From positions 124,001 through 188,000 of the forward strand of contig NC_009675.1 in assembly GCF_000017505.1 (NCBI RefSeq): a DNA stretch of 64,000 bases, written 5' to 3'. The DNA is from Anaeromyxobacter sp. Fw109-5 (GTDB taxonomy: Bacteria > Myxococcota > Myxococcia > Myxococcales > Anaeromyxobacteraceae). Below, piece by piece: positions 1 through 64,000 of this stretch (position 1 is the stretch's first letter; the number at the start of each line of letters is the position of its first letter). The translations under genes were made by a program, and so were the position numbers. A model generated the notes under the pieces. The model was given only the letters and a program-made list of their open reading frames with translations. It had not been told where the DNA came from and did not search any database.

Positions 1-1
1 G

Positions 2-52
2 GGGGCGGGCGGGCCGGCCGCCGCGGTGACCGAGGCGGTGGCGGTGCGGTAG
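2..52 (+). CDS. Possible 3' end of an upstream gene (partial)
   Basis: The frame starting at position 2 is open from the window edge to a TAG at 50-52 and would end in ...AVTEAVAVR. It reads toward glgC and could be the tail of a preceding gene. An open frame on the other strand (ATG at 69 reading off the left edge) competes with it. Seventeen codons are too few to decide, so no product is proposed. Confidence 0.25.
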   Translation, partial: GAGGPAAAVTEAVAVR

Positions 53-93
53 ACTCCGTCCCGAGGCATCCCTGACGGGGCGACCGCGTGCGC

Positions 94-133
94 GATCTCG
101 CTCGCGCGGCTGGCCTCGCGGTAGAGCGAGATC
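94..133. repeat. Inverted repeat upstream of glgC
   Basis: GATCTCGCTC (94-103) and GAGCGAGATC (124-133) are perfect 10-bp arms around a 20-nt loop. The repeat lies just upstream of the proposed glgC promoter. It could be a terminator for the upstream gene or a protein-binding site. There is no T-run. Confidence 0.4.
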
Positions 134-157
134 TCCGCGCGCGGCGCGGCCGCTTCC

Positions 158-186
158 TTGCCCCGCCTCGCGCGGGTGCGTAGCCT
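158..186 (+). promoter_or_regulatory. Candidate glgC promoter
   Basis: TTGCCC (158-163) and TAGCCT (181-186) are separated by 17 nt, giving a sigma-70-like promoter about 33 nt upstream of the glgC start. A GGAG Shine-Dalgarno element lies at about 208-211. Confidence 0.35.
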
Positions 187-219
187 CGAAGGCGTACCGT
201 ATCCACGCGGAGTGACCCG

Positions 220-1455
220 ATGGCGAAGCTTCTCGCGATGATCCTCGCCGGCGGAGAGGGCCGAAGGCTCGACCCGCTCACGCGGGAGCGCGCCAAACCC
301 GCCGTGCCCTTCGGCGGCCGCTACCGCATCGTCGACTTCGTCCTGTCGAACTTCGCGAACTCGGGCGTCCTCAAGATGAAGGTGCTCGTGCAGTACAAGT
401 CCGAGTCCCTGAACGCCCACATCCAGCGCGGCTGGCGCCTCACCGCCCTGCTCGACCAGTACGTGGAGATCGTGCCCGCGCAGATGCGCGTGGGGCCGAA
501 GTGGTTCGAGGGCTCGGCGGACGCCATCTACCAGAACCTCAACATCATCACCGACGAGGAGCCCGAGTTCACGTTCATCTTCGGCGCCGACCACGTCTAC
601 CGCATGGACGTCCGCCAGATGCTCCAGTTCCACCAGGACAAGGGCGCGGACCTGACCGTCGCGGCCATCCCGGTCCCGGTCGAGGAGGCGTCGGAGTTCG
701 GCATCATCGAGGTGGACGGCGACGGCCGCATGATCGGCTTCGTCGAGAAGCCGAAGGCCGGGGTGAAGACTATGCCCGGCGACCCCACCCGCGCCCTCGC
801 CTCGATGGGCAACTACCTCTTCACCACGGACGCCCTCGTCCAGGAGATCGTGCGCGACGCCGGCGACACCAAGAGCGCGCACGACTTCGGCAAGTCGATC
901 GTCGCCGCGATGTACGAGCGCAAGCGCGTCTTCGTCTACGACTTCGCGAAGAACGTGGTGCCCGGCCAGGGGGACAAGGAGCGGGGCTACTGGCGCGACG
1001 TGGGGAGCCTCGACGCGTACTACCAGGCCAACATGGACCTCGTGGACGTGGACCCGTCGTTCTCGCTGTACAACGACCGCTGGCCCATCTTCACCGCCCA
1101 GCACAACTTCCCCCCGGTGAAGTTCGTCTTCAACAACCAGACGGAGGGCCGGGTCGGCTACGCCACCGACTCGCTCGTGTCGGAGGGGTGCATCATCTCG
1201 GGCGGCCACGCCCACCACTGCATCCTCTCGCCCAAGGTGCGGATCAACAGCTACTCGCTGGTGGAGGACTCGATCCTCTTCGAGAACGTGAACATCGGCC
1301 GGCACTGCAAGATCCGCCGCGCCATCGTCGACAAGCACGTCGAGATCCCGGCCAACACGACCATCGGCTACGACCTCGAGCACGACCGCAAGCGCTTCCA
1401 CGTCACCGAGAGCGGGATCGTGGTGATCCCGAAGGCGATGCGGGTCGAGCCGTGA
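220..1455 (+). CDS. glgC: Glucose-1-phosphate adenylyltransferase
   Basis: Makes ADP-glucose from glucose-1-phosphate and ATP, the committed step of bacterial glycogen synthesis (cytoplasm). The 411-residue length is normal. The N-terminal pyrophosphorylase signature ([19 protein letters not shown] at about residues 10-28) and the substrate motif [11 protein letters not shown] are intact. The C-terminal third shows the left-handed beta-helix hexapeptide pattern of the family, with repeated I/V-G/N spacing around residues 320-390. ATG start with GGAG 8 nt upstream. It is transcribed alone and faces a response regulator across a GC-rich hairpin. The partner synthase GlgA is also in this window, about 43 kb away, so the pathway genes are dispersed. 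Confidence 0.96.
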
Positions 1456-1474
1456 CGCGCGGGGCCGGGCGTCC

Positions 1475-1493
1475 CCGGGGGCGCGGCCCCCGG
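1475..1493. terminator. GC-rich hairpin between convergent genes
   Basis: CCGGGGGC (1475-1482), loop GCG, GCCCCCGG (1486-1493): a perfect 8-bp stem exactly between the glgC stop and the stop of the facing response regulator. It has no U-tract. A bidirectional terminator role is inferred from position. Confidence 0.5.
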
Positions 1494-1883
1494 CTACCCG
1501 TTCACCAGCCGCTCCGCCTTGTTGAAGGCGATCTGCAGGTCCACCGGCTTCTCCATCACGTCGGAGGCGCCCAGCTCGACGAGCAGGTCGCGCATGTGCT
1601 GGTCGCCGCCGAGCGCCGACACGACCAGCACCGGGATGCCGGCGGTGCGCGGGTCCGCCTTCAGCCGCAGCAGGACGTCGCGCCCATCGAGCGCCGGCAT
1701 GGCGACGTCGAGCACGATCACGTCCGGGAGCTGGGACAGCGCCGCGGCGAGCGTCTCGACGCCGTCGCGCGCGTGGGAGACGGCGTGGCCCCGCCCCGTC
1801 GCGTAGCTCGCGTAGAGCTTCGCGAGCGCGGCGTCGTCCTCGGCGAGGAGGATCCTGATCGGGGCCGGGGGGGTGAGCGCCAT
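1494..1883 (-). CDS. Single-domain response regulator (CheY-like)
   Basis: A stand-alone receiver domain of 129 residues with no output domain. It has the acidic pair in LLAEDDAA (about 16-17), phospho-acceptor Asp59 in VLDVAMP, a switch Ser at about 89 and Lys112 in EKPVD. It probably passes phosphate to, or binds, a partner encoded elsewhere; no kinase is adjacent. ATG start at 1883. An upstream TATGCT box at 1894-1899, 10 nt from the ATG, supports this start and a near-leaderless mRNA. Confidence 0.9.
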   Translation of the reverse strand: MALTPPAPIRILLAEDDAALAKLYASYATGRGHAVSHARDGVETLAAALSQLPDVIVLDVAMPALDGRDVLLRLKADPRTAGIPVLVVSALGGDQHMRDLLVELGASDVMEKPVDLQIAFNKAERLVNG

Positions 1884-1893
1884 CGCGCTCCGA

Positions 1894-1899
1894 AGCATA
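1894..1899 (-). promoter_or_regulatory. -10 box of the response regulator gene
   Basis: TATGCT on the minus strand, 10 nt before the ATG at 1883, in the 80-bp gap after the DUF5916 gene. No Shine-Dalgarno is visible between it and the ATG. Confidence 0.45.
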
Positions 1900-1963
1900 G
1901 CGCTGCAGCAGGCGGGCGCAACCCACCGGGGCGTACGGCGGCTCCCTCGGCGTACGGCCGGGC

Positions 1964-4570
1964 TCAGCGAGCCCAGTAGTAGGTCCACTTCACGAGGAAG
2001 GTGTCCGTGGCCGGCCCGGCGCCGAGCGCGACGGGACGCAGCGTGCTGGCCAGCGGGGCCGAGCCGTCCCACTCGAGCTCGCGCTGCGCCCTCGTGTAGA
2101 CGAGGTACAGCGTCGAGCCCAGCCGGTATTCCCAGCGCAGCACCGCGTTCAGGTTGAGCGCGCCCTCGCGGAAGTCGTTCTCGCTCGGGCCGGGCGCCTC
2201 CGCGGGGGAGAGGGAGGCCAGCGTGACCTTGCGATCCACGCCGCTCGCCTGGCGGAACGCGCGGTACTCGCCGAAGGAGGTGAAGAGCTGGACGTACCCC
2301 TGCAGCGTGAGGCGCGGCGTGAGGACCACCTGCTGCCGCAGCGTGACGGAGAGCGAGGGGGCCTCGAGCCCCGCGAAGCGGTACACGCCCGGCGCCGGCT
2401 CGTCCACGTAGCGCGCGCCCCACCGCGAGACCTCGTAGCGCACGTCGAACCGGCTCTCGACCCGCGCGTGGGGCCGGACCACGACGACCCCGCTCGTGCC
2501 CCAGTAGCGCTGGCCCTGCACCGGCCCGAGCGCCTCCGAGCGGCCCATCCCGGCGCCTCCCTCGAGGAAGACGGCCTTGGAGGGGTCGAGGGAGAGCCAG
2601 CACTCCCCGAAGGTCGAGCGCGGCCGCTCGAGCGCGACGCCGGACTCCTCGATCTCGCGGACGTCCCAGGCCCGCAGCTCCACGACGCCCGTGCAGCCCA
2701 CCCACTGGTAGCTGCGGAGCTGCGCCTCCGCGGAGAGCCAGAGCTGCTTCATGCGGGCGAGGCCGCGGCCGTCGGTGGTGCGCTGCCCCTGGACGCCGGA
2801 GACGACCGAGTAGGTGTGGAAGGGGCCGCCGCCGCTCGGGCGGACGTAGCGCACCAGCGCGCGGCCGAGCTGCTCGTTCTGCGTCCGCTGGTAGCCGAGC
2901 GCGTTGAGGTCGAGCGTGGGGGACTCGTACTCCCAGTGCAGCTCGAAGCGCCAGGGCTCACCGCCGGCCCGGCCGACCGCCGCGTGCGCCCCGTAGCCGA
3001 GCTCGCCCTCGTCGAGGACGGTCCCGTCGGCGAGCGTGCGCCTGGGCGAGGACACGGGCGCGCCGGGGGCCGCGCGCGCCGGGGCGCCGCCGAGCGACTG
3101 CGAGCCGGTGACCTGCCCGAGCAGGAACCACTCCCCATCGCGCGAGCGCAGGCTCCAGTCGAGCGCGGCGGCGCTCCCGGAGAGCGCGTCGCAGCGGGCC
3201 GGGCGGCGCTCGCGCGGGTCCTCCGCCTCGTCGTCCTTCTCGGCGTCCGAGATCGAGCAGCCCGGGCCGAGGGGCAGCGTGGAGGTCACGGTCGCGCCGA
3301 GCGTGCGCCCCGGGGCCGGCTGCCAGCGCGCGACGCCGGCGAGGAAGTTCCGCGGGGCCGGGGCGAGCTCGGGGAGCGACGAGCGCGGCCCGAAGTGGAA
3401 GGGCTGCGCCGCGTCCAGGCGGAAGGAGCGATCGGGGCTCGCCTCGGGCAGCCCGGAGCCGGCGCCGGTGACGAGCGCGTCGAGGATCCCCACCTGCAGC
3501 GTGCCGGTCGGCTTGCCGACGAGCTTGACGGCGCCGAGGATGGGCGCGTCGAGCCCGATGCGGCGCGAGTAGAAGAGCTGCTGCGGAGAGCGTCGCCCCG
3601 GGAGGGCGACCGGCTGGAACAGATCCATCCCCTGCGTGAAGAAGGGCCGCTTCTCCGGGAAGAAGATCTCGAAGGAGGAGAGGTTCTGGATGATCTCGTC
3701 CGCCTCGACCTGCCCGAAGTCGGGGTTGACCGTGCCCTGCAGCGACAGCGCGCGGCCGAGCGAGGCGCGCACGTCCACGCCGACGTCGCCGACCGGGTCG
3801 GCGTCGCGCGGGCTCGGAACGTCCGAGACGCGCGGCCGGAACGCGAGCCGCGCCGCGGTGTACGGCGCCACCTCGAGGTCCTGCACCGGGGCGAGCCCCT
3901 GGAGCCCGGTCAGGCTGCCCATGCGCGCGAGCTGGCCGCGGGCGCCGCGCGGCAGGTGCACGGAGAGGAGCTCCTCGTGACGCCGGGCCACGACGCGCTT
4001 CACCGCGAAGCCCCAGGTCTGCACCGGCGCGTTCGAGAAGCGCAGGGCGGCGAGCGGGATGCGCAGCTCGGCCCCCCAGCCGTCGGCGAGCGCCGCCGTC
4101 GCCCCCTCCCACACCGCGTCCCAGTCGCTCGTGGAGGTGTCGTCCTCGAAGAGGAGCGCGTCCGACTGCACCCCGGCGGCGTTGATCTCGAAGGCGTACG
4201 CGGCGCGGTGATCGTGCATCGAGTCCACGATCACCGTCACCGCGTCGGAGTACGGCGCGCGGTCGCGCCGGCCGAGCGGCCTGCGCACCTCGCCCGGGCT
4301 GCGGTCGCGCGCCGCGATCCCCACGTACAGGGCGCGATCGTCGAACAGCACGCGCACCTCGGTGCGCTCCGAGGGCGCGGCGCCCTCGGAGGGGAAGATC
4401 TGGACGAAGCCGTCGTAGGCGGGGGCGAGCGCCCAGCCCGGCTCCTCGAGCCGCCCGTCGAGGACGATCTCGCCCTGGCGCCGGGCGGCGGTGAGGGGAT
4501 CGCCCGGGGCGGCGGCGAGGGCGGGCGGGGCGAGCGCGGCGGCGAGGAGCGCGAGCGAGCGTCGGATCAT
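1964..4570 (-). CDS. DUF5916-type envelope protein with N-terminal CBM9-like domain
   Basis: An 868-residue secreted protein. Residues 1-20 form a signal peptide (MIRRSLALLAAALAPPALAA). Residues about 30-230 resemble the carbohydrate-binding family 9-like fold (IVLDGRLEEPGW, VRVLFDDRALYVGIAARD, YAFEINAAGVQSDAL). The remainder has the alternating aromatic/charged pattern of an outer-membrane beta-barrel, including the DUF5916 hallmark FEIFFPEKRPFFTQG, and ends in YYWAR. The exact function is unknown; family members are predicted outer-membrane proteins, often beside hydrolases. It is divergent from the M16 pair. The ATG start gives a complete signal peptide. Confidence 0.85.
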   Translation of the reverse strand: MIRRSLALLAAALAPPALAAAPGDPLTAARRQGEIVLDGRLEEPGWALAPAYDGFVQIFPSEGAAPSERTEVRVLFDDRALYVGIAARDRSPGEVRRPLGRRDRAPYSDAVTVIVDSMHDHRAAYAFEINAAGVQSDALLFEDDTSTSDWDAVWEGATAALADGWGAELRIPLAALRFSNAPVQTWGFAVKRVVARRHEELLSVHLPRGARGQLARMGSLTGLQGLAPVQDLEVAPYTAARLAFRPRVSDVPSPRDADPVGDVGVDVRASLGRALSLQGTVNPDFGQVEADEIIQNLSSFEIFFPEKRPFFTQGMDLFQPVALPGRRSPQQLFYSRRIGLDAPILGAVKLVGKPTGTLQVGILDALVTGAGSGLPEASPDRSFRLDAAQPFHFGPRSSLPELAPAPRNFLAGVARWQPAPGRTLGATVTSTLPLGPGCSISDAEKDDEAEDPRERRPARCDALSGSAAALDWSLRSRDGEWFLLGQVTGSQSLGGAPARAAPGAPVSSPRRTLADGTVLDEGELGYGAHAAVGRAGGEPWRFELHWEYESPTLDLNALGYQRTQNEQLGRALVRYVRPSGGGPFHTYSVVSGVQGQRTTDGRGLARMKQLWLSAEAQLRSYQWVGCTGVVELRAWDVREIEESGVALERPRSTFGECWLSLDPSKAVFLEGGAGMGRSEALGPVQGQRYWGTSGVVVVRPHARVESRFDVRYEVSRWGARYVDEPAPGVYRFAGLEAPSLSVTLRQQVVLTPRLTLQGYVQLFTSFGEYRAFRQASGVDRKVTLASLSPAEAPGPSENDFREGALNLNAVLRWEYRLGSTLYLVYTRAQRELEWDGSAPLASTLRPVALGAGPATDTFLVKWTYYWAR

Positions 4571-4659
4571 GGCGGCGTCGGGGGCGTCCGTGGGCCGGTA
4601 CGCGGCGGGCGGGAAGATATTTCGGGCGGGCCCGGTACGGAGGGCGCTCGCCGCGGAAC

Positions 4660-4688
4660 GTGACGCGGCAGGGGGCCCGCCTTATAAC
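4660..4688 (+). promoter_or_regulatory. Promoter of the M16 peptidase pair
   Basis: GTGACG (4660-4665), 17-nt spacer, TATAAC (4683-4688), a good sigma-70-like promoter. A perfect inverted repeat GGCCCGC (4674-4680) / GCGGGCC (4689-4695) brackets the -10 box and could be an operator. The predicted transcript start (about 4695) is only about 4 nt before the ATG. Confidence 0.55.
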
Positions 4689-4698
4689 GCGGGCCGCC

Positions 4699-6192
4699 AT
4701 GACGCCGAGAACCCTCGCGACCCTCCTCGCCGTCGCGCTCGTCCCCGCCCTCCCCCGCGCGCAGGCTCCCGCGGCGGCGCCGGCGGCGGCCGACGCTCCC
4801 GAGCTCCCCTACCAGCTGTTCCGTCTGGAGAACGGCCTCACCGTGATCCTGCACGAGGACCACACGACCCCCATCGTCGGCGTTCACGTACAGTACGACG
4901 TGGGCTCCAAGAACGAGAAGGAGGGGCGCACCGGCTTCGCGCACCTGTTCGAGCACCTGATGTTCCAGGGGACGGAGCACCTGCCGAAGGGCGAGGCGGA
5001 CAGGCTCGTGGACGCGGCGGGCGGGAGCGCCAACGGCTCCACCTCCCAGGACACCACCCAGTACTGGGAGCAGGTGCCGACGAGCGCCCTCGAGCAGATG
5101 CTCTTCGTCGAGGCCGACCGGATGGGGTTCCTCCTGCCGACGCTCACGCAGGACAAGCTCGACAACCAGCGCGACGTGGTGCGCAACGAGCGGCGCGAGA
5201 ACTACGAGATGCAGCCGTACGGGCTGTCCTACGAGAAGATCCTGCACGCCCTGTGGAACCCGGAGTTCCCCTACCACTGGATGCCGATCGGCTCGCACGA
5301 GGATCTCGAGGCGGCGACGCTGGAGGACGTGAAGGAGTTCTTCCAGCGCTGGTACGGGCCGGAGAACGCGGTGCTGGCCATCGCGGGAGACATCGATCCC
5401 GCGCGCACGCGCGCGCTCGTGGAGAAGTGGTTCGGGGGCATCCCCGGCAGGGCGAAGCCCGCGGCGGCCGCGCCCGCTCCCGCGCCGCTCGCGTCGGAGA
5501 AGCGCGTGACCATGGAGGACCGGGTGCAGCTCCCGCGCCTCTACATGGCCTGGCAGAGCCCCAAGCTCTTCGCGGAGGGCGACGCCGCGCTGGGCGTCGC
5601 GGGCCAGGTGCTCTCCGACGGGAAGAGCGCGCGGCTCGTGAAGCGGCTCGTGATGGACGAGCGCATCGCCCAGAGCGTCTCCGCGGGCCAGTCCTCGCAG
5701 GCGCTCGCGGGCATGTTCCTCGTGGTCGCGACGCCCAAGCCGGGCGTCTCGCTGGCGCGGCTCGAGAAGGAGATCGACGAGGAGATCGCGCGCCTCGCCG
5801 CCGAGCCGCCGACGGCCGAGGAGGTGCAGCGGGCCAAGAACGGCATCGAGGCCGGCGCGATCTTCTCGCTGGAGCCGGTGGGTGGCTTCGGCGGCCGGGC
5901 CGCCACCCTGGCCGACTACTACCTGCGCGCGGGCGATCCCGGCTACCTCGCCACGGACCTCGCCCGCTTCAGGAGGCTCACCCCCGAGGAGGTCTCCGCC
6001 GCGACCCGCCGCTACCTCCGCAAGGACGCGCGCGTCGTCCTCACCGTGACCCCCTCCGCGGGCGCGCCCCCGGTCCCCGCGCCGCAGCGGCCGCCGTCGC
6101 CCGCCGCGCCGCGCCCCGGCGCCCCCGCACCGCCGACCGCGCCGCCCGCCGCCGCCGCGCCGCCCTCCAACGCCAACGGAGCCGTCCGATGA
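4699..6192 (+). CDS. M16 family zinc metallopeptidase, catalytic subunit
   Basis: A pitrilysin/processing-peptidase family protein of 497 residues. It has a signal peptide (residues 1 to about 22), then the inverted zinc motif HLFEH at residues 82-86 followed by the glutamate-rich helix expected to carry the third ligand. Two M16 half-domains follow, and a Pro/Ala-rich tail of about 50 residues suggests a flexible C-terminus. It is likely periplasmic or outer-membrane associated. The start is set at ATG 4699 because it begins the signal peptide and an in-frame GTG at 4660 falls inside the promoter. The stop overlaps the next ATG (ATGA), so the two proteins probably work as a pair. Confidence 0.93.
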   Translation: MTPRTLATLLAVALVPALPRAQAPAAAPAAADAPELPYQLFRLENGLTVILHEDHTTPIVGVHVQYDVGSKNEKEGRTGFAHLFEHLMFQGTEHLPKGEADRLVDAAGGSANGSTSQDTTQYWEQVPTSALEQMLFVEADRMGFLLPTLTQDKLDNQRDVVRNERRENYEMQPYGLSYEKILHALWNPEFPYHWMPIGSHEDLEAATLEDVKEFFQRWYGPENAVLAIAGDIDPARTRALVEKWFGGIPGRAKPAAAAPAPAPLASEKRVTMEDRVQLPRLYMAWQSPKLFAEGDAALGVAGQVLSDGKSARLVKRLVMDERIAQSVSAGQSSQALAGMFLVVATPKPGVSLARLEKEIDEEIARLAAEPPTAEEVQRAKNGIEAGAIFSLEPVGGFGGRAATLADYYLRAGDPGYLATDLARFRRLTPEEVSAATRRYLRKDARVVLTVTPSAGAPPVPAPQRPPSPAAPRPGAPAPPTAPPAAAAPPSNANGAVR

Positions 6193-7703
6193 TCCGCCGC
6201 CACGCCCTCGCCGTCCTCGTCGCCGCGGCGCTCGCCTGCGCGGGTCCGCGCGCGAAGGCACCGCAGGCCCCGCCCGCCGCGCCGGCCGCCGCGGCGGTCG
6301 TGCCGGCGGGACCGGATCGCGCGAAGCTCCCGGAGCGCGGCCCGGCCCCGGAGCTGGAGCTGCCGGCCCAGCGGCACTTCGCGCTCGCGAACGGCCTCAA
6401 GGTGCGCCTCGTCGAGTACCGCCGCCTCCCGGTGGTGGCGGTGAACCTCGTGGTGGAGGCGGGCGCGGGGCGGGATCCGGCCAAGCTGCCCGGCCTCGCG
6501 AGCTTCACCGCGGCGATGCTCACCGAGGGGACGAAGACCCGCTCCGCGATCCAGCTCTCCGACGAGACCAACTTCCTCGGCGCCTCGCTGCGCGCCTCGG
6601 CGGGCCCGGACGCCGCCGCGGTGACGGGCGGGACGCTCGCGAAGCACCTCCCGAAGTTCCTCGAGCTCTTCGCGGACGTGACGATGAACCCGGCCTTCCC
6701 GAAGGCCGACTTCGCCCGCGTGCAGGACCAGCGGCTCGTCATGCTCCTGCAGCAGCGCGATCAGCCTCAGCCCATCGCCTCCAAGGCCTTCGTGCCCGTC
6801 TTCTGGGGGAAGATGCCCTACGGCCACTACCTCCTCGGCGACGAGGCGGCGGTGAAGGCGACCCGCCCGCGAGACCTCGCGGCGTTCCACGCCCGGCACT
6901 ACCGGCCCGAGAACGCGGAGCTGATCGTGGTGGGCGACGTCGCCGAGGCCGAGCTGCGCCCGCTGCTGGAGGCGACGCTCGGCAAGTGGAGGCGCGGCTC
7001 GGCGCCGGGGCCGCTCGCGCCCAGGCCGCCCGCCGCGCCGCACCGGGCGCTCCTCATCGAGAAGCCCGCGGCGCCGCAGTCGTACGTGCTCGTCGGCATG
7101 CCCGGCGTCGAGCGCTCCTCGCCCGACTACGTCGCCGCCTCCGTCGCCTTCCAGGTGCTCGGCGGCGGCTCCTCGTCGCGCCTCTTCCGCAACCTGCGCG
7201 AGGAGAAGGGCTACACGTACGGGGTGTACGCGATGGGCGAGGCGCGCAAGCTCGCCGGCGCGAGCCTGGTCGCGGGCAGCGTGAAGGCGGACGTCACCGG
7301 CGCCGCGCTGAAGGAGATCGTGCGCGAGCTCGCGCGGCTGCGCGAGGAGCCCGTCCCCGCGCAGGAGCTGTCGGACGCCAAGGACGCGCTCGTGCTCGGC
7401 CTGCCCGCCGACTTCGCGACCGCGGGCGGCATCGCCGGCCGGGTCGCGGAGCTCGCGCTGCACGGCCTGCCCGACGACTACTGGAACGGCTACGCCGACG
7501 CGGTGCGGGAGGTGGACGCGGAGGCGGTCCAGCGCGCCGCGCGGCGCTACCTCGATCCCGCCAAGATGACGGTGGTGATGGTCGCGGATCCGGCCGTCGT
7601 GCGGCCGCAGCTCGCGGACGTCCCCTTGGGGCCGATCGAGGAGCGACCCGCGCCGGCCCGCGCCCCGGCGCCATCCCCCGGGCGCGCGGTGGGCCAGCGC
7701 TAG
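6189..7703 (+). CDS. M16 family peptidase-like lipoprotein, non-catalytic subunit
   Basis: A second M16 protein of 504 residues. It has a lipoprotein signal (cleavage before the Cys in AALAC at about residue 18) and an Ala/Pro linker. At the position of HxxEH it has GLASFTAAML, so the zinc ligands are missing. The substrate-binding Arg/Tyr segment NLREEKGYTYGVYA in the C-terminal half is kept. This division of labour (one subunit with zinc, one with the R/Y motif) is known for heterodimeric M16B peptidases. Translation is coupled to the catalytic partner by a 4-nt overlap. Confidence 0.92.
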   Translation: MIRRHALAVLVAAALACAGPRAKAPQAPPAAPAAAAVVPAGPDRAKLPERGPAPELELPAQRHFALANGLKVRLVEYRRLPVVAVNLVVEAGAGRDPAKLPGLASFTAAMLTEGTKTRSAIQLSDETNFLGASLRASAGPDAAAVTGGTLAKHLPKFLELFADVTMNPAFPKADFARVQDQRLVMLLQQRDQPQPIASKAFVPVFWGKMPYGHYLLGDEAAVKATRPRDLAAFHARHYRPENAELIVVGDVAEAELRPLLEATLGKWRRGSAPGPLAPRPPAAPHRALLIEKPAAPQSYVLVGMPGVERSSPDYVAASVAFQVLGGGSSSRLFRNLREEKGYTYGVYAMGEARKLAGASLVAGSVKADVTGAALKEIVRELARLREEPVPAQELSDAKDALVLGLPADFATAGGIAGRVAELALHGLPDDYWNGYADAVREVDAEAVQRAARRYLDPAKMTVVMVADPAVVRPQLADVPLGPIEERPAPARAPAPSPGRAVGQR

Positions 7704-7782
7704 CCTGGCCGGGTGCGACATCGGGACACGATGACCTCGCGGTGATCTCCGTGTTGGATCGGAGGCTCACCCGAGGTCGCTC

Positions 7783-9168
7783 ATGCCGGCTCCTGCCGGG
7801 AAGACGGGCCGTTGGTTCGGACTGCCAAAGCGCGTCGCGCTCGGGTTCGCCGTGGCGATCGGTAGCCTGATCGCCTCCGGGATCCTCACCGGCGTCACGC
7901 TGGGGAAGCGGACCGACGCCAGCGTCGCGGCGGAGCTGGCGGCCGACACCCAGCTCGCGCTCGAGGAGCTCGAGTCGGCCATGCTCGTCGCGGACACGGC
8001 GCTCGACGCGTACCTCGCCGGGGGGGAGGCCCGCCACCGGGCGCGCTTGCAGCGGGCGCGCGACAAGATCCCCGGCGAGCTGGATCACCTCACCCGGGCC
8101 ATCGCGGCGGAGCGCATCGACGAGGACGGCGAGCTCCTGGGGCGGCTGCGCCCGGCGGTGAAGCGGATGGTCGACGCGCTGGATCGCGCGGCCGCCCTCG
8201 CCGACGCCGGCGGCCGCGAGGAAGCGCGCCTCCACCGCCTCGCCGAGGGGGTACCTCCGTTCGACCGGGCGCACGCGGCGCTCGAGGCGGTCGAGGAGCG
8301 CGAGAAGAGCGAGGTCGCTCGTGCCGCAGCCTGGGCGCACCGTGCGCGCATCATCTCGAACGGGGTGTTCCTCGGGCTCGACACGATCCTGCTGCTGTTC
8401 GTGCTCGGGGCCGCGCGCGTCGTGCGGCAGGAGATCCGCGCCCGCGAGGAGCACGAGGCGGAGCTCGCCCGGACGCAGGCGGTGCAGCAGCGCCTCGTCG
8501 CCGTGGTCAGCCACGACCTGCGGAACCCGCTCTCCGGCATCCTGACCGCCTCGTGGGCGCTCGCCCGCGTGAGCCTCCCCGACGACGCGCTGCGGGCCGT
8601 GCGCAGGATCACCGCGGCGGGCCGGCGCATGGAGCGGCTGATCCGCGACCTCCTCGACTGGAGCCGCGCGAAGGCCGGGGCGGAGATCCCGGTGACCTTG
8701 CTCGAGGCCGACCTGTGGGACGTCTGCACCCGCGTCGCCGAAGATCTCTGCGATCCCCGCTGCCAGCGGCTGGAGCTCGCCCGCCACGGCGACACCCGCG
8801 CGGAGTTCGACCCGGAGCGGATGGAGCAGGTGGTCGCGAACCTCGTCTCGAACGCCCTCAAGTACGGGGACCCCGACCGGCCCGTGTACGTGGAGGCGGC
8901 GGGCGAGGAGGGAGCGGTCCGGATCGAGGTGCGCAACGAGGGACCGCCGCTCGATTCGGCGACCATCGCGGCCATCTTCGAGCCCTTCCACCGCGCGCCG
9001 CGCGACCACCCCGACTCGAGGACGAGCGTGGGGCTCGGGCTGTTCGTCGTGCGCACGCTCACCGAGGCCCAGGGCGCCGAGGTGAACGTCCACTCCTCGG
9101 TCGGGCAGGGGACCACGTTCGTCGTGAGGGTGCGACGAGCCGTCCGCGCCGAGGCGCGGGCGGGGTGA
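7783..9168 (+). CDS. Membrane sensor histidine kinase
   Basis: 461 residues. TM1 about 17-40, a periplasmic all-helical sensor of about 150 residues rich in Ala/Glu/Arg (four-helix-bundle style), TM2 about 190-213. Then come a HisKA domain with phospho-acceptor His244 in VVSHDLRNPL, an N box (NLVSNALKYG) and a G2 box (SVGLGLFVVRTL). No HAMP domain is obvious. The cognate regulator is not adjacent, so this is an orphan kinase. It is followed by a strong hairpin. Confidence 0.9.
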   Translation: MPAPAGKTGRWFGLPKRVALGFAVAIGSLIASGILTGVTLGKRTDASVAAELAADTQLALEELESAMLVADTALDAYLAGGEARHRARLQRARDKIPGELDHLTRAIAAERIDEDGELLGRLRPAVKRMVDALDRAAALADAGGREEARLHRLAEGVPPFDRAHAALEAVEEREKSEVARAAAWAHRARIISNGVFLGLDTILLLFVLGAARVVRQEIRAREEHEAELARTQAVQQRLVAVVSHDLRNPLSGILTASWALARVSLPDDALRAVRRITAAGRRMERLIRDLLDWSRAKAGAEIPVTLLEADLWDVCTRVAEDLCDPRCQRLELARHGDTRAEFDPERMEQVVANLVSNALKYGDPDRPVYVEAAGEEGAVRIEVRNEGPPLDSATIAAIFEPFHRAPRDHPDSRTSVGLGLFVVRTLTEAQGAEVNVHSSVGQGTTFVVRVRRAVRAEARAG

Positions 9169-9172
9169 CGCG

Positions 9173-9209
9173 GGGGTCGGCGCCGCAGCTGGCGCCGGCC
9201 CCCGACCCC
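9173..9209 (+). terminator. Hairpin after the histidine kinase
   Basis: GGGGTCGG (9173-9180) pairs with CCGACCCC (9202-9209), and inside it GGCGCC (9179-9184) pairs with GGCGCC (9191-9196). It begins 5 nt after the stop codon. There is no U-tract. A terminator role is inferred. The rest of the gap to 9379 shows no further feature beyond a TAGACT at 9336-9341, which is too far from the next ATG to be leaderless. Confidence 0.5.
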
Positions 9210-9379
9210 ACCTCGAGCGCGACCTTCAGCGAGCCCGCGAACGCCACGTCGGCCTCGCCGCGTCCCGCTCAGCGTCCGTCCAGGCAGCCGCCCGCCCAGT
9301 CGCCCGGAGGGCCCCCGCCTGTCGGACCGTCGCGCTAGACTGCGCGAGCTACGGGCTCCCTGCCCGCCCGCTCCCACCC

Positions 9380-10312
9380 ATGGCCGATCTCCAGAACGAG
9401 TTCTCCTGGTCGAAGTCCCGCCACGAGAAGTTCGCGGAATGCCGGCGCGCGTACTTCTACGCGTATTACGGCAGCTGGGGGGGGTGGGAGGCCGCGCCCG
9501 GTACGCCGGTGCGGGAGCTGTACGTCCTGAAGAAGCTCTCCTCGCGCTGGCAATGGGCGGGCTCGGTCGTGCACGACGCGCTGAAGCAGATGCTCTCTCG
9601 CGCGCGGGTGACGGGCGACTTCCTCCCCCTGGAGCGCGTGCTCGAGCGGACCCGGACGCGGGCGCGGGCGCAGTTCGCGGTCTCGCGCGAGAAGAGCTAC
9701 TGGCGGGAGGCGTCGCGCATCGTCGGGCTGGTGGAGCACGAGTACGGCGACGCCGTGGCGGACGAGGACTGGCGGCGGCTCTACGAGGGCGTCGTCGACG
9801 GCTCGCTGCGCGCGTTCTACGCGAGCCCCACCTTCGAGGAGATCCGCCGCACGCCCCGCGAGCGCTGGCTCTCGGTGGACGAGCTCGACTCCTGGGAGTT
9901 CGAGGGGACGAAGATCTGGGTGGCGATCGACTTCGCCTTCCGCGACTCCGACGGCCAGGTCCGCATCCTGGACTGGAAGACCGGCAAGGAGCGCGGCGTC
10001 GATCACACGCAGGTCGGCATCTACGCGCTCTACGCCCAGCGCAAGTGGAGCGCCCCGCCCGACCAGGTGCTGGGCGGGCTCGTCTACCTCGTCGCGAACG
10101 GCGCCGGCGCGGGAGGGGAGACGGTGTCGGTGGCCGCCGATCCCGCCGCGCTCGAGCGGTGCCAGAGCGAGATGCGCCACTCCATCGGCGAGATGAAGGC
10201 CACGCTCCAGGACCCCGCGCGCAACCACGCCCTCATCGACCAGTTCCCGCAGCGAGCCCAGCGCGAGAGCTGCCGCCGCTGCCCGTTCCGCCGCCCGTGC
10301 GGGCGGATGTAG
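9380..10312 (+). CDS. PD-(D/E)XK nuclease with Fe-S cysteines (RecB-like)
   Basis: A 310-residue stand-alone RecB/Cas4-type nuclease domain. The active-site strand pair is WVAIDFAFR...RILDWKTGK (about residues 177-200), giving the D-x(n)-D-x-K core. The Fe-S ligands are Cys21 (AECRRAYF) and Cys298, Cys301 and Cys307 (CRRCPFRRPC) at the extreme C-terminus, the split arrangement of AddB/Cas4 nucleases. There is no helicase domain and no helicase neighbour, and no CRISPR locus nearby. It is probably a DNA repair or end-processing nuclease with an unknown partner. Confidence 0.85.
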   Translation: MADLQNEFSWSKSRHEKFAECRRAYFYAYYGSWGGWEAAPGTPVRELYVLKKLSSRWQWAGSVVHDALKQMLSRARVTGDFLPLERVLERTRTRARAQFAVSREKSYWREASRIVGLVEHEYGDAVADEDWRRLYEGVVDGSLRAFYASPTFEEIRRTPRERWLSVDELDSWEFEGTKIWVAIDFAFRDSDGQVRILDWKTGKERGVDHTQVGIYALYAQRKWSAPPDQVLGGLVYLVANGAGAGGETVSVAADPAALERCQSEMRHSIGEMKATLQDPARNHALIDQFPQRAQRESCRRCPFRRPCGRM

Positions 10313-10324
10313 CGCGCGTACCCG

Positions 10325-10388
10325 TCCCGCCCGCTCGTCACGCGGGGAGTGCCCGTCGCCGGCGTGTCACCTCCGCCTCCGGGCGGGA
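10325..10388. terminator. Long-range inverted repeat between convergent genes
   Basis: TCCCGCCCG (10325-10333) and CGGGCGGGA (10380-10388) are perfect 9-bp arms. Nested inside are CACGC (10340-10344) and GCGTG (10362-10366). It fills the gap between the nuclease gene and the facing Dabb gene, so a bidirectional terminator is inferred. Confidence 0.4.
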
Positions 10389-10394
10389 ACGGCG

Positions 10395-10703
10395 CTAGGA
10401 GCCCGTCTCGTAGTCCACGACCGCGCGCCTCTCGCGCACGCGCCCGATGAGGTCGGCGACGGCGCGGTGCTCGGGGTGCGCCTGGTAGGCGTCGAGGGCC
10501 GCGCGATCGGCGAACGTCGAGGAGAGCGCGACGTCGTAGGACGCCTCGCCGCGCGAGAAGTCGATCCCGACCTCGAGCTCGAGCAGGCCCGGGATGCGGC
10601 CCGCGAGCCCCTCCAGCGCCGCCTTCACCCTGCGCGCGTTCTCCTCGCGCGACGCGCCGTCGGCCTGCTCCTTCAGCGTCCAGAACACGAGGTGCTTCAC
10701 CAT
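10395..10703 (-). CDS. Dabb (dimeric alpha-beta barrel) stress-responsive family protein
   Basis: A small 102-residue ferredoxin-fold protein starting MVKHLVFWTLKEQADG, with the Dabb signature: an N-terminal VKHxVxxxLK strand, FxxRAALDAYQAHPEHRAV and a final VVDYE strand. Members form dimeric barrels; some are enzymes of unknown substrate. ATG 10703 is preferred over GTG 10712 because GGAGG sits 8 nt upstream. It is the last gene of the cytochrome-kinase-regulator operon and probably only a passenger. Confidence 0.82.
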   Translation of the reverse strand: MVKHLVFWTLKEQADGASREENARRVKAALEGLAGRIPGLLELEVGIDFSRGEASYDVALSSTFADRAALDAYQAHPEHRAVADLIGRVRERRAVVDYETGS

Positions 10704-10708
10704 GCCGT

Positions 10709-11317
10709 TCACCTCCCACGCGGACGGACCCGCGCCCGTCCGGACGATCGTGCCGCTCGCCTCGCCGAGCGCTCTCCGGGGGCGCCGGCGGTCGAGTCGA
10801 GCCGCTTCTCCATGCGAACCGCGGCGAGCGAGGTCTCGCCCGGGAGCGGGACGCGCGCGGCGCCGCGCCGCCCGAAGCCGAGCCGCGCGTAGAACGGGAC
10901 GGCCCCGAGCGCCGCCACGACCCGGAGCCTCGCCACCCCGGCGCGGCGCGCGGCGCGCTCGACGTGCCGGACGAGCGCCGTCCCCACGCCGGCGCCGGCG
11001 GCGCGCGGGAGCACGAACACCGCGGTGAGCTCCGCGTCGCGGCGCGCCGCGTACCCGACGATCGCCCCGTCCCGCTCCGCGACGACGTAGCGCTCGCCCC
11101 CGGCCGTCATGGCCCAGCGGTGGTACAGGGCCGGGAGCGACGACCAGGCGCGGACCTCCGAGTGGCCGTAGGCGGCGGCGCCCTGCCCGCGGATGGCGGC
11201 GCGCATCACGCGCGCGAGGGCGGGGGCGTCGGCGACGTCCCCCGCGCGGAGCCTGGGCGCGCGAGGGGCGCGGCGCGGCGGTGGCGCGCCGCCCGACGCG
11301 GCGGTGCGTCCGCTCAC
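10709..11317 (-). CDS. GNAT family N-acetyltransferase
   Basis: About 202 residues if it starts at GTG 11317, which overlaps the stop of the sigma-54 regulator (GTGA). It has the GNAT core: a substrate strand (RYVVAERDGAIVGYAARR), motif A VFVLPRAAGAGVGTALVRHV binding acetyl-CoA, and motif B (AVPFYARLGFGRRG). A basic Arg/Ser tail of about 30 residues follows the domain and is probably disordered. The target is unknown. Its position after a two-component pair hints at protein acetylation in the same response, but this is only context. Confidence 0.82.
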   Translation of the reverse strand: MSGRTAASGGAPPPRRAPRAPRLRAGDVADAPALARVMRAAIRGQGAAAYGHSEVRAWSSLPALYHRWAMTAGGERYVVAERDGAIVGYAARRDAELTAVFVLPRAAGAGVGTALVRHVERAARRAGVARLRVVAALGAVPFYARLGFGRRGAARVPLPGETSLAAVRMEKRLDSTAGAPGERSARRAARSSGRARVRPRGR

Positions 11318-12687
11318 GCCTTGGCGTCCTTCTCCACGAGGCCGTAGCGCTGGAGCTTCTCGTACAGGGTGGAGCGATGGAGCCCGGCCGCCTCGGCGGC
11401 CTTCGCGACGTTGCCGCCCGCCTCGCGCAGCAGGTCCTCGAGGAACTTCCGCTCCCAGGCGTCGCGGGCGCGCCGGTAGCGCCCCTCCGCCCCGCCCGCG
11501 GCGGCTTCGGCGGCGGGCTGGGCGAGCTCGGGCGGGAGATCCGCGAGGGTGATGGTCTCCCCGCGCGCGAGGAGGAGCCCGCGCTCGATGGCGTGCTCCA
11601 GCTCGCGGATGTTGCCCGGCCAGGGGTGGTCGAGGAGCGCCCGCATCGCCTCGGCGTCCGGCTCGAGCGGCGGCCGCCCCAGCCGCAGCGCGTGCTTCTC
11701 CACGAAGTGGTGGACGAGGAGCGGGATGTCCTCCTTCCGCTCGCGCAGGGGCGGGAGCCGCAGCGGGACGACGCGCAGCCGGAACCACAGGTCCTCGCGG
11801 AACTTCCCCTCCTTCACCGCGCGGGCGAGGTCCTCGTTCGTGGCCGCCACCACGCGCACGTTCCCCTTGCGCGCCTTGCGGCTGCCGACCGGGATGTACT
11901 CGCCGTCCTGCAGGACGCGCAGGAGCTTGGGCTGGAGCGCGGGCGGGAGGAGCCCGATCTCGTCGAGGAACAGCGTGCCCCCCTCCGCCTCGGCGAAGAA
12001 GCCGGCCCGCGCCTGCTCGGCGCCGGTGAAGGCCCCCTTCTCGTGGCCGAAGAGCTCGGCCTCGGCGAGGTTCTCGGGGATGGCGCTCATGTTGAGCGCC
12101 ACGTAGGGTCCGCTCGCGCGCCGGCTCATGGCGTGCGCCGCGCGCGCGAGAAGGTCCTTGCCGGTGCCGGACTCGCCCTCCACCAGGATGGGCACGTCGG
12201 AGGGGGCGATCCGCCCGAGCATCTCCACGAGGGCCTTCATCGGCTGCGACTTGCCGATGATGCCGTGCACGCCGAACTCGCCGGCGAGCGCGCTCCGCAG
12301 GCGCGCGTTGTCGCGCTTGATGCGCGCGTGCTCCACCGCGCGCGCGACCACGAGCTCGAGCTCCTCCGGCTCGAAGGGCTTCTTGAGGTAGTCGAAGGCG
12401 CCGGCCTTCATCGCCTCGACCGCGGTCTCCACGGTGGCGAAGGCCGTGACGAGGATGACCGGGATCTCCGGCACCCGCTCCTTGAAGCGGCGCATCCCCT
12501 CGATGCCGTCGATGCCGGGCATGCGCAGGTCGGTGACGATGGCGTCGAACTCCGCCCGCTCGACGGCGGGCAGCGCCTCCGCCACCGAGGCGAAGTCGAA
12601 CACCGCGTACGACCGCCCCAGCGTGCGCTTCATCATCTGCCGCGCGGAGTCGAGGTCGTCGATGACCATCAGGTTGGGCTTCGTCAC
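11314..12687 (-). CDS. Sigma-54-dependent response regulator (NtrC family)
   Basis: 457 residues in three domains. Receiver 1-120 with Asp53 in VTDLRMPG and Lys102; AAA+ domain about 140-375 with Walker A GESGTGKD (171-178), GAFTGA loop (218-223), Walker B TLFLDEIG and the arginine-finger region FREDLWFRL; C-terminal Fis-type HTH (GGNVAKAAEAAGLHRSTLYE). The intact GAFTGA means it should activate RNA polymerase-sigma-54. It lies 38 nt downstream of its kinase and shares an operon with a 12-heme cytochrome. A candidate -24/-12 promoter at 16971-16986 is an obvious target. Confidence 0.95.
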   Translation of the reverse strand: MTKPNLMVIDDLDSARQMMKRTLGRSYAVFDFASVAEALPAVERAEFDAIVTDLRMPGIDGIEGMRRFKERVPEIPVILVTAFATVETAVEAMKAGAFDYLKKPFEPEELELVVARAVEHARIKRDNARLRSALAGEFGVHGIIGKSQPMKALVEMLGRIAPSDVPILVEGESGTGKDLLARAAHAMSRRASGPYVALNMSAIPENLAEAELFGHEKGAFTGAEQARAGFFAEAEGGTLFLDEIGLLPPALQPKLLRVLQDGEYIPVGSRKARKGNVRVVAATNEDLARAVKEGKFREDLWFRLRVVPLRLPPLRERKEDIPLLVHHFVEKHALRLGRPPLEPDAEAMRALLDHPWPGNIRELEHAIERGLLLARGETITLADLPPELAQPAAEAAAGGAEGRYRRARDAWERKFLEDLLREAGGNVAKAAEAAGLHRSTLYEKLQRYGLVEKDAKA

Positions 12688-12725
12688 GGGAGTCCTCTAA
12701 CGAGATCGCGCGCCGGGTGATGGGC

Positions 12726-14219
12726 TCACGGCGCGGCGCCTGCGCCCGCCGCGGCCGGCTCGGCCGGCGCGACGGGCAGGCGGATGCGGAAGGTGGCGCC
12801 GTGGCCGGGGGCGCTCTCGACCTCCACCGTGCCGCCGTGGGCCTCCGCCGCCTGGCGCACGATGGCCAGCCCGAGGCCGGTGCCGTTCGCCTTGGTGGTG
12901 AAGAACGGGTCGAAGACGTGGGCGGCGATGTCCCTCGGCAGGCCCGGGCCGCTGTCCGACACCTCCACCACGAGCCCGTCTCCCTCGCGGCGCGCGCGCG
13001 CGACGAGCGTCCCGCCCCCGCGCTCCTGCATCGCCTGCACGGCGTTGACGCAGAGGTTCAGGAAGGCCTGGCGGAGCAGCTCGCCGTCGGCCACCACCTC
13101 CGGCAGCGCGGGCGCGATCTCGACCACGCGCTCGACGTTCGCGTGCGCCGCGGCCGGCCCGACCACCTCCACCGCCTCGCGCAGGATCGGCTCGACGGGC
13201 TGCGCGATGGGGTGCACCGTGCGCGCGCGCGCGAAGACCAGGAACCGCTCGATCAGCCCGGCCGCGCGGGTGACCTCGCGCCGGATCGCCTCCACGTCGG
13301 ACTTCACCTCGGCGTCGGCGGGCAGCTCGCGCGCCGCCACCGAGGCGTAGCCGCGGATGACGTTCAGGGAGTTGCCGATCTCGTGGGCGAAGCCGGCGGC
13401 GATGCCGCCCAGCGTGGCGAGGCGGTCCGCGCGCAGCACCTCGCGGGTCTTCTGCGCGACGCGCGCCTCCAGCTCGGCGATGAGCCGCTGGTTCTCGCTG
13501 CGCCGGTCGTCGAGCCGCCGCGACATGTCGTTGAAGGCGCGCACCAGATCGGCGAGCTCGCGCTCCTCGGGCTCCTCGAGGCGGACGCCGCGCTCCTCCG
13601 CGAGCGACTCGGCGGCCTCGGAGAGCCGCACGAGCGGGCTCGTCACGCGGCGCAGGAAGATGGCGGCGAGGAGCTGCCCGACGAAGATCCAGAAGGCGGC
13701 GACGATGCTCGCCCCCCACGCCAGGTTGCGGGCGTTCCCCACCACCTCCTCGTGCGTGAAGTCCACCCGGACGGCCCCCACCACGGCGCCGCTGCGCAGG
13801 ATGGGAGCGGAGGCCACGATGCCCTCCGGCTGGAGCAGCCGCCCGAGCGCCTGGAGCGGGGACTCGGCGAGCTGGAACTCCGAGGGCGGGGCGCCCTCGG
13901 GGCAGGCCTCCTCGGTGCGCGTGACGCAGGCGAGGACCTTGCCGGTCCGGTCGACGATCCAGGCGCGGTCGAGCGGCGCGCTCGCGACCACGCGCTCGAG
14001 CACCGCCGGCAGCGCGGAGGCGCCGCCCGGGTCCACGCCGTCGGCGCGGACCCAGTGGGCGGCGGCGGTGGCGGCGGTGGAGGCGATGGCGACGCCCTCG
14101 CGCGCCAGGAGCTCCTGCCCGCGCACCACCTCGCGCCAGAGCGCCACGGCGGTGACGCCGCTCATCGCGAAGATGATCACCCCCGCGATGAGCACGAAGA
14201 GCTTGAGCCGGAGGGTCAC
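12726..14219 (-). CDS. Membrane sensor histidine kinase of the cytochrome operon
   Basis: 497 residues from GTG 14219 (GTGA overlap with the cytochrome stop). TM1 about 6-27, a periplasmic sensor of about 135 residues with no heme motif but two cysteines (Cys98, Cys106), TM2 about 168-189, a HAMP linker, HisKA with His279 in GFAHEIGNSLNV, N box NLCVNAVQAM, and G boxes SDSGPGLP and GTGLGLAIV. It is probably the partner of the NtrC-type regulator immediately downstream. The input signal is unknown; redox or electron acceptor sensing is inferred from the neighbouring cytochromes. Confidence 0.93.
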   Translation of the reverse strand: MTLRLKLFVLIAGVIIFAMSGVTAVALWREVVRGQELLAREGVAIASTAATAAAHWVRADGVDPGGASALPAVLERVVASAPLDRAWIVDRTGKVLACVTRTEEACPEGAPPSEFQLAESPLQALGRLLQPEGIVASAPILRSGAVVGAVRVDFTHEEVVGNARNLAWGASIVAAFWIFVGQLLAAIFLRRVTSPLVRLSEAAESLAEERGVRLEEPEERELADLVRAFNDMSRRLDDRRSENQRLIAELEARVAQKTREVLRADRLATLGGIAAGFAHEIGNSLNVIRGYASVAARELPADAEVKSDVEAIRREVTRAAGLIERFLVFARARTVHPIAQPVEPILREAVEVVGPAAAHANVERVVEIAPALPEVVADGELLRQAFLNLCVNAVQAMQERGGGTLVARARREGDGLVVEVSDSGPGLPRDIAAHVFDPFFTTKANGTGLGLAIVRQAAEAHGGTVEVESAPGHGATFRIRLPVAPAEPAAAGAGAAP

Positions 14220-15124
14220 GGCGACGACTCCCCGCGCGGCGGCGGCCGCGGCGCCCCGCCGAACTCGTGGCAGGCGGTGCACGACTTGCCGTGCGCGTGG
14301 CTCTGGGCATGCGCGTGGCAGCGGAGGCACCGCGCCGGCTCCGGGGTCCAGGTGTGGGCCGGGTGGCAGTCCAGGCAGCGGAAGTGGCCGGGGTTCGCGT
14401 GCAGCCCGGCGCGGCGGGTCGCCGGCGCGTCGTGGCAGTGCGTGCAGGAGACGAGCGTCTCGCCCGGCGGCGCGTGCGGCCGGTGACAGGTCGCGCAGGC
14501 CATCGCCATGGGCGCGCCGTGCTCCCCCACCGGCGCGTGGATGCCCTGGGCCGTGTGGCAGCGCAGGCAGTCGCGCCGGGTCGGCCGCAGCCCCGGCTCG
14601 TCGCCGAGGAACTCGTGGCAGGCGAAGCAGTGCATCCCCTCCATGCCGTGGACCCGCACCGCGTGGCCCGGGTGGCAGTCGGCGCACTTCGCCGCGATGG
14701 GCTCGAAGCCGTGCATGCTCGCGGCGTGGCAGCGGACGCAGGCGATCTTGTGCTCCTCGTAGTGGATGCGGTGCCCGCGCGAGCCGCCGACCTGCGGCCA
14801 GCGCGGATCGTGCGAGAAGTGGCACTCCGCGCACGAGCCGATCTCCACCCCGCCGTGCCCCGCCGGCGCCTTGCCGAGCAGGAACGCGCCCAGCATGGCG
14901 ACGCCCTGCTCCGGGCGCGCGTGGTGGCAGCGCTGGCAGGCGACGCTCTTGTGCGTGCCCTGCATCCACAGGGCGAACTCCGGGCTCGCCTGGTGGCAGG
15001 TCGCGCACAGCCGCGGATCCTCGTCGACGTAGCGCTTGAAGCGCAGGCCGCCGGCGACCGCGGCGGCGACCGCCAGGGCGGCGACGGCGAGGAGCAGCGT
15101 CTTCGCGGTGCGTCCGAGCCTCAT
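14216..15124 (-). CDS. Membrane-anchored dodecaheme cytochrome c
   Basis: 302 residues with 12 CxxCH motifs counted directly (CATCH, CQRCH, CAECH, CVRCH, CADCH, CFACH, CLRCH, CATCH, CTHCH, CLDCH, CLRCH, CTACH). Residues about 8-27 form an uncleaved N-terminal anchor. The first heme segment (VDEDPRLCATCHQASPEF) resembles the NapC/NirT/NrfH quinol dehydrogenase start. There are many extra His residues for distal ligation. It probably moves electrons from the inner membrane through the periplasm. ATG start. A TACAAT box 10 nt upstream gives it a promoter separate from the upstream oxidoreductase gene. Confidence 0.93.
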   Translation of the reverse strand: MRLGRTAKTLLLAVAALAVAAAVAGGLRFKRYVDEDPRLCATCHQASPEFALWMQGTHKSVACQRCHHARPEQGVAMLGAFLLGKAPAGHGGVEIGSCAECHFSHDPRWPQVGGSRGHRIHYEEHKIACVRCHAASMHGFEPIAAKCADCHPGHAVRVHGMEGMHCFACHEFLGDEPGLRPTRRDCLRCHTAQGIHAPVGEHGAPMAMACATCHRPHAPPGETLVSCTHCHDAPATRRAGLHANPGHFRCLDCHPAHTWTPEPARCLRCHAHAQSHAHGKSCTACHEFGGAPRPPPRGESSP

Positions 15125-15130
15125 GGGGGA

Positions 15131-15145
15131 GGCGATTGTATCGCC
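15131..15145 (-). promoter_or_regulatory. -10 box overlapped by a palindrome, 12-heme operon
   Basis: TACAAT on the minus strand (15135-15140) lies 10 nt before the cytochrome ATG. The palindrome GGCGAT-TGT-ATCGCC (15131-15145) sits directly on it, an arrangement typical of a repressor operator. No good -35 element is visible. Confidence 0.5.
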
Positions 15146-15179
15146 CCCGCGCGCCCGCCGCGCGCGGGCCCCCGCGCGG

Positions 15180-15217
15180 AAAAAGAGGGGGGCCGCACGG
15201 TCGCCCGCGCGGCCCCC
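15180..15217 (-). terminator. Rho-independent terminator after the CbcL-like gene
   Basis: On the minus strand GGGGGCCGC (15217-15209) pairs with GCGGCCCCC (15196-15188), followed by TCTTTTT (15186-15180). It is the most classical intrinsic terminator in the window. It ends the oxidoreductase transcript 25 nt after its stop and before the 12-heme gene. Confidence 0.85.
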
Positions 15218-15241
15218 GACGACGCGCCTCTCGGGCGCGAG

Positions 15242-16954
15242 CTACTTCTGCTCGTCGCTCATCCGGTCGTACTCGAGCGGATGCTCGTGCTTCATCATCT
15301 CCACGCTGATCCGGCCGTTCAGCCAGGCCCAGTTCATCGGGAAGATCGAGGGCTTCAGGTGCACGTTGTAGAAGTGCACGACGAAGAGGAACAGGATGGC
15401 GAGCGTCGCCTCCTCGCCGTGGATGATGAGCGCGGCGGTGATGAGCCAGCTCGGCGCCCAGGCGGCGAAGAAGGCCGGGAACCAGAAGATGAAGCCGGTG
15501 CCGACCATCATCACGATGCCCCAGAACACGGCCCAGTAGTCGAACTTCTCCAGGTACATGTACCGGTCGAACTTGGGCCGCTCCTTCTTCACGCCGAGCA
15601 TGAAGAGGATGTTGTCGCGCATGTCGAGCGCGTCCTTCGGGCCCGGCAGCATCGACAGGGGCAGCCGCTTCTGGGAGGCGAGGAACGTCAGGTAGAACAG
15701 GTGGTAGGCGGCCGAGATGATGATCAGGACGGCGCCGACGCGGTGCCACAGCGCCGCGCCCTCCGCGCCCCCGAAGATCTTCATGAACGCCTCGGAGTAG
15801 GGGGCCGCGTCCCTGCCGCCGATGATGGGCGCGTTCCCGAACGTCCCGGCGCCGCGCAGCGGCCAGCCGGTGATGCCGAGCAGGATGACGCCCGACAGCA
15901 TGAACCAGTGCTGGATGCGCTGGTGGATGTCGAAGCGGATGACGCTCCGCACCGCGTCCGCCGACGGACCGTGGCCCTGCTTCGCCTTGAGGCGCTGGCG
16001 CAGCTCGTACACGAAGTCGACGACGACGTGGAAGGCGAAGAAGAGCAGGGTGAGGGTCGTCAGGTACGAGAAGGCGATGTGGATGACGTGCGGGACCGGG
16101 TGCCCGCCCGTCTCCTGCGGCGTCTCGTGCGCGATGAGCGAGGCGAAGTTGTCCGTGGCGCCCGCGTGGCAGCGCGCGCACGCGTCCTTGCGGTTCGCCA
16201 CGTTCACGATCGAGTTCGGGTCGGTCTTCGCCACGATCGCGTGCGTGCCGCCCTTGCCCTGCGGGGCGGCGTGGCAGCTCACGCAGACGGGCGCGAAGGC
16301 GTTGCCCACGCGGACCATCCGGCCGTGGATCGAGTCGTGGTAGTTGACCGTGGCCTCCGGCTTGAGACCGGCGACGGCGGCGAACTCCTCGTTGCCGTGG
16401 CAGCCCTCGCAGCGCCGCGTCATCTCGCGGCGGTCGGCGGGCACCGGCTGGCGCGCCTCGGCCTTCGGGTCGTAGAAGGCGAGGGACTTCACCGCGTGCA
16501 CCGAGCCGTGGCAGGAGGCGCAGGTCGGGCCGGACGCCTTCGTGTCCTCGCGCAGCCACTTCGAGTGGATCGAGGCGGCGAACGCGTCGGTCTGCTCGGT
16601 GTGGCAGTTCTGGCAGGCCAGGTAGGCGCGCGGCGAGGTGACCGCCACCTTCTGGCCCTCCTCGCCGAAGGTGCCCTTCTCCAGCCGGGCGACGAACTGC
16701 TGCTCCGCGTCCGAGAGCGGCGGGAGCGTGCCGCCCATCGCGTGCTCCTCGGTGTAGCCCGCGTGGCAGTCCGTGCAGGCGACGCCGTTCTCCGCGTGGA
16801 CGGACTTGGCGAAGGTGTCGGCGTGGACGGTGGGCCCGTCGCCGCCGGGGGAGTGGCACTGCAGGCAGGTGTCGCTGCCCTCGGGCAGCTTGGGCCCCTC
16901 CGCCCGAGCGGCGGGGGCGAGGAGGAGCGCGAAGGAGAGGAGGATGGCTCGCAT
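15242..16954 (-). CDS. CbcL-like heptaheme cytochrome c / diheme cytochrome b fusion
   Basis: 570 residues. Signal peptide 1 to about 18 (MRAILLSFALLLAPAARA), then a periplasmic domain with seven CxxCH motifs (CLQCH, CTDCH, CQNCH, CASCH, CEGCH, CVSCH, CARCH). Five hydrophobic helices of a formate dehydrogenase-gamma/cytochrome b561-type domain follow, with candidate b-heme histidines in HQRIQHWFML, HRVGAVLIII and IIHGEEATLA. The multiheme c plus diheme b combination resembles Geobacter CbcL, an inner-membrane menaquinol:cytochrome c oxidoreductase for low-potential Fe(III) respiration. The same role is inferred here. ATG 16954 is preferred over TTG 16975 because it begins the signal peptide and the TTG overlaps the sigma-54 element. 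Confidence 0.88.
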   Translation of the reverse strand: MRAILLSFALLLAPAARAEGPKLPEGSDTCLQCHSPGGDGPTVHADTFAKSVHAENGVACTDCHAGYTEEHAMGGTLPPLSDAEQQFVARLEKGTFGEEGQKVAVTSPRAYLACQNCHTEQTDAFAASIHSKWLREDTKASGPTCASCHGSVHAVKSLAFYDPKAEARQPVPADRREMTRRCEGCHGNEEFAAVAGLKPEATVNYHDSIHGRMVRVGNAFAPVCVSCHAAPQGKGGTHAIVAKTDPNSIVNVANRKDACARCHAGATDNFASLIAHETPQETGGHPVPHVIHIAFSYLTTLTLLFFAFHVVVDFVYELRQRLKAKQGHGPSADAVRSVIRFDIHQRIQHWFMLSGVILLGITGWPLRGAGTFGNAPIIGGRDAAPYSEAFMKIFGGAEGAALWHRVGAVLIIISAAYHLFYLTFLASQKRLPLSMLPGPKDALDMRDNILFMLGVKKERPKFDRYMYLEKFDYWAVFWGIVMMVGTGFIFWFPAFFAAWAPSWLITAALIIHGEEATLAILFLFVVHFYNVHLKPSIFPMNWAWLNGRISVEMMKHEHPLEYDRMSDEQK

Positions 16955-16970
16955 AGGCGGGGTTCGCGTG

Positions 16971-16986
16971 TGCAACCGATATGCCC
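16971..16986 (-). promoter_or_regulatory. Candidate sigma-54 (-24/-12) promoter
   Basis: Minus-strand GGGCATATCGGTTGCA matches the -24/-12 consensus TGGCACG-N4-TTGCA with the invariant GG, GC and spacing intact; only the first T and the G after CA/T differ. The predicted start (about 16960) leaves a leader of only about 6 nt before ATG 16954. This is unusual but fits other leaders in this window. Confidence 0.55.
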
Positions 16987-17008
16987 CTGCGCCCCAAACG
17001 GCTCGGAG

Positions 17009-17077
17009 CGCAAGGGGGCGTTATCGTTCAGGTTTGCGATGAATCAATCGTCGGGAGGTCGCAAAGGTTGCGCGCAA
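17009..17077. promoter_or_regulatory. Cluster of TTGCG/CGCAA half-sites (possible activator sites)
   Basis: Five half-sites in 69 bp: CGCAA 17009-17013, TTGCG 17034-17038, CGCAA 17060-17064, TTGCG 17068-17072, CGCAA 17073-17077. Two form a spaced inverted repeat TTTGCGA (17033-17039)/TCGCAAA (17059-17065) and two a perfect palindrome TTGCGCGCAA (17068-17077). They lie about 25-110 bp upstream of the sigma-54 element, the usual place for enhancer sites. Confidence 0.45.
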
Positions 17078-17166
17078 GCCTTCCGTTCGGGAAAGGCTGC
17101 GCGTCGGCGCGCACCCGCCGATGAACGCGCGAGCCCGGGGAGGTCCCGGCGGCGGCGCCTCGGCGG

Positions 17167-17472
17167 CTACTTGCTCGACGCCTCCTGCGCGGCGGGCTTG
17201 CGGGAGGCGAGGCTGGTCAGCGCGCCCACGCCCGCGCCGGCGGCGGCGCCCATCACGGCGAACAGCGACCCGACCCCGGCGACGCCGAGCACGATCCCGA
17301 ACACGATGAGCCCGCGGACGAGGAACGTCGCCTGGAGCGGCGTGCCGAAGATGCCGCCCGCGAGCAGCACGCCGGCGTAGCCGCCGTACAGCATGGCCGG
17401 GAGGAGCGCGACGGCGAGGAAGAGGGCGAGGCCGATGCCGGCGCCGATGAGGGAGGGGGTCTTGCTCTGCAT
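17167..17472 (-). CDS. Small hypothetical membrane protein
   Basis: 101 residues with a short polar N-terminus and two long hydrophobic, Gly/Ala-rich stretches (about residues 8-45 and 50-87), each perhaps one or two helices. The tail is Lys/Ser-rich. No family is recognised. ATG 17472 has AGGAGA 7 nt upstream, one of the better Shine-Dalgarno sites here. The 235-bp gap upstream of it (17473-17707) shows no gene or clear signal. Confidence 0.65.
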   Translation of the reverse strand: MQSKTPSLIGAGIGLALFLAVALLPAMLYGGYAGVLLAGGIFGTPLQATFLVRGLIVFGIVLGVAGVGSLFAVMGAAAGAGVGALTSLASRKPAAQEASSK

Positions 17473-17707
17473 CTCGGTTCTCCTGGTTGGCTGCGGTCTG
17501 AAAGGTCCCGGCGATCCGCACCGCATCGCGTCCGCCGTGCCCGCTCCCCACTGCACGACCGTTGCCAGGATCGCGGCGCCTCGTGTCGCGGGCTTGCGCG
17601 ATCGGTCGTCGGGAACTCCCGACACCCCGCCGGAGGGCGACGACATCGCGCCGAGCGCTCCACATCGCCGCGCGGCGCGGGGGGACGGGCCGAAGGGCGC
17701 CGTGGGG

Positions 17708-19450
17708 TCAGGGGCGCGCGTCCACCCGAGTCACCGGGTAGGTGCGGTACGCCTCGTCCCAGGCCGGGTGGCGCCGGTAGAAGAAGTCGGTGCGCGCCTC
17801 GCGATCGGCGGCGAAGGCGGGATCGGCGAGCAGGCGTTCCCACTCGGCCCGCACGGCGGCGTCCTTCGCGAGCAGCTCCCGGGCGAACGGCTCGAGCACG
17901 TAGTCCTCGACGTACTCCTTGCGCTCGAACGCGGCGTTGAACGTCCCCCAGGCGAGGAGGGCGTCGGGGCCGGTGGGCTCGAGGAGGTGCGCGGCGAGGA
18001 GCGCCCGCGCCTGCGCGGCCGGGACGAAGAGCGCGCCCGGCCCGATCGCTCGCCGCTCGCGCGCCCAGGCCCCCTTCACGGCGAGCAGCTGGCGTCCCTC
18101 GAACGGCTCGGCGCGGAACCTCGCGTCCGCGGCGCGGAACACCTCGACCTCGCGCGCCGGCCGCGCCTGGCCGAGCCGCTCGAAGATCACGCCGTGCGTG
18201 GCGAGGGTCGAGGCCACCTGCTCGGCCCAGCCGGCCGGGACGATCCAGCCGCCCCGGGGCAGCACGGCCCTCACCGCCGGCCGGAGCTCCCCGAGGAACG
18301 GCACGCTCCAGAGCTCGGGGCGCGACTCGTCGTAGCGCGACACCTGCGCCCCGGTCACCACGGAGGGCTCCCGGACGTAGGCGTAGCCGCGGAACGCGAG
18401 CGTGGTGGCGGCGCCGGTCGGCTCGAAGGACAGGGCGACCTCTCGCCCGGCGAGGGCGGGCGCCTCGCGGTCCGCCCGGTCGGCGGCGGCGCGCCAGCGC
18501 GGGCCGTGCTCCGCGGCGAGCTCGAGCAGCGCGCGCAGGAAGGCGACGGCGCCCCTGACCCGCTCGCCGTACGGGCGCCAGGAGTGCGCCTCGAGCAGGA
18601 CGCCGAGCCGGTTCCGCGCCGCCCAGTACCCGTGCCCGAAGCGCGGCGGCGCCACGCCCGCCGCGAACCCGCTCGCCGGATCGCCGTCCTCGCGGAACGA
18701 CGGATAGAAGTCGAGCGGGAGGTGGCCCGCGGCCGTGAGCCGGGCGAGGAGGGCCGCCGAGAGCGCCGCGCCCTCGGGACGGAGCGCCTCGGCGTAGCCG
18801 AGGCGCGGCTCGACCATCACGGCCAGGTCGTGCTGGAACTGCGCGCCGTCCGTGACGTGCAGATCGGCGTAGACGATGGGGTCCCACTTGCGCAGGAGCC
18901 CCAGCATCGCGCGCGTCTCCGGCGCGTCCGCCTTCGCGTAGTCGCGGTTCAGGTTGAGGTTCGCGGCCGTGGCGCGCCAGCCGGCCTCGACGGGCCCGCG
19001 CTGGTTCGGGCGCTGCTGCGGCCCGAAGCGCTCGTGCCCGTCGGCGTTGAAGATCGGCACGAACACCGCGGTGACGCGCGAGAGCGGGCCGGCCTTCGCC
19101 GCGAGCAGCCCGCGCAGCGCGATGAAGCCCGCGTCCTTTCCGTCGAGCTCGCCGGCGTGGATCGCGCCCTGGAACAGCACCACCGGGCGCCTCCGCGCCC
19201 GGGCGGCGTGCGGGGTGAGGACGCCGTCCGCGCTGGCGACGAGCGCGACGAGCTGGCGCCGCTCCGGCGTCACCCCGAAGGAGACGCAGCGCGCGCGCCG
19301 CGGGAACGCCTTCGCGAAGGCGCGGCAGAGCCCGACCGCCTCGTCGTGCCGTCCGGTGCGCTCGAAGGCGGTGCGCTCCGCGGTGGTGGAGAGATCAGGT
19401 GCGGCGACGGTCAGGAGGGCGGCCGCGAGGGCCGCGGGGGCGATCGGCAT
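17708..19450 (-). CDS. M14 family zinc carboxypeptidase-like protein
   Basis: A 580-residue exported protein (signal peptide 1 to about 17). Zinc ligands His98 and Glu101 lie in GAIHAGELDGKD and a third His in YADLHVTDG. The substrate-binding segment LNLNRDYAKAD is present. It is longer than a typical M14 domain (about 300 residues). The C-terminal half carries a separate beta-rich region with no motif recognised. It probably trims peptides or peptidoglycan fragments in the envelope. ATG 19450 is supported by a TATGAT box 8 nt upstream that lies inside the end of the next gene. Confidence 0.85.
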   Translation of the reverse strand: MPIAPAALAAALLTVAAPDLSTTAERTAFERTGRHDEAVGLCRAFAKAFPRRARCVSFGVTPERRQLVALVASADGVLTPHAARARRRPVVLFQGAIHAGELDGKDAGFIALRGLLAAKAGPLSRVTAVFVPIFNADGHERFGPQQRPNQRGPVEAGWRATAANLNLNRDYAKADAPETRAMLGLLRKWDPIVYADLHVTDGAQFQHDLAVMVEPRLGYAEALRPEGAALSAALLARLTAAGHLPLDFYPSFREDGDPASGFAAGVAPPRFGHGYWAARNRLGVLLEAHSWRPYGERVRGAVAFLRALLELAAEHGPRWRAAADRADREAPALAGREVALSFEPTGAATTLAFRGYAYVREPSVVTGAQVSRYDESRPELWSVPFLGELRPAVRAVLPRGGWIVPAGWAEQVASTLATHGVIFERLGQARPAREVEVFRAADARFRAEPFEGRQLLAVKGAWARERRAIGPGALFVPAAQARALLAAHLLEPTGPDALLAWGTFNAAFERKEYVEDYVLEPFARELLAKDAAVRAEWERLLADPAFAADREARTDFFYRRHPAWDEAYRTYPVTRVDARP

Positions 19451-19458
19451 GCGCGCGC

Positions 19459-19464
19459 ATCATA
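19459..19464 (-). promoter_or_regulatory. -10 box of the M14 peptidase gene
   Basis: TATGAT (5 of 6 to TATAAT) on the minus strand, 8 nt before ATG 19450, overlapping the last codons of the upstream membrane protein gene. Predicts a leaderless transcript. Confidence 0.5.
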
Positions 19465-20239
19465 GCGGGCGCGGGGCGAGGTAGCCGGTGAGTGCGAGCG
19501 CGACCGCCGACAGCGCCTGGAGCGCGCCCGCCGCGCCGGCGGGGATGGGTCCGACGAGCACGATCCAGAGCGCCATCCCACCCGCCACCACCCCGAGGCT
19601 CGCGTGCACCCGCCGGCGCCGGGCGGCGCCCGGCGCGTCGGCGGCCCCCGCGGCGACCGGCATCCCCACCACCGCCGCGAACGTCGCCACGAACAGCCCG
19701 AAGCCGACGAGGGCGACCTCGCTGCGGGGCACGACGGCCGAGACGAGCACTCCGAAGGCGGCGGCGGCGAGCGCCGGCACGGACGCGAGCGCGAGTCCCA
19801 CCATGGCCCCGGCGGCGAGCCGCGCGAGGGATGCGGCGCGCGGGCGGCGCAGGGCGACCACCGTCGCGAGCGCGGCGAGCGCCACGGCGGCGCCCACCGC
19901 GGCACGCCGCGGGCTCCCGTGGAGCGGTCCCGCCACGCGCGCCGCCTCGGCCTCGGCCACCACGCGCTCCGGCCCGCGGTCCGCCTCCGCCAGCAGCGCC
20001 TCGCACTCCGCGACCGGCCGGCGCGCCGCGCACAGCGTGAGCGCCGCCTCGCGGCGTGGAGCGCAGTCGGTCCGCCCGCGCCCGGCGTGGAGGCACTCCG
20101 CGTACGCGACGCGGGCGCCGACGTCCCGCGCCGGCGCCGGCTCGGTCGACGCGGCGACGCCGAACGCGAAGGCGACGGCGACGAGGAGCCCGGCCGCGGC
20201 GAACGCGATCGGAGATCCCTCGAGCTCGAACGGTCCCAT
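19460..20239 (-). CDS. Hypothetical membrane protein with Cys-containing extracytoplasmic region
   Basis: 259 residues. TM1 at about 10-30, then a loop of about 85 residues with four cysteines (ECLHAGRGRTDC, LCAARRPVAEC) likely to form disulphides outside the cytoplasm. Four or five Ala/Gly/Val-rich helices follow to the C-terminus. No family recognised. ATG 20239 preferred over GTG 20245. It ends 9 nt before the M14 gene and may be co-transcribed with it. Confidence 0.6.
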   Translation of the reverse strand: MGPFELEGSPIAFAAAGLLVAVAFAFGVAASTEPAPARDVGARVAYAECLHAGRGRTDCAPRREAALTLCAARRPVAECEALLAEADRGPERVVAEAEAARVAGPLHGSPRRAAVGAAVALAALATVVALRRPRAASLARLAAGAMVGLALASVPALAAAAFGVLVSAVVPRSEVALVGFGLFVATFAAVVGMPVAAGAADAPGAARRRRVHASLGVVAGGMALWIVLVGPIPAGAAGALQALSAVALALTGYLAPRPL

Positions 20240-20302
20240 GCGCACAGGGGACCTAACGCCGACACGGCGCGCGCGCTGACGCCGGCGCGCGGTGGAGACG
20301 GC

Positions 20303-20336
20303 ACGACCGCCGCGAGCGCGAGGCCCGGGCGGTCGT
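20303..20336 (-). terminator. Hairpin after mreB
   Basis: ACGACCGCC (20303-20311) and GGCGGTCGT (20328-20336) are perfect 9-bp arms with a 16-nt loop, 31 nt past the mreB stop. No U-tract. Confidence 0.45.
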
Positions 20337-20367
20337 TGGGAGACGCGCGGCGGCCCGGTGCGGCGGC

Positions 20368-21456
<1,089 letters not shown>

Positions 21457-21473
21457 TTAGCGCGTTCGGGAGC

Positions 21474-23537
21474 TCAGCGCGCCTTCGCGGACACGTTCGC
21501 CGCGGGGGCGAGGTGCTCGTCGAGCCACCCGAGCACAACATCGTAGAACACTCTCGCATTCTTCGGCTTCGAGACCCAGTGTCCTTCGTCCGGGAAGACG
21601 AGAAGCTTCGAAGGGATCCCGCGCCGCTGCAGCGCCGTGAACGCGGCGTAGCCGTGGTCGACGGTGGTGCGGTAGTCGAGCTCGCCCACCGAGACGAGCG
21701 TCGGCGTCCGCCAGCGCTGCACGAAGCGGTGCGGCGAGAACTTCTGGTAGTCGGCCGGCTGGTCGAACGGCGTCCCCCCGAACTCCCACTCTGGGAACCA
21801 CAGCTCCTCGGTGCGATAGAAGAAGGCCTCGAGGTCGAAGATCCCCGCGTGCGACACGAGGCAGCGGAAGCGCTCCGTCTGGCCGTTCAGCCAGTGCACC
21901 ATGTAGCCGCCGTAGCTCGCGCCCGCTGCGCACATCCGCGCACCGTCCACCGCGCCTAGCGCGATGGCGGCATCGACGAGCGCCATCACGTCCTCGTAAG
22001 GCTTGCCGCCCCAGTCGCGCGAGACGGCGTCGACGTAGGCCTGCCCGTAGCCGGTCGAGCCGCGCGGGTTCGGCAGCACCACCGCGTACCCGCGCGCCGC
22101 GTACAGCATGGCGTTCCAGCGCGAGGTCCAGGCGTCGTTCCAGGCGCCCTGCGGCCCTCCGTGGACGAGCACCGCCGCCGGGTGACGCTGGCCGTCGCGG
22201 TGCTCGGCCGGGAGGACGATCCAGCCGAAGACCTTCGTGCCGTCCTTGGAGGTGGCCTCGAGGGGCCGCAGCGTGGGGCGCGCGATCCCCGCGAGGGCGT
22301 CGGCCGCGAGGCGCGTGCGCTCCGCCCAGCGGGCCTTGCCCGGCTTGCCCTCGAGCACCGCGATCTCCGGCGGCGCGGTGGTCCCGTCCACGAGCGCCGC
22401 GACGCGCGCCCCGTCGGCCGAGTACGAGACGGACTGCACGTTCACGCGCGGCCTGCCTGCGAGGGCGGGCGCGCCGGCGAGCTTCACGAGCTCCCCGCTC
22501 CGGACGTCCACCTCGTAGACCTCGTGGTAGCCGGAGGTGAGCGCGACGAAGCGCAGCGCCCCGCCCTTCCGCGCCCAGTGCAGGTCGCTCGCCGAGAGAT
22601 CCACGCCCGCGGTGAGATCGCGGGCGTCCTTCCCGTCGATCCCGGCGACCATCACGCGGACGCGGTCGGACTCGTAGCCGCCGCGCGCCTGCGACAGCCA
22701 GGCGAGCCGCTTGCCGTCGGGGGAGGGGCGCGGGCTCGCGTCCCAGCCCGGCCCGCTCGTAACGCGGCGGGCCTCGCCGCCCGCGAGCGGGACCGCGAAG
22801 ACGTCCGCGTTGGTGGAGGCCGCCTCGAGCGCGTCGTCGACGGCGGTGAAGTAGAGGGTCTTCCCGTCGGGGGAGACCGCGAGGTCGCCCGGGCCGCCGC
22901 GGACCGCGGGCGGAGCGTCGCGATCGCCGGGCGTGAGGTCCGAGGGCGCCCCGCCGTCGAGGGGAACCTTCAGCACGTGGGTGCGCAGCCGCTCGCGCCA
23001 CGCGTTCCAGTGGCGGAAGAGGAGGCGGGTCGCGACGCGCGGCTTGCCCTTCGCCTCGGCCTCCGCCTTGGCGTTGCAGCCGGCGTCGGCGCCGCAGCGC
23101 GGGTCCACGTCCGCGGTGACGAGGAGGGCGGCCCCGTCCGGCGTCCACGAGAGCTCGTTCGCGCCGCCGGGCAGCGCGCTCGCGACGCGGATCTGGCCCG
23201 AGGCGAGGTCGAGGACGTGCGCCTGGGGAGCGCCGCTCCGGGTCGAGACGAAGGCGAGCCGCTTCCCGTCCGGGGAGAAGCGCGGCGAGGAGATGCGCTC
23301 GTCACGATCGGTGAGCTGCCTGCTCGCTCCGCCCGCGGCGGGCGCCACGTACAGCGTGGAGACGATCCGATCGCCGGCGCCGGTGAGTCGCCCGACGGTG
23401 AAGGCGAGGAGGGTACCGTCCGGAGAGAGCTCCGGCGCGCCGACCCGCGGGAGCGCCACGAGGTCGTCCACCGTGAACGGCCGGGGCGCGGCCGCGGCCG
23501 CGGCCACGGCGAGCGCGGCGAGGGCGGAGGTGAGCAT
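21474..23537 (-). CDS. S9 family peptidase (prolyl oligopeptidase / acylaminoacyl type)
   Basis: 687 residues. Signal peptide 1 to about 17, a seven-bladed beta-propeller with repeated SPDGK motifs (PELSPDGTL, PRFSPDGKRL, AVSPDGKTL, PRPSPDGKRL) over about residues 30-430, then an alpha/beta hydrolase domain. Catalytic triad by motif: Ser541 in GASYGGYM, Asp621 in GELDYR, His653 in EGHWVS. It is probably periplasmic or secreted and cleaves short peptides, consistent with the several other peptidases in this window. A TAGAAG element 8 nt before the ATG may be its -10 box. Confidence 0.92.
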   Translation of the reverse strand: MLTSALAALAVAAAAAAPRPFTVDDLVALPRVGAPELSPDGTLLAFTVGRLTGAGDRIVSTLYVAPAAGGASRQLTDRDERISSPRFSPDGKRLAFVSTRSGAPQAHVLDLASGQIRVASALPGGANELSWTPDGAALLVTADVDPRCGADAGCNAKAEAEAKGKPRVATRLLFRHWNAWRERLRTHVLKVPLDGGAPSDLTPGDRDAPPAVRGGPGDLAVSPDGKTLYFTAVDDALEAASTNADVFAVPLAGGEARRVTSGPGWDASPRPSPDGKRLAWLSQARGGYESDRVRVMVAGIDGKDARDLTAGVDLSASDLHWARKGGALRFVALTSGYHEVYEVDVRSGELVKLAGAPALAGRPRVNVQSVSYSADGARVAALVDGTTAPPEIAVLEGKPGKARWAERTRLAADALAGIARPTLRPLEATSKDGTKVFGWIVLPAEHRDGQRHPAAVLVHGGPQGAWNDAWTSRWNAMLYAARGYAVVLPNPRGSTGYGQAYVDAVSRDWGGKPYEDVMALVDAAIALGAVDGARMCAAGASYGGYMVHWLNGQTERFRCLVSHAGIFDLEAFFYRTEELWFPEWEFGGTPFDQPADYQKFSPHRFVQRWRTPTLVSVGELDYRTTVDHGYAAFTALQRRGIPSKLLVFPDEGHWVSKPKNARVFYDVVLGWLDEHLAPAANVSAKAR

Positions 23538-23630
23538 GGAGCGCCCTTCTACCACGTGCGCCCGTCGCCTCGGAGAGGGCTCGGGGAGCTTTGCCGGGGC
23601 GCCGCCGCGCGCTACGCTCCGGCGCGAGCG

Positions 23631-25271
23631 ATGGCCCGTCGCAAGCCCGCCCCGGAGCCCCAAGCCTCCTGCGCCCGGTGCGGGCACCTCGCCGGTCCGC
23701 CGAGCGAGGCGGTGAACTTCTGCCCCGCCTGCGGAGCGCCGCTGCGCGCCGGAGCGCGCCGTCGCGGCGGTCGCGAGAAGGACGGCGTGGTGGCGGACCG
23801 GTACCGCCTCGTCGAGCTCCTCGGCGAGGGCGGGATGGGCCGGGTCTACAGGGCCGAGCACATCCGCATGGGCAAGGCGCTCGCGCTGAAGCTGCTGCGC
23901 GAGGACTTCGCGCGCGAGCCGGCCGCGGCCGAGCGGTTCCTCGCCGAGGCGCGCGCCGTGTCGCGCCTCTCGCACCCGCACACCATCGCGGTGTTCGACT
24001 TCGGCGAGGCGGGGCCGCGCGGCGGCCTCTACCTCGCCATGGAGTACGTGCCCGGGGAAGACCTCGCGGCCGTGCTGCGCGCGGGCGGGCCGCTGCCGGA
24101 GGCGCGCGCCCGCGAGCTGGGGCGGCAGATCCTGGGCTCCCTCGCCGAGGCGCACGAGGCGGGCGTGGTCCACCGCGACATGAAGCCCGGCAACGTGATG
24201 CTCATGCGGACCCGCTCGGGCGAGGACTTCGCGAAGGTGCTCGACTTCGGGATCGCGGCGCTCCGCGACGACCGCGCGGCCGGCGCGGGCGACGCCATCG
24301 TGGGGACTCCGGCGTACCTCGCGCCGGAGCAGGCGCGGGGCGCGGCGGTGGACGGCCGCACGGATCTGTACGCCCTCGGGTGCGTGCTCTACGAGCTCGT
24401 CTCCGGCAGGCCGCCGTTCGTGGCGCCGAGCCCGATGGCGGTCGTCTCCGCGCACCTCTCGCAGGAGCCGCCGGCCCTCGCGAAGCTGGTCCCGGGCGTG
24501 TCGCGCGCGTTCGCGGAGGTCGTGCACCGCGCGCTCGCGAAGCGTCCCGAGGACCGCTTCCCGAGCGCCGACGCCATGCGCGAGGCGCTCGTCGGGACGA
24601 GCGGGCGCGCCGGCCGTCGCGCGCGGCCTGGCGACGGGGAGCGCGACGCGGGGGGCGGCCTCGCCAGCCGCGCGGACTTCGACGCGCTCGCCGCCCGGAT
24701 CCTGCGCCCCGGCCGCGTGGTCCTGGCGCTCGCGGCCCTGGCGGTGCTCGGCGGGGCCGCCGTCGCGTGGCGGTGGGAGGACGTCCACGCGCTCCTCGCC
24801 GCCCGCGCGCCCGCCCTGGCAGCGGCGCTGCCCGCGGCGCTGCAGCCGGCGCCTCGCCTCGACGGCGCTCCGCAGGGGAGCTCGCACCCCTCGCCGGAGG
24901 GTGAACACGCCGTTTCCCCGGTCTCGCCGTCACCCACCCCGGCGGAGGAGGCTCCGCCGGACGTCGAGCCGGCCGGCGCCCCGCAGGCCGAGACGCCGCC
25001 GCCGGCCGCCGAGGCGGGCGCTGCAGCGCCGGATGACCCGTCGCAGGCGGCCGGAGGCGCCGAGCCGGACGCGGGCGCGCCCCAGCGCGAGGCGGCGCCC
25101 TCCTCCGAGCCGCTCGCCGAGGAGCCGGAGGCGCTCGGACCGGGCGCGCGGTCGGAGTCCGGCGACGAGGCGCTCCGCGAGGTGGTGGACGGCGAGGGCC
25201 GCTTCCGCCTCTCCTTCGAGCCGCGGCCCGAGGCGGCCCTGCCGCTCGTCGCGCCGTCCCCAGCGCCGTAG
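23631..25271 (+). CDS. Ser/Thr protein kinase with N-terminal zinc ribbon and one TM
   Basis: 546 residues. A zinc ribbon with Cys14, Cys17, Cys31 and Cys34, then a PknB-type kinase domain about 55-310 with the Gly loop (GEGGMGRVYRAE), Lys in LALKLL, catalytic HRDMKPGN and LDFGIAAL, and APEQARG in the activation segment. A TM helix lies at about 364-382. The extracytoplasmic tail of about 160 residues is almost wholly Pro/Ala/Glu. All catalytic residues are present, so it should be active. Such kinases are abundant in myxobacteria. ATG 23631 has no good Shine-Dalgarno; TACGCT lies 12 nt upstream. Confidence 0.92.
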   Translation: MARRKPAPEPQASCARCGHLAGPPSEAVNFCPACGAPLRAGARRRGGREKDGVVADRYRLVELLGEGGMGRVYRAEHIRMGKALALKLLREDFAREPAAAERFLAEARAVSRLSHPHTIAVFDFGEAGPRGGLYLAMEYVPGEDLAAVLRAGGPLPEARARELGRQILGSLAEAHEAGVVHRDMKPGNVMLMRTRSGEDFAKVLDFGIAALRDDRAAGAGDAIVGTPAYLAPEQARGAAVDGRTDLYALGCVLYELVSGRPPFVAPSPMAVVSAHLSQEPPALAKLVPGVSRAFAEVVHRALAKRPEDRFPSADAMREALVGTSGRAGRRARPGDGERDAGGGLASRADFDALAARILRPGRVVLALAALAVLGGAAVAWRWEDVHALLAARAPALAAALPAALQPAPRLDGAPQGSSHPSPEGEHAVSPVSPSPTPAEEAPPDVEPAGAPQAETPPPAAEAGAAAPDDPSQAAGGAEPDAGAPQREAAPSSEPLAEEPEALGPGARSESGDEALREVVDGEGRFRLSFEPRPEAALPLVAPSPAP

Positions 25272-25294
25272 GCGTGGGCTCCAGAAATGGAGAA

Positions 25295-25316
25295 GGCCGG
25301 CCCCGGAGGACCGGCC
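25295..25316. terminator. Hairpin shared by the kinase gene and the rpsF-rpsR-rplI operon
   Basis: Read on the minus strand, GGCCGGTCC (25316-25308), loop TCCG, GGGCCGGCC (25303-25295) forms a 9-bp stem with one G-U pair, followed by TTCT. It lies between convergent gene ends. Confidence 0.65.
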
Positions 25317-25344
25317 CTCGACTGTCGCAGGTCATACGAGGCGA

Positions 25345-25794
25345 CTAAGCGGCCTCGGCCTCGACCTTGACCTTCACCTTGCCGACCACCTCGCTGTGCA
25401 GCTTCACGGGGACCTCGAAGTCGCCCGTGGTCTTGATCGGCTCGGCGAGGTCGATCGCGCGGCGATCGATCTGCAGGCCGCGCGCGGCGAGGGCCTCGGC
25501 GACGTCCATCGCCGTGACCGAGCCGTAGAGCTTGTCCTGCTCGCCGACCTTGCGGCTGAGGGTGATGGGCGTCTCGGCGAGCCGCTTCGCCACGGCCTGC
25601 GCGCTCGCCTTCATCTTGGCGGCCTTGGCCGTCGCGATGGCCTTCTGGTGCTCGAGCTCGCGGACGTTCTTCGGGTTCGCGAGGACCGCGAGCCCGCGCG
25701 GGAGCAGGAAGTTCCGGCCGTAGCCGGGCTTCACGTCCACGAGCTCGCCGCCCTTGCCCAGGTTCTCGACGTCTTCACGGAGGATGAGCTTCAT
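25345..25794 (-). CDS. rplI: 50S ribosomal protein bL9
   Basis: 149 residues. N-terminal rRNA-binding domain [21 protein letters not shown] with [13 protein letters not shown], a connecting helix about 40-75, and a C-terminal domain ending in [10 protein letters not shown]. Full length. Last gene of the rpsF-rpsR-rplI operon, 10 nt after rpsR. Confidence 0.97.
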
Positions 25795-25804
25795 CTCGGC
25801 CTCC

Positions 25805-26236
25805 TTACATCCCGCCCACGGTGTAGGGCAGGATCGCGAGCATGCGGCCGCGCTTCACGGCGGTGGCCACCTCGCGCTGGTGCTTCGCGCAGTTCCCGCT
25901 GATCCGGCGGGGGATGATCTTGCCGCGCTCGGTCAGGAAGTACTTCATCTGCGACTGGTCCTTGTAGTCGACCTTCAGCGTCTTGTCGGCGCAGAACCGG
26001 CAGACCTTGCGGCGGCCGAAGCCGCGCCGCCCGCCCTCCTCGCCGCCGCGGTCGTCGCGATCGCCACGGTCCCCGCGGTCGCCGCCGCGGCCGCCGAAGC
26101 CGCCGCCGCCACCACCGCCGTACCCGCCGCCGCCGCCGCCACCGCCGCCGTAACCGCCGCCGCCGAAGCCACCACCGCTCCGGGGACCGCCGAACCCACC
26201 GCTGCTCTTCGGACCACCCATGTCAGGACGTGCCAT
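25805..26236 (-). CDS. rpsR: 30S ribosomal protein bS18 with Gly-rich N-terminal extension
   Basis: 143 residues, against about 75-90 for most bS18 proteins. Residues about 73-143 are a normal S18 core ([45 protein letters not shown]), including paired cysteines of the zinc-binding form. Residues 1 to about 70 are an extension dominated by Gly with Tyr/Phe (GGGGYGG-type repeats), then an Arg/Asp RGDRGDRDD stretch, resembling RGG-type RNA-binding tails. ATG 26236 lies 3 nt after rpsF. No internal start with a good ribosome-binding site would remove the extension. Confidence 0.93.
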
Positions 26237-26239
26237 GGC

Positions 26240-26692
26240 CTATTCCTCCGCCGCCTCGGGCGCCTCGGCCTCGAACGGCTCATCGCCGGGGGCGAACTCA
26301 CCGCGCTCCTCGCGCGGCTTCGGCTCGTCCTCGACCGCCTGGATCTTCACGTCGGGCTCGACCTGCCGGGCGTCGAAGTCCACGCCCTCGGCGAGCCGCA
26401 CCGACTGGAACTTCGAGACCTGGTCGATCATCTTCAGGTTGCGCTCGAGCTCCGCCACCAGGCCGGGCTGGCCGATGTACAGGCAGTGCATGTAGAGCGC
26501 CTTCGGGTTCTTGCCGACCGGGAACGCGGTCTTCCGCTTTCCCTGGTTCGTGAACCGGATGACCTTGCCGCCCTCGCGCGTCACCACGCCGCGCAGGCGC
26601 TCCTTGATCTCCTCCACCTGGTCGTCCGGCGTCTCCGCCTTGAGCAGGTAGATGGTCTCGTACTCGCGTACGAGCTTCCTCGTCTCCGCCAT
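26240..26692 (-). CDS. rpsF: 30S ribosomal protein bS6
   Basis: 150 residues. The ferredoxin-like S6 core occupies about 8-105 (YETIYLLKAETPDDQVEEI, RKTAFPVGKNPKALYMHCLY). The acidic tail of about 45 residues (EDEPKPREERGEFAPGDEP) is longer than in E. coli. First gene of the S6-S18-L9 operon. S6 binds S18 in the 30S platform. The GAGGGGAG Shine-Dalgarno lies in a possible repressive structure. Confidence 0.96.
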   Translation of the reverse strand: MAETRKLVREYETIYLLKAETPDDQVEEIKERLRGVVTREGGKVIRFTNQGKRKTAFPVGKNPKALYMHCLYIGQPGLVAELERNLKMIDQVSKFQSVRLAEGVDFDARQVEPDVKIQAVEDEPKPREERGEFAPGDEPFEAEAPEAAEE

Positions 26693-26696
26693 GTCG

Positions 26697-26739
26697 CTCC
26701 CCTCGGGTCTGAAAGCGGCGGTTCGCCCGCCGCGAGGAG
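26697..26739 (-). promoter_or_regulatory. rpsF leader stem-loop that can sequester the Shine-Dalgarno
   Basis: Minus strand: CTCCTC (26739-26734), then a 7-bp hairpin CCGCCGC region (26733-26727/26721-26715, loop of 5), then GAGGGGAG (26704-26697), the rpsF Shine-Dalgarno, which pairs with CTCCTC. This is a candidate translational autoregulation element; S6:S18 complexes are known to bind rpsF leaders in many bacteria, but whether it matches that published motif was not tested. Confidence 0.45.
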
Positions 26740-26798
26740 TCCGCTCTTCCGTTTCGCCCGCCCGGCCCCATGCCGGAGGACGAGTGCTGCAGCAGCTC

Positions 26799-27377
26799 TC
26801 AGCCAGCGGCGCTCGCGCGCCGGTTCACCTGGTTCATCGCCTTCGCCGCGCCCAGCTCGATCGCGAGCCGGGCCGCCTCGGTGGCGCGGACGAGGCACTC
26901 CTCGAGCGGCGCCTCGTCGGCCTTGGCGAAGCGGCCGAGCACGTAGTCGGCCGGATCCATCCGCGGCGGCGGCCGGCCCACCCCGACGCGCACGCGCGCG
27001 TAGTCGGGGCCGCCCACGTGGGCGTTCACGCTCTTCAGGCCGTTGTGGCCGCCGTGGCCGCCGCCGACCTTGAGCTGGACCCGGAACGGCTCGAGCTCGA
27101 GATCGTCGTGGACCACGACGAGGTCCTCGAGGCCGAGCTTCCAGAAGTGGAGCGCGGACCCGACGGACTCGCCGGAGTGGTTCATGTAGGTCTGGGGCTT
27201 CATGATCCAGACGCGCTCGCCGCCGGCCCGCCCCTCCGCGAGCTCGGAGGCGAACTTGCGGAGGGTGAACTCGGCCCGGAGGGCGAGCGCGAGCCGGTCG
27301 GCCACGAGGAAGCCGACGTTGTGGCGCGTGCGCGCGTACTCGGGGCCCGGGTTCCCAAGACCGACGACGAGCTTCAA
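26799..27377 (-). CDS. pth: Peptidyl-tRNA hydrolase
   Basis: 192 residues from TTG 27377. Rescues peptidyl-tRNA by cleaving the ester bond. The motifs [17 protein letters not shown] (catalytic His in the TRHN segment), [16 protein letters not shown] and [12 protein letters not shown] are all present. The unusual TTG start is fixed because the protein must begin K-L-V-V-G-L-G-N and the bL25 stop lies only 8 nt upstream, with GGGG as a weak Shine-Dalgarno. It is downstream of rplY, as in many bacteria. Confidence 0.95.
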
Positions 27378-27385
27378 GGGCGCCC

Positions 27386-28093
27386 CTACTTCTTGGCGCC
27401 CTTCGCCTCGGGAGCCTTCTTGGCGGCCTCGCCACCCGCGGCCGGAGCGGCGCCGGCGGCAGGCGCACCCGCCGCGGCCGCGCCCTCGGCCGGCGCGGCA
27501 CCCGGAACGGCGGCGGCCACCGGGGCGGCGACCTCCTCCTTCTCGGGCACGGCGACGAACGCGATGACGTAGTCGCTCGAGTACTTGAGCTTGCAGCCCT
27601 CGGGCGGCGTCAGCTGCGAGACGTGGATCGACTGGCCGATCTTGAGGTTCGTGACGTCGACCTCGATCCGCACCGGGATCTTGGAAGGCAGCGCCTCGAG
27701 CACGACCTCGTGGGTCGCGAGCGAGAGGATGCCGCCCTCCGCCTGGCCGACCGAACGGCCGGAGGTGACGACCGGCACGGCGACCTTCACCGCCTCGTCC
27801 AGCTTCACCTCGAGGAAGTCGGCGTGCTCGAGCTTGCGCGAGACGGGATCGACCGCCCAGTCCTTGAAGAGGACGTGCTTCTCGGCGCCGTCCAGCTTGA
27901 GGGTGAGCAGGGTGTTGAACTTGTGGGGGGTCTCGATCGCCTTGAGGAGCGACGCCGGATCCACCGAGAGGTGGGTGGGCTCCTGCTTGCGGCCGTAGAC
28001 GACCGCGGGGATGAGGCCCTTCTGACGCAGCCGGCGCGCGGGACCCTTGCCCTTCTCCTCGCGACGCTGGGCGTTGATGATGTTGTCGGCCAT
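27386..28093 (-). CDS. rplY: 50S ribosomal protein bL25 (Ctc form)
   Basis: 235 residues. N-terminal 5S rRNA-binding L25 domain ([31 protein letters not shown]), a C-terminal TL5/Ctc beta domain to about 190, then a tail of about 40 residues that is almost entirely Ala/Pro/Gly/Glu. The long form is typical of the stress-related Ctc subfamily. GGGAGG lies 8 nt before ATG. It precedes pth and follows prs after a 193-bp gap. Confidence 0.96.
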
Positions 28094-28268
28094 TCTCGTC
28101 CTCCCAATGGACTCGGGCCGCTCCGGTCTGGAGCAGGGCGCGAGGGGCCGCCTGGATGAGCGTGCCGGCCCTGGGTGGTAGTGGGGCCCCCGACCATCCG
28201 GGAGCCACGGGAGCGCGGGTGATTACCCGAAACCCCCCGGGTAGTCAAGGGTTCCGCGCGGAAGCAGG

Positions 28269-28285
28269 CGGGGGCGCAGCCCCCG
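28269..28285 (-). terminator. Hairpin at the prs stop
   Basis: CGGGGGC (28269-28275), GCA, GCCCCCG (28279-28285): a perfect 7-bp stem directly after the prs stop. A second small repeat TACCCG/CGGGTA lies at about 28224-28243. No U-tract; they may only attenuate transcription into rplY. Confidence 0.4.
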
Positions 28286-28286
28286 T

Positions 28287-29252
28287 CTAAACGAACAGGC
28301 TCGAGAGGGAGTCCGCGGAGTGGATGCGGCGGACGGCCTCGGCGAGCAGGCCGGCGATCGTGAGCGAGCGGATCTTGCGGCAGGCCTCCGCCGCGGGCCC
28401 GAGCGCGATCGTGTCGGTCACCACCACCTCCTCGATGGGGCTCTTCACGATCCGCTCGACGGCGGGGCCGGACAGCACCGCGTGCGTGGCGTACGCGTAG
28501 ACCTTCACCGCGCCCTTGTCCATGAGCGCGTTGGCGGCCTGGGTGAGCGTGCCGGCGGTGTCGATCATGTCGTCGAGGAGCACGGCGATCTTCCCCTGCA
28601 CCTCGCCGATGACGTTCATGATCTCCGCGACGTTCGGCTTCGTGCGCCGCTTGTCCACGATGCCGAGGGTCGAGCCGAGCCGCTTCGAGTAGGCGCGGGC
28701 GCGCTCCACGCCGCCCGCGTCGGGCGAGACGATGACGACGTTCTGCGCGTCGCCGTCGAAGCGCTTGCGCATGTGCTCGAGCAGCACGGGCGCGGCGTAG
28801 AGGTGGTCGAAGGGGACGTTGAAGAAGCCCTGGATCTGCCCGGCGTGCATGTCCATCGAGACGACGCGGGTCGCGCCGGCGGCCTCGATGAGGTCGGCGA
28901 TGAGCTTCGCGGTGATGGGCACGCGCGGCGCGCTCTTCCGGTCCTGGCGGGCGTAGCCGTAGTAGGGGAGCACCGCCGTGATGGAGCCCGCCGACGCGCG
29001 CTTCAGCGCGTCGATCATGATGAGGAGCTCCATCAGGTTGGTGTTCGCGTCGGGCGAGGTGGACTGCACGACGTAGGTGTCGAGGCCGCGGACGTTCTCG
29101 CCGATCTCGACCTGGATCTCGCCGTCCGAGAACCGCCCCACCGTCGCGTGCGCGAGCGGCCGGCCGAGCTCCTTGCACATCGCCTCGGCGAGCTTCCGGT
29201 TCGAGTTGCCAGAGAAGACCCGGTAATCGGGCCGAATTCCGTGAAATTCCAT
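28287..29252 (-). CDS. prs: Ribose-phosphate pyrophosphokinase
   Basis: 321 residues. Makes PRPP from ribose-5-phosphate and ATP for nucleotide, His and Trp synthesis. Shows [18 protein letters not shown], the ATP-binding flexible loop ([14 protein letters not shown]), the metal/PRPP segment [17 protein letters not shown] and the PRPP-binding loop [16 protein letters not shown] 29252 with GGAG 7 nt upstream. Its product is used by the two phosphoribosyltransferases encoded 3 kb away. Confidence 0.97.
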
Positions 29253-29322
29253 CGAGCGCTCCGGCGTGGTCCCGCGAGGAGGAGAGGGCGGCCCGGGGGT
29301 GCCGAGGCCACCGGCGGCGCCA

Positions 29323-29351
29323 CATATACCGGAACCGCCCGACAGACCCAA
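29323..29351 (-). promoter_or_regulatory. Candidate prs promoter
   Basis: Minus strand TTGGGT (29351-29346), 17-nt spacer, TATATG (29328-29323). Gives a leader of about 65 nt, so translation would use the GGAG site near 29260. Confidence 0.4.
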
Positions 29352-29382
29352 CCGGCAACCGCGCGCGGCGCGCAGGCGGCGA

Positions 29383-29676
29383 TCAGTCGTCGTGGGTGCC
29401 GGTCGGGCGGGGCGCCGCTCCCTTGCGCAGCTCCCGGTCGTACTCGGCGAGGATCGTCCGCTCCATCCGCTCGCGCGTCTCGGTGTTGAGCGGGTGCGCG
29501 ATGTCCTTGAACGTCCCGTCCTTGCGGCGCTTCGCCGGCATCGCGATGAAGAGGCCGGTGTTCCCGTGGATGACCTTGAGGTCGCGGACGACGAAGCAGT
29601 CGTCGAGGGTGATGGTGACGTAGGCCTTCAGCTTCTCTTCGTTGACGGGGAAGACGCGGACCTCGGTGATCTCCAT
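29383..29676 (-). CDS. spoVG: SpoVG family RNA/DNA-binding regulator
   Basis: 97 residues: [40 protein letters not shown] and a basic [15 protein letters not shown] segment are diagnostic of SpoVG. In Firmicutes it regulates development, and homologues bind nucleic acids. In this lineage it commonly sits between ispE and prs. It overlaps the ispE coding sequence by 49 nt in another frame, so its expression is probably coupled to ispE. The C-terminal tail is hydrophilic. Confidence 0.95.
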
Positions 29677-30545
29677 GGCGTAACCCCCGGATGCCGTCGC
29701 ACCGTCGTCGCGGCGAGGACCATCACCTTCCGATCGACGACCTCCTCCGCGATCGTCCGCGCCGCCCGCGCAGCCGCGTTCCGGCTGTGAAACGTGCCGA
29801 ACACGGTGGGCCCACTTCCCGACATTATAGCGGCCGTCGCGCCTCGACCCACAAGCAGCCCCAAGAGCGTCGCCAGGGGCGGCCGCTCCAGCAGGCAGGG
29901 CGGCTGGAGATCGTTCCCCGCGCGGGATGGCTCGAAGCGCGCGAAGCGCGGCGGCAGACGCGGCCTGCGGCCCTGCCGCGACGCGTCGAGCCAGCGGTAG
30001 GCCTCGCCGGCCCGGATCGCGAGCGCCGGATCGTCGGGGTAGACGAGGACGAGGTGCTGCGGGGGCACGTCGGCGGGCGTGAGCCTCTCGCCCCGGCCCT
30101 CGGCCCACGCCGGCCCCGGGCCGAGGAAGAAGGGCACGTCGGAGCCGACCTCGAGGGCGATCGCGGCGAGCGCGGCGCGGTCGCGGATCCCGAACGCGCG
30201 AGCGAGGCAGCGCAGCACCGCCGCGGCGTCGGAGGACCCGCCGCCGAGCCCCGCGGTCACCGGGATGCGCTTCGCGATCCGGATGCCGATCGTCCGCTCG
30301 ACGCCGAAGCGCGCGCGGAAGCGCTCGGCGGCGCGCGCGGCGAGGTTGTCGGCGCCGTCGAGCTCCGGCCTCCCCGGGACCCGGCAGGTGACGGGGCCGG
30401 CGCGCTCGCCCACCGACACGTCCACGCGATCGCCGAGGTCGAGGGGGACCATCAGCGAGCGGATGCCGTGATAGCCGTCCCTGCGCGGCGGGCCGACGCG
30501 CAGCACGAGGTTCACCTTGGCCGGGGCGATCGTCTGGAGGCGCAC
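29628..30545 (-). CDS. ispE: 4-diphosphocytidyl-2-C-methyl-D-erythritol kinase
   Basis: 305 residues. The GHMP kinase of the non-mevalonate isoprenoid pathway, phosphorylating CDP-methylerythritol. It has APAKVNLVLRVGPPRRDGYH, the ATP loop PVTAGLGGGSSDAAA, EVGSDVPFFL and the C-terminal SGSGPTVFG. The start is GTG 30545. The final 16 codons overlap spoVG and are rich in Ser/Pro/Arg, so the tail beyond the fold is probably dispensable. Confidence 0.95.
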   Translation of the reverse strand: MRLQTIAPAKVNLVLRVGPPRRDGYHGIRSLMVPLDLGDRVDVSVGERAGPVTCRVPGRPELDGADNLAARAAERFRARFGVERTIGIRIAKRIPVTAGLGGGSSDAAAVLRCLARAFGIRDRAALAAIALEVGSDVPFFLGPGPAWAEGRGERLTPADVPPQHLVLVYPDDPALAIRAGEAYRWLDASRQGRRPRLPPRFARFEPSRAGNDLQPPCLLERPPLATLLGLLVGRGATAAIMSGSGPTVFGTFHSRNAAARAARTIAEEVVDRKVMVLAATTVRRHPGVTPWRSPRSASSPSTKRS

Positions 30546-30641
30546 GGGACGCTCCTACCACGCCCGCGCGAGCGCGGCGCGGCGGTCCGCGCGCGTCCGC
30601 CCGGGCCGCGTCACGAACGTCGCTCCCGCTCCTCTGATGCG

Positions 30642-30690
30642 TTGCGGGCGCCAGGCCTCGCTCTCACACTCCGCGCCCTTCCAAGGAGGA
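30642..30690 (+). promoter_or_regulatory. Promoter and ribosome-binding site of the SH3 lipoprotein gene
   Basis: TTGCGG (30642-30647), 17 nt, CACACT (30665-30670), then AAGGAGGA at 30683-30690, a near-perfect Shine-Dalgarno 9 nt before ATG 30700. The strong site contrasts with most neighbours and suggests high expression. Confidence 0.45.
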
Positions 30691-30699
30691 AACACGTCC

Positions 30700-31119
30700 A
30701 TGTCCCGCCTCTTCGCTCGCCTCTCGGTCCCCTGCCTCGCCGCCCTCGCCGTCGCCGCCAGCGGCTGCGCCTCCGCGTTCGGCCCCGAGCCGGTGACGCG
30801 GCTCTCCGAGGCGCCGCAGGCGCAGCTCTCCGCGACCGTGAAGCAGGAGGTCGCGCTCAGGACCGGCCCCGACAAGCTCGCGCACGTCGTGGAGCGGCTC
30901 CCGGCCGGCGCGTCCGTCACCGCCTCGGATCGAGCGGTGCGCGGCTATCGCCGGGTCCGCACCGAGGCGGGCCGCACCGGCTACGTCGAGGAGTCCGCGC
31001 TCGAGGTGGGCGCCGCCGTCGCCGCGCCGGCCACGCCCGCGGCTCCGGCTCCGGCTCCGGCGGACGGCGCGCCCGCCGCGGCCGCTCCCGAGGCGGCGGG
31101 ACAGCCGGTGGCGAACTAG
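30700..31119 (+). CDS. Small lipoprotein with bacterial SH3 domain
   Basis: 139 residues. Lipoprotein signal with Cys at about residue 23 (AVAASGC), a short linker, an SH3b-like domain at about 45-105 (VALRTGPDKLAHVVERLPAG, GYRRVRTEAGRTGYVEESAL) and an Ala/Pro tail. SH3b domains often bind peptidoglycan or peptides. ATG 30700 is fixed by the strong Shine-Dalgarno. It stands alone and faces the M32 peptidase. Confidence 0.82.
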   Translation: MSRLFARLSVPCLAALAVAASGCASAFGPEPVTRLSEAPQAQLSATVKQEVALRTGPDKLAHVVERLPAGASVTASDRAVRGYRRVRTEAGRTGYVEESALEVGAAVAAPATPAAPAPAPADGAPAAAAPEAAGQPVAN

Positions 31120-31165
31120 CCTCGGCGCGCGGGAGAGACCTCGCGCGCGCTGCACCGTCGCTGGC

Positions 31166-31192
31166 GGCCCGGGGGCTCGTGTCCTCCGGGCC
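31166..31192. terminator. Hairpin between convergent genes
   Basis: GGCCCGGGGG (31166-31175) pairs with CCTCCGGGCC (31183-31192) through 10 bp including one G-U, loop of 7. Lies between the lipoprotein and M32 stops. Confidence 0.55.
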
Positions 31193-31208
31193 GTCTCGCG
31201 GTCGGCGT

Positions 31209-32828
31209 TCAGCCCGCGAGCGAGAGGCCGTACAGCGCGCCGTACTTGGTCTTCACGTAGCGCTCGAAGTCGCGGTCGGTGAGCCCTTCGCCCGTCGCGT
31301 CGCGAACGATCTCCTCGGCGTCCTTGCGGCGCCCCACCCGGTAGACCCGCTCGGCGAGCCACACCCGCAGGGGCGCGAGCTCTCCTCGGGCGAGGGCCTC
31401 GTCGAGGCCGGGCAGCGACCGCGCCGCCGCGGCGTACAGCGTCGCGGCGTACAGGTTGCCGATGGTGTAGGTCGGGAAGTAGCCGAGGTCGCCCCAGGCC
31501 CAGTGGATGTCCTGCAGCACGCCCTCCACGTCGTGGCGCGGGCGGACCCCGAGGAGCGCCTCGCTCCGCGCGGCCCAGGCCTCGGGCAGCTCGCGGACCG
31601 CGAGCGCGCCGCGCAGCAGGCCGAGCTCGAGCTCGAACCTCAGCGCGATGTGGAGGTTGTAGGTGACCTCGTCGGCCTCGACGCGCACGAGCGAGCGCCG
31701 GACGCGGTTCGCGGCGCGGTGGAAGTCCTCGGGCGCCACTCCGGCGAGGCGAGGGAAGCGCGCGGCGAGCCGCGGCAGGAAGGCGCGCCAGAACGGGAGC
31801 GAGCGGCCGACCAGGTTCTCCCACAGGCGCGACTGCGACTCGTGCAGCCCCATCGACGGCGCGGCGCACAGGAGCGAGCGCCGGTCCTGGGCGGGGAGGT
31901 GCTGCTCGTAGAGGCCGTGCCCCGCCTCGTGGAGGGTGGAGAAGATCGCCGAGAGCGGCTGGTCCTCGTGGATGCGGGTGGTGATGCGCACGTCGCCGGG
32001 GTCGAGGCCCAGCGTGAAGGGGTGCACCGAGCGGTCCTGCCGCCCGGCGGCGGGATCGAAGCCGAGCGCCTGCAGGAGCTCGAGCGTGAAGCTCCACTGG
32101 GCCTCGGCGTCGAAGCGGCCCGCGAGGAAGCCGTCCTCCGGCGCGGGCGCCGCGTCGATGGCCGCGACGACCGGGGCGAGCCAGCCCGCGAGCCGCTGCA
32201 GGATGGGCGCGAGCCGAGCGACGCGCATCCCCGGCTCGTAGCCCTCGAGCAGCGCGTCGTAAGGTTCAATCTTGCCGGGGGGGCGCGAGAGGCCGCGCCC
32301 CCCCGGACCCCCCGCTCGCTCCGGCGCAGCCTCCTCCGGCTGCGCCTGCGCTCGCCGCTCCAGCATGGGCAGCAAGGCGTCGGCCTGCTCGCGGCGGAGC
32401 GCGAGGAGCCGCTCCAGGCTCGGCGCGAAGCGCGCGAAGCTGCGCTCCGCGCGCGCCGCCTTCCAGGCGTCGATCCCCTCGGCCTGCGCCTGCGCCAGCG
32501 CGCGGACCAGCTCCTGCGGCACGCGCGCGGCGCGCTCGTGGTCGAAGCGCAGCGCCCGCAGCGCCGCGGCGCGATCCGGGTCGCCGTCCGCGTCGCGCTC
32601 CGCCCGATCCAGCGCCTCGGCGACCGCGCGCGAGGTGAGCCGCTCGTGCAGCGCCGCCTGCACCACGGCGAGCTGGTCGCCGCGCGCGGCGGCGCCCCGC
32701 GCCGGCATGAAGGTCTCCTGATCCCACTGAAGGAGGGAGACGGCGCCTCCGAGCGCCCGCACGTCGCTCATGACGGCCGCGAGCGTCTCCCACGCGGCGC
32801 TCCGGGGGGACGGGGCGGGGTCGGCCAT
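31209..32828 (-). CDS. M32 family thermostable carboxypeptidase
   Basis: 539 residues, a metallo-carboxypeptidase of the Taq/Pfu type acting in the cytoplasm. It has LLQWDQETFMPARG, the zinc motif HEAGH (His300, Glu301, His304), the HESQSRLWEN region and the DIHWAWGDLGYFPTYTIGN motif. Family members are usually about 500 residues; the excess is a Pro/Gly/Arg insertion of about 30 residues before PYDALLEGYEPGM, encoded by two palindromes at 32277-32346. The reading frame is intact. The start is ATG 32828. The gene is divergent from the phosphoribosyltransferase pair across 54 bp. Confidence 0.94.
   Translation of the reverse strand: MADPAPSPRSAAWETLAAVMSDVRALGGAVSLLQWDQETFMPARGAAARGDQLAVVQAALHERLTSRAVAEALDRAERDADGDPDRAAALRALRFDHERAARVPQELVRALAQAQAEGIDAWKAARAERSFARFAPSLERLLALRREQADALLPMLERRAQAQPEEAAPERAGGPGGRGLSRPPGKIEPYDALLEGYEPGMRVARLAPILQRLAGWLAPVVAAIDAAPAPEDGFLAGRFDAEAQWSFTLELLQALGFDPAAGRQDRSVHPFTLGLDPGDVRITTRIHEDQPLSAIFSTLHEAGHGLYEQHLPAQDRRSLLCAAPSMGLHESQSRLWENLVGRSLPFWRAFLPRLAARFPRLAGVAPEDFHRAANRVRRSLVRVEADEVTYNLHIALRFELELGLLRGALAVRELPEAWAARSEALLGVRPRHDVEGVLQDIHWAWGDLGYFPTYTIGNLYAATLYAAAARSLPGLDEALARGELAPLRVWLAERVYRVGRRKDAEEIVRDATGEGLTDRDFERYVKTKYGALYGLSLAG
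32277..32346. repeat. Two tandem palindromes inserted in the M32 coding sequence
   Basis: Palindrome 1: GGGGGGGCGCG (32277-32287)/CGCGCCCCCCC (32294-32304), perfect 11-bp arms, loop of 6. Palindrome 2: GGCGCAGCC (32323-32331)/GGCTGCGCC (32338-32346), perfect 9-bp arms, loop of 6. Together they encode a low-complexity insertion in the protein. They resemble the intergenic G-run hairpins at 1475 and 28269, suggesting a palindromic repeat family. Confidence 0.6.
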
Positions 32829-32835
32829 GGCCGCT

Positions 32836-32874
32836 CATTTAGGCCGAGGCATCCGGGGGAACAAGCATTATGCT
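32836..32874. promoter_or_regulatory. Divergent -10 boxes in a 54-bp intergenic region
   Basis: Plus strand TATGCT (32869-32874) lies 8 nt before GTG 32883. Minus strand TAAATG (32841-32836) lies 7 nt before the M32 ATG. There is no room for leaders, so both transcripts would be leaderless. Confidence 0.5.
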
Positions 32875-32882
32875 CCCCGCCC

Positions 32883-33698
32883 GTGCGAGACCGCAGCTAC
32901 GACAGCGTCCCGTTCCGCCTCTCCGAGATCGAGCACCGCTACGGCCCCACCGTGCACATCGTCGCGAACCCGTTCCTCCTCGGGCACCTCGCGACGCTCT
33001 GCGCGAAGGAGACGCGCCAGCCCGAGATCACCCGCCTCGTGCGCATCCTCTACGAGGACCTGATCCGCACCGTCCTGAACGTGGAGTTCCCGCGACGGAG
33101 GGTCTCGGTCCCGACGCGCATGATCGACAGCTCCCCCCAGGGCATCTTCGAGGGAGAGGTCATCGACCGCGCGGTCCGCGCGGTGACGGTGAACATCGCC
33201 CGGGCCGGAGCGCTCCCCTCGCAGGTGGCGTACGACCTCCTCAACGAGACGCTGGAGCCCTCGCTCGTGCGGCAGGACCACATCATCATGAGCCGCATGC
33301 TCGGCATGAACGAGGAGGTGGTCGGCGCCGGCATCGGCGGGATGAAGATCGGCGGCGACGTGGACGAGGCGTTCCTGCTCTTCCCCGATCCCATGGGCGC
33401 GACGGGCAGCTCGCTCGCGACCGCGATCGAGACCTACAAGACGAAGGTCCCCGGCAAGCCCAGGCGGATCGTGAACATCCACCTCATCGTCACGCCCGAG
33501 TACCTGCGGACCATGACCGCGGCGCACCCCGACGTCGTGGTCTACGCGATCCGGGTGGACCGCGGCCTCTCCCCGCCGGAGGTGCTCGCCACCGTCCCCG
33601 GCACGCGCTGGGACGAGGAGCGCGGGCTCGACGATCACCAGTACATCGTCCCCGGCGGCGGCGGCTTCGGGGAGATCCTGAACAACGCCTATGTCTAG
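32883..33698 (+). CDS. Divergent uracil phosphoribosyltransferase-like protein
   Basis: 271 residues, longer than typical Upp (about 208). The C-terminal half aligns by eye with UPRT: the PRPP loop DPMGATGSSLATAIETYK in place of the usual DPMLATGGSAI, then HLIVTPEYLRTMTAAHPDV and YIVPGGGGFGEIL in place of YIVPGLGDFGDR. The central region contains an insertion around MLGMNEEVVGAGIGGMKIGG. It may be a uracil salvage enzyme or may have a different base or no activity. GTG 32883 is supported by a TATGCT box 8 nt upstream. It overlaps hpt by 8 nt, so a salvage-type operon is likely. Confidence 0.72.
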   Translation: MRDRSYDSVPFRLSEIEHRYGPTVHIVANPFLLGHLATLCAKETRQPEITRLVRILYEDLIRTVLNVEFPRRRVSVPTRMIDSSPQGIFEGEVIDRAVRAVTVNIARAGALPSQVAYDLLNETLEPSLVRQDHIIMSRMLGMNEEVVGAGIGGMKIGGDVDEAFLLFPDPMGATGSSLATAIETYKTKVPGKPRRIVNIHLIVTPEYLRTMTAAHPDVVVYAIRVDRGLSPPEVLATVPGTRWDEERGLDDHQYIVPGGGGFGEILNNAYV

Positions 33699-34218
33699 CG
33701 GCGCGAGCAAGGTCGAGGTCCTCATCTCCGAGGCGGACCTCCAGGCGCGGGTGAAGGCGCTCGGGGCCGAGATCACGCGCGATCACGCGGGCCGCTCGCT
33801 CGTCGTGATCGGCGTGCTGAAGGGCTGCTTCATCTTCCTCGCCGATCTGGTGCGGGCCATCGACCTGCCCATCTCCATCGACTTCATCGGCATCTCCTCG
33901 TACCAGGGCACCCGCTCGACGGGGGTCGTGCAGATCACGAGCGATCTCACCCGGCCCATCGAGGGGAAGGACGTGCTCCTCGTCGAGGACATCGTCGACA
34001 CCGGCCTCTCCATGCGGTACCTCCTCGACAACCTGGCGACGCGCAGGCCCGCCAGCCTCCAGGTCTGCGCGCTGCTCGAGAAGCCGTCCCGGGCGGTCGT
34101 GAAGGTCCCCATCCACTACCGCGGGTTCGAGATCGGCGACGAGTTCGTGGTCGGCTACGGGCTCGACTGGGACGGCAAGATGCGCAACCTGCCGTTCATC
34201 GGCGTGCCGCGGAGCTAG
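33691..34218 (+). CDS. hpt: Hypoxanthine phosphoribosyltransferase
   Basis: 175 residues. Converts hypoxanthine/guanine plus PRPP to IMP/GMP. Motifs: VVIGVLKGCFIFLADL, the flexible loop (ISSYQGTRSTG), the PRPP-binding DVLLVEDIVDTGLSM and the C-terminal GLDWDGKMRNLPFIG. Full length. The ATG at 33691 overlaps the upstream gene by 8 nt. Confidence 0.95.
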   Translation: MSSGASKVEVLISEADLQARVKALGAEITRDHAGRSLVVIGVLKGCFIFLADLVRAIDLPISIDFIGISSYQGTRSTGVVQITSDLTRPIEGKDVLLVEDIVDTGLSMRYLLDNLATRRPASLQVCALLEKPSRAVVKVPIHYRGFEIGDEFVVGYGLDWDGKMRNLPFIGVPRS

Positions 34219-34219
34219 A

Positions 34220-34269
34220 CCATGGTTCGCGATTCGAGCTCAGCGTCGCTGTCTCGAATCGCGCCATGG
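34220..34269. repeat. Long imperfect palindrome after hpt
   Basis: CCATGG-TT-CGCGATTCGAG (34220-34238) pairs with CTCGAATCGCG-CCATGG (34253-34269): 17 bp with one 2-nt bulge and a 14-nt loop, followed by TTTGG. It is much more AT-containing than its surroundings. It may be a terminator or a repetitive palindromic element. The rest of the 155-bp gap holds only a GGAGG site for the next gene. Confidence 0.6.
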
Positions 34270-34373
34270 TTTGGCCATGATCCGACGGGGGCCCCACCCC
34301 TGCTGCGCGGGGCCCGGGCGCGGCCTCGCCGCGCTCTTTCCGAATCGGGCAGTCTCGTTTAGCGGAGGATCTC

Positions 34374-35159
34374 GTGGCGGACGACACGACGCGGGCGCCG
34401 AGGCGCGGTGGCGGGGCGAGGGCCGCGGTCGCGTGGCTCGCGATCCTGGCCTTGCTCGGCGTCGTGGTTTGGCTCGTCTCGGAGCGGAACGCGCGCACCT
34501 GGTACCTCGTGCCGGACGAGGGACGGCTGGTGGTGATGCGCGGCGTGCTCGCGCCGATCGGGCGGCAGACCTTCAAGACCGCCGATCCGGTGCTCGCGCA
34601 GGCCTACGAGCCCATCGTCGCGCCGCCCGGCAAGCCGCTGCCCGAGGCGCGCGGCTTCGAGGAGCGCAGCCTCCTCGATCAGGGGATCTACGAGATCGTC
34701 TCCGGGTGGGCGCGCGACGAGATCGCGAGCGGCGACCCGGCGCGGCTCGAGCGCGGGCTCGGCTATCTCTCCCGCGCCGAGCGGCTCGCCGGGCTCTCGG
34801 CGGCGCAGCGCGAGGACCTCTCCGCCCTGCGCGCCGAGTCTGGCTTCTACGAGGCGCAGCGGCTCCTCGATCGCGCGGTGGGCGAGCTGCGCCAGGCCGC
34901 CGAGAAGCTCCGCCACACGGCCGCCTCCCGCTCGGCGCACGCGAACGACGCCCGCGCGCTCCTGCACGACGTCGAGCCGGCGCTCGACGCCGCCGCCGTC
35001 GCGCTGAGGAGCGCCGGCGGCGCGCCGCGCCCGCGGACGGGCCCCCCCCAGCCGGCGCAGGAGAGCCAGCCGGCGCCGCAGGGGGCGACGCCCGCGGAGC
35101 CCGCCCCGCCGGCGCCGGCGCCGGCGGCGCCCGAGACCGGGGCGGCCGGGGAGCGGTGA
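34374..35159 (+). CDS. Hypothetical single-pass membrane protein
   Basis: 261 residues: a basic N-terminus, one TM helix at about 18-36 (AWLAILALLGVVVWLVS), a periplasmic region of about 185 residues rich in Ala/Arg/Glu helices (about 95-195, possible TPR-like or coiled-coil) and a Pro/Ala tail. No family recognised. GTG 34374 has GGAGG 5 nt upstream. It is in the same direction as the large coiled-coil gene that follows after 195 bp. Confidence 0.65.
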   Translation: MADDTTRAPRRGGGARAAVAWLAILALLGVVVWLVSERNARTWYLVPDEGRLVVMRGVLAPIGRQTFKTADPVLAQAYEPIVAPPGKPLPEARGFEERSLLDQGIYEIVSGWARDEIASGDPARLERGLGYLSRAERLAGLSAAQREDLSALRAESGFYEAQRLLDRAVGELRQAAEKLRHTAASRSAHANDARALLHDVEPALDAAAVALRSAGGAPRPRTGPPQPAQESQPAPQGATPAEPAPPAPAPAAPETGAAGER

Positions 35160-35338
35160 GCGGCGAGCCGCGACGCCGCGTCCGGAGTCGGAGGTCGGAG
35201 TCGACCCGACGACGGCGCCGGGCGACGGCGTCACGGCGGACCACGAGGACCAGGATCGGGTGCGCACACCTCCGCTCCTCTGCCACCCGCTCGCCGGCGC
35301 GCCGCGGGCGGCCGGGAGGGCGGCGCTCCTGCCGGTGG

Positions 35339-35344
35339 TAACAT
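35339..35344 (+). promoter_or_regulatory. -10 box of the coiled-coil protein gene
   Basis: TAACAT, 10 nt before ATG 35355. No Shine-Dalgarno in between. Confidence 0.4.
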
Positions 35345-35354
35345 CGGCTCCGCC

Positions 35355-37859
35355 ATGGCTCCCTTTCACGCGCGGAACGGCGCGGGCGAACTGCTCGCGC
35401 GCTACAGCTTCCTCGAGCCGCTGCTCGCCGGCCGGCGCGTGCTGGAGGTGGGCGCCGCGGCGGCGACGGACGGGGTGACCGCGCTCTTCCTCGCGGAGCG
35501 CGGCGCGGCGGCGGTGCTGTCGATCGCCGACGCCGAGCCGGAGCTGGCGGCGGCGCGCGAGGCGGGCCACCACCCCTTCGTGCAGTTCCGCGCCGCCGCG
35601 GCCGAGGCGCTCCGCCCCGGCACGTTCGACCTCGCGCTGGTCGCCGACGGCGCGGCCCTCGCCCGGGACCCGGCCCGCCTCGCGGCGCTCCGCCGGCTCC
35701 TCGCGCCGGGCGGCCGGCTCGTGACGGCGCTCCCGGCCGGCGGCGTCGGCCTCGCCGACCTCGCCGGCGAGCCGCCCGCCCCGGACGCGCCGCCGTACGA
35801 GGCGTTCGTGGCGGCGCTCGCGGATCAGTTCCCGCTCGTGGAGGTCGCGACGCAGTCGGCGACGGTCGGCTGGGTGCTCGCGCTCGCCGGCGAGGGGGAG
35901 GACGACGAGCCCGACGTGGCGATGGACGGCACGCTCGCCGGGACGCCGGAGACCGCCGCCTACGTCGCCGTCTGCGGCGACGAGCCGTGCGGGCTCGCGG
36001 GGCTCGCGGTGGTCGCCTTGCCGGTGACGCCGCTCGCGGACGGCGCGCGGGCCGCCGCCGGCGCCGTCGCCGCCGCGCGCGAGGCGCTCGCGACGGCCGA
36101 GGCGCAGCGTGCGCTCGCCGCCGGGGAGGCGGCGCAGGCGGCGGCCGAGCGGGACGCCGCCGCGAGCGAGCGCGCCGCGGAGCGGGCCGCGCGCGCCGAG
36201 TCGGACGCCGCGCGGGCGGCGCTCGCGGCGGAGGTGAACGACGCGCGCGCGGCGGCGGAGGCGGCCGACGCGGCGCTCGCGCCGACGCGGATGGCGGCCG
36301 AGGCCGCCCGGGCCCGGGCGGCCGAGCTCGAGGCGCTCCTGGAGGAGGAGCGCGAGGGCGCGCTCGAGCTGCGCGCCGCGGTCGATCGCGTGCGCGCGGC
36401 GGAGGCGGAGCACGCGCGAGAGACGCGGGAGGCGCGCGCCGGCCTGGAGGCCGCGCGCGCCGAGGCCCAGGCGGCGAAGAGCGGCCTCGACGCCGCGCTC
36501 GCCCGCGCCATCGCCGCGGAGACGCGCGCGGCGGAGCTGGAGGAGGCGGGCGACGAGCTCGCCGCTGCGCGGGCGGAGGCGGCCGGGCGGCTCGAGGCGG
36601 TGGAGGCCGCGCTCCACGCGGCGGACGCGGAGCGCGACGCGGCCCGGGCCGAGCTCGACGCGGGCCGCGCCGAGCGCGACGCGGCCCGGACCGAGCTCGA
36701 GGCAGCGCGGGCCGAGCGCGACGCGGCCCGGACCGAGCTCGAGGCAGCGCGGACCGAGCGCGACGCCGCGCGGACGGCGGAGCGCGACTCCCGCGCCGGG
36801 CGCGAGGCCGAGGGGGCCGAGCTGGAGCGGGTGCGCACGGCGCTCGAGGCCGCGGAGCGGGAGCGGGCGCGCCAGGCCGCGGAGGCGGAGGCCGCGCGGT
36901 GCGACCGCGAGCGGATGCGGGAGGAGGCCGCGTCGGTGCGCGAGCGGCTCGCGGCGCTGGAGGAGGGGACGGTCGCGCGCGACGCGGAGGGCGCCCGGCT
37001 GGCGGAGGCCGCGGCGCGGGCGCAGGAGGCGGTCGCCGCCGCGCAGTCGGCGCGCGAGCTGCTCGAGGCGCAGGTGGCGGAGCTGGGCGCGCGCCTCGAG
37101 GCCGAGGCGGAGCGGCTCCGCATCGCGGAGGCGCGCGTGGCCGAGGCGCAGGCGCGGTCGGAGGTCGTCGCGGGGGTCGAGGCGCGGGCGCGCGAGGCGG
37201 AGGAGGCGCTCCGCGCCGCGGAGGGGCGGGCCCAGGCGGCGGAGCGGCGGGCGGAGGAGCTCGAGGCGCGCGCGGCCGGGGCGGCCGAGCTCGCGGGGGA
37301 CGCCGAGGCCCGCGTGCTCGCGGCGGAGCGCGCGGCGTCGGAGCGCGAGCGCGAGCTCTCCGCCGCGCGCGGCGCGGCCGAGGAGCGGGCGCGCGCCGCG
37401 GAGACCGAGCTCGCACGGCTGCGGGAGAGCGCCGAGGCGGCGGGCGCGGAGGCGGCGTCGCTCGAGGCCGAGCTGCAGGCCGCGCGCTGGGAGCGGGACG
37501 AGCTCGCCGAGAAGCTCCGCGCGGCGCCCGCAGGAGGGGACGCCACGCCGGACGGCGCCGGGGAGGACGCGGCCCGGTTGCGCGACGCGCTCGCCGAGGC
37601 GCTCCGGCGCGCCGCCGACGCCGAGGCCGCGGCGGTGGCCGCGCGGGCCACCGCTCCCGAGGGAGCCGCCGAGGGCGCCGCGGACGCGCTGCGGGCCGCC
37701 TCCGTCGAGCGCGACGCGCTCGCCGCGCAGCTCGCGGAGCGCGACCAGAAGATCGCGCGGCTGCAGCGCGAGGTGGCAGACAAGACCGATCGGCTGGGGC
37801 GCCTCGCGCGCGAGATGGGAGAGCTGAAGGCGAGGGGCGCGGGCAAGCTCTGGGGGTAG
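35355..37859 (+). CDS. Large coiled-coil protein with N-terminal methyltransferase-like domain
   Basis: 834 residues. Residues 1 to about 215 resemble a Rossmann methyltransferase: motif I-like RVLEVGAAAATDGVTALFLA, an acidic position in SIADAEPE and LRRLLAPGGRLVTALP after strand 4. The glycine pattern of motif I (E-x-G-x-G-x-G) is degraded to EVGAAAA, so SAM binding is doubtful. Residues about 225-825 are an almost continuous heptad-like Ala/Glu/Arg coiled coil, including 14-residue repeats ERDAARTELEAAR. The C-terminus is KARGAGKLWG. The pseudo-enzyme head plus long coiled coil recalls the layout of myxobacterial polarity proteins such as AglZ/FrzS, which carry a receiver-like head. No function can be assigned. 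Confidence 0.75.
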   Translation: MAPFHARNGAGELLARYSFLEPLLAGRRVLEVGAAAATDGVTALFLAERGAAAVLSIADAEPELAAAREAGHHPFVQFRAAAAEALRPGTFDLALVADGAALARDPARLAALRRLLAPGGRLVTALPAGGVGLADLAGEPPAPDAPPYEAFVAALADQFPLVEVATQSATVGWVLALAGEGEDDEPDVAMDGTLAGTPETAAYVAVCGDEPCGLAGLAVVALPVTPLADGARAAAGAVAAAREALATAEAQRALAAGEAAQAAAERDAAASERAAERAARAESDAARAALAAEVNDARAAAEAADAALAPTRMAAEAARARAAELEALLEEEREGALELRAAVDRVRAAEAEHARETREARAGLEAARAEAQAAKSGLDAALARAIAAETRAAELEEAGDELAAARAEAAGRLEAVEAALHAADAERDAARAELDAGRAERDAARTELEAARAERDAARTELEAARTERDAARTAERDSRAGREAEGAELERVRTALEAAERERARQAAEAEAARCDRERMREEAASVRERLAALEEGTVARDAEGARLAEAAARAQEAVAAAQSARELLEAQVAELGARLEAEAERLRIAEARVAEAQARSEVVAGVEARAREAEEALRAAEGRAQAAERRAEELEARAAGAAELAGDAEARVLAAERAASERERELSAARGAAEERARAAETELARLRESAEAAGAEAASLEAELQAARWERDELAEKLRAAPAGGDATPDGAGEDAARLRDALAEALRRAADAEAAAVAARATAPEGAAEGAADALRAASVERDALAAQLAERDQKIARLQREVADKTDRLGRLAREMGELKARGAGKLWG
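36627..36779 (+). repeat. 42-bp tandem repeats in the coiled-coil gene
   Basis: Unit 1 (36627-36668) is diverged. Units 2 (36669-36710) and 3 (36711-36752) are identical over 42 bp. A partial fourth starts at 36753. Each encodes 14 residues, that is two heptads, so copy-number change would lengthen or shorten the coil in register. Confidence 0.8.
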
Positions 37860-37983
37860 GGCCGGGCGAGGGAGACTCGCGCCTCCGCGAGGCGGGCGCG
37901 GGGTGGCCGCAGCGCGCCCGCGGACGCACATCGCCGCCGTCGAGCGAGCAGGCAGGCGTTCGCTCGGTCGCCCGGCGGGGTGC

Positions 37984-37989
37984 TATCGT
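37984..37989 (+). promoter_or_regulatory. -10 box of the PilZ gene
   Basis: TATCGT, 9 nt before ATG 37999. No Shine-Dalgarno; predicts a leaderless transcript. Confidence 0.45.
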
Positions 37990-37998
37990 CCTCGTCCC

Positions 37999-38541
37999 AT
38001 GAGCGTCCCCCGTCGCTACGAGCGGATCGACATCGAGCTCCCCTGCCGTCTCTTCATCCCGGGGGAGGTCGGGCTCCGCTTCGAGGCGTTCTGCACCTCG
38101 CAGAACCTCGGCCTCGGGGGCCTGTTCGTCACCTCGAGCTTCCTGCTGCGCGCCGGCCTCGAGCTGTACGTGGAGCTCGCGCTCCCCGACGGCCCGCTCG
38201 CCATCCGCTCGCGCATCGCCCACGTCGTGCCGCACGGCGACCGCGCTCACCCCACGGGCATGGGGATCGAGTTCCTCGACGTCGACGCGCACGGCCGGGA
38301 GACGCTGCTCCGCTACTTCACCCCCGCGCGCTACACCAGCTTCTACGAGGCGTTCATCGCGGAGTTCCCGCACCTCGACGAGACGGTGCCGCTGCGCGAC
38401 GTCTCGCTCGTCCTGAACCTGTGGGAGGAGTGGAAGATCCGCGGCGAGGGCGGGCCGCTCTCCACCGCCTCGGGGGCGCCCCCCGCGCCCGCGCTCGGCG
38501 AGGGCACCACGGACGCCCGCGGCGTGCGCTCGCGTCGCTAG
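37999..38541 (+). CDS. PilZ domain protein (myxobacterial type)
   Basis: 180 residues. The PilZ barrel covers about 3-105, with basic motif RRYERID at the N-terminus and the second motif in the form SQNLGLGGLFV, the variant found in the expanded PilZ family of myxobacteria. Both c-di-GMP contact motifs are present, although Ser of the classical D/NxSxxG is Gly here, so binding is likely but not certain. The tail after about 150 is Pro/Ala-rich. It lies directly upstream of GH57 and an FHA-GGDEF protein. Confidence 0.85.
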   Translation: MSVPRRYERIDIELPCRLFIPGEVGLRFEAFCTSQNLGLGGLFVTSSFLLRAGLELYVELALPDGPLAIRSRIAHVVPHGDRAHPTGMGIEFLDVDAHGRETLLRYFTPARYTSFYEAFIAEFPHLDETVPLRDVSLVLNLWEEWKIRGEGGPLSTASGAPPAPALGEGTTDARGVRSRR

Positions 38542-38562
38542 GCGAGGGGCCCGCTCCGCCGT

Positions 38563-38568
38563 TACGGT
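38563..38568 (+). promoter_or_regulatory. -10 box of the GH57 gene
   Basis: TACGGT, 8 nt before ATG 38577. No Shine-Dalgarno. Confidence 0.4.
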
Positions 38569-38576
38569 TCTGCTCG

Positions 38577-40745
38577 ATGCAGAAGGCACGGCTCGCGCTC
38601 CTGTGGCACATGCACCAGCCGCCCTACCGCGACGCGGACACGGGCGAGTACCTGCTCCCCTGGGTCCGGTTGCACGCCACCCGCGCGTACAACGACATGG
38701 CGTGGATGCTGGAGCGCCACCCCGCGCTCCGCTGCACCGTCAACTTCACACCGATCCTGCTCGAGCAGCTCGAGGACTACGTCGCCGGCCGCGCGCGCGA
38801 CCGCTTCCTCGAGCTCAGCGCGCGCCCCGCGAGCGAGCTCGGGCACGACGAGCGCAGCGCGGTGGTGCGGGGCTTCTTCATGGTGGACTGGGGCCGCAAC
38901 GTGCGCCCGGTCCCGCGCTACTGGGAGCTCCTCCACAAGCGCGGCCAGGACCTGGGCGACCGTGATCCCCGGCGGCTCGCCGCCGGGTTCTCCGACGCGG
39001 ACCTCACCGATCTGCAGGTGCACTTCAACCTCGCCTGGATGGGCTTCGGCGCGCTCGCGGACGACGAGGGGCTGCGGGCGCTGCGGGAGAAGGGGCGCGA
39101 CTTCGACCGGGCCGACGTCGCCTACCTGCTCGAGGCCCAGCGGCGGATCCTCGCCGGCGTCGTCCCGCGCTGGACGCGGCTCGCGGAGCGCGGCCAGGTC
39201 GAGCTCTCCACGACGCCCTACTACCACCCGATCCTGCCGCTCCTCTGCGACAGCGACGCGGCGCGCAGGGCCTTGCCGCACCTCCCGCTCCCGCCACGCT
39301 TCGCGCACCCGGAGGACGCCCGCTGGCACGTGCGGGAGGCGCTCGCGAGCCACGAGCGCCGGTTCGGCCATCGGCCCGCCGGGATGTGGCCGGCCGAGGG
39401 ATCGGTCTCGCCCGAGGCGGTGGAGGTGCTCGCGCGCGAGGGGGTCCGCTGGGCCGCGAGCGACGAGGGCGTGCTGCTCCACTCGCTCCCGCCGACCGCG
39501 CCGCGGCTCGCCTCGGTCTACCGGCCCTGGCGCATCGCCGCGGGCGAGGGGCGCGAGCTCACCATGCTCTTTCGCGATCGCGCGCTGTCGGACGCCATCG
39601 GCTTCACCTACGCGGGCGTGCCGGCGCAGGAGGCGGCGGGCGACTTCGTCGCGAACGTCGGCGCGATCGCGCGGGCGTGGGAGGCGGAGCGGCTCCCGGG
39701 CCGGCCCACGGTGGGCGTCTTCTTGGACGGGGAGAACGCCTGGGAGCACTACCCCGAGAGCGGCCGGGAGTTCCTGGACCGGCTCTACGGCGGGCTCGCC
39801 GTGAGCGACGCGATCGAGACGGTCACCCTCTCGGAGGCGACCGCGGACGCCGAGAGCGGCATCGTCACGCGCATCCACTCCGGCTCCTGGATCGAGGCCT
39901 CCTACCGCGTCTGGATCGGGCACGCCGAGGACCGCCACGCCTGGACCGCGCTCGGCCGCGCGCGCGCGGCGCTGGCGGAGGCGGAGCGCCAGGGGAGCGT
40001 GGACGCGGGCCGGCTGGAGCAGGCGCGCCGGCACCTCCACGCCGCCGAGGCGTCGGACTGGTTCTGGTGGTACGGCGACGACTTCTCGACCGACCTGGGC
40101 GCCGAGTTCGACGGGCTGTTCCGCGGGCACGTGGTGCGGGCGTGCCTCCTCATCGGCGCGACCCCGCCGGCGGAGGTGCTCGAGCCCATCAAGCGCGTGG
40201 CCCCCGGCGCCGAGGCGCGCGCGGCGCGCGAGCCCACGGCGCTGCTCGCCCCGCGCATCGACGGCCGCGAGACCACCTTCTTCGAGTGGGCGGGCGCGGG
40301 GGTCCACCGGCCGGGCCAGCACCGCGGCTCGATGTTCGGGGGCGCGCAGGCCTTCCGCGAGCTCCACTTCGGCTTCGGCCTCGACGCGCTCTACCTGCGG
40401 CTCGATCCGGCCGAGTCGCCGGCGCGCAGCGCCGAGGTGGTGAGCCACGTCCGCGTCGTCATCCTGGCGGGCGAGCGGCAGGCGACCGTGGAGCTCGCCG
40501 TCGTGCCGGACGGCGCGGTCCGCCCTGGGCGCGCGGCCGCAGCCGAGCTCGGCGAGGCGGCCTTCGGGAAGGTGCTGGAGGCGCGCCTCCCGTTCGCCGC
40601 GCTCGGACTCGTCCCCGGCGGCGAGGTCGCCCTCGGCGTCCACGCGGTGCGCGGCGAGGTCGAGGTCGAGCGGCTCCCCCGCCACGGGTTCGTGAGGTTC
40701 ACCGTCCCGGACGCCGACTTCGAGCGCGTCCACTGGAAGGTGTAG
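38577..40745 (+). CDS. Glycoside hydrolase family 57 protein
   Basis: 722 residues. Family 57 acts on alpha-glucans (amylase, 4-alpha-glucanotransferase or branching activity). Conserved region 1 is HMHQPPY (residues 11-17). The GMWPAEGSVSPE segment carries candidate nucleophile Glu274. FLDGENAWEHY carries candidate acid/base Asp384. The C-terminal part of about 200 residues is beta-rich (FEWAGAGVHRPGQ, LHFGFGLDALYLRLD). Substrate specificity cannot be read from sequence. Neighbouring glgA and galT suggest glycogen remodelling. It is followed 6 nt later by the FHA-GGDEF gene, so they are probably co-transcribed. Confidence 0.92.
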   Translation: MQKARLALLWHMHQPPYRDADTGEYLLPWVRLHATRAYNDMAWMLERHPALRCTVNFTPILLEQLEDYVAGRARDRFLELSARPASELGHDERSAVVRGFFMVDWGRNVRPVPRYWELLHKRGQDLGDRDPRRLAAGFSDADLTDLQVHFNLAWMGFGALADDEGLRALREKGRDFDRADVAYLLEAQRRILAGVVPRWTRLAERGQVELSTTPYYHPILPLLCDSDAARRALPHLPLPPRFAHPEDARWHVREALASHERRFGHRPAGMWPAEGSVSPEAVEVLAREGVRWAASDEGVLLHSLPPTAPRLASVYRPWRIAAGEGRELTMLFRDRALSDAIGFTYAGVPAQEAAGDFVANVGAIARAWEAERLPGRPTVGVFLDGENAWEHYPESGREFLDRLYGGLAVSDAIETVTLSEATADAESGIVTRIHSGSWIEASYRVWIGHAEDRHAWTALGRARAALAEAERQGSVDAGRLEQARRHLHAAEASDWFWWYGDDFSTDLGAEFDGLFRGHVVRACLLIGATPPAEVLEPIKRVAPGAEARAAREPTALLAPRIDGRETTFFEWAGAGVHRPGQHRGSMFGGAQAFRELHFGFGLDALYLRLDPAESPARSAEVVSHVRVVILAGERQATVELAVVPDGAVRPGRAAAAELGEAAFGKVLEARLPFAALGLVPGGEVALGVHAVRGEVEVERLPRHGFVRFTVPDADFERVHWKV

Positions 40746-40751
40746 CGCGGC

Positions 40752-41618
40752 ATGACCGGCGACCCGACGCGCATCCGGCCTCCCTCGCCCGGCGCGTCGG
40801 CCGCGGGCTCGGCCCGCCTCGTGTTCGTCGAGGGCGCCGAGCTGCTCGGGGTGAGCCTCCCGCTGGACCGCGAGGCGGTGCTCGGACGCGAGGCGGGCTG
40901 CGCGCTCCGCCTGCCCGCCGACGACGTGTCGCGGCGGCACGCGCGGATCGCGCCGGCGGACGGCGGCCACGTCGTCGAGGATCTCGGCTCGACCAACGGG
41001 ACCTTCGTGAACGGCGAGGCGGTGACGGCGCGCCGGCTCGCGAGCGGCGACCGCATCCGCGTCGGTCCCTTCGTGGCGCGCTACCTCGCCGCCGGGGACG
41101 AGGCCGCGCGCGAGCTGGAGGCGCTCGCGGCGCTGGCGCGGCGCGATCCGCTCACCGGCCTCGCGAACCGGCGGGCGTTCGAGGAGGCCCTCGCGCGGGA
41201 GGTGGCGCGGGCCGCCCGCGAGGGCGGGCCGCTCGCGGCCATCGCCCTCGACGTGGATCACTTCAAGCGCGTGAACGACGGGTACGGGCACGCCGCGGGT
41301 GACGCGGTGCTCGTCGAGGTGGCCGCGCGCGCGGCGCAGGGGCTCCGCGCGAGCGATCTCCTCGCGCGGGTGGGAGGCGAGGAGCTCGCGGCGTTGCTGC
41401 CCGGCGCGACCCTCGAGGCGGCGGCGGAGGCGGCGGAGCGGATCCGCGCCCGCGTCGCGGGCGCGCCCATCGCCGCCGGCGAGCTGCGCCTTCGGGTGAC
41501 CCTCTCCGCCGGCTGCGCGGCGCTCGGGCCGGGGGAGGACGGGGCGACGCTCCTCGCCCGCGCCGACGCGAGGCTCTACGAGGCGAAGCGGGCGGGGCGG
41601 GACCGCGTCGCGGGCTGA
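40752..41618 (+). CDS. FHA-GGDEF diguanylate cyclase
   Basis: 288 residues. An N-terminal FHA domain (about 22-115: VLGREAGCALRLPADDVSRRHARI, DLGSTNGTFVNG), which binds phosphothreonine, fused to a GGDEF domain (about 125-288: RRDPLTGLANRRAFEE, DVDHFKRVNDGYGHAAGD, active site GGEEL). GGEEL is an accepted active form. No RxxD inhibitory site is seen directly before the active site. It probably makes c-di-GMP under Ser/Thr kinase control and lies two genes from a PilZ receptor. Confidence 0.94.
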   Translation: MTGDPTRIRPPSPGASAAGSARLVFVEGAELLGVSLPLDREAVLGREAGCALRLPADDVSRRHARIAPADGGHVVEDLGSTNGTFVNGEAVTARRLASGDRIRVGPFVARYLAAGDEAARELEALAALARRDPLTGLANRRAFEEALAREVARAAREGGPLAAIALDVDHFKRVNDGYGHAAGDAVLVEVAARAAQGLRASDLLARVGGEELAALLPGATLEAAAEAAERIRARVAGAPIAAGELRLRVTLSAGCAALGPGEDGATLLARADARLYEAKRAGRDRVAG

Positions 41619-41652
41619 GGAGCACGGGGCTGCGCGGCCGCCCGCCCCGGGT

Positions 41653-41658
41653 TATCCT
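41653..41658 (+). promoter_or_regulatory. -10 box of the MFS gene
   Basis: TATCCT, 9 nt before GTG 41668. No Shine-Dalgarno. Confidence 0.45.
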
Positions 41659-41667
41659 CCCGGACCC

Positions 41668-42828
41668 GTGAAGAACCGGTCCGCGCTCGCGATCCTCTTC
41701 GTCATCGTCTTCATCGATCTGCTCGGCTTCGGGATGGTCATCCCCGTGATGCCGCTCTACGCCGAGCGGCTCGGCGCGTCGGAGGCCTGGACCGGGCTCC
41801 TCTCCGCGGGGTACTCGGCGATGCAGTTCGTGTTCGCGCCGATCTGGGGCCGCCTCTCCGACCGGGTCGGGCGCCGCCCGGTGCTGCTCGTGTCCATCGC
41901 CATGACCGCGGTGGCCTTCGCCCTGTACGGGCTGGCGGGCACGTTCGCGATGCTGCTCGTCTCCCGCCTGTTCGCCGGCGCCGCCACCGCCAACATCGCC
42001 ATCGCGCGGGCGTTCGTGGCCGACGTCACCCCTCCCGAGGGGCGCGCGCGGGGGATGGGCATCATCGGCGCGGCGTTCGGCCTCGGCTTCGTGCTCGGGC
42101 CGGCGCTCGGCGGAGTTCTCTCCCAGTATTCCCTGTCGCTCCCGGGCTTCGCCGCGGCCGGCCTCGCGGCCGCAAACGGGATCGCCGCCTGGGCCATCCT
42201 CCCCGAGCCGGAGCACCGCTACTCGGTGGACCGGCGGCGGCGGTTCGCCGCGATGCGCGAGGAGCTCGGCCGGCCCGGCATCCGCCGCATCATCGGCATC
42301 TACTTCGTCACGATCCTGGCCTTCAGCGCGATGGAGGCGACCTACGCGTTCCTGGCGAAGCAGCGCTACGGGCTCGCCGAGTCCGCCGTCTCCTACGTGT
42401 TCGCCTACATCGGCGTGCTGCTCGTGCTGGTGCAAGGGGGACTCATCGGGCGGCTGTCGCGGCGCTTCGGCGAGAAGCGGCTGCTCGTCACCGGGCTCGT
42501 GCTGCAGGCGCTGGCGCTCGCGGCGCTCCCGTTCGCGGGGACGGTTCCGGGGCTGCTCGTCGCGACCGCCCCGCTGGCCGTCGGCGCGGGCCTCACCCAG
42601 CCCACGCTCTCGGCCCTCCTCTCGCGGTTCGCCCGCGCGGAGGACCAGGGCGGCACCCTCGGGATCGGCGAGTCCGCCGCCGCCTTCGGCCGCATCCTCG
42701 GTCCAGAGGCGGGGACGTGGACCTTCGGGCAGTGGTCGATCGCGTTCCCGTACCTGGGCGGCGCGGCGCTGATGGCGTTCGCGGCGGCCATCGGCGTGAC
42801 CGTGCGCCCCGCGGGCGAGGAGAGGTGA
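41668..42828 (+). CDS. Major facilitator superfamily transporter (TetA-like)
   Basis: 386 residues with about 12 TM helices. The loop 2-3 motif GRLSDRVGRRPVLL and the drug/H+ antiporter motif C (GFVLGPALGGVL) in TM5 place it among the TetA/multidrug antiporters. The substrate is unknown; sugar export is not excluded given the position between glycan genes. GTG 41668 is supported by the TATCCT box. galT starts 4 nt after its stop, so the two are co-transcribed. Confidence 0.9.
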   Translation: MKNRSALAILFVIVFIDLLGFGMVIPVMPLYAERLGASEAWTGLLSAGYSAMQFVFAPIWGRLSDRVGRRPVLLVSIAMTAVAFALYGLAGTFAMLLVSRLFAGAATANIAIARAFVADVTPPEGRARGMGIIGAAFGLGFVLGPALGGVLSQYSLSLPGFAAAGLAAANGIAAWAILPEPEHRYSVDRRRRFAAMREELGRPGIRRIIGIYFVTILAFSAMEATYAFLAKQRYGLAESAVSYVFAYIGVLLVLVQGGLIGRLSRRFGEKRLLVTGLVLQALALAALPFAGTVPGLLVATAPLAVGAGLTQPTLSALLSRFARAEDQGGTLGIGESAAAFGRILGPEAGTWTFGQWSIAFPYLGGAALMAFAAAIGVTVRPAGEER

Positions 42829-42832
42829 CGCG

Positions 42833-43834
42833 ATGCCGGACCTGCGCAGGGATCCCATCGTAGGGCGCTGGGTGATCATCGCGACCGAGCGCGCCCGGCG
42901 GCCGTCCGATCTGGTGCGTCCCGCCGAGCCCGCCAAGGCGGGGCTGTGCCCCTTCTGCCCGGGCCAGGAGGACAAGACGCCGCGCGAGGTGTACGTGGCG
43001 GGCCGGCCCCCTTCGGCGCCCGCGAACGGCCCGGGCTGGAGCGTGCGCGTCGTCCCGAACCGCTTCCCGGCCCTCAAGATCGAGGGCGACCTGGACCGCG
43101 AGGCCGAGGGCATCTACGACCGGATGAACGGGATCGGCGCGCACGAGGTGCTCGTCGAGACGCCGAACCACGAGCGGCAGATGAAGGACCTCTCGGTCCC
43201 GGAGCTCACCGAGGTCCTCTTCTCGTTCAAGGCGCGGATCCTGGACCTCCGCAACGACCTGCGCTTCCGCTACATCCTGCTCTTCAAGAACCAGGGCCAG
43301 CTCGCCGGCGCCTCGCTCGACCACGCGCACTCGCAGCTCATCGCGCTGCCGGTCGTGCCGCGCCAGGTGGTCGAGGAGATCGAGGGCGCGAAGCGCCACT
43401 ACGAGCACAAGGAGCGCTGCATCTTCTGCGACATCGTCGGCCAGGAGCGGAAGGAGCGCGCCCGGCTGGTGCACGAGAACGAGGAGTTCGTGGTGTTCGC
43501 GCCGTGGGCGCCGCGCAGCCCCTTCGAGACCTGGATCGTGCCCAAGCGGCACGAGTCGAACTTCGAGGCCGAGCCGAAGGAGCGGCTCTCGCTCTGCGCG
43601 CAGGCGCTCGGGACGACGCTGCGGCGGCTCGCGGCCGCGCTCGGCGATCCCGCCTTCAACTTCATCGTCCACTCGAACCCGCTGCGCGACGCCGCCTCCC
43701 CCTCGTACCACTGGCACATCGAGGTGATGCCGGCGCTCACCCAGGTGGCGGGGTTCGAGTGGGGCTCCGGCTTCCACATCAACCCCGTCCCGCCCGAGGA
43801 GGCCGCGGAGTTCCTCCGCGGCGTCGAGGGCTGA
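42833..43834 (+). CDS. galT: Galactose-1-phosphate uridylyltransferase family protein
   Basis: 333 residues. HIT-superfamily nucleotidyl transferase with zinc cysteines Cys39/Cys42 (CPFC), RVVPNRFPAL, and the active site His164-Ala-His166-Ser-Gln168 (DHAHSQL) in place of the usual HPHGQ. A second zinc-type CIFC follows at about 205. The C-terminal domain has YHWHIEVMP. It may use galactose-1-P/UDP-glucose, but the neighbourhood (glgA) leaves ADP-glucose or other sugar-nucleotide phosphorylase activity possible. ATG 42833. Confidence 0.88.
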   Translation: MPDLRRDPIVGRWVIIATERARRPSDLVRPAEPAKAGLCPFCPGQEDKTPREVYVAGRPPSAPANGPGWSVRVVPNRFPALKIEGDLDREAEGIYDRMNGIGAHEVLVETPNHERQMKDLSVPELTEVLFSFKARILDLRNDLRFRYILLFKNQGQLAGASLDHAHSQLIALPVVPRQVVEEIEGAKRHYEHKERCIFCDIVGQERKERARLVHENEEFVVFAPWAPRSPFETWIVPKRHESNFEAEPKERLSLCAQALGTTLRRLAAALGDPAFNFIVHSNPLRDAASPSYHWHIEVMPALTQVAGFEWGSGFHINPVPPEEAAEFLRGVEG

Positions 43835-43888
43835 GCGTCCGCCCGCGGCGGAGCGCGCACGGAAGAACGGCCGGAGCCGAGACACGCG

Positions 43889-45316
43889 ATGGAGATCCTG
43901 TTCGTGGCGTCCGAGGTGGCGCCCTGGTCGAAGACCGGCGGGCTCGGGGACGTCGCGGGGGCGCTCCCGCGGGCCCTCGCCGCGCGCGGCCACGCCGTCT
44001 CGGTGGTGACGCCGCGCTACGGGACGATCGACCCGCACGCGCACCGGCTGCGCCCGCTGCACCGCGCGCTCGACGTGCGGGGCGAGCCGACCACCCTGTG
44101 GGTGAGCCGCGACCGCGCCCCGGTGTACTTCGTGGAGCACGAGCACTTCTTCGGCTCGCGCCGCGGCCTCTACGGCGAGGCCCACGACTACGGCGACAAC
44201 GCCGAGCGCTTCGCGTACCTGGCGCGGGCCGCGCTCGCCCTGCCGGGCGCGCTCGGGCTCCGGCCGCACATCGTCCACCTGAACGACTGGCAGACCGGCC
44301 TCGTCCCGTTCCTGCTCCGGCGCGAGCACGCCCGGGACGCCGCCCTCGCCGGCGCACGGACGGTGTTCACCATCCACAACCTCGCCTACCAGGGCGTGTT
44401 CTCGAAGCACGTCGTGCCCGCGCTCGGGCTGCCCTGGGACGTGTTCCGCTACGAGGCGATGGAGTTCCACGACCAGCTGAACTTCCTCAAGGCGGGGCTC
44501 GTCTTCGCCGACGCGCTCACCACCGTGTCCCCGACCTACGCGCGCGAGATCGCCACCCCCCAGGGCGGCGTGGGGCTCGACGCCCTGCTCCGCCACCGCG
44601 CGCGGGACCTGCACGGCATCCTGAACGGCATCGACGTCGAGGAGTGGGACCCCGCCACCGACCGGCACCTCCCCGCGCGCTACTCCGCGGCCGACCTCTC
44701 GGGCAAGGCGGCCTGCAAGTCGGCCCTGCAGCGCGAGCTCGGCCTGCCGGAGCGGCCCGACGTGCCGCTCGTGGCGATGATCGGGCGCCTCGCCGAGCAG
44801 AAGGGCCTCGATCTCGTGGTGGCGGCGCTCGGCGAGCTCCTCGCGCGCGACCTCCAGCTCGTGCTGCTCGGCACCGGCCGGCCCGAGCTCGAGGAGGCCT
44901 TCCGGCGCGCCGCGCGCGAGCGGCCCGACCGGATGGCGGCGCGCATCGGCTTCGACGAGGGGCTCGCCCACCGGATGGAGGCGGGCGCCGACCTGTTCCT
45001 CATGCCCAGCCGGTTCGAGCCGTGCGGGCTGAACCAGATGTACTCGCTGCGCTACGGCACGATCCCGGTGGTGCGCGCGGTGGGCGGGCTGGAGGACACC
45101 GTCGAGGACTTCGACGGCTGGAGCCGCGGCACCGGCTTCAAGTTCCGCGACTATCACCCGCAGGCGATGCTGCTCGCCGTGCGGCGCGCGCTCGAGGCCC
45201 ACCGCGATCGCCGCGCCTGGCGGGCGATGATGCTGCGCGGGATGGCGCTCGACTTCAGCTGGGACCGGAGCGCGCAGGCGTACGAGGCGCTCTACCGCTC
45301 GCTCGCCGCGCCGTGA
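43889..45316 (+). CDS. glgA: Glycogen synthase (ADP-glucose)
   Basis: 475 residues, a GT5 family glucosyltransferase elongating alpha-1,4-glucan from ADP-glucose. The ADP-glucose lysine Lys15 lies in the KTGGLGDV motif. IVHLNDWQTGLVP, TIHNLAYQG, GRLAEQKGLD and the C-terminal catalytic PSRFEPCGLNQMYSLRYGT with VRAVGGLEDTV are all intact. It starts 54 nt after galT in the same direction. It uses the product of GlgC encoded at the start of the window. Confidence 0.97.
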   Translation: MEILFVASEVAPWSKTGGLGDVAGALPRALAARGHAVSVVTPRYGTIDPHAHRLRPLHRALDVRGEPTTLWVSRDRAPVYFVEHEHFFGSRRGLYGEAHDYGDNAERFAYLARAALALPGALGLRPHIVHLNDWQTGLVPFLLRREHARDAALAGARTVFTIHNLAYQGVFSKHVVPALGLPWDVFRYEAMEFHDQLNFLKAGLVFADALTTVSPTYAREIATPQGGVGLDALLRHRARDLHGILNGIDVEEWDPATDRHLPARYSAADLSGKAACKSALQRELGLPERPDVPLVAMIGRLAEQKGLDLVVAALGELLARDLQLVLLGTGRPELEEAFRRAARERPDRMAARIGFDEGLAHRMEAGADLFLMPSRFEPCGLNQMYSLRYGTIPVVRAVGGLEDTVEDFDGWSRGTGFKFRDYHPQAMLLAVRRALEAHRDRRAWRAMMLRGMALDFSWDRSAQAYEALYRSLAAP

Positions 45317-45357
45317 GCCGGCGCGGGTCCGCCCTTCATTGCGCCGCGGCCCAACCT

Positions 45358-45363
45358 TAGCTT
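45358..45363 (+). promoter_or_regulatory. -10 box of the 93-codon acidic ORF
   Basis: TAGCTT, 6 nt before ATG 45370, in the short gap after glgA. Confidence 0.35.
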
Positions 45364-45369
45364 GTGGGC

Positions 45370-45651
45370 ATGGGCCCGCGATTCGACGACGAACCCGATC
45401 CCCCGGAGCCGACCGTTCAGCCGAGCGATCGGACGCATCGGGAGCGCATGGCCGAGGCGGACGAGAAGGTCGTGCCGATCGAGAACGTCGGCGGTGCCGC
45501 GCCGACGCCCCTCGGGCTCGACTCCGGCGGCAACTTCCCGGGGTCGGAGGACGACCTGTCGAACCTGCCGGAGCCGGAGCCGCCCGAGCCGCCCGAGGTC
45601 GGCGCGGTGCACGTGCGCGAGGACGAGCGGGGCCGCCGCAGGCGGCGCTGA
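45370..45651 (+). CDS. Small acidic hypothetical protein
   Basis: 93 residues from ATG 45370, supported by TAGCTT 6 nt upstream. No TM or signal peptide. Rich in Asp/Glu/Pro (DDEPDPPEP near the start, EPEPPEPPE near the end) with an Arg-rich C-terminus (RGRRRRR). Codon third positions are nearly all G/C, like the neighbours, which argues that it is translated. Probably disordered. No family recognised. Convergent with the TPR-zincin gene, only 10 nt apart. Confidence 0.5.
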   Translation: MGPRFDDEPDPPEPTVQPSDRTHRERMAEADEKVVPIENVGGAAPTPLGLDSGGNFPGSEDDLSNLPEPEPPEPPEVGAVHVREDERGRRRRR

Positions 45652-45661
45652 GACCGGGCGG

Positions 45662-46921
45662 CTACTCCAGGCCGCGCGCGCGCAGGTCGTCGTCGCTCTC
45701 GCCGTGCAGGTGCCCGAGCTCGTGCAGGAGCGTGACGCGGACCTGCTCGGTGAGCTCGCGCCGGTCGCGGGCGAAGCGGAGCAGGTTCTTCCGGTAGAAC
45801 ACGATGGTGCGGCAGCGCGGCCCGTCCGCGTGCGTGCAGGGCTCGTCCTCGGACGGGCCGCGGAAGAGCCCCAGGATCGAGGGCGAGAGCGGCGGGTGCA
45901 CGGCGAGCAGGTCCTCGAGGTCGGGCAGGTCCTGGATCTCGATGGGCACCGACCCGAGCGCGCTGCGCTCCTCGGCGGGGAGCGAGGCGACGGCGGCCTC
46001 CACCTCGTCGCGGAAGCCGCCCATGTCCACGGGCAGCTCCACCTTGAAGTCGTCCGGCGCGAGCGAGCGCGCGCGGCCGAGGAGCGACGCCGCGCGCCGC
46101 TCGTCGCCGCGGCGCTCCGCGAGCAGCCCGAGCTGGTGGATCGTCCAGGGATCGTCGGGGGCGAGCGCGAGGGCGCGCTCGAAGGCCCGCTGCGCCTCGT
46201 CGAACCGGCAGAGCTCGTAGAGCGCCACGCCGCGCTCGTACACGGCGTCGGCGTCGCCGGGCAGGGCCTGGACGGAGCGATCGAGGTGGCCGAGGGCGAG
46301 GTGGCTGCGGCCGAGGTCGTTCTCGGCCATCCCGGCGACGAGCTCGAGCCGCCCGGCGAGCTCGCGGTCCTTCCGCAGATTGGCGGCGCGCGCGCCGCGG
46401 AGGGCGTACTCGAGCCCCGCCTCGATGGCCTCCGGTGAGCTCGCGAGGCGGCGGACGTGGAGCTCGGCCGCGCCGAGCAGCGCGCGGGGCTCGTCCGGCT
46501 CGATGGCGAGCGCCCGCGCGAACGCGAGGCGCGCCTCGTCCACCCGGCCGGCGGCCGCGAGCGCCTCGCCGCGCGCGGTGAGCGCTCCCACGTGGCGCGG
46601 CGCGCGCTGCAGCGCCTCGTCGGCGCAGGCGAGCGCCCGCTCGGACGACCCACGCTCGAGCGCCGCGGCGGACTCCTCCGCCAGCACGCCGGGGGAGGCC
46701 GAGGGCTCGGCGGGGAGGCAAGGCGGCGCGGCCCGGGCGCCGGCCGGAGAGACGATCGAGGGGGCGGGGGCCCCCTGCGGCCGTACCGCGGCGGTCGGCG
46801 CGCTGCTCGCGCGCGCCGCGGGCGCGGTCGGGTTGGGCGCCGACGGTGCGGTGGGCGCAGGGGGGCGGGTGCACGCCGCAAGGAGGACGAGCCACACCGC
46901 GCGGCGAAGCGGCCGGTGCAT
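45662..46921 (-). CDS. TPR lipoprotein with C-terminal zincin metallopeptidase domain
   Basis: 419 residues. Lipoprotein signal with Cys at about 17 (VLLAAC), a Pro/Ala linker to about 75, four or more TPR repeats at about 80-295 (ALTARGEALAAAGRVDEARLAF, AVYERGVALYELCRFDEAQRAF), then a zincin_1-type domain ending LLHELGHLHGESDDDLRARG. The HExxH and the following Asp/Glu match the small metallopeptidase family usually encoded as a stand-alone protein of about 120 residues. The fusion to lipid-anchored TPRs is unusual. Substrate unknown. Confidence 0.82.
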   Translation of the reverse strand: MHRPLRRAVWLVLLAACTRPPAPTAPSAPNPTAPAARASSAPTAAVRPQGAPAPSIVSPAGARAAPPCLPAEPSASPGVLAEESAAALERGSSERALACADEALQRAPRHVGALTARGEALAAAGRVDEARLAFARALAIEPDEPRALLGAAELHVRRLASSPEAIEAGLEYALRGARAANLRKDRELAGRLELVAGMAENDLGRSHLALGHLDRSVQALPGDADAVYERGVALYELCRFDEAQRAFERALALAPDDPWTIHQLGLLAERRGDERRAASLLGRARSLAPDDFKVELPVDMGGFRDEVEAAVASLPAEERSALGSVPIEIQDLPDLEDLLAVHPPLSPSILGLFRGPSEDEPCTHADGPRCRTIVFYRKNLLRFARDRRELTEQVRVTLLHELGHLHGESDDDLRARGLE

Positions 46922-47008
46922 TGGCGGCAGCTTGCCACGGTTCCCCGGCAGGCGCTACACGGCGGGGCGGGCGAGCGGGCGCGTGTGGGCGCCAGCGCCA
47001 CCCGGAGC

Positions 47009-47980
47009 TCACGGGACCGGCCTCGGACGCGCGGCGGCGGTCGGGGGGGAGGCGGGGCGCGGCTCCTCGCGCGGCCCGAGCTCCCGCTCGCACCACGACG
47101 CCAGGTCCTCCAGGAAGGCGAGGAGCTCCGGCGGATGCACCGGATCCGACGCGTGCAGGTCCACCCGCCCGATGCGGTCCATCGCGACCGTCGCCCGCTC
47201 GAGGTCGGACGAGGCGCCGAGCTCGAGGAACCAACCCACCGGCGGGACCCGCAGGTCGCGCAGCTTCGTCCAGATCCAGCGCAGGTTGGGGTCGTTGAAC
47301 CCGTAGCCGACGAGCAGGATCTCGCGCCCCATCACGTCCGACGAGAAGCGCAGGTCGATGGGGTTCGCGGCGAGATCCGAGCGGCGGAGGAAGTCGGACT
47401 CCCCGATGACGAGCGAGCCGGGCCGCTCGAGCGTGCCGTGCAGCTTGTAGATCGGGAAGCGCGGCACCTGCCGCCCGTCCACCTCGTCGAACTGCCAGCG
47501 CCGCAGGTCCTCCGCGGCCGCGACCACCTGGCAGGGCCGGCCGGCCCACGCGAACGTGCGCTCGAGGAGGTCGTCGAAGTTGGTCGTGTAGATGGCCGGG
47601 ACGAAGGGCGCGAGGCGGACGAGCCGGTGGTGCAGCGGGAGCTGCGCGGGGTCGATGCGGCTCGTGTCGAACAGGACGCGGAGCCTCTCGACGAGCCGCG
47701 CCTCGCCGCGCAGGAAACGGTAGGCCTCCGGCAGGCGGAGCAGGGCGTCGAGCGACACCGGCTCGTCGGGCGCGGGCGGGGTGAACCGGGCGCGCGCGTC
47801 CGGTACCTGCTCGCGCAGCGCGGGGAGGAGATCCTCGGCGAGCGCGCAGACGATCTCGCGCCAGGAGGGGAGGCCTGCCCAGCGCGACGCGCCGGCGCCG
47901 ACGAGCAGCACGAGCTGCCCGCGCGCGAGCCGGGCGAGCAGCCGCTCCCTCAGCTCGTGCAGGTCGGCGGGGGCCTCCAT
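47009..47980 (-). CDS. Stand-alone SIR2-like protein
   Basis: 323 residues. The SIR2_2-type Rossmann fold: LVLLVGAGASRWAGLPSW (NAD-binding GAGxS), IYTTNFDDLLE (TTNxD), YKLHGTLE (catalytic-type His) and LLVGYGFNDPN. The zinc-ribbon cysteines of sirtuin deacetylases are absent, as in SIR2 domains of phage defence systems that degrade NAD+. No TIR, Argonaute, HerA or STAND partner is adjacent. The C-terminus is a Pro/Arg tail. ATG 47980 is supported by a TAGCTT box 8 nt upstream. The function is inferred only at family level. Confidence 0.82.
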   Translation of the reverse strand: MEAPADLHELRERLLARLARGQLVLLVGAGASRWAGLPSWREIVCALAEDLLPALREQVPDARARFTPPAPDEPVSLDALLRLPEAYRFLRGEARLVERLRVLFDTSRIDPAQLPLHHRLVRLAPFVPAIYTTNFDDLLERTFAWAGRPCQVVAAAEDLRRWQFDEVDGRQVPRFPIYKLHGTLERPGSLVIGESDFLRRSDLAANPIDLRFSSDVMGREILLVGYGFNDPNLRWIWTKLRDLRVPPVGWFLELGASSDLERATVAMDRIGRVDLHASDPVHPPELLAFLEDLASWCERELGPREEPRPASPPTAAARPRPVP

Positions 47981-47988
47981 CCCACGAG

Positions 47989-47994
47989 AAGCTA
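47989..47994 (-). promoter_or_regulatory. -10 box of the SIR2 gene
   Basis: Minus-strand TAGCTT, 8 nt before ATG 47980. Confidence 0.45.
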
Positions 47995-48031
47995 CGCACG
48001 CCCGGTGCGCGCCACGCGCCTCGCGGCTGGC

Positions 48032-49150
48032 TCAGCGCCGCCCGAGGATCGCGCCGAGCCGCGCGGGCGAGAAGGGCGCGAGGTCGAGCGGCGCGGCGGC
48101 GCCGGTGACGGCGGCGGCGATCGCGTCCGCGGTGACGGGCGCGAGGAGGATCCCGTTGCGGGTGTGGCCGGTGGCGTAGAACAGGCCGGGGACCGTCCCC
48201 TCGCCGAGGATGGGTTCGCCGTCCGGGCTCGCGGGCCGGAAGTTCGACCAGGTCTCCACGACCGGCGCCTGGGCGAGCGCGGGCGCGATCTCGACAGCGA
48301 CGCCGAGGACGTGGCGGAGCCCGCCCGCGGTGACCGCCTTCTCCCAGCCCACGTCCTCCATGGTGGAGCCGCACAGGATCCGGCCGTCGGGTCGGGGCAC
48401 CACGTAGCCGTTGCCCGAGAAGACCACGCGGGAGAGGAGCGGCGGCCGAGTGTCCACGACGGCGATCTGACCGCGCACCGGGCGCACCGCGCCCGGCGGG
48501 AGGCCGTTTCCCTCCACGAGGAGGCTCCAGCTCCCCGCGGCGAGCACCACCGCCCCGGCGTCGATCCGCCCTGCCGCGTGGTCGACGCCCGCGGCGCGGC
48601 CGCCCTCCGTGCGGATGCGGCGCACGTCCCCCGTCACGAACCGCGCGCCGGCGCGCGCCGCGGCGACGTACACCGCGCGCGCGAGCAGGCGCGGATCGAG
48701 CGACGCCTCGTCGGCGAAGTAGAGGGCGCCGCGCGCCTCTGAGGAGACGCCCGGCTCGAGGGCGCGGACGGCGGCCTCGTCGAGCACCTCCACGGGCAGG
48801 CCGCTGCGCTCCAGCTTCTCGGCCCTGCCCGCGAGGAGCCGCGCGTGATCGTCGTCGAGCGCGACCTCCAGCGTGCCGAGCGCGCGGTAGCCCACCGCGA
48901 TCCCGGAGCGCGCCTCGACCTCGCGCACGAACTCCGGGTAGCGCGCGAGCGAGGCGCGGCAGAGCGCGTAGAACGGGCCGGGCTCGATCGCCTCGACGCC
49001 AGGAGAGAGGATGCCGCCCGCCGCGCTCGACGCCTCGGCGCCCGGGATCGAGCGCTCGAGCACCACCACGTCGCGCCCCGCCTGCGCGAGCCGCAGCGCG
49101 ACCGAGGCGCCCTGGATGCCGGCGCCCACCACCACCACGTCCGTCCGCAT
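48032..49150 (-). CDS. thiO: FAD-dependent amine oxidase, glycine oxidase (ThiO) type
   Basis: 372 residues of the DAO family. The FAD-binding VVVVGAGIQGASVALRLAQ starts at residue 5. SSAAGGILSPGVEA and the C-terminal ATGHTRNGILLAPVTAD are characteristic of ThiO, which oxidises glycine to iminoglycine for thiazole synthesis. No thi genes are adjacent, so another D-amino acid or glycine substrate remains possible. ATG 49150 is preferred over TTG 49159 because TAGTCT lies 8 nt upstream of the ATG. Confidence 0.85.
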   Translation of the reverse strand: MRTDVVVVGAGIQGASVALRLAQAGRDVVVLERSIPGAEASSAAGGILSPGVEAIEPGPFYALCRASLARYPEFVREVEARSGIAVGYRALGTLEVALDDDHARLLAGRAEKLERSGLPVEVLDEAAVRALEPGVSSEARGALYFADEASLDPRLLARAVYVAAARAGARFVTGDVRRIRTEGGRAAGVDHAAGRIDAGAVVLAAGSWSLLVEGNGLPPGAVRPVRGQIAVVDTRPPLLSRVVFSGNGYVVPRPDGRILCGSTMEDVGWEKAVTAGGLRHVLGVAVEIAPALAQAPVVETWSNFRPASPDGEPILGEGTVPGLFYATGHTRNGILLAPVTADAIAAAVTGAAAPLDLAPFSPARLGAILGRR

Positions 49151-49158
49151 GGCGGGCA

Positions 49159-49164
49159 AGACTA
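49159..49164 (-). promoter_or_regulatory. -10 box of the thiO gene
   Basis: Minus-strand TAGTCT, 8 nt before ATG 49150. Confidence 0.45.
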
Positions 49165-49208
49165 CGCCCTCGCGGCCTCGCGGGGGAAGCGCGCAGGGCT
49201 CACGATGA

Positions 49209-49874
49209 TCACACGGCTGCGCCGTTGCTCGGCGTGCCGCCCGGCGTCCCGGGGACGGAGGCAGGGCGCGCGGGCCGGAGGCCGTTCACGAGGAGCTCCA
49301 GCACGTGCTGGCGCCACGCCTCCGGCGCGATCGGCTCCTGCACGAACGGGCGCGCCGCCTCGCGGGAGGAGGCGACGAGCGCGGCGAGCCCTCCCACGGT
49401 GACGACGGTGAGGACCGGGTCGAGATCGGAGGCGTCCCCGGCCGCCAGCGCGGCGGCCGCGCGGCGCACCGGCTCGAGGAGCGCCGGGTCGGTCTGGGTC
49501 AGCTGCGACAGGAAGGGTGCGCCGTCGAGGTACTCGCGGATCAGGATCTGGGCGCCCATCGGGTCCTTCATCATGGCGTCCAGGTACGCGGCGACCACCA
49601 CCGCCGCCCCGCCGGGCCCCGACTGCACGAGCCGCGCGATCTCGTTCGCGGAGCCGAGCCACACGGCGCGCAGGATGTCGAGGTAGAGGGCCCGCTTGGA
49701 CGCCCAGTGCCGGTAGATGAGCGCCACGTTGCAGGCGGCGCCGCGCGCGATCCCCTGGACCCGCGCGCCGTGGTAGCCGCGCTTCGAGAACTCGGCGCGC
49801 GCCGCGTCCCAGATCCGCTCCGCGATCCCAGCGCGCGGGGCGCCCGCCTTGCGCATGGCGACAGAGGCGTCCAT
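49209..49874 (-). CDS. TetR/AcrR family transcriptional regulator
   Basis: 221 residues. An N-terminal HTH at about 18-65 (IWDAARAEFSKRGYHGARVQGIARGAACNVALIYRHWASKRAL read in parts), and an all-helical ligand domain after it with a long Ala-rich centre. The ligand is unknown. It is divergent from dinB across 91 bp that contain a perfect TTGACC-TG-GGTCAA palindrome on its own -35 box, so autorepression is likely. thiO lies downstream. Confidence 0.9.
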   Translation of the reverse strand: MDASVAMRKAGAPRAGIAERIWDAARAEFSKRGYHGARVQGIARGAACNVALIYRHWASKRALYLDILRAVWLGSANEIARLVQSGPGGAAVVVAAYLDAMMKDPMGAQILIREYLDGAPFLSQLTQTDPALLEPVRRAAAALAAGDASDLDPVLTVVTVGGLAALVASSREAARPFVQEPIAPEAWRQHVLELLVNGLRPARPASVPGTPGGTPSNGAAV

Positions 49875-49882
49875 GAAACCGT

Positions 49883-49911
49883 CGAATACCCGCTGCGTTG
49901 ACCTGGGTCAA
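49883..49911 (-). promoter_or_regulatory. TetR gene promoter with palindromic operator
   Basis: Minus strand TTGACC (49911-49906), 17 nt, TATTCG (49888-49883), 8 nt to ATG 49874. The -35 box is half of the palindrome TTGACC-TG-GGTCAA (49898-49911), a probable binding site for the TetR protein. Confidence 0.6.
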
Positions 49912-49965
49912 GTCCGCTTGCGCCCCCGTCCGGAGGGTGGGCGGGCCGGCATATATGAGGAGGTG

Positions 49966-51165
49966 ATGACGGGGCCGCGCACCATCCTGCACCTCGACCT
50001 CGACGCGTTCTTCGCGTCGGTGGAGCAGCTCGACGACGCCTCGCTGCGCGGGCGCCCGGTGATCGTGGGTGGCCCATCGCGGCGCGGCGTGGTGTGCGCG
50101 GCGAGCTACGAGGCGCGCCGGTTCGGCGTCCGCTCCGCCATGCCGACCGCGCAGGCGCGCAAGCTGTGCCCCGAAGGGACCTTCGTCGCGCCGCGCTTCG
50201 CGCGCTACGCGGAGCTCTCCGAGAGGGTCTTCGGGATCTACCGGCGCTACACACCGCTCGTCGAGCCGCTCTCGCTCGACGAGGCGTTCCTCGACGTCAC
50301 CGCGAGCCGCGCCCTGCACGGCGGGGGGCGCGACATCGCCACGGCGGTGAAGCGCGCGGTGCGCGGGGAGTGCGGGCTCGCCGTCTCGGCCGGCGTGGCC
50401 GAGGTGAAGCTGGCGGCCAAGATCGCGACGGACCTCGGCAAGCCCGATGGGCTCGTGGAGGTCCCGCCCGGCGGCGTCGCCGCCTTCCTCGCGCCGCTGC
50501 CCGTCGGCCGCCTGTGGGGGGTCGGGCCGGTGACCGAGGGTGCGCTCCGCAAGCTCGGCGTGACGCTCGTCGGCGAGCTCGCGCGCCTGCCGGAGACGGC
50601 CCTCGCGGCCGTGGTGGGCGCGTCCAACGCGCGGGGGCTCCGAGCGCTGGCCTCGGGCGAGGATCCGCGCGAGGTGGTGCCCGACGAGGAGGCCAGGTCG
50701 GTCGGCGCGGAGGAGACCTTCGGCGAGGACGTCACCGGGCGCGCCGCCCTGGAGCGCGCCCTCCTCGAGCAGGCCGGGCGGGTGGGGCGCCGGCTCAGGG
50801 CCGCGGGGCTCGCCGGCCACACCGTGACGCTCAAGGTGAAGTACGCCGACTTCACGCTCGTCACCCGCCGGACGACGCTCGCGCACCCCACCGACGACGA
50901 CCGCGCCATCTACGAGGCGGCGCGCGCGCAGCTCGCGCGCGTGGAGGCGGACCGCCCGGTGCGGCTCACGGGCGTGTCGGTGTCGGGCTTCGCCGGCGCG
51001 GCGGAGCGCGACCAGCTGGATCTGTTCGCGTCCGGGGCTCCCGCGCGCCCGCCCGACGCCGAGAAGCGCCGCTCCCTGAACGCCGCGCTCGACGCCCTCG
51101 CCCTGCGCTTCGGGGATCGCGCCGTCACGCGCGCCGACCTCGCCGACGACGCGGACGACGACTGA
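49966..51165 (+). CDS. dinB: DNA polymerase IV (Y family)
   Basis: 399 residues. Error-prone translesion polymerase. Catalytic motifs HLDLDAFFASVEQL and SLDEAFLDVT (metal-binding Asp/Glu), palm helix SAGVAEVKLAAKIATDLGKPDG, and HhH VGRLWGVGP. The C-terminal little finger is followed by a beta-clamp-binding QLDLFA motif at about 348. The start is ATG 49966 with GAGGAGG directly upstream. No LexA-type box was seen in the divergent intergenic region. Confidence 0.95.
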   Translation: MTGPRTILHLDLDAFFASVEQLDDASLRGRPVIVGGPSRRGVVCAASYEARRFGVRSAMPTAQARKLCPEGTFVAPRFARYAELSERVFGIYRRYTPLVEPLSLDEAFLDVTASRALHGGGRDIATAVKRAVRGECGLAVSAGVAEVKLAAKIATDLGKPDGLVEVPPGGVAAFLAPLPVGRLWGVGPVTEGALRKLGVTLVGELARLPETALAAVVGASNARGLRALASGEDPREVVPDEEARSVGAEETFGEDVTGRAALERALLEQAGRVGRRLRAAGLAGHTVTLKVKYADFTLVTRRTTLAHPTDDDRAIYEAARAQLARVEADRPVRLTGVSVSGFAGAAERDQLDLFASGAPARPPDAEKRRSLNAALDALALRFGDRAVTRADLADDADDD

Positions 51166-51726
51166 TCACCCGCCGCCGGGGCTGCCCAGCTCGCCCGTGT
51201 TCGGGACCCAGACGGCGTCGGGCGGCGGCCCGCCGCCGGGGCGGTGCCCCCGACCAGACGCCGAGCGCGCCTCGATCGAGAGGGCGGTCGGGCGTCCAGC
51301 CCGCCCGCTCGCGTACGACGCCCTCACCTCGGCCCCCTCGCGCAGCTCGACCAGCCGCCCCGGTCGGCCGTCGACGGTGATGGCGGTGCGCGTCCCCACG
51401 TGCAGCGTCACGCGCTCCTCGCCCGGCGCGCGGATCACCACGCGCTCCTCGGACAGGCGCTCGAGCGTGCCCTCGATGCGACGTACCGACCTCGCGCGGG
51501 CGGCCGCGCGGCGGTGCCGGTCGGAGCGCCCGCTCGGCTCCTGGTGAGCCTGCTCCCCGGGCGTGCGGCCGCCGCGCTGCGCGGCGGTGGCCTCGGGCTC
51601 CGGCGCCTCCGCACGCTCCTCGGGTGGGGCGGACGCCTCCGGAGCCTCCGGCCCCCGCCGGCACGCGACGGCGAGCGCGCCCGCCACGACCAGCGCGAGC
51701 CGAGAACTGGAGCCGCCGAGGAGCAC
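51166..51726 (-). CDS. Hypothetical lipoprotein with small beta domain
   Basis: 186 residues. Lipoprotein signal (Cys at about 22, AVAC), an acidic Pro/Ala/Glu linker, and a predicted beta-rich region about 82-155 (RIEGTLERLSEERVVIRAPG, VTLHVGTRTAITVDGRP) resembling DUF5666/OB-like domains. The tail is Gly/Pro-rich. Convergent with dinB: its stop starts at the base after the dinB stop. Confidence 0.65.
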   Translation of the reverse strand: MLLGGSSSRLALVVAGALAVACRRGPEAPEASAPPEERAEAPEPEATAAQRGGRTPGEQAHQEPSGRSDRHRRAAARARSVRRIEGTLERLSEERVVIRAPGEERVTLHVGTRTAITVDGRPGRLVELREGAEVRASYASGRAGRPTALSIEARSASGRGHRPGGGPPPDAVWVPNTGELGSPGGG

Positions 51727-51818
51727 GCCGCACCGCCGTTCAAGGAAGGTACCCTCGCTCGAACGTGCGCCGCGCGACGTCCGCGGGCAACGCCGCTCCG
51801 CGGCTGACCCGGGGGCCG

Positions 51819-51841
51819 CCCCGCGGGCTTCCTCCGCGGGG
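51819..51841. repeat. Hairpin upstream of the nucleotidyltransferase gene
   Basis: CCCCGCGG (51819-51826)/CCGCGGGG (51834-51841), perfect 8-bp arms, loop of 7, ending 22 nt before ATG 51864. It could act in the 5' leader. The rest of the 137-bp gap shows no clear promoter. Confidence 0.35.
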
Positions 51842-51863
51842 GCGCGCGCCGCACCTTCTCCTC

Positions 51864-52700
51864 ATGATCTCGACCGAACGGCCGGGGGAGCACCTCGCGA
51901 CGCGGGACCGGGAGGCGGGTGAGCTCGACGCCCGGGCCGACGCCCTGCGCGCCCTCTCGAACGCCGGCGTGCCCCACCTGGTCGCCGGCGCCTACGCCTT
52001 CTTCGAGTACACGGGGATCTTCCGGGACACGAAGGACCTCGACATCTTCCTCCGCGAGCGCGACCTCGAGGACGCCTTCCGCGTGCTCGAGGCCGCCGGG
52101 TTCCGGACCGAGCTGCTCGATCCGACCTGGATCGGCAAGGGCTACCGGGGGGAGTGGTTCGTCGACCTCATCTTCTCCTCCGGCAACGGCGTCGCCGTGG
52201 TGGACGACCTGTGGTTCGAGCACGCCCGGCCCGGGCGCGTGATGGGCGTGGACGTGCTGCTCGCCCCCCCGGAGGAGATCATCTGGTCGAAGGGCTACGT
52301 GCTCGAGCGCGAGCGGTACGACGGCGCCGACGTGAACCACCTCCTGCGAGCGTGCGGCGACTCGCTCGACTGGGACCGGCTCCTGCAGCGGTTCGACCGC
52401 CACTGGGAGGTGCTCTTCTCGCACCTCATGCTCTACCGCTTCACCTATCCGTGCGAGCGGGACAAGGTGCCGGAGCGCGTCATGCACGCGCTGATGCAGC
52501 GCACCCGCGCCGACATGCTGGAGGGGAACCACGTCCGCCCGGTCTGCAGGGGCACCCTCATCTCTCGCGTGCAGTACCGGCACGACCTCGAGCACCTCGG
52601 CTACGAGGACGGGCGGGCGCTGGACGAGGCCGAGCGGGGCGGAAGGACGGAGCGCGATGGCGGACGGGGACGGGACCTTCCGGCTGGCGGCGATCGCTGA
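51864..52700 (+). CDS. Nucleotidyltransferase-fold protein
   Basis: 278 residues. The N-terminal half has the pol-beta nucleotidyltransferase pattern: VAGAYAFFEYTGIFRDTKDLDIFL with G42 and the Asp58-x-Asp60 pair, then the third acidic Asp101 in FVDLIFSS. The Gly-Ser of the classical motif is Gly-Ala. The second half is helical (LFSHLMLYRFTYPCERDKVP) and unrecognised. ATG 51864 is chosen because the domain begins shortly after it. Its end overlaps the metallophosphoesterase gene by 44 nt, so the two are translationally coupled. Substrate unknown. Confidence 0.78.
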   Translation: MISTERPGEHLATRDREAGELDARADALRALSNAGVPHLVAGAYAFFEYTGIFRDTKDLDIFLRERDLEDAFRVLEAAGFRTELLDPTWIGKGYRGEWFVDLIFSSGNGVAVVDDLWFEHARPGRVMGVDVLLAPPEEIIWSKGYVLERERYDGADVNHLLRACGDSLDWDRLLQRFDRHWEVLFSHLMLYRFTYPCERDKVPERVMHALMQRTRADMLEGNHVRPVCRGTLISRVQYRHDLEHLGYEDGRALDEAERGGRTERDGGRGRDLPAGGDR

Positions 52701-53469
52701 CCTGCACTGCCGGCAGGATCAGCACGGCCGCTTCCGCGAGGTCGTGAAGATGGTGAACGGCGAGGCCGAGGGGCTGGTCCTCGCCGGCGACCTCACCGAT
52801 CACGGCAGCGTGGACGAGGCGAAGACGCTCGCGGAGGCGTTCTCCCAGCTGCGCGTGCCGTGCGCCGCGGTGCTCGGCAACCACGACTACGAGGGCGGGG
52901 TGGTGAAGGACATCGTCCGGATCCTGGGCGAGTCCAAGATCGAGGTGCTGGACGGGGATCACGCGGTGTTCGACAAGCGGGTGGGGATCGCCGGCGTGAA
53001 GGGCTTCGCGGGCGGGTTCGAGCGGGGGATGCTCCAGGCGTTCGGCGAGCCGGTGATCAAGGCCTTCGTGCAGGAGGGCGTGAACGAGTCCCTGAAGCTG
53101 GAGGCCGCCCTCGGCCAGCTCGACCTGCCGATCAAGGTCGTCCTCATGCACTACGCCCCCATCCTGGAGACCTGCGACGGGGAGCACCTGGAGATCCGCC
53201 CCTTCCTCGGCACCTCGCGCCTCTGCGCGCCCTGCGAGGCGTTCGGGGCGACGGCGGTGTTCCACGGCCACGCCCACCACGGGAAGACCGACGGGCACAC
53301 CCCCAAGGGGATCCCGGTGTTCAACGTCGCGATGCCGCTCGTGCGAAAGCTGTGGGATCGGCGCTTCCGCGTCTTCGACGTCTCGGAGGGGAGCTGCACG
53401 CCGGTCGGCGACACCGCCGCGAGCCCGCAGCCGCAGCAGCCGCAGCTCATCGTCACGACCACGCACTGA
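52657..53469 (+). CDS. Calcineurin-like metallophosphoesterase
   Basis: 270 residues. All metal-binding motifs are present: Asp15-x-His17 (IADLHC), GDLTDHG, GNHDYE, the His in LMHYAP and GHAHHG. It could hydrolyse phosphodiesters or nucleotides. The start ATG 52657 has GGAG just upstream and lies inside the end of the nucleotidyltransferase gene. Overlap with a nucleotidyltransferase suggests that one enzyme adds and the other removes a nucleotide, or that they form a make/break pair for a small nucleotide; this is inference. Confidence 0.9.
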   Translation: MADGDGTFRLAAIADLHCRQDQHGRFREVVKMVNGEAEGLVLAGDLTDHGSVDEAKTLAEAFSQLRVPCAAVLGNHDYEGGVVKDIVRILGESKIEVLDGDHAVFDKRVGIAGVKGFAGGFERGMLQAFGEPVIKAFVQEGVNESLKLEAALGQLDLPIKVVLMHYAPILETCDGEHLEIRPFLGTSRLCAPCEAFGATAVFHGHAHHGKTDGHTPKGIPVFNVAMPLVRKLWDRRFRVFDVSEGSCTPVGDTAASPQPQQPQLIVTTTH

Positions 53470-53471
53470 GG

Positions 53472-53557
53472 GACGGGCTTCAGGCTTCCGGACAGGCTAG
53501 GGGAAGAGCGACCACGTCGCGGCGCCTTCCCTGAAGCCCGTCGCAGTAGCCCGTCGC
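53472..53557. repeat. Nested inverted and direct repeats between convergent genes
   Basis: Perfect 12-bp arms GACGGGCTTCAG (53472-53483)/CTGAAGCCCGTC (53531-53542). Inside them are AGGGGAAG/CTTCCCT-type pairing (about 53499-53506 and 53526-53532) and GCGAC-CAC-GTCGC (53508-53520). The 10-bp AGCCCGTCGC occurs twice (53535-53544, 53548-53557). Probably a bidirectional terminator or the relic of a palindromic element. Confidence 0.55.
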
Positions 53558-53565
53558 CCCGCTCT

Positions 53566-53946
53566 TCAGTGCCTCAAGGGAGGCGGGCCGGCGGCCTTGC
53601 GGACGCGCTCCAGGATCTCGTCCATCCCGACCGACTTCGGGATGTAGCCCTGCGCGCCGAGGAGCTCCGCCTCCCACTCGAACCCGTAGGCGGAGAGGAT
53701 CAGGATCGGCACGGCGGCGCTCTTCGCGTCCCCGCGCATCCGCTCCATCACCCCCCAGCCGTCGAGCACCGGCATCTTGAGGTCGAGGAGCACGATGCCG
53801 GGCGCCTCGTCGGAGACGCGCGCCAGCGCGACCTCGCCGTTCTCCGCCTTCTGCACGGGGTAGCCCGCCTCGACGAGCACCTCGGAAAGCGCCTCGCGAA
53901 AGTCGTCGTCGTCGTCGACGACGAGGATGTACTGGCCCGGCATCAT
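53566..53946 (-). CDS. Single-domain response regulator
   Basis: 126 residues: a receiver only. Acidic cluster VVDDDDDF, phospho-acceptor Asp55 in VLLDLKMP, switch Ser85 in ILSAYG and Lys104 in YIPKS. It overlaps the stop of the DHH phosphoesterase gene (ATGA), so the two are co-translated. No kinase nearby. Confidence 0.9.
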   Translation of the reverse strand: MMPGQYILVVDDDDDFREALSEVLVEAGYPVQKAENGEVALARVSDEAPGIVLLDLKMPVLDGWGVMERMRGDAKSAAVPILILSAYGFEWEAELLGAQGYIPKSVGMDEILERVRKAAGPPPLRH

Positions 53947-54914
53947 GGTGCGCTCGGCTCCGTCCTCAGGGTCTCCGCGATCTCGCCCGCGATGCGCCGC
54001 GCGTCCTCGAGGCGGTCGGGCGGGAGGGAGACCGCGCCCACCACCGGATGGCCCCCGCCGCCGTAGCGCTCGCAGAGCCGCGAGATGTCGTGGGCGCGCG
54101 CCGGGCGCGCCCACGGGTTCGATCCGACCGACACCTTCGCGCGCTTCGCGTCGCGGCTCACCACCACGGTGTAGCGGGCCTGCGGGAAGAGCTCGTAGGC
54201 GATGAACTTGTTGGCGGACTCGATGGGCGTCTCGCCGAGGTCGATGGTGACGACCCCGCCCTCCACCCGGGCGATCCGCCGGTAGGTGTCGATCGCCTCC
54301 GCGTGCCGCGCCAGGATCGGCGCGAGCGGGCGGGCCACCCAGGGCTCGTCGGCGATCTCGGCGAGCGGGCGGTGCTGCAGCGCCTCGATGAGCCGGGCGG
54401 GGATCGACGGGTCCTTCGTGGCCTCGAGCAGCGTCATGATCCGCAGCGCCGGCGCCTCGAGCCGCACGGCGGTGGCGGGCGAGTCGAAGCGGGCCGCGTC
54501 GATGACGTCGGCCCAGCGGACGAGCTCGGCGAGGTCGTCGGCCCGCCACTCGAAGCGCTCGGCGAGGGTCCGGGCGATGAAGCCGGTGCAGCTCGGCGCG
54601 GCCGGATCCCAGAACTTCTGGCCGCTCGCGTCGCGCTCGAACGCGGCACGGTCGTTAGGCGTGGGGAACGCGCTGGCGTGGTGGTCGAACCACCAGTGAA
54701 GGTCCGGCGAGGCGGAGAAGCGGAAGTCGACGCACGCGTTCACGTCGCCGTCGAAGGCGCCCGAGGGGAACGGGTCGCCGGCCCCGTGCTGCAGCGGGAC
54801 GTGGCGGACCTCCGAGAGGCGCGTCCCCTCGCGCTCCGCGAAGAACCGGCTGAAGAGCGCGGCCGAGGCGCAGCCGTCGAAGCAGTTGCCGTGGTAGAGG
54901 ACCTTGAGCTGCAT
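53943..54914 (-). CDS. DHH family phosphoesterase
   Basis: 323 residues. The DHH domain has YHGNCFDGCASAAL in place of the usual HxDxDG pattern, CVDFRF, and the signature DHH in WWFDHHASAF. The DHHA1 domain ends with YGGGGHPVVGAVSL. This suits a phosphodiesterase for small nucleotides (nanoRNase or cyclic-dinucleotide type) or a related phosphatase. It lacks the extra domains of RecJ. ATG 54914 rather than TTG 54926, because the TTG falls inside the -10 box. Confidence 0.85.
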   Translation of the reverse strand: MQLKVLYHGNCFDGCASAALFSRFFAEREGTRLSEVRHVPLQHGAGDPFPSGAFDGDVNACVDFRFSASPDLHWWFDHHASAFPTPNDRAAFERDASGQKFWDPAAPSCTGFIARTLAERFEWRADDLAELVRWADVIDAARFDSPATAVRLEAPALRIMTLLEATKDPSIPARLIEALQHRPLAEIADEPWVARPLAPILARHAEAIDTYRRIARVEGGVVTIDLGETPIESANKFIAYELFPQARYTVVVSRDAKRAKVSVGSNPWARPARAHDISRLCERYGGGGHPVVGAVSLPPDRLEDARRIAGEIAETLRTEPSAP

Positions 54915-54924
54915 GGGGCGGGGC

Positions 54925-54954
54925 AATGTAGTGACCTGCCGAGCATACCGTCAA
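54925..54954 (-). promoter_or_regulatory. Promoter of the DHH phosphoesterase gene
   Basis: Minus strand TTGACG (54954-54949), 18 nt, TACATT (54930-54925), 10 nt to ATG 54914. Good match in both boxes; near-leaderless. Confidence 0.6.
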
Positions 54955-55045
54955 CGCGCGAGACGGGCCCCGCGACCGCGGGCGAGCCCCCCACCGGGGC
55001 GACGCGCGGACGACGCCACGCCGGCGGCCCGCCGAGCGCCACTAC

Positions 55046-55059
55046 ACTGACCGTTCAGT
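55046..55059. promoter_or_regulatory. Palindrome in the DHH/hprK divergent region
   Basis: ACTGA-CCGT-TCAGT (55046-55059), a perfect inverted repeat overlapping a possible plus-strand -10 TACACT (55043-55048). Likely a regulator site. The remainder of the 288-bp gap (54915-55202) holds only the promoters listed here. Confidence 0.45.
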
Positions 55060-55188
55060 TGCCGGAGTCGGCTCCGTCGCGCGCCCCGACGCGCCGGGCC
55101 GTCCGCCCGCCCGCCCCGCGCGAGCGGCGGGTATGCGCCGCGCTCGAAGGGAGTGCCGACGAGGTGGCGGCCAGGCGTTTCGGCGGGT

Positions 55189-55194
55189 TAGACT
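55189..55194 (+). promoter_or_regulatory. -10 box of hprK
   Basis: TAGACT, 8 nt before ATG 55203. No Shine-Dalgarno; predicts a leaderless hprK mRNA. Confidence 0.5.
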
Positions 55195-55202
55195 CGCCCG
55201 CG

Positions 55203-56168
55203 ATGGACGCGATCCGCGTCGGGGCCCTCCTCGACGACAAGAAGTTCGACCTCCGGCTCTCCCTCGTCGCGGGCAAGCAGGGGCTCTCGCGCCGCATCAG
55301 CTCCGCCCGGATCCAGAAGCCCGGGCTCGTGCTGGCCGGCTTCACCGAGAACCTCCACCGCGAGCGGGTGCAGGTGTTCGGCAACACCGAGATGAGCTAT
55401 CTCGCGACGCTGCCGCGCGAGCGCGCCGTCGACGTCCTGCGGAGCTTCTTCTCGGCCGACGTCGCCTGCCTGGTGGTCACGAAGGGGCTCGACGTGCCGC
55501 CCGAGATGGCGGCGGCGGCGGACGAGTCCGGCGTGCCGCTGCTGCGCACGACGCACCTCAGCTCCACGTTCATCGAGGGGGTCCAGAACTACCTCGAGGA
55601 CATCCTCACCGCGCAGACCTCCATGCACGGCGTGCTGCTCGACGTGTTCGGCGTCGGCATCCTCCTGCTCGGGAAGTCCGGCATCGGCAAGAGCGAGATC
55701 GCGCTCGACCTCATCATGCGCGGCCACCGGCTGGTCGCCGACGACATCGTGGACGTGAAGCGGCGCACGCCCGACTCGGTCTACGGGGCGGGATCCGAGA
55801 TCATCAAGCACCACATGGAGATCCGCGGCCTCGGGATCATCAACATCAAGGACCTCTTCGGCGTCGCCTCCATCCGCGAGCGGAAGAAGATCGAGATCGT
55901 CCTCGAGCTCGTGGAGTGGGATCCCAGCGTCGAGTACGACCGGCTCGGCGTCGAGGAGAAGAAGTTCCGCATCCTCGACGTGGAGATCCCCATGCTCATC
56001 GTCCCGGTCCGGCCGGGCCGCAACATGACCACCATCGTGGAGGTGGCGGCGCGCAATCACCTCCTCAAGCTCCAGGGCCACCACTCGGCGCGCGAGTTCC
56101 AGGAGCGCCTGAACCGCGCCATCGCGCTCGCCCCCGGCGGGCGCGTCGGGGAGCTGGACGTCGAATGA
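55203..56168 (+). CDS. hprK: HPr kinase/phosphorylase
   Basis: 321 residues. Phosphorylates or dephosphorylates HPr on its regulatory serine. N-terminal domain to about 130, then Walker [10 protein letters not shown], the HxxD-type [13 protein letters not shown], the family signature [15 protein letters not shown] and the C-terminal [21 protein letters not shown]. Full length. It starts an apparent operon that also encodes its substrate HPr. The ATG overlap with rapZ (ATGA) shows coupling. Confidence 0.96.
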
Positions 56169-57049
56169 ACGAGCTCGTCAACCGCGGCGGCCCGGAGGTG
56201 GTGATCCTCACCGGCGTGTCCGGCTCGGGGAAGTCCACGGCGCTGCGCGCCCTCGAGGACGCGGGCTTCTACTGCGTCGACAACCTGCCCATCCTCTTCC
56301 TCGAGAAGCTCCTCGAGCTGTCCGGCCACACCGCCGGCGAGGTCTCGCGCATCGCGCTCGTGGTGGACGCGCGCGAGGGCCGCTTCCTCGCCGACGCGCC
56401 GCGCGTCATCCAGGAGATCCGCCAGCAGGGGGCGGACGTCGAGGTGCTGTTCCTCGACGCGTCGGACGAGTCGCTCGTGCGCCGCTACTCGGAGACGCGC
56501 CGGCGCCACCCCCTCGCCGGCGAGAGCGGCACGGTCCCCGACGGCATCGCCGCCGAGCGCCAGGCCCTCGCCGCGCTGAAGGCCATCGCGGACGAGGTCA
56601 TCGACACGACGACCCTCAACGTGCACGAGCTGAAGCGGCTCGTGACGCGGCGCTTCGCGACGTCCGAGGGGGCTCGGCTGGGCGTCACGGTGGTCTCCTT
56701 CGGGTTCCGCTTCGGGCTCCCCACCCACGCCGACGTGGTCCTCGACGTGCGCTTCCTGCCGAACCCGTACTTCATCCCGGAGCTGAAGCCGCACCCGGGG
56801 ACCGACCCGCGCGTGGCGCGCTTCGTCCTCGGCCAGCCGGACGCGAAGGCCTTCCTCGAGCGGATCTCCGACCTGCTGGGCTTCCTGCTCCCGCGCTACC
56901 GCGCCGAGGGGAAGAGCTACCTCACCATCGCCATCGGCTGCACCGGCGGGAAGCACCGCTCCGTCGCCCTGGCCGGCGCCCTCGCCGAGCGCCTGGAGGG
57001 AGGCGGGCAGCCGGTGCGGCTGTGGCACCGAGACGTCGAGAAGGAGTAG
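56165..57049 (+). CDS. rapZ: RapZ/YvcJ family P-loop nucleotide-binding protein
   Basis: 294 residues. Walker [25 protein letters not shown], a DARE motif in [34 protein letters not shown] and the C-terminal [11 protein letters not shown], all diagnostic. In E. coli RapZ controls amino-sugar synthesis through small RNAs; here only nucleotide binding can be inferred. It sits between hprK and PTS genes, as is common in Proteobacteria. Confidence 0.95.
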
Positions 57050-57118
57050 CCGGACCGCTGGCCCCCCGAGCCGCGCGAGGCTATGGTACGCGCGCGCAAA
57101 CGGGAGGGAGCGATCCTG

Positions 57119-57538
57119 ATGGTCGGACTCGTCGTCGCCACGCACGGTGGGCTCGCGGAGGAGCTGCTCCGCACCGCCGAGGGCATCGTCGGACACCTCG
57201 AGCAGTGCGAGGCGGTGAGCATCGGCGCGTCCTCCTCCATGGAGGACTGCCGGGCGCGCCTCGGCGAGGCGGTGAAGCGCGTCGACACCGGCGAGGGCGT
57301 CCTCGTGCTCACCGACATGTTCGGCGGCACCCCCGCCAACCTGGCGCTCACCTTCCTCGACGAGAAGCTCGAGGTGGTCACCGGCGTGAACCTGCCCATG
57401 GTGCTGAAGCTCGCCTCCGCGCGCGCGGAGAACCTCGGCCTGCACGCCGCCGCCGAGCTGCTCACCGGCTACGGCCAGAAGAACATCACCCTCGCCTCGG
57501 AGCTGCTCCGCACCCGGGCCCGCACGAGCCGCCCGTGA
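57119..57538 (+). CDS. PTS mannose-family EIIA component
   Basis: 139 residues. VGLVVATHGGLAEELLRTAE with phospho-acceptor His9, and VLVLTDMFGGTPANLAL typical of EIIA-Man. ATG 57119 gives the standard N-terminus; an in-frame ATG at 57083 would add 12 basic residues. It receives phosphate from HPr and passes it to EIIB, encoded 31 nt downstream. Confidence 0.93.
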   Translation: MVGLVVATHGGLAEELLRTAEGIVGHLEQCEAVSIGASSSMEDCRARLGEAVKRVDTGEGVLVLTDMFGGTPANLALTFLDEKLEVVTGVNLPMVLKLASARAENLGLHAAAELLTGYGQKNITLASELLRTRARTSRP

Positions 57539-57569
57539 ATCGGGGCACCCCCGCCGCCGTCTCCGTTCC

Positions 57570-58064
57570 GTGATCGCCCTCGTCCGCGTCGACAACCGCC
57601 TCCTCCACGGCCAGGTGCTGGAGACCTGGCTCCCCCACCTCGCCGTCCGGGAGGTGGTGGTCGCGGACGACGAGGCGGCGTCGAGCAGGCTCGCGCGCGC
57701 GGCCATGACCCTCTGCGTCCCGCCCGAGCTGGCGGCGCGCATCGAGCCGGTCGGCGCGGTCGATTACGCCGCGCTCGCCGCCGCGCCGGCGCCGGTCCTC
57801 GTGCTGGTGCGCGACGTCGCCCAGCTCGTGCAGGCGCGGGCCGCCGGGCTCACGCCGGCGCTGGCGCCCCGCCTCAACGTCGGCAACGTCCACTACGCGC
57901 CGGGGCGCCGGAGCGTCACACCCTCCGTATTCCTCTCGCAGGAGGAGGTCCGCGCCCTGCGCGCCCTCGCCGCCGAGGGGTTCGAGGTGGAGCTGCGCGC
58001 GGTGCCCGCCGAAGCCCCCGCGGGGATGGACGAGATCGAACGCCGGTACGCCGCGGCCCGTTAG
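57570..58064 (+). CDS. PTS mannose/fructose/sorbose-family EIIB component
   Basis: 164 residues from GTG 57570. The active-site segment RVDNRLLHGQVLETW carries His13. The later LNVGNVHYAPGRRSVTPSV matches the EIIB-Man/Sor group (LNxGN). It transfers phosphate from EIIA to the sugar. Follows EIIA by 31 nt. Confidence 0.92.
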   Translation: MIALVRVDNRLLHGQVLETWLPHLAVREVVVADDEAASSRLARAAMTLCVPPELAARIEPVGAVDYAALAAAPAPVLVLVRDVAQLVQARAAGLTPALAPRLNVGNVHYAPGRRSVTPSVFLSQEEVRALRALAAEGFEVELRAVPAEAPAGMDEIERRYAAAR

Positions 58065-58066
58065 GT

Positions 58067-58072
58067 TACACT
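58067..58072 (+). promoter_or_regulatory. Possible internal -10 box before EIIC
   Basis: TACACT across the 10-nt gap between the EIIB stop and EIIC, 8 nt before a TTG at 58081. It may drive EIIC-EIID-HPr-EI separately. Confidence 0.3.
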
Positions 58073-58074
58073 GC

Positions 58075-58779
58075 TTGGGCTTGTCCTACCTCGTCCTAGG
58101 GGTCGTCGCGGGCCTCGCCGCGGTGGAGCGCAAGGGCTTTCTGCAGGCCATGCTCTCCCGGCCCATCGCGCTCGCGCCGGTGACCGGCTGGGCGCTGGGC
58201 GATCCGCAGGGCGGCCTCCTCGTCGCCCCGCCGCTCGAGCTGCTCTGGCTCGGGGCGGTGAACCTCGGCGCCGCGCTCCCCGTGCACGAGGCGCTCGCCA
58301 CCGCGGCGATCACCGGCGGCGCGGTCCTCGCCGGGCGCGCCCTCGGCGCGGGCGTGTCGCCCGAGGTGGCCATCCTGGCGGTGCTGATCTGCGCGCCGCT
58401 CGCGCTCGTGGGCCGGCGCGCCGACCGGCTCGTCGAGGGCTGGAACGAGCGGATCGCGCTGCGCGCCGAGGCGGCGCTGGCGAGCGGCCACCCGCGCGCC
58501 GCGGTGCGCTGGAACCTCTCCGGGCTCGCGGCCCCGTTCGCCGTCGCGGCGCTGGTCGCGCCGGCGGGGGCCGCCCTCGCGGCCGTGGCGATCCCGGCGT
58601 TCCTCCGCGCCGTGCCCGCCGCCGCCACCCCGCTGCAGCTCGGCTTCTTCGCCTTCGCCGCCCTGGCCTGCGCCTCCGGCGCCAAGGCGCTCCGCGCGCG
58701 CGAGGCGCCCCGCTACTTCTACGGCGCGCTCGCCGTCGCGCTCGTCGCGGGGGTGATCGTCGGGAGGGCGCTGTCGTGA
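58075..58779 (+). CDS. PTS mannose-family EIIC component
   Basis: 234 residues, with about six or seven TM segments. RPIALAPVTGWALGDPQGGL and PLELLWLGAVNLGAALP are the conserved EIIC-Man segments. It forms the sugar channel with EIID. The start is uncertain: TTG 58075 or TTG 58081, the latter favoured by the TACACT box; both give nearly the same protein. Overlaps EIID by GTGA. Confidence 0.88.
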   Translation: MGLSYLVLGVVAGLAAVERKGFLQAMLSRPIALAPVTGWALGDPQGGLLVAPPLELLWLGAVNLGAALPVHEALATAAITGGAVLAGRALGAGVSPEVAILAVLICAPLALVGRRADRLVEGWNERIALRAEAALASGHPRAAVRWNLSGLAAPFAVAALVAPAGAALAAVAIPAFLRAVPAAATPLQLGFFAFAALACASGAKALRAREAPRYFYGALAVALVAGVIVGRALS

Positions 58780-59543
58780 GCGCGCGCGTCCCGGCGCGGA
58801 CCCTCGCGCGCGTGTTCTGGCGCGGCCTGTTCCTGCAGGCCGCCTGGAACCGGCGCGGCATGCAGAACCTCGGCTTCGCCTACGCCATCGATCCCGCGCT
58901 GCGCGCGCTCTACCCCGAGCCCGCCCGGCGCCGCGAGGCGCTCGAGCGCCACCTCCAGTTCTTCAACTGCCACCCCTACATGGCGGCGGCCATCCTGGGC
59001 GGCGCGATCCACCACGAGGAGCGGGTCGCCGCGGGGGAGGAGCCGGCCGGCGCGGCCCTGCGGTACAAGGCCACGCTGCAGGGGCCGCTCGCCGCGCTCG
59101 GCGACGGCTTCTTCTGGACCGCGCTCCGCCCGTTCTGCGGCGCCCTCGGCGCCGTGGGCGCGCTGCTCTTCGGCGGCGCCGGGGTGGTCGCCGCCCTCGT
59201 CCTCTACAACGTCGTCCACCTCTCCCTCCGCGCCGGGCTGTTCCGCGTCGCCTACCGGGGCGGCGACGCGGTGATCCCCGCCATCGCGCGGCTCGGGCTG
59301 CCGCTCGCGGCGGACCGCCTGCGCGCCGCCGGCGCGGCCCTGTGCGGCGTCGCGGCGGCGGTCGTGGCCCTGCGCGCCGCCGGCGCCGCCGGCGCGCCGG
59401 CCACCCTCGTCGCGATGCTCGCCGCGGGGGCCGGCTACGCCGCCCTCGCGCGCGGCGCACGTCTCCTCCCCACCGCCTACGTCGCGGCCCTCGCGGCCGT
59501 CGGCGCCGCGGTGGTGGCCGGCCACTTCCACTGGAGCAGCTAG
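58776..59543 (+). CDS. PTS mannose-family EIID component
   Basis: 255 residues from GTG 58776. The N-terminal cytoplasmic part has FLQAAWNRRGMQNLGFAYAI and HLQFFNCHPYMAAAILG (EIID signature), LQGPLAALGDGFFW, then hydrophobic segments to the C-terminus. Completes the EIIABCD set. HPr starts 4 nt after its stop. Confidence 0.92.
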   Translation: MSARVPARTLARVFWRGLFLQAAWNRRGMQNLGFAYAIDPALRALYPEPARRREALERHLQFFNCHPYMAAAILGGAIHHEERVAAGEEPAGAALRYKATLQGPLAALGDGFFWTALRPFCGALGAVGALLFGGAGVVAALVLYNVVHLSLRAGLFRVAYRGGDAVIPAIARLGLPLAADRLRAAGAALCGVAAAVVALRAAGAAGAPATLVAMLAAGAGYAALARGARLLPTAYVAALAAVGAAVVAGHFHWSS

Positions 59544-59547
59544 GGGC

Positions 59548-59820
59548 ATGCCGAGGCACGAGCGCACCTTCGTCATCGTCAACTCGCTCGGGCTGCACGC
59601 GCGCGCCGCGGCGCAGCTCGTCCAGACGGCGAACCGCTACCGCGCCGAGATCCACGTCGAGAAGGACGGGATGCAGGTGAACGGCAAGAGCATCATGGGC
59701 GTGCTGACGCTCGCGGCGGCCAAGGGCTCCTCCATCATCCTCGTCGTCGACGGCGAGGACGCGGACGCGGCCATGACGGCCCTCGCGAAGGTGATCGAGA
59801 GCGGGTTCGGGGAGACATGA
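59548..59820 (+). CDS. ptsH: Phosphocarrier protein HPr
   Basis: 90 residues. Catalytic His17 in NSLGLHARAAAQ and regulatory Ser48 in VNGKSIMGVLTLAA are both present, so it can be used by EI (His) and by HprK (Ser) encoded in the same cluster. ATG 59548. Its stop overlaps the EI start (ATGA). Confidence 0.96.
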   Translation: MPRHERTFVIVNSLGLHARAAAQLVQTANRYRAEIHVEKDGMQVNGKSIMGVLTLAAAKGSSIILVVDGEDADAAMTALAKVIESGFGET

Positions 59821-61616
59821 CGCCGAGCGCCACCTCGATCCTCGTCGGCATCGCCGCGTCGCCCGGCATCGCGATCGGGCGCTGCTGGCCGGTGGATCGG
59901 CGCAAGGTCCGCGCGCCGAAGCGCCTGCTCGCGCCGGAGGAGATCGAGAACGAGCTCGCGCGGCTGCGCACCGCGCTGGAGATCTCCGAGCTGCAGCTCG
60001 CCGAGGTGCGCGAGAAGGTGGAGCGCGCGCCCGGCACGCAGGGCGGCGCCGAGCACACCGCCATCATCGACATGCACCGGATGATGCTGAAGGACGAGAT
60101 GCTCGTCCTGGAGGCGCAGCGGCTCATCCGGGAGGAGCGCGTCAACGCCGAGTGGGCGGTGAAGCGCGCGACCCGCAAGATCAAGAGCGCGTTCCACGAG
60201 CAGGCGGACGAGTACTTCAAGGAGCGGCGCGCGGACGTGGACTACGTGGGCGAGCGCGTCATCAAGAACCTGCTCGGCCAGGCCCCGGACGTCGAGGAGC
60301 CGCCGCCCGAGGGCGCCATCATCGTCGCCCACGACCTCTCGCCCGCCGACACGGCGCTGCTCCTGCACGAGCGCAAGGTGGCGGCCTTCGTGACCGACAC
60401 CGGCGCGAAGACCTCGCACACCGCCATCGTCGCCCGGGCGCTGGAGGTGCCGGCGGTGGTGGGCGTGGGGCGCATCACCTCGCTCGCGGGGCGGGGCGAC
60501 TGGATCGCCGTCGACGGCAGCCGCGGCGTGGTGGTGATCAACCCCACGCCGGGGGAGCGGGTCGAGTACGAGGTCGCCCGCGAGCGCTTCCTCGAGGCGG
60601 AGCAGGTCCTGCTCCGCACGCGCGACCTCCCCGCCCGCACCCTCGACGACGTCACCGTCCGCCTCGCCGGCAACATCGAGTTCGTCGAGGAGGTGCCGAG
60701 CCTCGTCGCGCACGGCGGCGAGGGGGTGGGGCTCTACCGGACCGAGTTCCTGTTCATCGGCCGGACGGAGCTGCCCGGCGAGGGCGAGCAGTACCAGACC
60801 TACCGGCGAGTCCTCGAGGCGCTCGCGCCGAAGCCGGTGACCATCCGCACCTTCGACCTCGGCGGCGAGAAGCTGCCCGTCGGCATGCGCCTGCCCGCCG
60901 AGAACCCCGCGCTGGGCCTGCGCGCCATCCGCTACTGCCTGCGCCAGCCCGAGATGTTCCGGGCGCAGCTCCGGGCCCTGCTGCGCGCGTCGGTGCACGG
61001 CAACCTGCGCATCATGTTCCCCATGATCTCCGGGGTGTCCGAGCTGCGCGCGGCGAAGCGGCTCCTCGCCGAGGTCCGCGAGGAGCTGCGGCGCGAGGGC
61101 GCGCCGGTGCGCGAGGAGGTCCCCCTCGGCATCATGATCGAGCTGCCGTCCGCGGCGCTCATCGCGGACCGCCTCGCCGAGGAGAGCGACTTCTTCTCCA
61201 TCGGCACGAACGACCTCATCCAGTACGCGATCGGGATCGACCGGCAGAACAAGGACGTCGCCTACCTCTACAAGCCGCTCCACCTCGCCGTGCTGCGCAT
61301 GCTGAAGCTGATCTGCGACGCGGCGCAGGTGAAGGGGATCCCGGTCTCCATGTGCGGGGAGATGGCAGGCGACGTGATGAACACGCTCGTCCTCATCGGC
61401 CTGGGGGTCTCGGAGCTCTCCATGAACGGGCCCGCGATCCCGTTCGTGAAGCGGGTGGTGCGGGCGGCCCGGGCCGCGGACGGGCGGGCGCTCGTCGAGC
61501 GCATCCTCTCCCTCACCACCGCGGACGACATCGAGCGCGAGGTGCGCACCGAGATGCTCCGTCGCTTCCCGGAGCTGCTCGAGGCGGAGGCCACCTTCGG
61601 GCCAGTCTCGGGGTAG
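59817..61616 (+). CDS. ptsI: PTS enzyme I (PEP-protein phosphotransferase)
   Basis: 599 residues. HPr-binding N-terminal domain, active His in [24 protein letters not shown]-binding barrel motifs [41 protein letters not shown] and the catalytic Cys in SMCGEMAGD. Full length and apparently active. It takes phosphate from PEP and passes it to HPr. Last gene of the cluster. Confidence 0.97.
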
Positions 61617-61710
61617 CGCCCGCGGACGCCCGCCCGCTCGTCCGGCGCCCGCTCGGGCCCGCGAACCGGGCCTCCGCGAGGCGCGCCGCGCCGCGGGTGG
61701 ACGGCCCTCC

Positions 61711-61746
61711 GTCATATTGACAGCTTCCGGCCCCGGCGCGTACCTT
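61711..61746 (+). promoter_or_regulatory. metK promoter with inverted repeat on the -35 box
   Basis: TTGACA (61717-61722, perfect), 18 nt, TACCTT (61741-61746). GTCA-TAT-TGAC (61711-61721) overlaps the -35 and may bind a repressor. The leader is about 27 nt, too short for a SAM riboswitch. Confidence 0.65.
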
Positions 61747-61779
61747 CGCCACCCCCCACGCCCGCGGAGAAACCTTCCG

Positions 61780-62949
61780 ATGCCGCACACCGACTACCTG
61801 TTCACCTCCGAGTCCGTCACCGAGGGCCATCCCGACAAGATGGCGGACCAGATCTCGGACGCGGTCCTGGACGCGGTGCTCGCGCAGGACAAGAAGGGGC
61901 GCGTCGCCTGCGAGACCCTGCTCAAGACCGGGTACGTCATGATCGCGGGCGAGATCACCACCACCGCCCGCATCGAGTACCCGAAGCTCGCGCGCGAGGT
62001 CGTGAAGCGCATCGGCTACGTCTCCGGCGACATGGGCTTCGACGGGAACACCTGCGGCGTGCTCGTCGCGGTGGACCAGCAGTCCCCGGACATCGGCCAG
62101 GGCGTCGACGTGGGCGGCGCGGGCGACCAGGGCATGATGTTCGGCTACGCCTGCGACGAGACGAACGAGCTCATGCCGGCGCCGATCCAGTACGCCCACG
62201 CCGTCACGCGTCAGCTCGCGAAGGCGCGGCGCGGCGGGCTCGACTTCCTGCGCCCCGACGGCAAGAGCCAGGTGACCGTCGAGTACCGCGGCGGCAAGGT
62301 GGCGCGCATCGACACGGTGGTCGTCTCCACCCAGCACTCGGAGAGCGTCTCGAACCGCAAGCTCCACGCGGCCCTCCGCGAGGAGGTCATCGCCAAGGCG
62401 CTCCCGAAGAAGCTCGTCGACCGGAAGACCAAGGTCTTCATCAACCCCACCGGCCGGTTCGTGATCGGCGGGCCGATGGGCGACACCGGCGTGACCGGCC
62501 GCAAGATCATCGTGGACACCTACGGGGGCATGGGGCGCCACGGCGGCGGCGCGTTCAGCGGCAAGGACCCCTCCAAGGTCGATCGCTCCGCCGCGTACAT
62601 GGGCCGCTACATCGCCAAGAACGTGGTGGCCGCCGGGCTCGCCCGCCGCTGCGAGGTGCAGGTCGCCTACGCCATCGGCGTCGCCGAGCCGGTCTCGGTG
62701 ATGGTCGAGACGTTCGGCACCGCGGCGGTCCCGGAGGAGCGGATCGCCCAGGCGGTCCGCGAGGTCTTCGGCCTCACGCCCAAGCAGATCATCGAGGGGC
62801 TCGACCTGCTGCGGCCCGTCTACGAGAAGACCGCCGCGTACGGCCACTTCGGCCGCACCGAGAAGGAGTTCAGCTGGGAGCGCACCGACAAGAAGGACGC
62901 GCTCCGCGACGCGGCGGGCGGCAAGGTCCGCGCGGTCGCGGGCGCCTAG
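61780..62949 (+). CDS. metK: S-adenosylmethionine synthetase
   Basis: 389 residues. Makes SAM from methionine and [24 protein letters not shown] read in parts, the signature [12 protein letters not shown], and the P-loop [18 protein letters not shown] are intact. The start ATG 61780 matches the conserved N-terminus. A strong hairpin follows. The next gene is an ArsR-methyltransferase fusion, possibly regulating SAM metabolism. Confidence 0.97.
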
Positions 62950-62973
62950 CGGCCCGGCCTCCGCGGCGCACAG

Positions 62974-63001
62974 GGGCCTGCTCCCTCGCGGGAGCGGGCC
63001 C
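62974..63001 (+). terminator. Terminator hairpin after metK
   Basis: GGGCCTGCTCCC (62974-62985), loop TCGC, GGGAGCGGGCCC (62990-63001): 12 bp with one T-G pair, followed by TTCGAGTCT. Confidence 0.7.
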
Positions 63002-63028
63002 TTCGAGTCTCTGCGGTGGCCCCCGGCC

Positions 63029-63080
63029 TTGACCGCGGCGAGGGCCCGGTACATATATCCGTCCATCCGGATGGATCGAT
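63029..63080 (+). promoter_or_regulatory. Promoter and palindromic operator of the ArsR-methyltransferase gene
   Basis: TTGACC (63029-63034) and an AT-rich -10 region TACATATAT (63050-63058, 15-18 nt spacing). Immediately downstream is the palindrome TCCATCC-GGATGGA (63062-63075), extended by ATC (63057-63059) and GAT (63078-63080). It covers the predicted transcript start, so autorepression is likely. Confidence 0.6.
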
Positions 63081-64000
63081 GACTCAGCCTGCCCCCGCCC
63101 GCCCGCACGGTGAGGCCCTCCTCGGCTGGATGGAGGGGCTCGCCGACCCGACCCGGCTCAGGCTGCTGCACGCGCTCGAGCGCAAGGAGCTCTCGGTCCT
63201 GGAGCTCTGCGAGGTGCTGGCGCTGCCACAGTCCACCGTCTCGCGCCACCTCAAGGTGCTCGCGGACCAGGGCTGGCTCGCGAGCCGGCGCCAGGGGACG
63301 CAGAGCCTGTACGGCTATGCGGACGGGCTCGCGCCGGGCGCTCGGCGCCTGTGGCTGCTCGCCCGCGCCGAGAGCGAGGCCTGGCCGGCGGTGCGGCAGG
63401 ACGCGGAGCGGCTCCAGGCGGTGCGCGCGCGCCGCGACGGGGCGCAGCGCTTCTTCGCCGGCGCGGCCGGAGCGTGGGATCGCCTGCGCGCGGAGGTGTA
63501 CGGCTCGTCGGTGGCGCGCGAGGCGCTCCTCGCGCTGCTGCCCTCCTCGTGGACCGTCGCGGACCTCGGCTGCGGCACGGGCGCCCTCTCCGCGGAGCTG
63601 GCGCCGCACGTGCGCGAGGTCGTCGCGGTCGATCAGTCCGCGGCGATGCTGCGCGCCGCGCGCCGGCGCTGCGCGGCGCTCCCCAACGTCGAGCTGCACG
63701 AGGCCCGGCTCGAGGCGCTGCCCATCGCCGACGGCCGCTGCGACGCGGCGCTGCTCGCGCTCGTGCTCGCCTACCTCGACGAGCCCGCGGCCGCGCTGCG
63801 CGAGGCGGCGCGGGTGCTGGCGCCGGGGGGCCGGCTCGTGGTCCTGGACGCGGTCCGCCACTCGGACGAGGCGCTCCGCCGCCGCATGGGCCAGGTCCGG
63901 CCGGGCTTCGCGCCGGAGGAGCTCGAGGCGCTCCTCGCCGGCGCCGGCCTCGGCGCCGTGCGGACCCGCGCGCTGCCCCCCGAGCCCGGCGCCAAGGGCC
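63079..64000 (+). CDS. ArsR-type regulator fused to a SAM-dependent methyltransferase (3' end outside window)
   Basis: At least 307 residues, open to the window end. Residues about 12-90 are an ArsR winged HTH (LADPTRLRLLHALERKELSV, LALPQSTVSRHLKVLADQGW) without an obvious metal-binding Cys motif. Residues about 125-307 are a class I methyltransferase with motif I VADLGCGTGALSAEL, acidic VAVDQSAAML and RVLAPGGRLVVLD. ArsR-family SahR proteins sense S-adenosylhomocysteine and control metK/ahcY in Proteobacteria; the position after metK suggests such a role, with the methyltransferase part as sensor or enzyme. ATG 63079 follows the operator. Confidence 0.88.
   Translation, partial: MTQPAPARPHGEALLGWMEGLADPTRLRLLHALERKELSVLELCEVLALPQSTVSRHLKVLADQGWLASRRQGTQSLYGYADGLAPGARRLWLLARAESEAWPAVRQDAERLQAVRARRDGAQRFFAGAAGAWDRLRAEVYGSSVAREALLALLPSSWTVADLGCGTGALSAELAPHVREVVAVDQSAAMLRAARRRCAALPNVELHEARLEALPIADGRCDAALLALVLAYLDEPAAALREAARVLAPGGRLVVLDAVRHSDEALRRRMGQVRPGFAPEELEALLAGAGLGAVRTRALPPEPGAKG

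Follow-up and report, generated by a model that had tools for sequence, protein, structure and literature searches.

The control region of the CbcL-like cytochrome gene of Anaeromyxobacter sp. Fw109-5 (G000; genome of 5,277,990 bases) likely carries two stacked inputs: an enhancer, Box A, through which NmpR would drive a sigma-54 promoter, and an FNR-type site, Box B, that belongs to a sigma-70 promoter. The gene lies in the window analysed here, i.e. the whole stretch of 64,000 nucleotides at G000:C1:124001-188000, and the positions below are those of the window. The elements concerned are as follows.

15242 to 16954, minus strand: CbcL-like gene, 570 aa, with its ATG at 16954 (Pfam PF14522 and PF01292; heme count).
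16971 to 16986, minus strand: -24/-12 element GGGCATATCGGTTGCA (sigma-54), GG-N10-GC, facing the CbcL-like gene.
17007 to 17012, minus strand: position of the sigma-70 -10 hexamer that goes with Box B; the sequence in Fw109-5 is TGCGCT, a decayed form.
17034 to 17047, minus strand: Box B TTGATTCATCGCAA, a TTG-N8-CAA site of the FNR/CRP type, found at 19 of the 22 loci.
17059 to 17073, minus strand: Box A GCGCAACCTTTGCGA, predicted NmpR-type enhancer site, matching GCGCA-N5-TGCGC at 9 of 10 positions.
17088 to 17102, minus strand: GCGCAGCCTTTCCCG, perhaps a second, degenerate site, which lies 29 nt upstream of Box A and has only its GCGCA half intact.

An earlier note on this DNA had read an intact, correctly spaced -24/-12 element facing the CbcL-like gene, a sigma-54 promoter in need of an NtrC-type activator and a predicted leader of 6 nt, and these three points are borne out. 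Both the GG at -24 and the GC at -12 are intact with N10 between them, and 9 of the 12 consensus positions used for scoring agree. On its own the element is weak evidence, since eight sites in the 64 kb, both strands counted, score at least 9/12; it becomes convincing because it is conserved among orthologous loci. A search of 60 relatives for orthologues of the CbcL-like gene gave 22 full-length or nearly full-length loci (L001-L022; the counts exclude weaker matches to paralogues and L023, a C-terminal fragment lying at the end of a contig). An element of at least 8/12, with invariant GG and GC, lies downstream of Box A in 16 of the 22, these 16 Box A-positive loci coming from four genera and not being independent of one another. 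The genome of Fw109-5 has one copy of rpoN (one Sigma54_DBD match). The predicted start near 16960 leaves 6 nt before the ATG, and such a very short predicted leader is conserved: it measures 5-7 nt in 12 of the 22 loci, 10-11 nt in four and 16-17 nt in two, and is much longer or undefinable in four. As no Shine-Dalgarno sequence is visible ahead of the ATG of the CbcL-like gene in Fw109-5 and the signal peptide begins at that very codon, a near-leaderless mRNA is the simplest reading of the predicted leader.

Upstream of this element, TTGCG/CGCAA half-sites start at 17009, 17034, 17060, 17068 and 17073. The claim that they are unusually dense is well founded: nowhere else in the window are they packed as densely within 69 bp, the window's own rate giving an expectation of 0.067, and when the intergenic region was shuffled 2000 times with dinucleotides preserved, five half-sites in 69 bp were never reached. 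The comparison across genomes that had been proposed as a check gave a divided answer, the -24/-12 element being conserved and the half-sites only in part. The half-site at 17009 is in place at none of the 21 other loci, and that at 17073 elsewhere only at L002 and L003. The idea that all five constitute the cluster of one activator was therefore rejected; in 16 of the 22 loci the conserved half-sites instead make up a pair of elements, namely Box A (GCA-N5-TGC) and Box B (TTG-N8-CAA). Likewise, 16 of the 22 combine CGCA-N5-TGC and YTG-N8-CAA with a -24/-12 element scoring 8/12 or more.

Box A has the form of an NmpR enhancer. In Myxococcus, NmpR is an NtrC-type regulator acting under an oxygen-sensing globin kinase; as described in the available parts of PMC11841059, it binds GCGCA-N5-TGCGC in EMSA and activates sigma-54 promoters, and the core GCA-N5-TGC is invariant among the sites bound. 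All 16 Box A loci match GCGCA-N5-TGCGC at 8-9 of 10 positions and have the core with at most two deviations. Published NmpR promoters have two sites, mostly 14-15 nt apart, with a gap of 24 nt at the M. xanthus nmpU promoter (PMC11841059, same parts). A gap of 14-15 nt equals 29-30 nt from start to start, to be compared with the 29-32 nt at which a GCGCA half-site lies upstream of Box A in 12 of the 16 loci; this half-site is missing in the other four (L019-L022). Box B was also considered as the second NmpR site and rejected, because the CGCAA motifs of the two boxes are 34 nt apart and the right half of Box B does not fit GCA-N5-TGC. The distances from Box A to the sigma-54 element at cbcL (74, 85, 88, 96 and 102 nt) look helically phased, as far as sequences can indicate.

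If Box A is counted as paired when a sigma-54 element follows it at 70-105 nt, such a pair is found in 16 of the 22 cbcL regions, as against 0.18% of shuffled sequences and 1.0% of randomly chosen genomic segments. Single Box A motifs were rejected as stand-alone evidence, the motif CGCAANNNNTGCG showing no genome-wide enrichment in G000 (25+23 versus 29+62 for the control). Box A is absent from six of the 22 cbcL loci. At L018, Box B is present and the only sigma-54 score is weak and remote; L016 and L017 have a different enhancer together with TGGC-N8-TTGCT, and L015 has a different enhancer with its sigma-54 element far upstream.

The second input is indicated by a hexamer downstream of Box B. 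Of the 19 loci that have the box, 11 show TANNNT at a distance of exactly 21 nt downstream, and none shows it at any other offset from 8 to 35; this fixed position points to an FNR-type sigma-70 promoter upstream of the sigma-54 one. The start inferred from the hexamer falls about 41 bp after Box B, and a site about 41 bp before the start occupies the class II FNR position. The class II arrangement, a 14-bp box and a -10 hexamer with constant spacing between them, is thus found across the family and not in Fw109-5, where the hexamer reads TGCGCT, so that the Box B promoter has probably decayed there. L009 and L010, in turn, keep Box B and TAGAAT and have neither Box A nor a sigma-54 element. 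With the hexamer lost in Fw109-5 and the sigma-54 side lost in L009 and L010, the two inputs appear to have been gained and lost independently.

The proteins that could read both boxes are encoded in the same genome. Fw109-5 has an NmpR orthologue and a protoglobin kinase whose globin residues 2-161 are identical to those of AfGcHK (PDB 5OHE; PMC8697598). The nmp locus runs Crp/Fnr, Usp, CBS, protoglobin kinase, double receiver and hybrid kinase, with nmpR on the opposite strand. The Crp/Fnr protein contains RPETLSR, which we take to resemble the E--SR motif of FNR. Its gene heads the locus, and the promoter of this gene contains both GCA-N5-TGC and CGGGCCT-N6-TGC, i.e. GG-N10-GC, in all 21 genomes; in 20 of the 21 the former is present in two copies lying 39-41 nt apart from start to start (gap of 24-26). 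Box B accompanies them in 17 of the 21, being missing in Fw109-5, its two nearest relatives and G010. At the predicted start of the Crp/Fnr gene (L189:2540-2592) there is also a GATCAAG-like motif, kept in most genomes, which could be an autorepression site.

The pattern searches covered 25 genomes, 16 of them from the family of Fw109-5. In other families, all five NmpR-bearing genomes searched have paired Box A sites no more than about 11 kb away from the nmpR or protoglobin gene, and the four genomes without NmpR have no pair at all; reversed-pattern controls add up to 6 for either group. NmpRs from four other families share 76-80% identity with that of Fw109-5. No paired sites at the searched spacing were found in 6 of the 16 family genomes, G000 included, though NmpR is present there. 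Within the same 16, the combined Box A and Box B pattern has 22 matches, of which 12 lie at cbcL, nine at the Crp/Fnr gene and one elsewhere, as against three for the reversed control; Box B is thus observed at cbcL and at the Crp/Fnr gene.

Box A with a sigma-54 element also precedes a gene for a PpiC-type isomerase, which is followed by a reading frame with 26 CXXCH in both genomes inspected (G000 and G005). The PpiC-type gene is present in 12 of the 25 genomes (E at most 1e-40), and at its best copy Box A lies 74-88 nt before a sigma-54 element of 9-11/12 in all 12; the second copies in G004, G007 and G010 lack the pair (0 of 3). With this locus, three kinds of loci have Box A plus GG-N10-GC in common. 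Two further palindromes of the NmpR kind, separated by 23 bp, precede a transporter-like gene (L086, G000:C1:3918871-3918906); the 230 nt that follow contain no sigma-54 element scoring 8/12 or more.

These observations can be joined in a scheme whose oxygen direction, low oxygen meaning on, would follow the model proposed for M. xanthus, as given in the accessible text of PMC6211767. At low oxygen, the globin kinase AfGcHK/NmpU, at the top of the NmpRSTU relay, would stay off; NmpS would then phosphorylate NmpR, and NmpR bound at Box A would switch on sigma-54 polymerase at the -24/-12 element, and the resulting mRNA would have a leader of about 6 nt. Box B would be an FNR-type site positioned for class II activation of the upstream sigma-70 promoter, presumably by the Crp/Fnr protein of the nmp locus. 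Since the Crp/Fnr gene itself has Box A and usually Box B, a feed-forward loop from NmpR through the Fnr-like protein to cbcL would result. It is tempting to go further and see in AfGcHK-NmpR the switch by which oxygen governs extracellular respiration in Anaeromyxobacteraceae, acting on an inner-membrane cytochrome, the PpiC/26-heme locus and its own locus, which includes an FNR-like regulator, with a feed-forward loop and with sigma-54 and sigma-70 promoters interchanging in evolution; we regard this wider picture as slightly favoured on balance. The regulated cytochromes would then serve extracellular electron transfer, and the metal-breathing gear of this soil bacterium may be switched by oxygen.

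The earlier note had instead proposed a simple circuit of kinase, regulator and target, in which an NtrC-type regulator encoded next door would bind the TTGCG/CGCAA cluster and activate the CbcL-like gene. The neighbouring operon and a second group of signals upstream of the cbcL region bear on this proposal.

14216 to 15124, minus strand: cytochrome with 12 CXXCH, the first gene of the neighbouring operon (heme count).
12726 to 14219, minus strand: sensor histidine kinase of that operon (HAMP, HisKA, HATPase_c).
11314 to 12687, minus strand: adjacent NtrC-type response regulator (Response_reg, Sigma54_activat, HTH_8).
15180 to 15217, minus strand: terminator-like hairpin with a T run after the CbcL-like gene (read from the sequence).
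17167 to 17472, minus strand: gene for a small membrane protein, downstream of the second sigma-54-like element.
17552 to 17567, minus strand: second sigma-54-like element TGGCAACGGTCGTGCA.
17609 to 17622, minus strand: palindrome TCGGGAGTTCCCGA, a perfect TCGGGA-N2-TCCCGA and a separate putative enhancer.

The hairpin separates the CbcL-like gene from the operon, and similar hairpins occur in the five relatives shown. A TACAAT/TAGAAT-like -10 of the operon's own lies a few bases ahead of its start codon (15125-15217).

The sigma-54 element is real, the regulator is encoded close by, and its orthologue lies near the cbcL-like gene in 14 of the 16 family genomes searched, all of which speaks for the neighbour. 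Box A, however, also occurs at the nmp loci of families that lack an orthologue of this regulator (best matches of at most 51% identity), and G009 and G014 (genus g2), G011 (g4) and G012 (g5) retain the regulator with no Box A at cbcL, so the enhancer does not stay wherever regulator and target stay together. The regulator is 43% identical to NmpR of Fw109-5, with differing recognition helices (GLHRSTLYEKLQRY versus GISVRKIQYRLKEY), and the portion of its own operon that was read has a -10 of the sigma-70 kind with no Box A. Moreover, a different palindrome with its own sigma-54-like element is found nearby. In a survey of 21 sequences, in 14 of which cbcL was placed and to which the counts refer, this palindrome, with at most one mismatch, and a sigma-54-like element 55 nt downstream from start to start occur in seven genomes of the genus (G000-G006); three g2 genomes have three copies, with no more than two mismatches, immediately ahead of cbcL, and four of the 14 (G010, G011, G015 and G017) have none. 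To judge from the sequences, the palindrome is a more plausible site of the adjacent regulator than Box A. The neighbour-gene assumption is thereby corrected: the assignment of this protein as activator of the CbcL-like gene is probably wrong, and we consider its action through the half-site cluster unlikely.

Another enhancer-binding protein of similar specificity might read Box A in place of NmpR, each genome encoding many NtrC-type proteins. One candidate is an NmpR paralogue of 60-63% identity (about 62%), present in six members of the genus, at G001:C331, G002:C1:938637, G004:C101, G005:C1:970890, G007:C1:4005202 and G008:C102. At a cut-off of 1e-170, however, the paralogue is below threshold or absent in G000, G003 and G006, which have only the true NmpR and yet carry Box A at cbcL; this explanation therefore seems improbable. 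Least probable in our view is that an FNR-type protein acting at Box B through sigma-70 exerts the main control, Box A and the -24/-12 element being minor. The exact 21-nt offset of the hexamer, seen in 11 of 19 loci, and the loss of the whole sigma-54 side in L009 and L010 would suit it, but in Fw109-5 it is the hexamer that has changed while Box A and the sigma-54 element are intact, and the PpiC/26-heme locus also has Box A with a sigma-54 element. NmpR acting at Box A, stacked on an FNR-type input, remains the preferred reading.

The CbcL-like protein has seven CXXCH hemes and a Ni-hydrogenase-type cytochrome b domain. BccR was considered as what we took to be a Geobacter precedent; a literature search found none linking CbcL with bccR. 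GSU0274 and GSU0598 are absent from a Geobacter RpoN paper (PMC2725144). CbcL of Geobacter sulfurreducens likewise combines an N-terminal multiheme c part with a C-terminal b-type cytochrome, but it has nine CXXCH motifs and a six-helix b-type cytochrome, as against seven motifs with a b-type domain in Fw109-5, so that 'CbcL-like' is a description and not a statement of orthology; CbcL/MtrH/MtoC homologues carry 3-23 CXXCH motifs (PMC6295460, available parts).

With the M. xanthus NmpR promoters, as presented in the available parts of PMC11841059, the loci described here share the GCGCA-N5-TGCGC enhancer, the downstream sigma-54 element, control of the nmp locus itself (predicted here) and, among the associated genes, a protoglobin kinase and Usp and CBS proteins. 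The targets differ, being the cbb3 oxidase and hemN-hemerythrin promoters in M. xanthus and, by prediction, multiheme cytochromes and the Crp/Fnr gene here. Unlike the two-site promoters of M. xanthus, cbcL has a single full site accompanied at most by a half-site, and an FNR-type sigma-70 promoter overlaps its enhancer region. AfGcHK, described as the best studied globin-coupled oxygen sensor, is treated as a sensor protein in PMC8697598, with no target genes given in the available portion of that article. The 2025 paper PMC11841059 states that the genes under Nmp control in Anaeromyxobacter are unknown, and no Anaeromyxobacter target of NmpR is named in the accessible parts of that paper or of PMC6211767; both of these papers, and PMC12753109 too, mention Anaeromyxobacter together with NmpU. 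Three candidate Nmp target promoters, two of them at cytochrome loci, can now be named with exact sites, which makes the question directly testable. Like class II FNR-dependent promoters, the cbcL region has TTG-N8-CAA about 41 bp before the inferred start together with a -10 hexamer; unlike them, this putative promoter is stacked on a sigma-54 promoter, so that one gene has sigma-54 and sigma-70 inputs, each separately lost in some lineages.

Follow-up and report, generated by a model that had tools for sequence, protein, structure and literature searches.

Palindromic repeats that are read as part of proteins were, to our knowledge, once called unique to Rickettsia, bacteria that are hard to manipulate. 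According to a review (PMC10969869), in-frame fusion is unusually frequent for the Rickettsia palindromic elements (RPEs), and it is conceivable that something similar happens in other organisms. Intragenic GTAG/CGTC REPs were identified by Di Nocera et al. (2013) in several species, many of them in replication and repair genes, in DnaE2 and in tRNA synthetases (PMC3733652); no Anaeromyxobacter or Myxococcales family is named in the main text of that paper. As RPEs and intragenic REPs were described earlier, the kind of element treated here is already known. The family itself is new and apparently undescribed: the open literature, subscription papers being outside the search, gave no account of such elements in Anaeromyxobacter or other myxobacteria, and no description of an untagged two-hairpin build, restricted to Anaeromyxobacteraceae and read in two coding frames.

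The window (the whole stretch of DNA analysed, 64 kb) corresponds to positions 124001-188000 of the single 5,277,990-bp contig of the genome labelled G000. The host gene (31209-32828, reverse strand) encodes an M32 (carboxypeptidase Taq) metallopeptidase of 539 aa, identified with Pfam PF02074 (510.7 bits) and aligned with its relatives and with solved M32 structures. The whole palindromic element is located at 32270-32356 on the forward strand, opposite to the coding strand, and has dispersed copies elsewhere while missing from the M32 genes of relatives. It spans residues ~158-187, RRAQAQPEEAAPERAGGPGGRGLSRPPGK, in agreement with the encoded stretch of about 30 residues proposed in the earlier note. 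A C-rich linker joins the 13-bp hairpin to the 9-bp one, after which comes the tail TGCGCTCGCC. Hairpin 1 (32275-32306, forward strand), with a variable G-run/C-run, has arms at 32275-32287 and 32294-32306 around the loop AGAGGC and was recognized from the sequence and the DNA fold. Hairpin 2 (32323-32346, forward strand), supported by pairing and covariation, has arms at 32323-32331 and 32338-32346 around the loop TCCTCC and is the stem of a constant 41-nt module (32315-32355, forward strand), CTCGCTCC-hairpin-TGCGCTCGC, with a mean column identity of 88% across 68 distinct copies. Both stems are perfect when read from the sequence and the ORF has no internal stop with the element in frame, so the two perfect in-frame palindromes reported for this gene are confirmed; the arm length of 9 bp given for the second also stands, whereas the first arm, given as 11 bp, is really 13 bp.

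The Peptidase_M32 match of Pfam falls in two stretches, the main one beginning at residue 187, directly past the insert. The folding energy of 32270-32356 as single-stranded DNA is -34.1 kcal/mol, whereas shuffled sequences average -25.2 (z -3.9) and 0 of 200 fold as well. In 31000-34000 no Rfam covariance model matched at E<=1, and a non-coding RNA family was rejected on this basis. The AlphaFold model of the M32 protein, made without alignment, has a mean pLDDT of 39.9 and is uninformative. A benefit of the insert to the enzyme is neither needed nor indicated.

The M32 insert is very probably a copy of a palindromic repeat that is small (~60-100 bp), non-autonomous and spread through the genomes of the Anaeromyxobacteraceae, a family of soil myxobacteria; inside genes the repeat would survive only when inserted in frame and with a harmless peptide. 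The M32 copy is the only one inside the window. BLAST of the stretch against G000 gave ~13 copies (12 at E<1e-7 plus weaker ones), and up to more than 40 per genome are present in relatives of the family Anaeromyxobacteraceae. With the module pattern at up to 3 mismatches the counts were 10 in G000, 20 in A. terrae SG22 (G003), 11 in A. soli SG29 (G006), 43 in G008 (a 66%-complete MAG), 10 in G011 and 15 in G014. The same pattern gave 0 matches in nine genomes from other families of the same order, and the reversed control pattern gave 0. The exact module pattern, searched in 84,980 species genomes, was identified in 43 stretches, all of them Anaeromyxobacter or Myxococcales MAG contigs, with no match beyond Anaeromyxobacteraceae. 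It was absent from viral contigs, and a phage vector was rejected for this reason. The GC-rich palindromic element tolerating insertion in coding DNA that the earlier note had proposed is thus the best description of the insert, with copies elsewhere and an M32 site that is empty in relatives. The note had also pointed to similar G-run hairpins at ~1475 and 28269; these hairpins are real, but the constant module is absent from both and they were therefore rejected as copies of the family. Located at 1463-1500 and 28265-28290, they are intergenic and GC-rich, and are probably ordinary terminators or members of another palindrome family.

The general layout of a copy is hairpin 1, then RNCCCCCC, then the constant 41-nt module around hairpin 2. 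The arms of hairpin 1 are a G-run and a C-run; they differ widely between copies in length and inner sequence and yet remain complementary. Among the 68 distinct modules the 9 pairs of the hairpin 2 stem are paired in 95.9% of cells, and 7 of the 9 show changes on both sides; 0 of 500 shuffles reached any of five covariation measures. These compensatory changes in a paired stem imply that the structure is kept while the letters drift, which fits either selection on the folded strand or palindrome-correcting repair. The covarying stems also speak against a different origin of the insert, in which replication slippage or a local expansion of GC-rich DNA would have produced a lineage-specific low-complexity loop and the palindromes would have formed on the spot. 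This origin would agree with the GC-rich region and with the Pro/Gly/Arg-rich encoded residues, but it can hardly be credited, as the 41-nt module is repeated ~13 times in G000 and is present in many unrelated genes and spacers, and the dispersal of the copies refutes it.

Orthologous genes of relatives contain full, partial and empty sites. At the M32 site the full insert was identified in G000 only and a shortened remnant in A. soli (G006), whereas A. terrae, G007, G009 and the aligned relatives at the level of the order have no insert there. An insert common to all relatives, which would speak against insertion, was therefore not the case, A. terrae and every more distant aligned relative being empty. 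A separate in-frame M32 copy, ~70 codons upstream, was identified in G011, a member of another genus, and judged from the alignment it is independent of the one in G000. The PyrE site is full in G000, G010, G014 and G019, retains one half in G006 and is empty in eight other family members. In HutH the element is present twice in tandem in G000, each copy encoding 27 residues, and G003 and G006 retain decayed remnants. The PheS site is full in G007, G008 and G019, with the hairpin-2 half only in G006 and the hairpin-1 half only in G003, and is empty in G000 and others. In a small tree G000 groups with G006 (support 0.90), and the M32 and PyrE sites in this sister pair therefore fit one gain each. 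Filled PheS and PyrE sites occur in distant lineages, with empty sites between them and common junction residues. For PheS, and for PyrE in distant genera, this is compatible with repeated insertion at the same codons, with allele transfer or with an ancient insertion followed by clean losses; the last two are favoured because the junction residues are common. A different, unrelated-looking insert was observed at the same PheS site in a myxobacterium of another family (G028, L260), which suggests that this site is a permissive loop.

Of 118 module copies, approximately 31 lie in frame within genes, many of them essential. Coding frames were called solely from flanking codon usage; the count includes a doubtful N-terminal case (L174) and comes from a copy list that predates the addition of the NifD copy. 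At the sequence level, predicted proteins with the insert carry 25-30 extra residues. The hosts, assigned with NCBIfam or Pfam, include PyrE, HutH, an ABC-F ATPase, RlmD, PheS, LeuS, MutS, a beta-aspartyl peptidase, HolB and PheT, as well as Mfd (two sites), Top6B (two sites), GlnE, a YoaA-like helicase, GyrA, DnaE2 and a MutS-like ATPase. In G019 a single gene for subunit B of topoisomerase VI (L151) contains the element twice, in frame and at separate positions. In NifD of G000 (L009, ~3,529,676) the copy is located in an N-terminal extension and a downstream start is possible. The L009 frame begins just ahead of the copy and also reads a second, different palindrome (GGGGACGGAGTGTCCCCCC).

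In 85-93% of copies five of the six frames contain no stop, and nevertheless 23 of 25 sites use two of them, encoding RAQGQPDEAAPERAGG or PLAPGQPHPAAPALA. By site, RAQGQPDEAAPER is used at 16, LAPGQPHPAAPAL at 7 and the remaining open frames at 1, 1 and 0 (chi-square p 2e-7 versus uniform), the frames being counted by eye and the acyl-ligase sites in G011 and G007 being taken as one. The avoided frames would encode strongly basic, hydrophobic or Cys-containing peptides, and the bias would reflect purifying selection on the encoded protein. Selection would remove copies inserted into protein cores or in other frames, and the surviving coding copies would be read as hydrophilic Pro/Ala/Gly/Glu-rich, probably unstructured loops. 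An inserted copy could later decay by in-frame deletions or undergo tandem duplication. The dominance of two frames, the recurrence of the RAQGQPDEAAPERAGG peptide and the location of ~10 of 25 sites in DNA replication, repair or topology genes are also what is expected from a mobile peptide module kept for a function of the protein, for example a binding or localisation tag shared by replication, repair and translation proteins. Such a module is highly improbable given that just the above fraction of copies is in frame inside genes, that two unrelated peptides are in use and that copies decay and vanish from orthologues. For annotators, the recurrent RAQGQPDEAAPERAGG peptide is not to be taken as a domain.

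Copies that are not intragenic are located nearer to the 3' than to the 5' ends of genes (34 of 57 versus 14 of 45 adjacent; Fisher p 0.005), and closeness to 3' ends has likewise been reported for REPs. This placement favours the view that the repeats are mainly nucleic-acid signals, REP-like hairpins at 3' ends, with intragenic copies as by-products that spread by homologous recombination of filled alleles, and the junction residues of PheS and PyrE shared by distant lineages point the same way. Against it, the bias of non-intragenic copies towards convergent over divergent placement (10 to 4) is not significant (p 0.18), and some intragenic sites are limited to one genome or to a sister pair, such as M32 in G000 and G006 and, separately, in G011. 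It is regarded as rather unlikely, and a non-autonomous repeat tolerated in frame is preferred.

Regarding mobility, the form of this repeat that moves would be a folded single strand, as has been suggested for REPs and RAYT-type Y1 transposases, and such movement would account for hairpins that persist although the sequence of their arms drifts. No genes were found to travel with the element. G000 contains a RAYT-like (REP-associated tyrosine transposase) gene of 317 aa at 3,811,085-3,812,035 (1396-2346 of L109), whose protein scores 54.7 bits against NF047646, below the cut-off of 80. Flanks of up to 1.5 kb on each side of 20 Y1-like loci, this gene included, contained no copies, and a RAYT neighbourhood was rejected because no copies adjoin Y1-like genes. 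A family-wide, untagged two-hairpin class that repeatedly re-inserts in frame at the same codons of essential genes (PheS, PyrE), is limited by protein-level selection to just two tolerated disordered peptides and is moved in trans by a Y1/RAYT-like enzyme is proposed as a tentative possibility.

Compared with the described systems, the Anaeromyxobacteraceae element is RPE-like in kind, as the earlier note had suggested in principle; a sequence relation to RPEs is not expected. It shares with RPEs, and with RPE-1 to RPE-3 especially, short palindromic repeats in many copies, a large share of them in frame in unrelated housekeeping genes, a conserved encoded peptide and the comparison of sites between species (PMC10969869, PMC3767692). 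Here the palindromic copies are dispersed, the in-frame insertions occupy open genes with insert-free orthologues (M32, PyrE, HutH, PheS) and the preferred frames, each with its conserved peptide, account for 16 plus 7 of the 25 sites. Differences are the length (~90 bp versus 100-150 bp in RPEs), the GC-rich free-living host, the use of two preferred frames in opposite orientations and the separate variable and constant hairpins. With the GTAG/CGTC REPs it shares dispersed intragenic palindromes with the same bias to replication and repair genes, DnaE2 and tRNA synthetases, and a possible RAYT link (PMC3733652). It differs from them in combining two hairpins in one unit, roughly double the size of a REP, and in that most copies are without either tag: GTAG was identified beside hairpin 1 in 4 of 107 copies and CGTC in 9 of 107, with 0 beside hairpin 2. 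Neither a tag at the hairpin end nor repeats flanking the RAYT gene, the two marks of those REPs, is thus characteristic of the family. Bacterial MITEs (ERIC, BOX, RUP and others) are similarly short, non-autonomous, dispersed and sometimes located within ORFs, but the terminal inverted repeats and target-site duplication of MITEs are not recognised here. No terminal inverted repeats were seen in the element, and a target-site duplication is not definable, the flanks of aligned sites being too diverged.

These genomes provide a large set of coding palindromes in free-living, culturable bacteria, in genes such as those of gyrase, tRNA synthetases, Mfd, MutS and a polymerase subunit. With culturable hosts and with full, half and empty states in close relatives, the absorption of 25-30 residues by proteins, the site-directedness of insertion and the movement of the element become directly testable.

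Some further copies have a particular arrangement. Those at L166 (contig C101 of G003) and at L012 (4,025,586 in G000) adjoin apparent tRNA genes, and the former locus comprises three copies in a row, ~155 bp apart, with a shortened form containing hairpin 2 only. At L065 and L067 (G002 and G005) the copy follows the apparent first codons of tsaD (TRVLAIETSCDE) and an inverted repeat, CCTGCGACGAG, is found around the element, an arrangement that may represent a broken or duplicated gene start.
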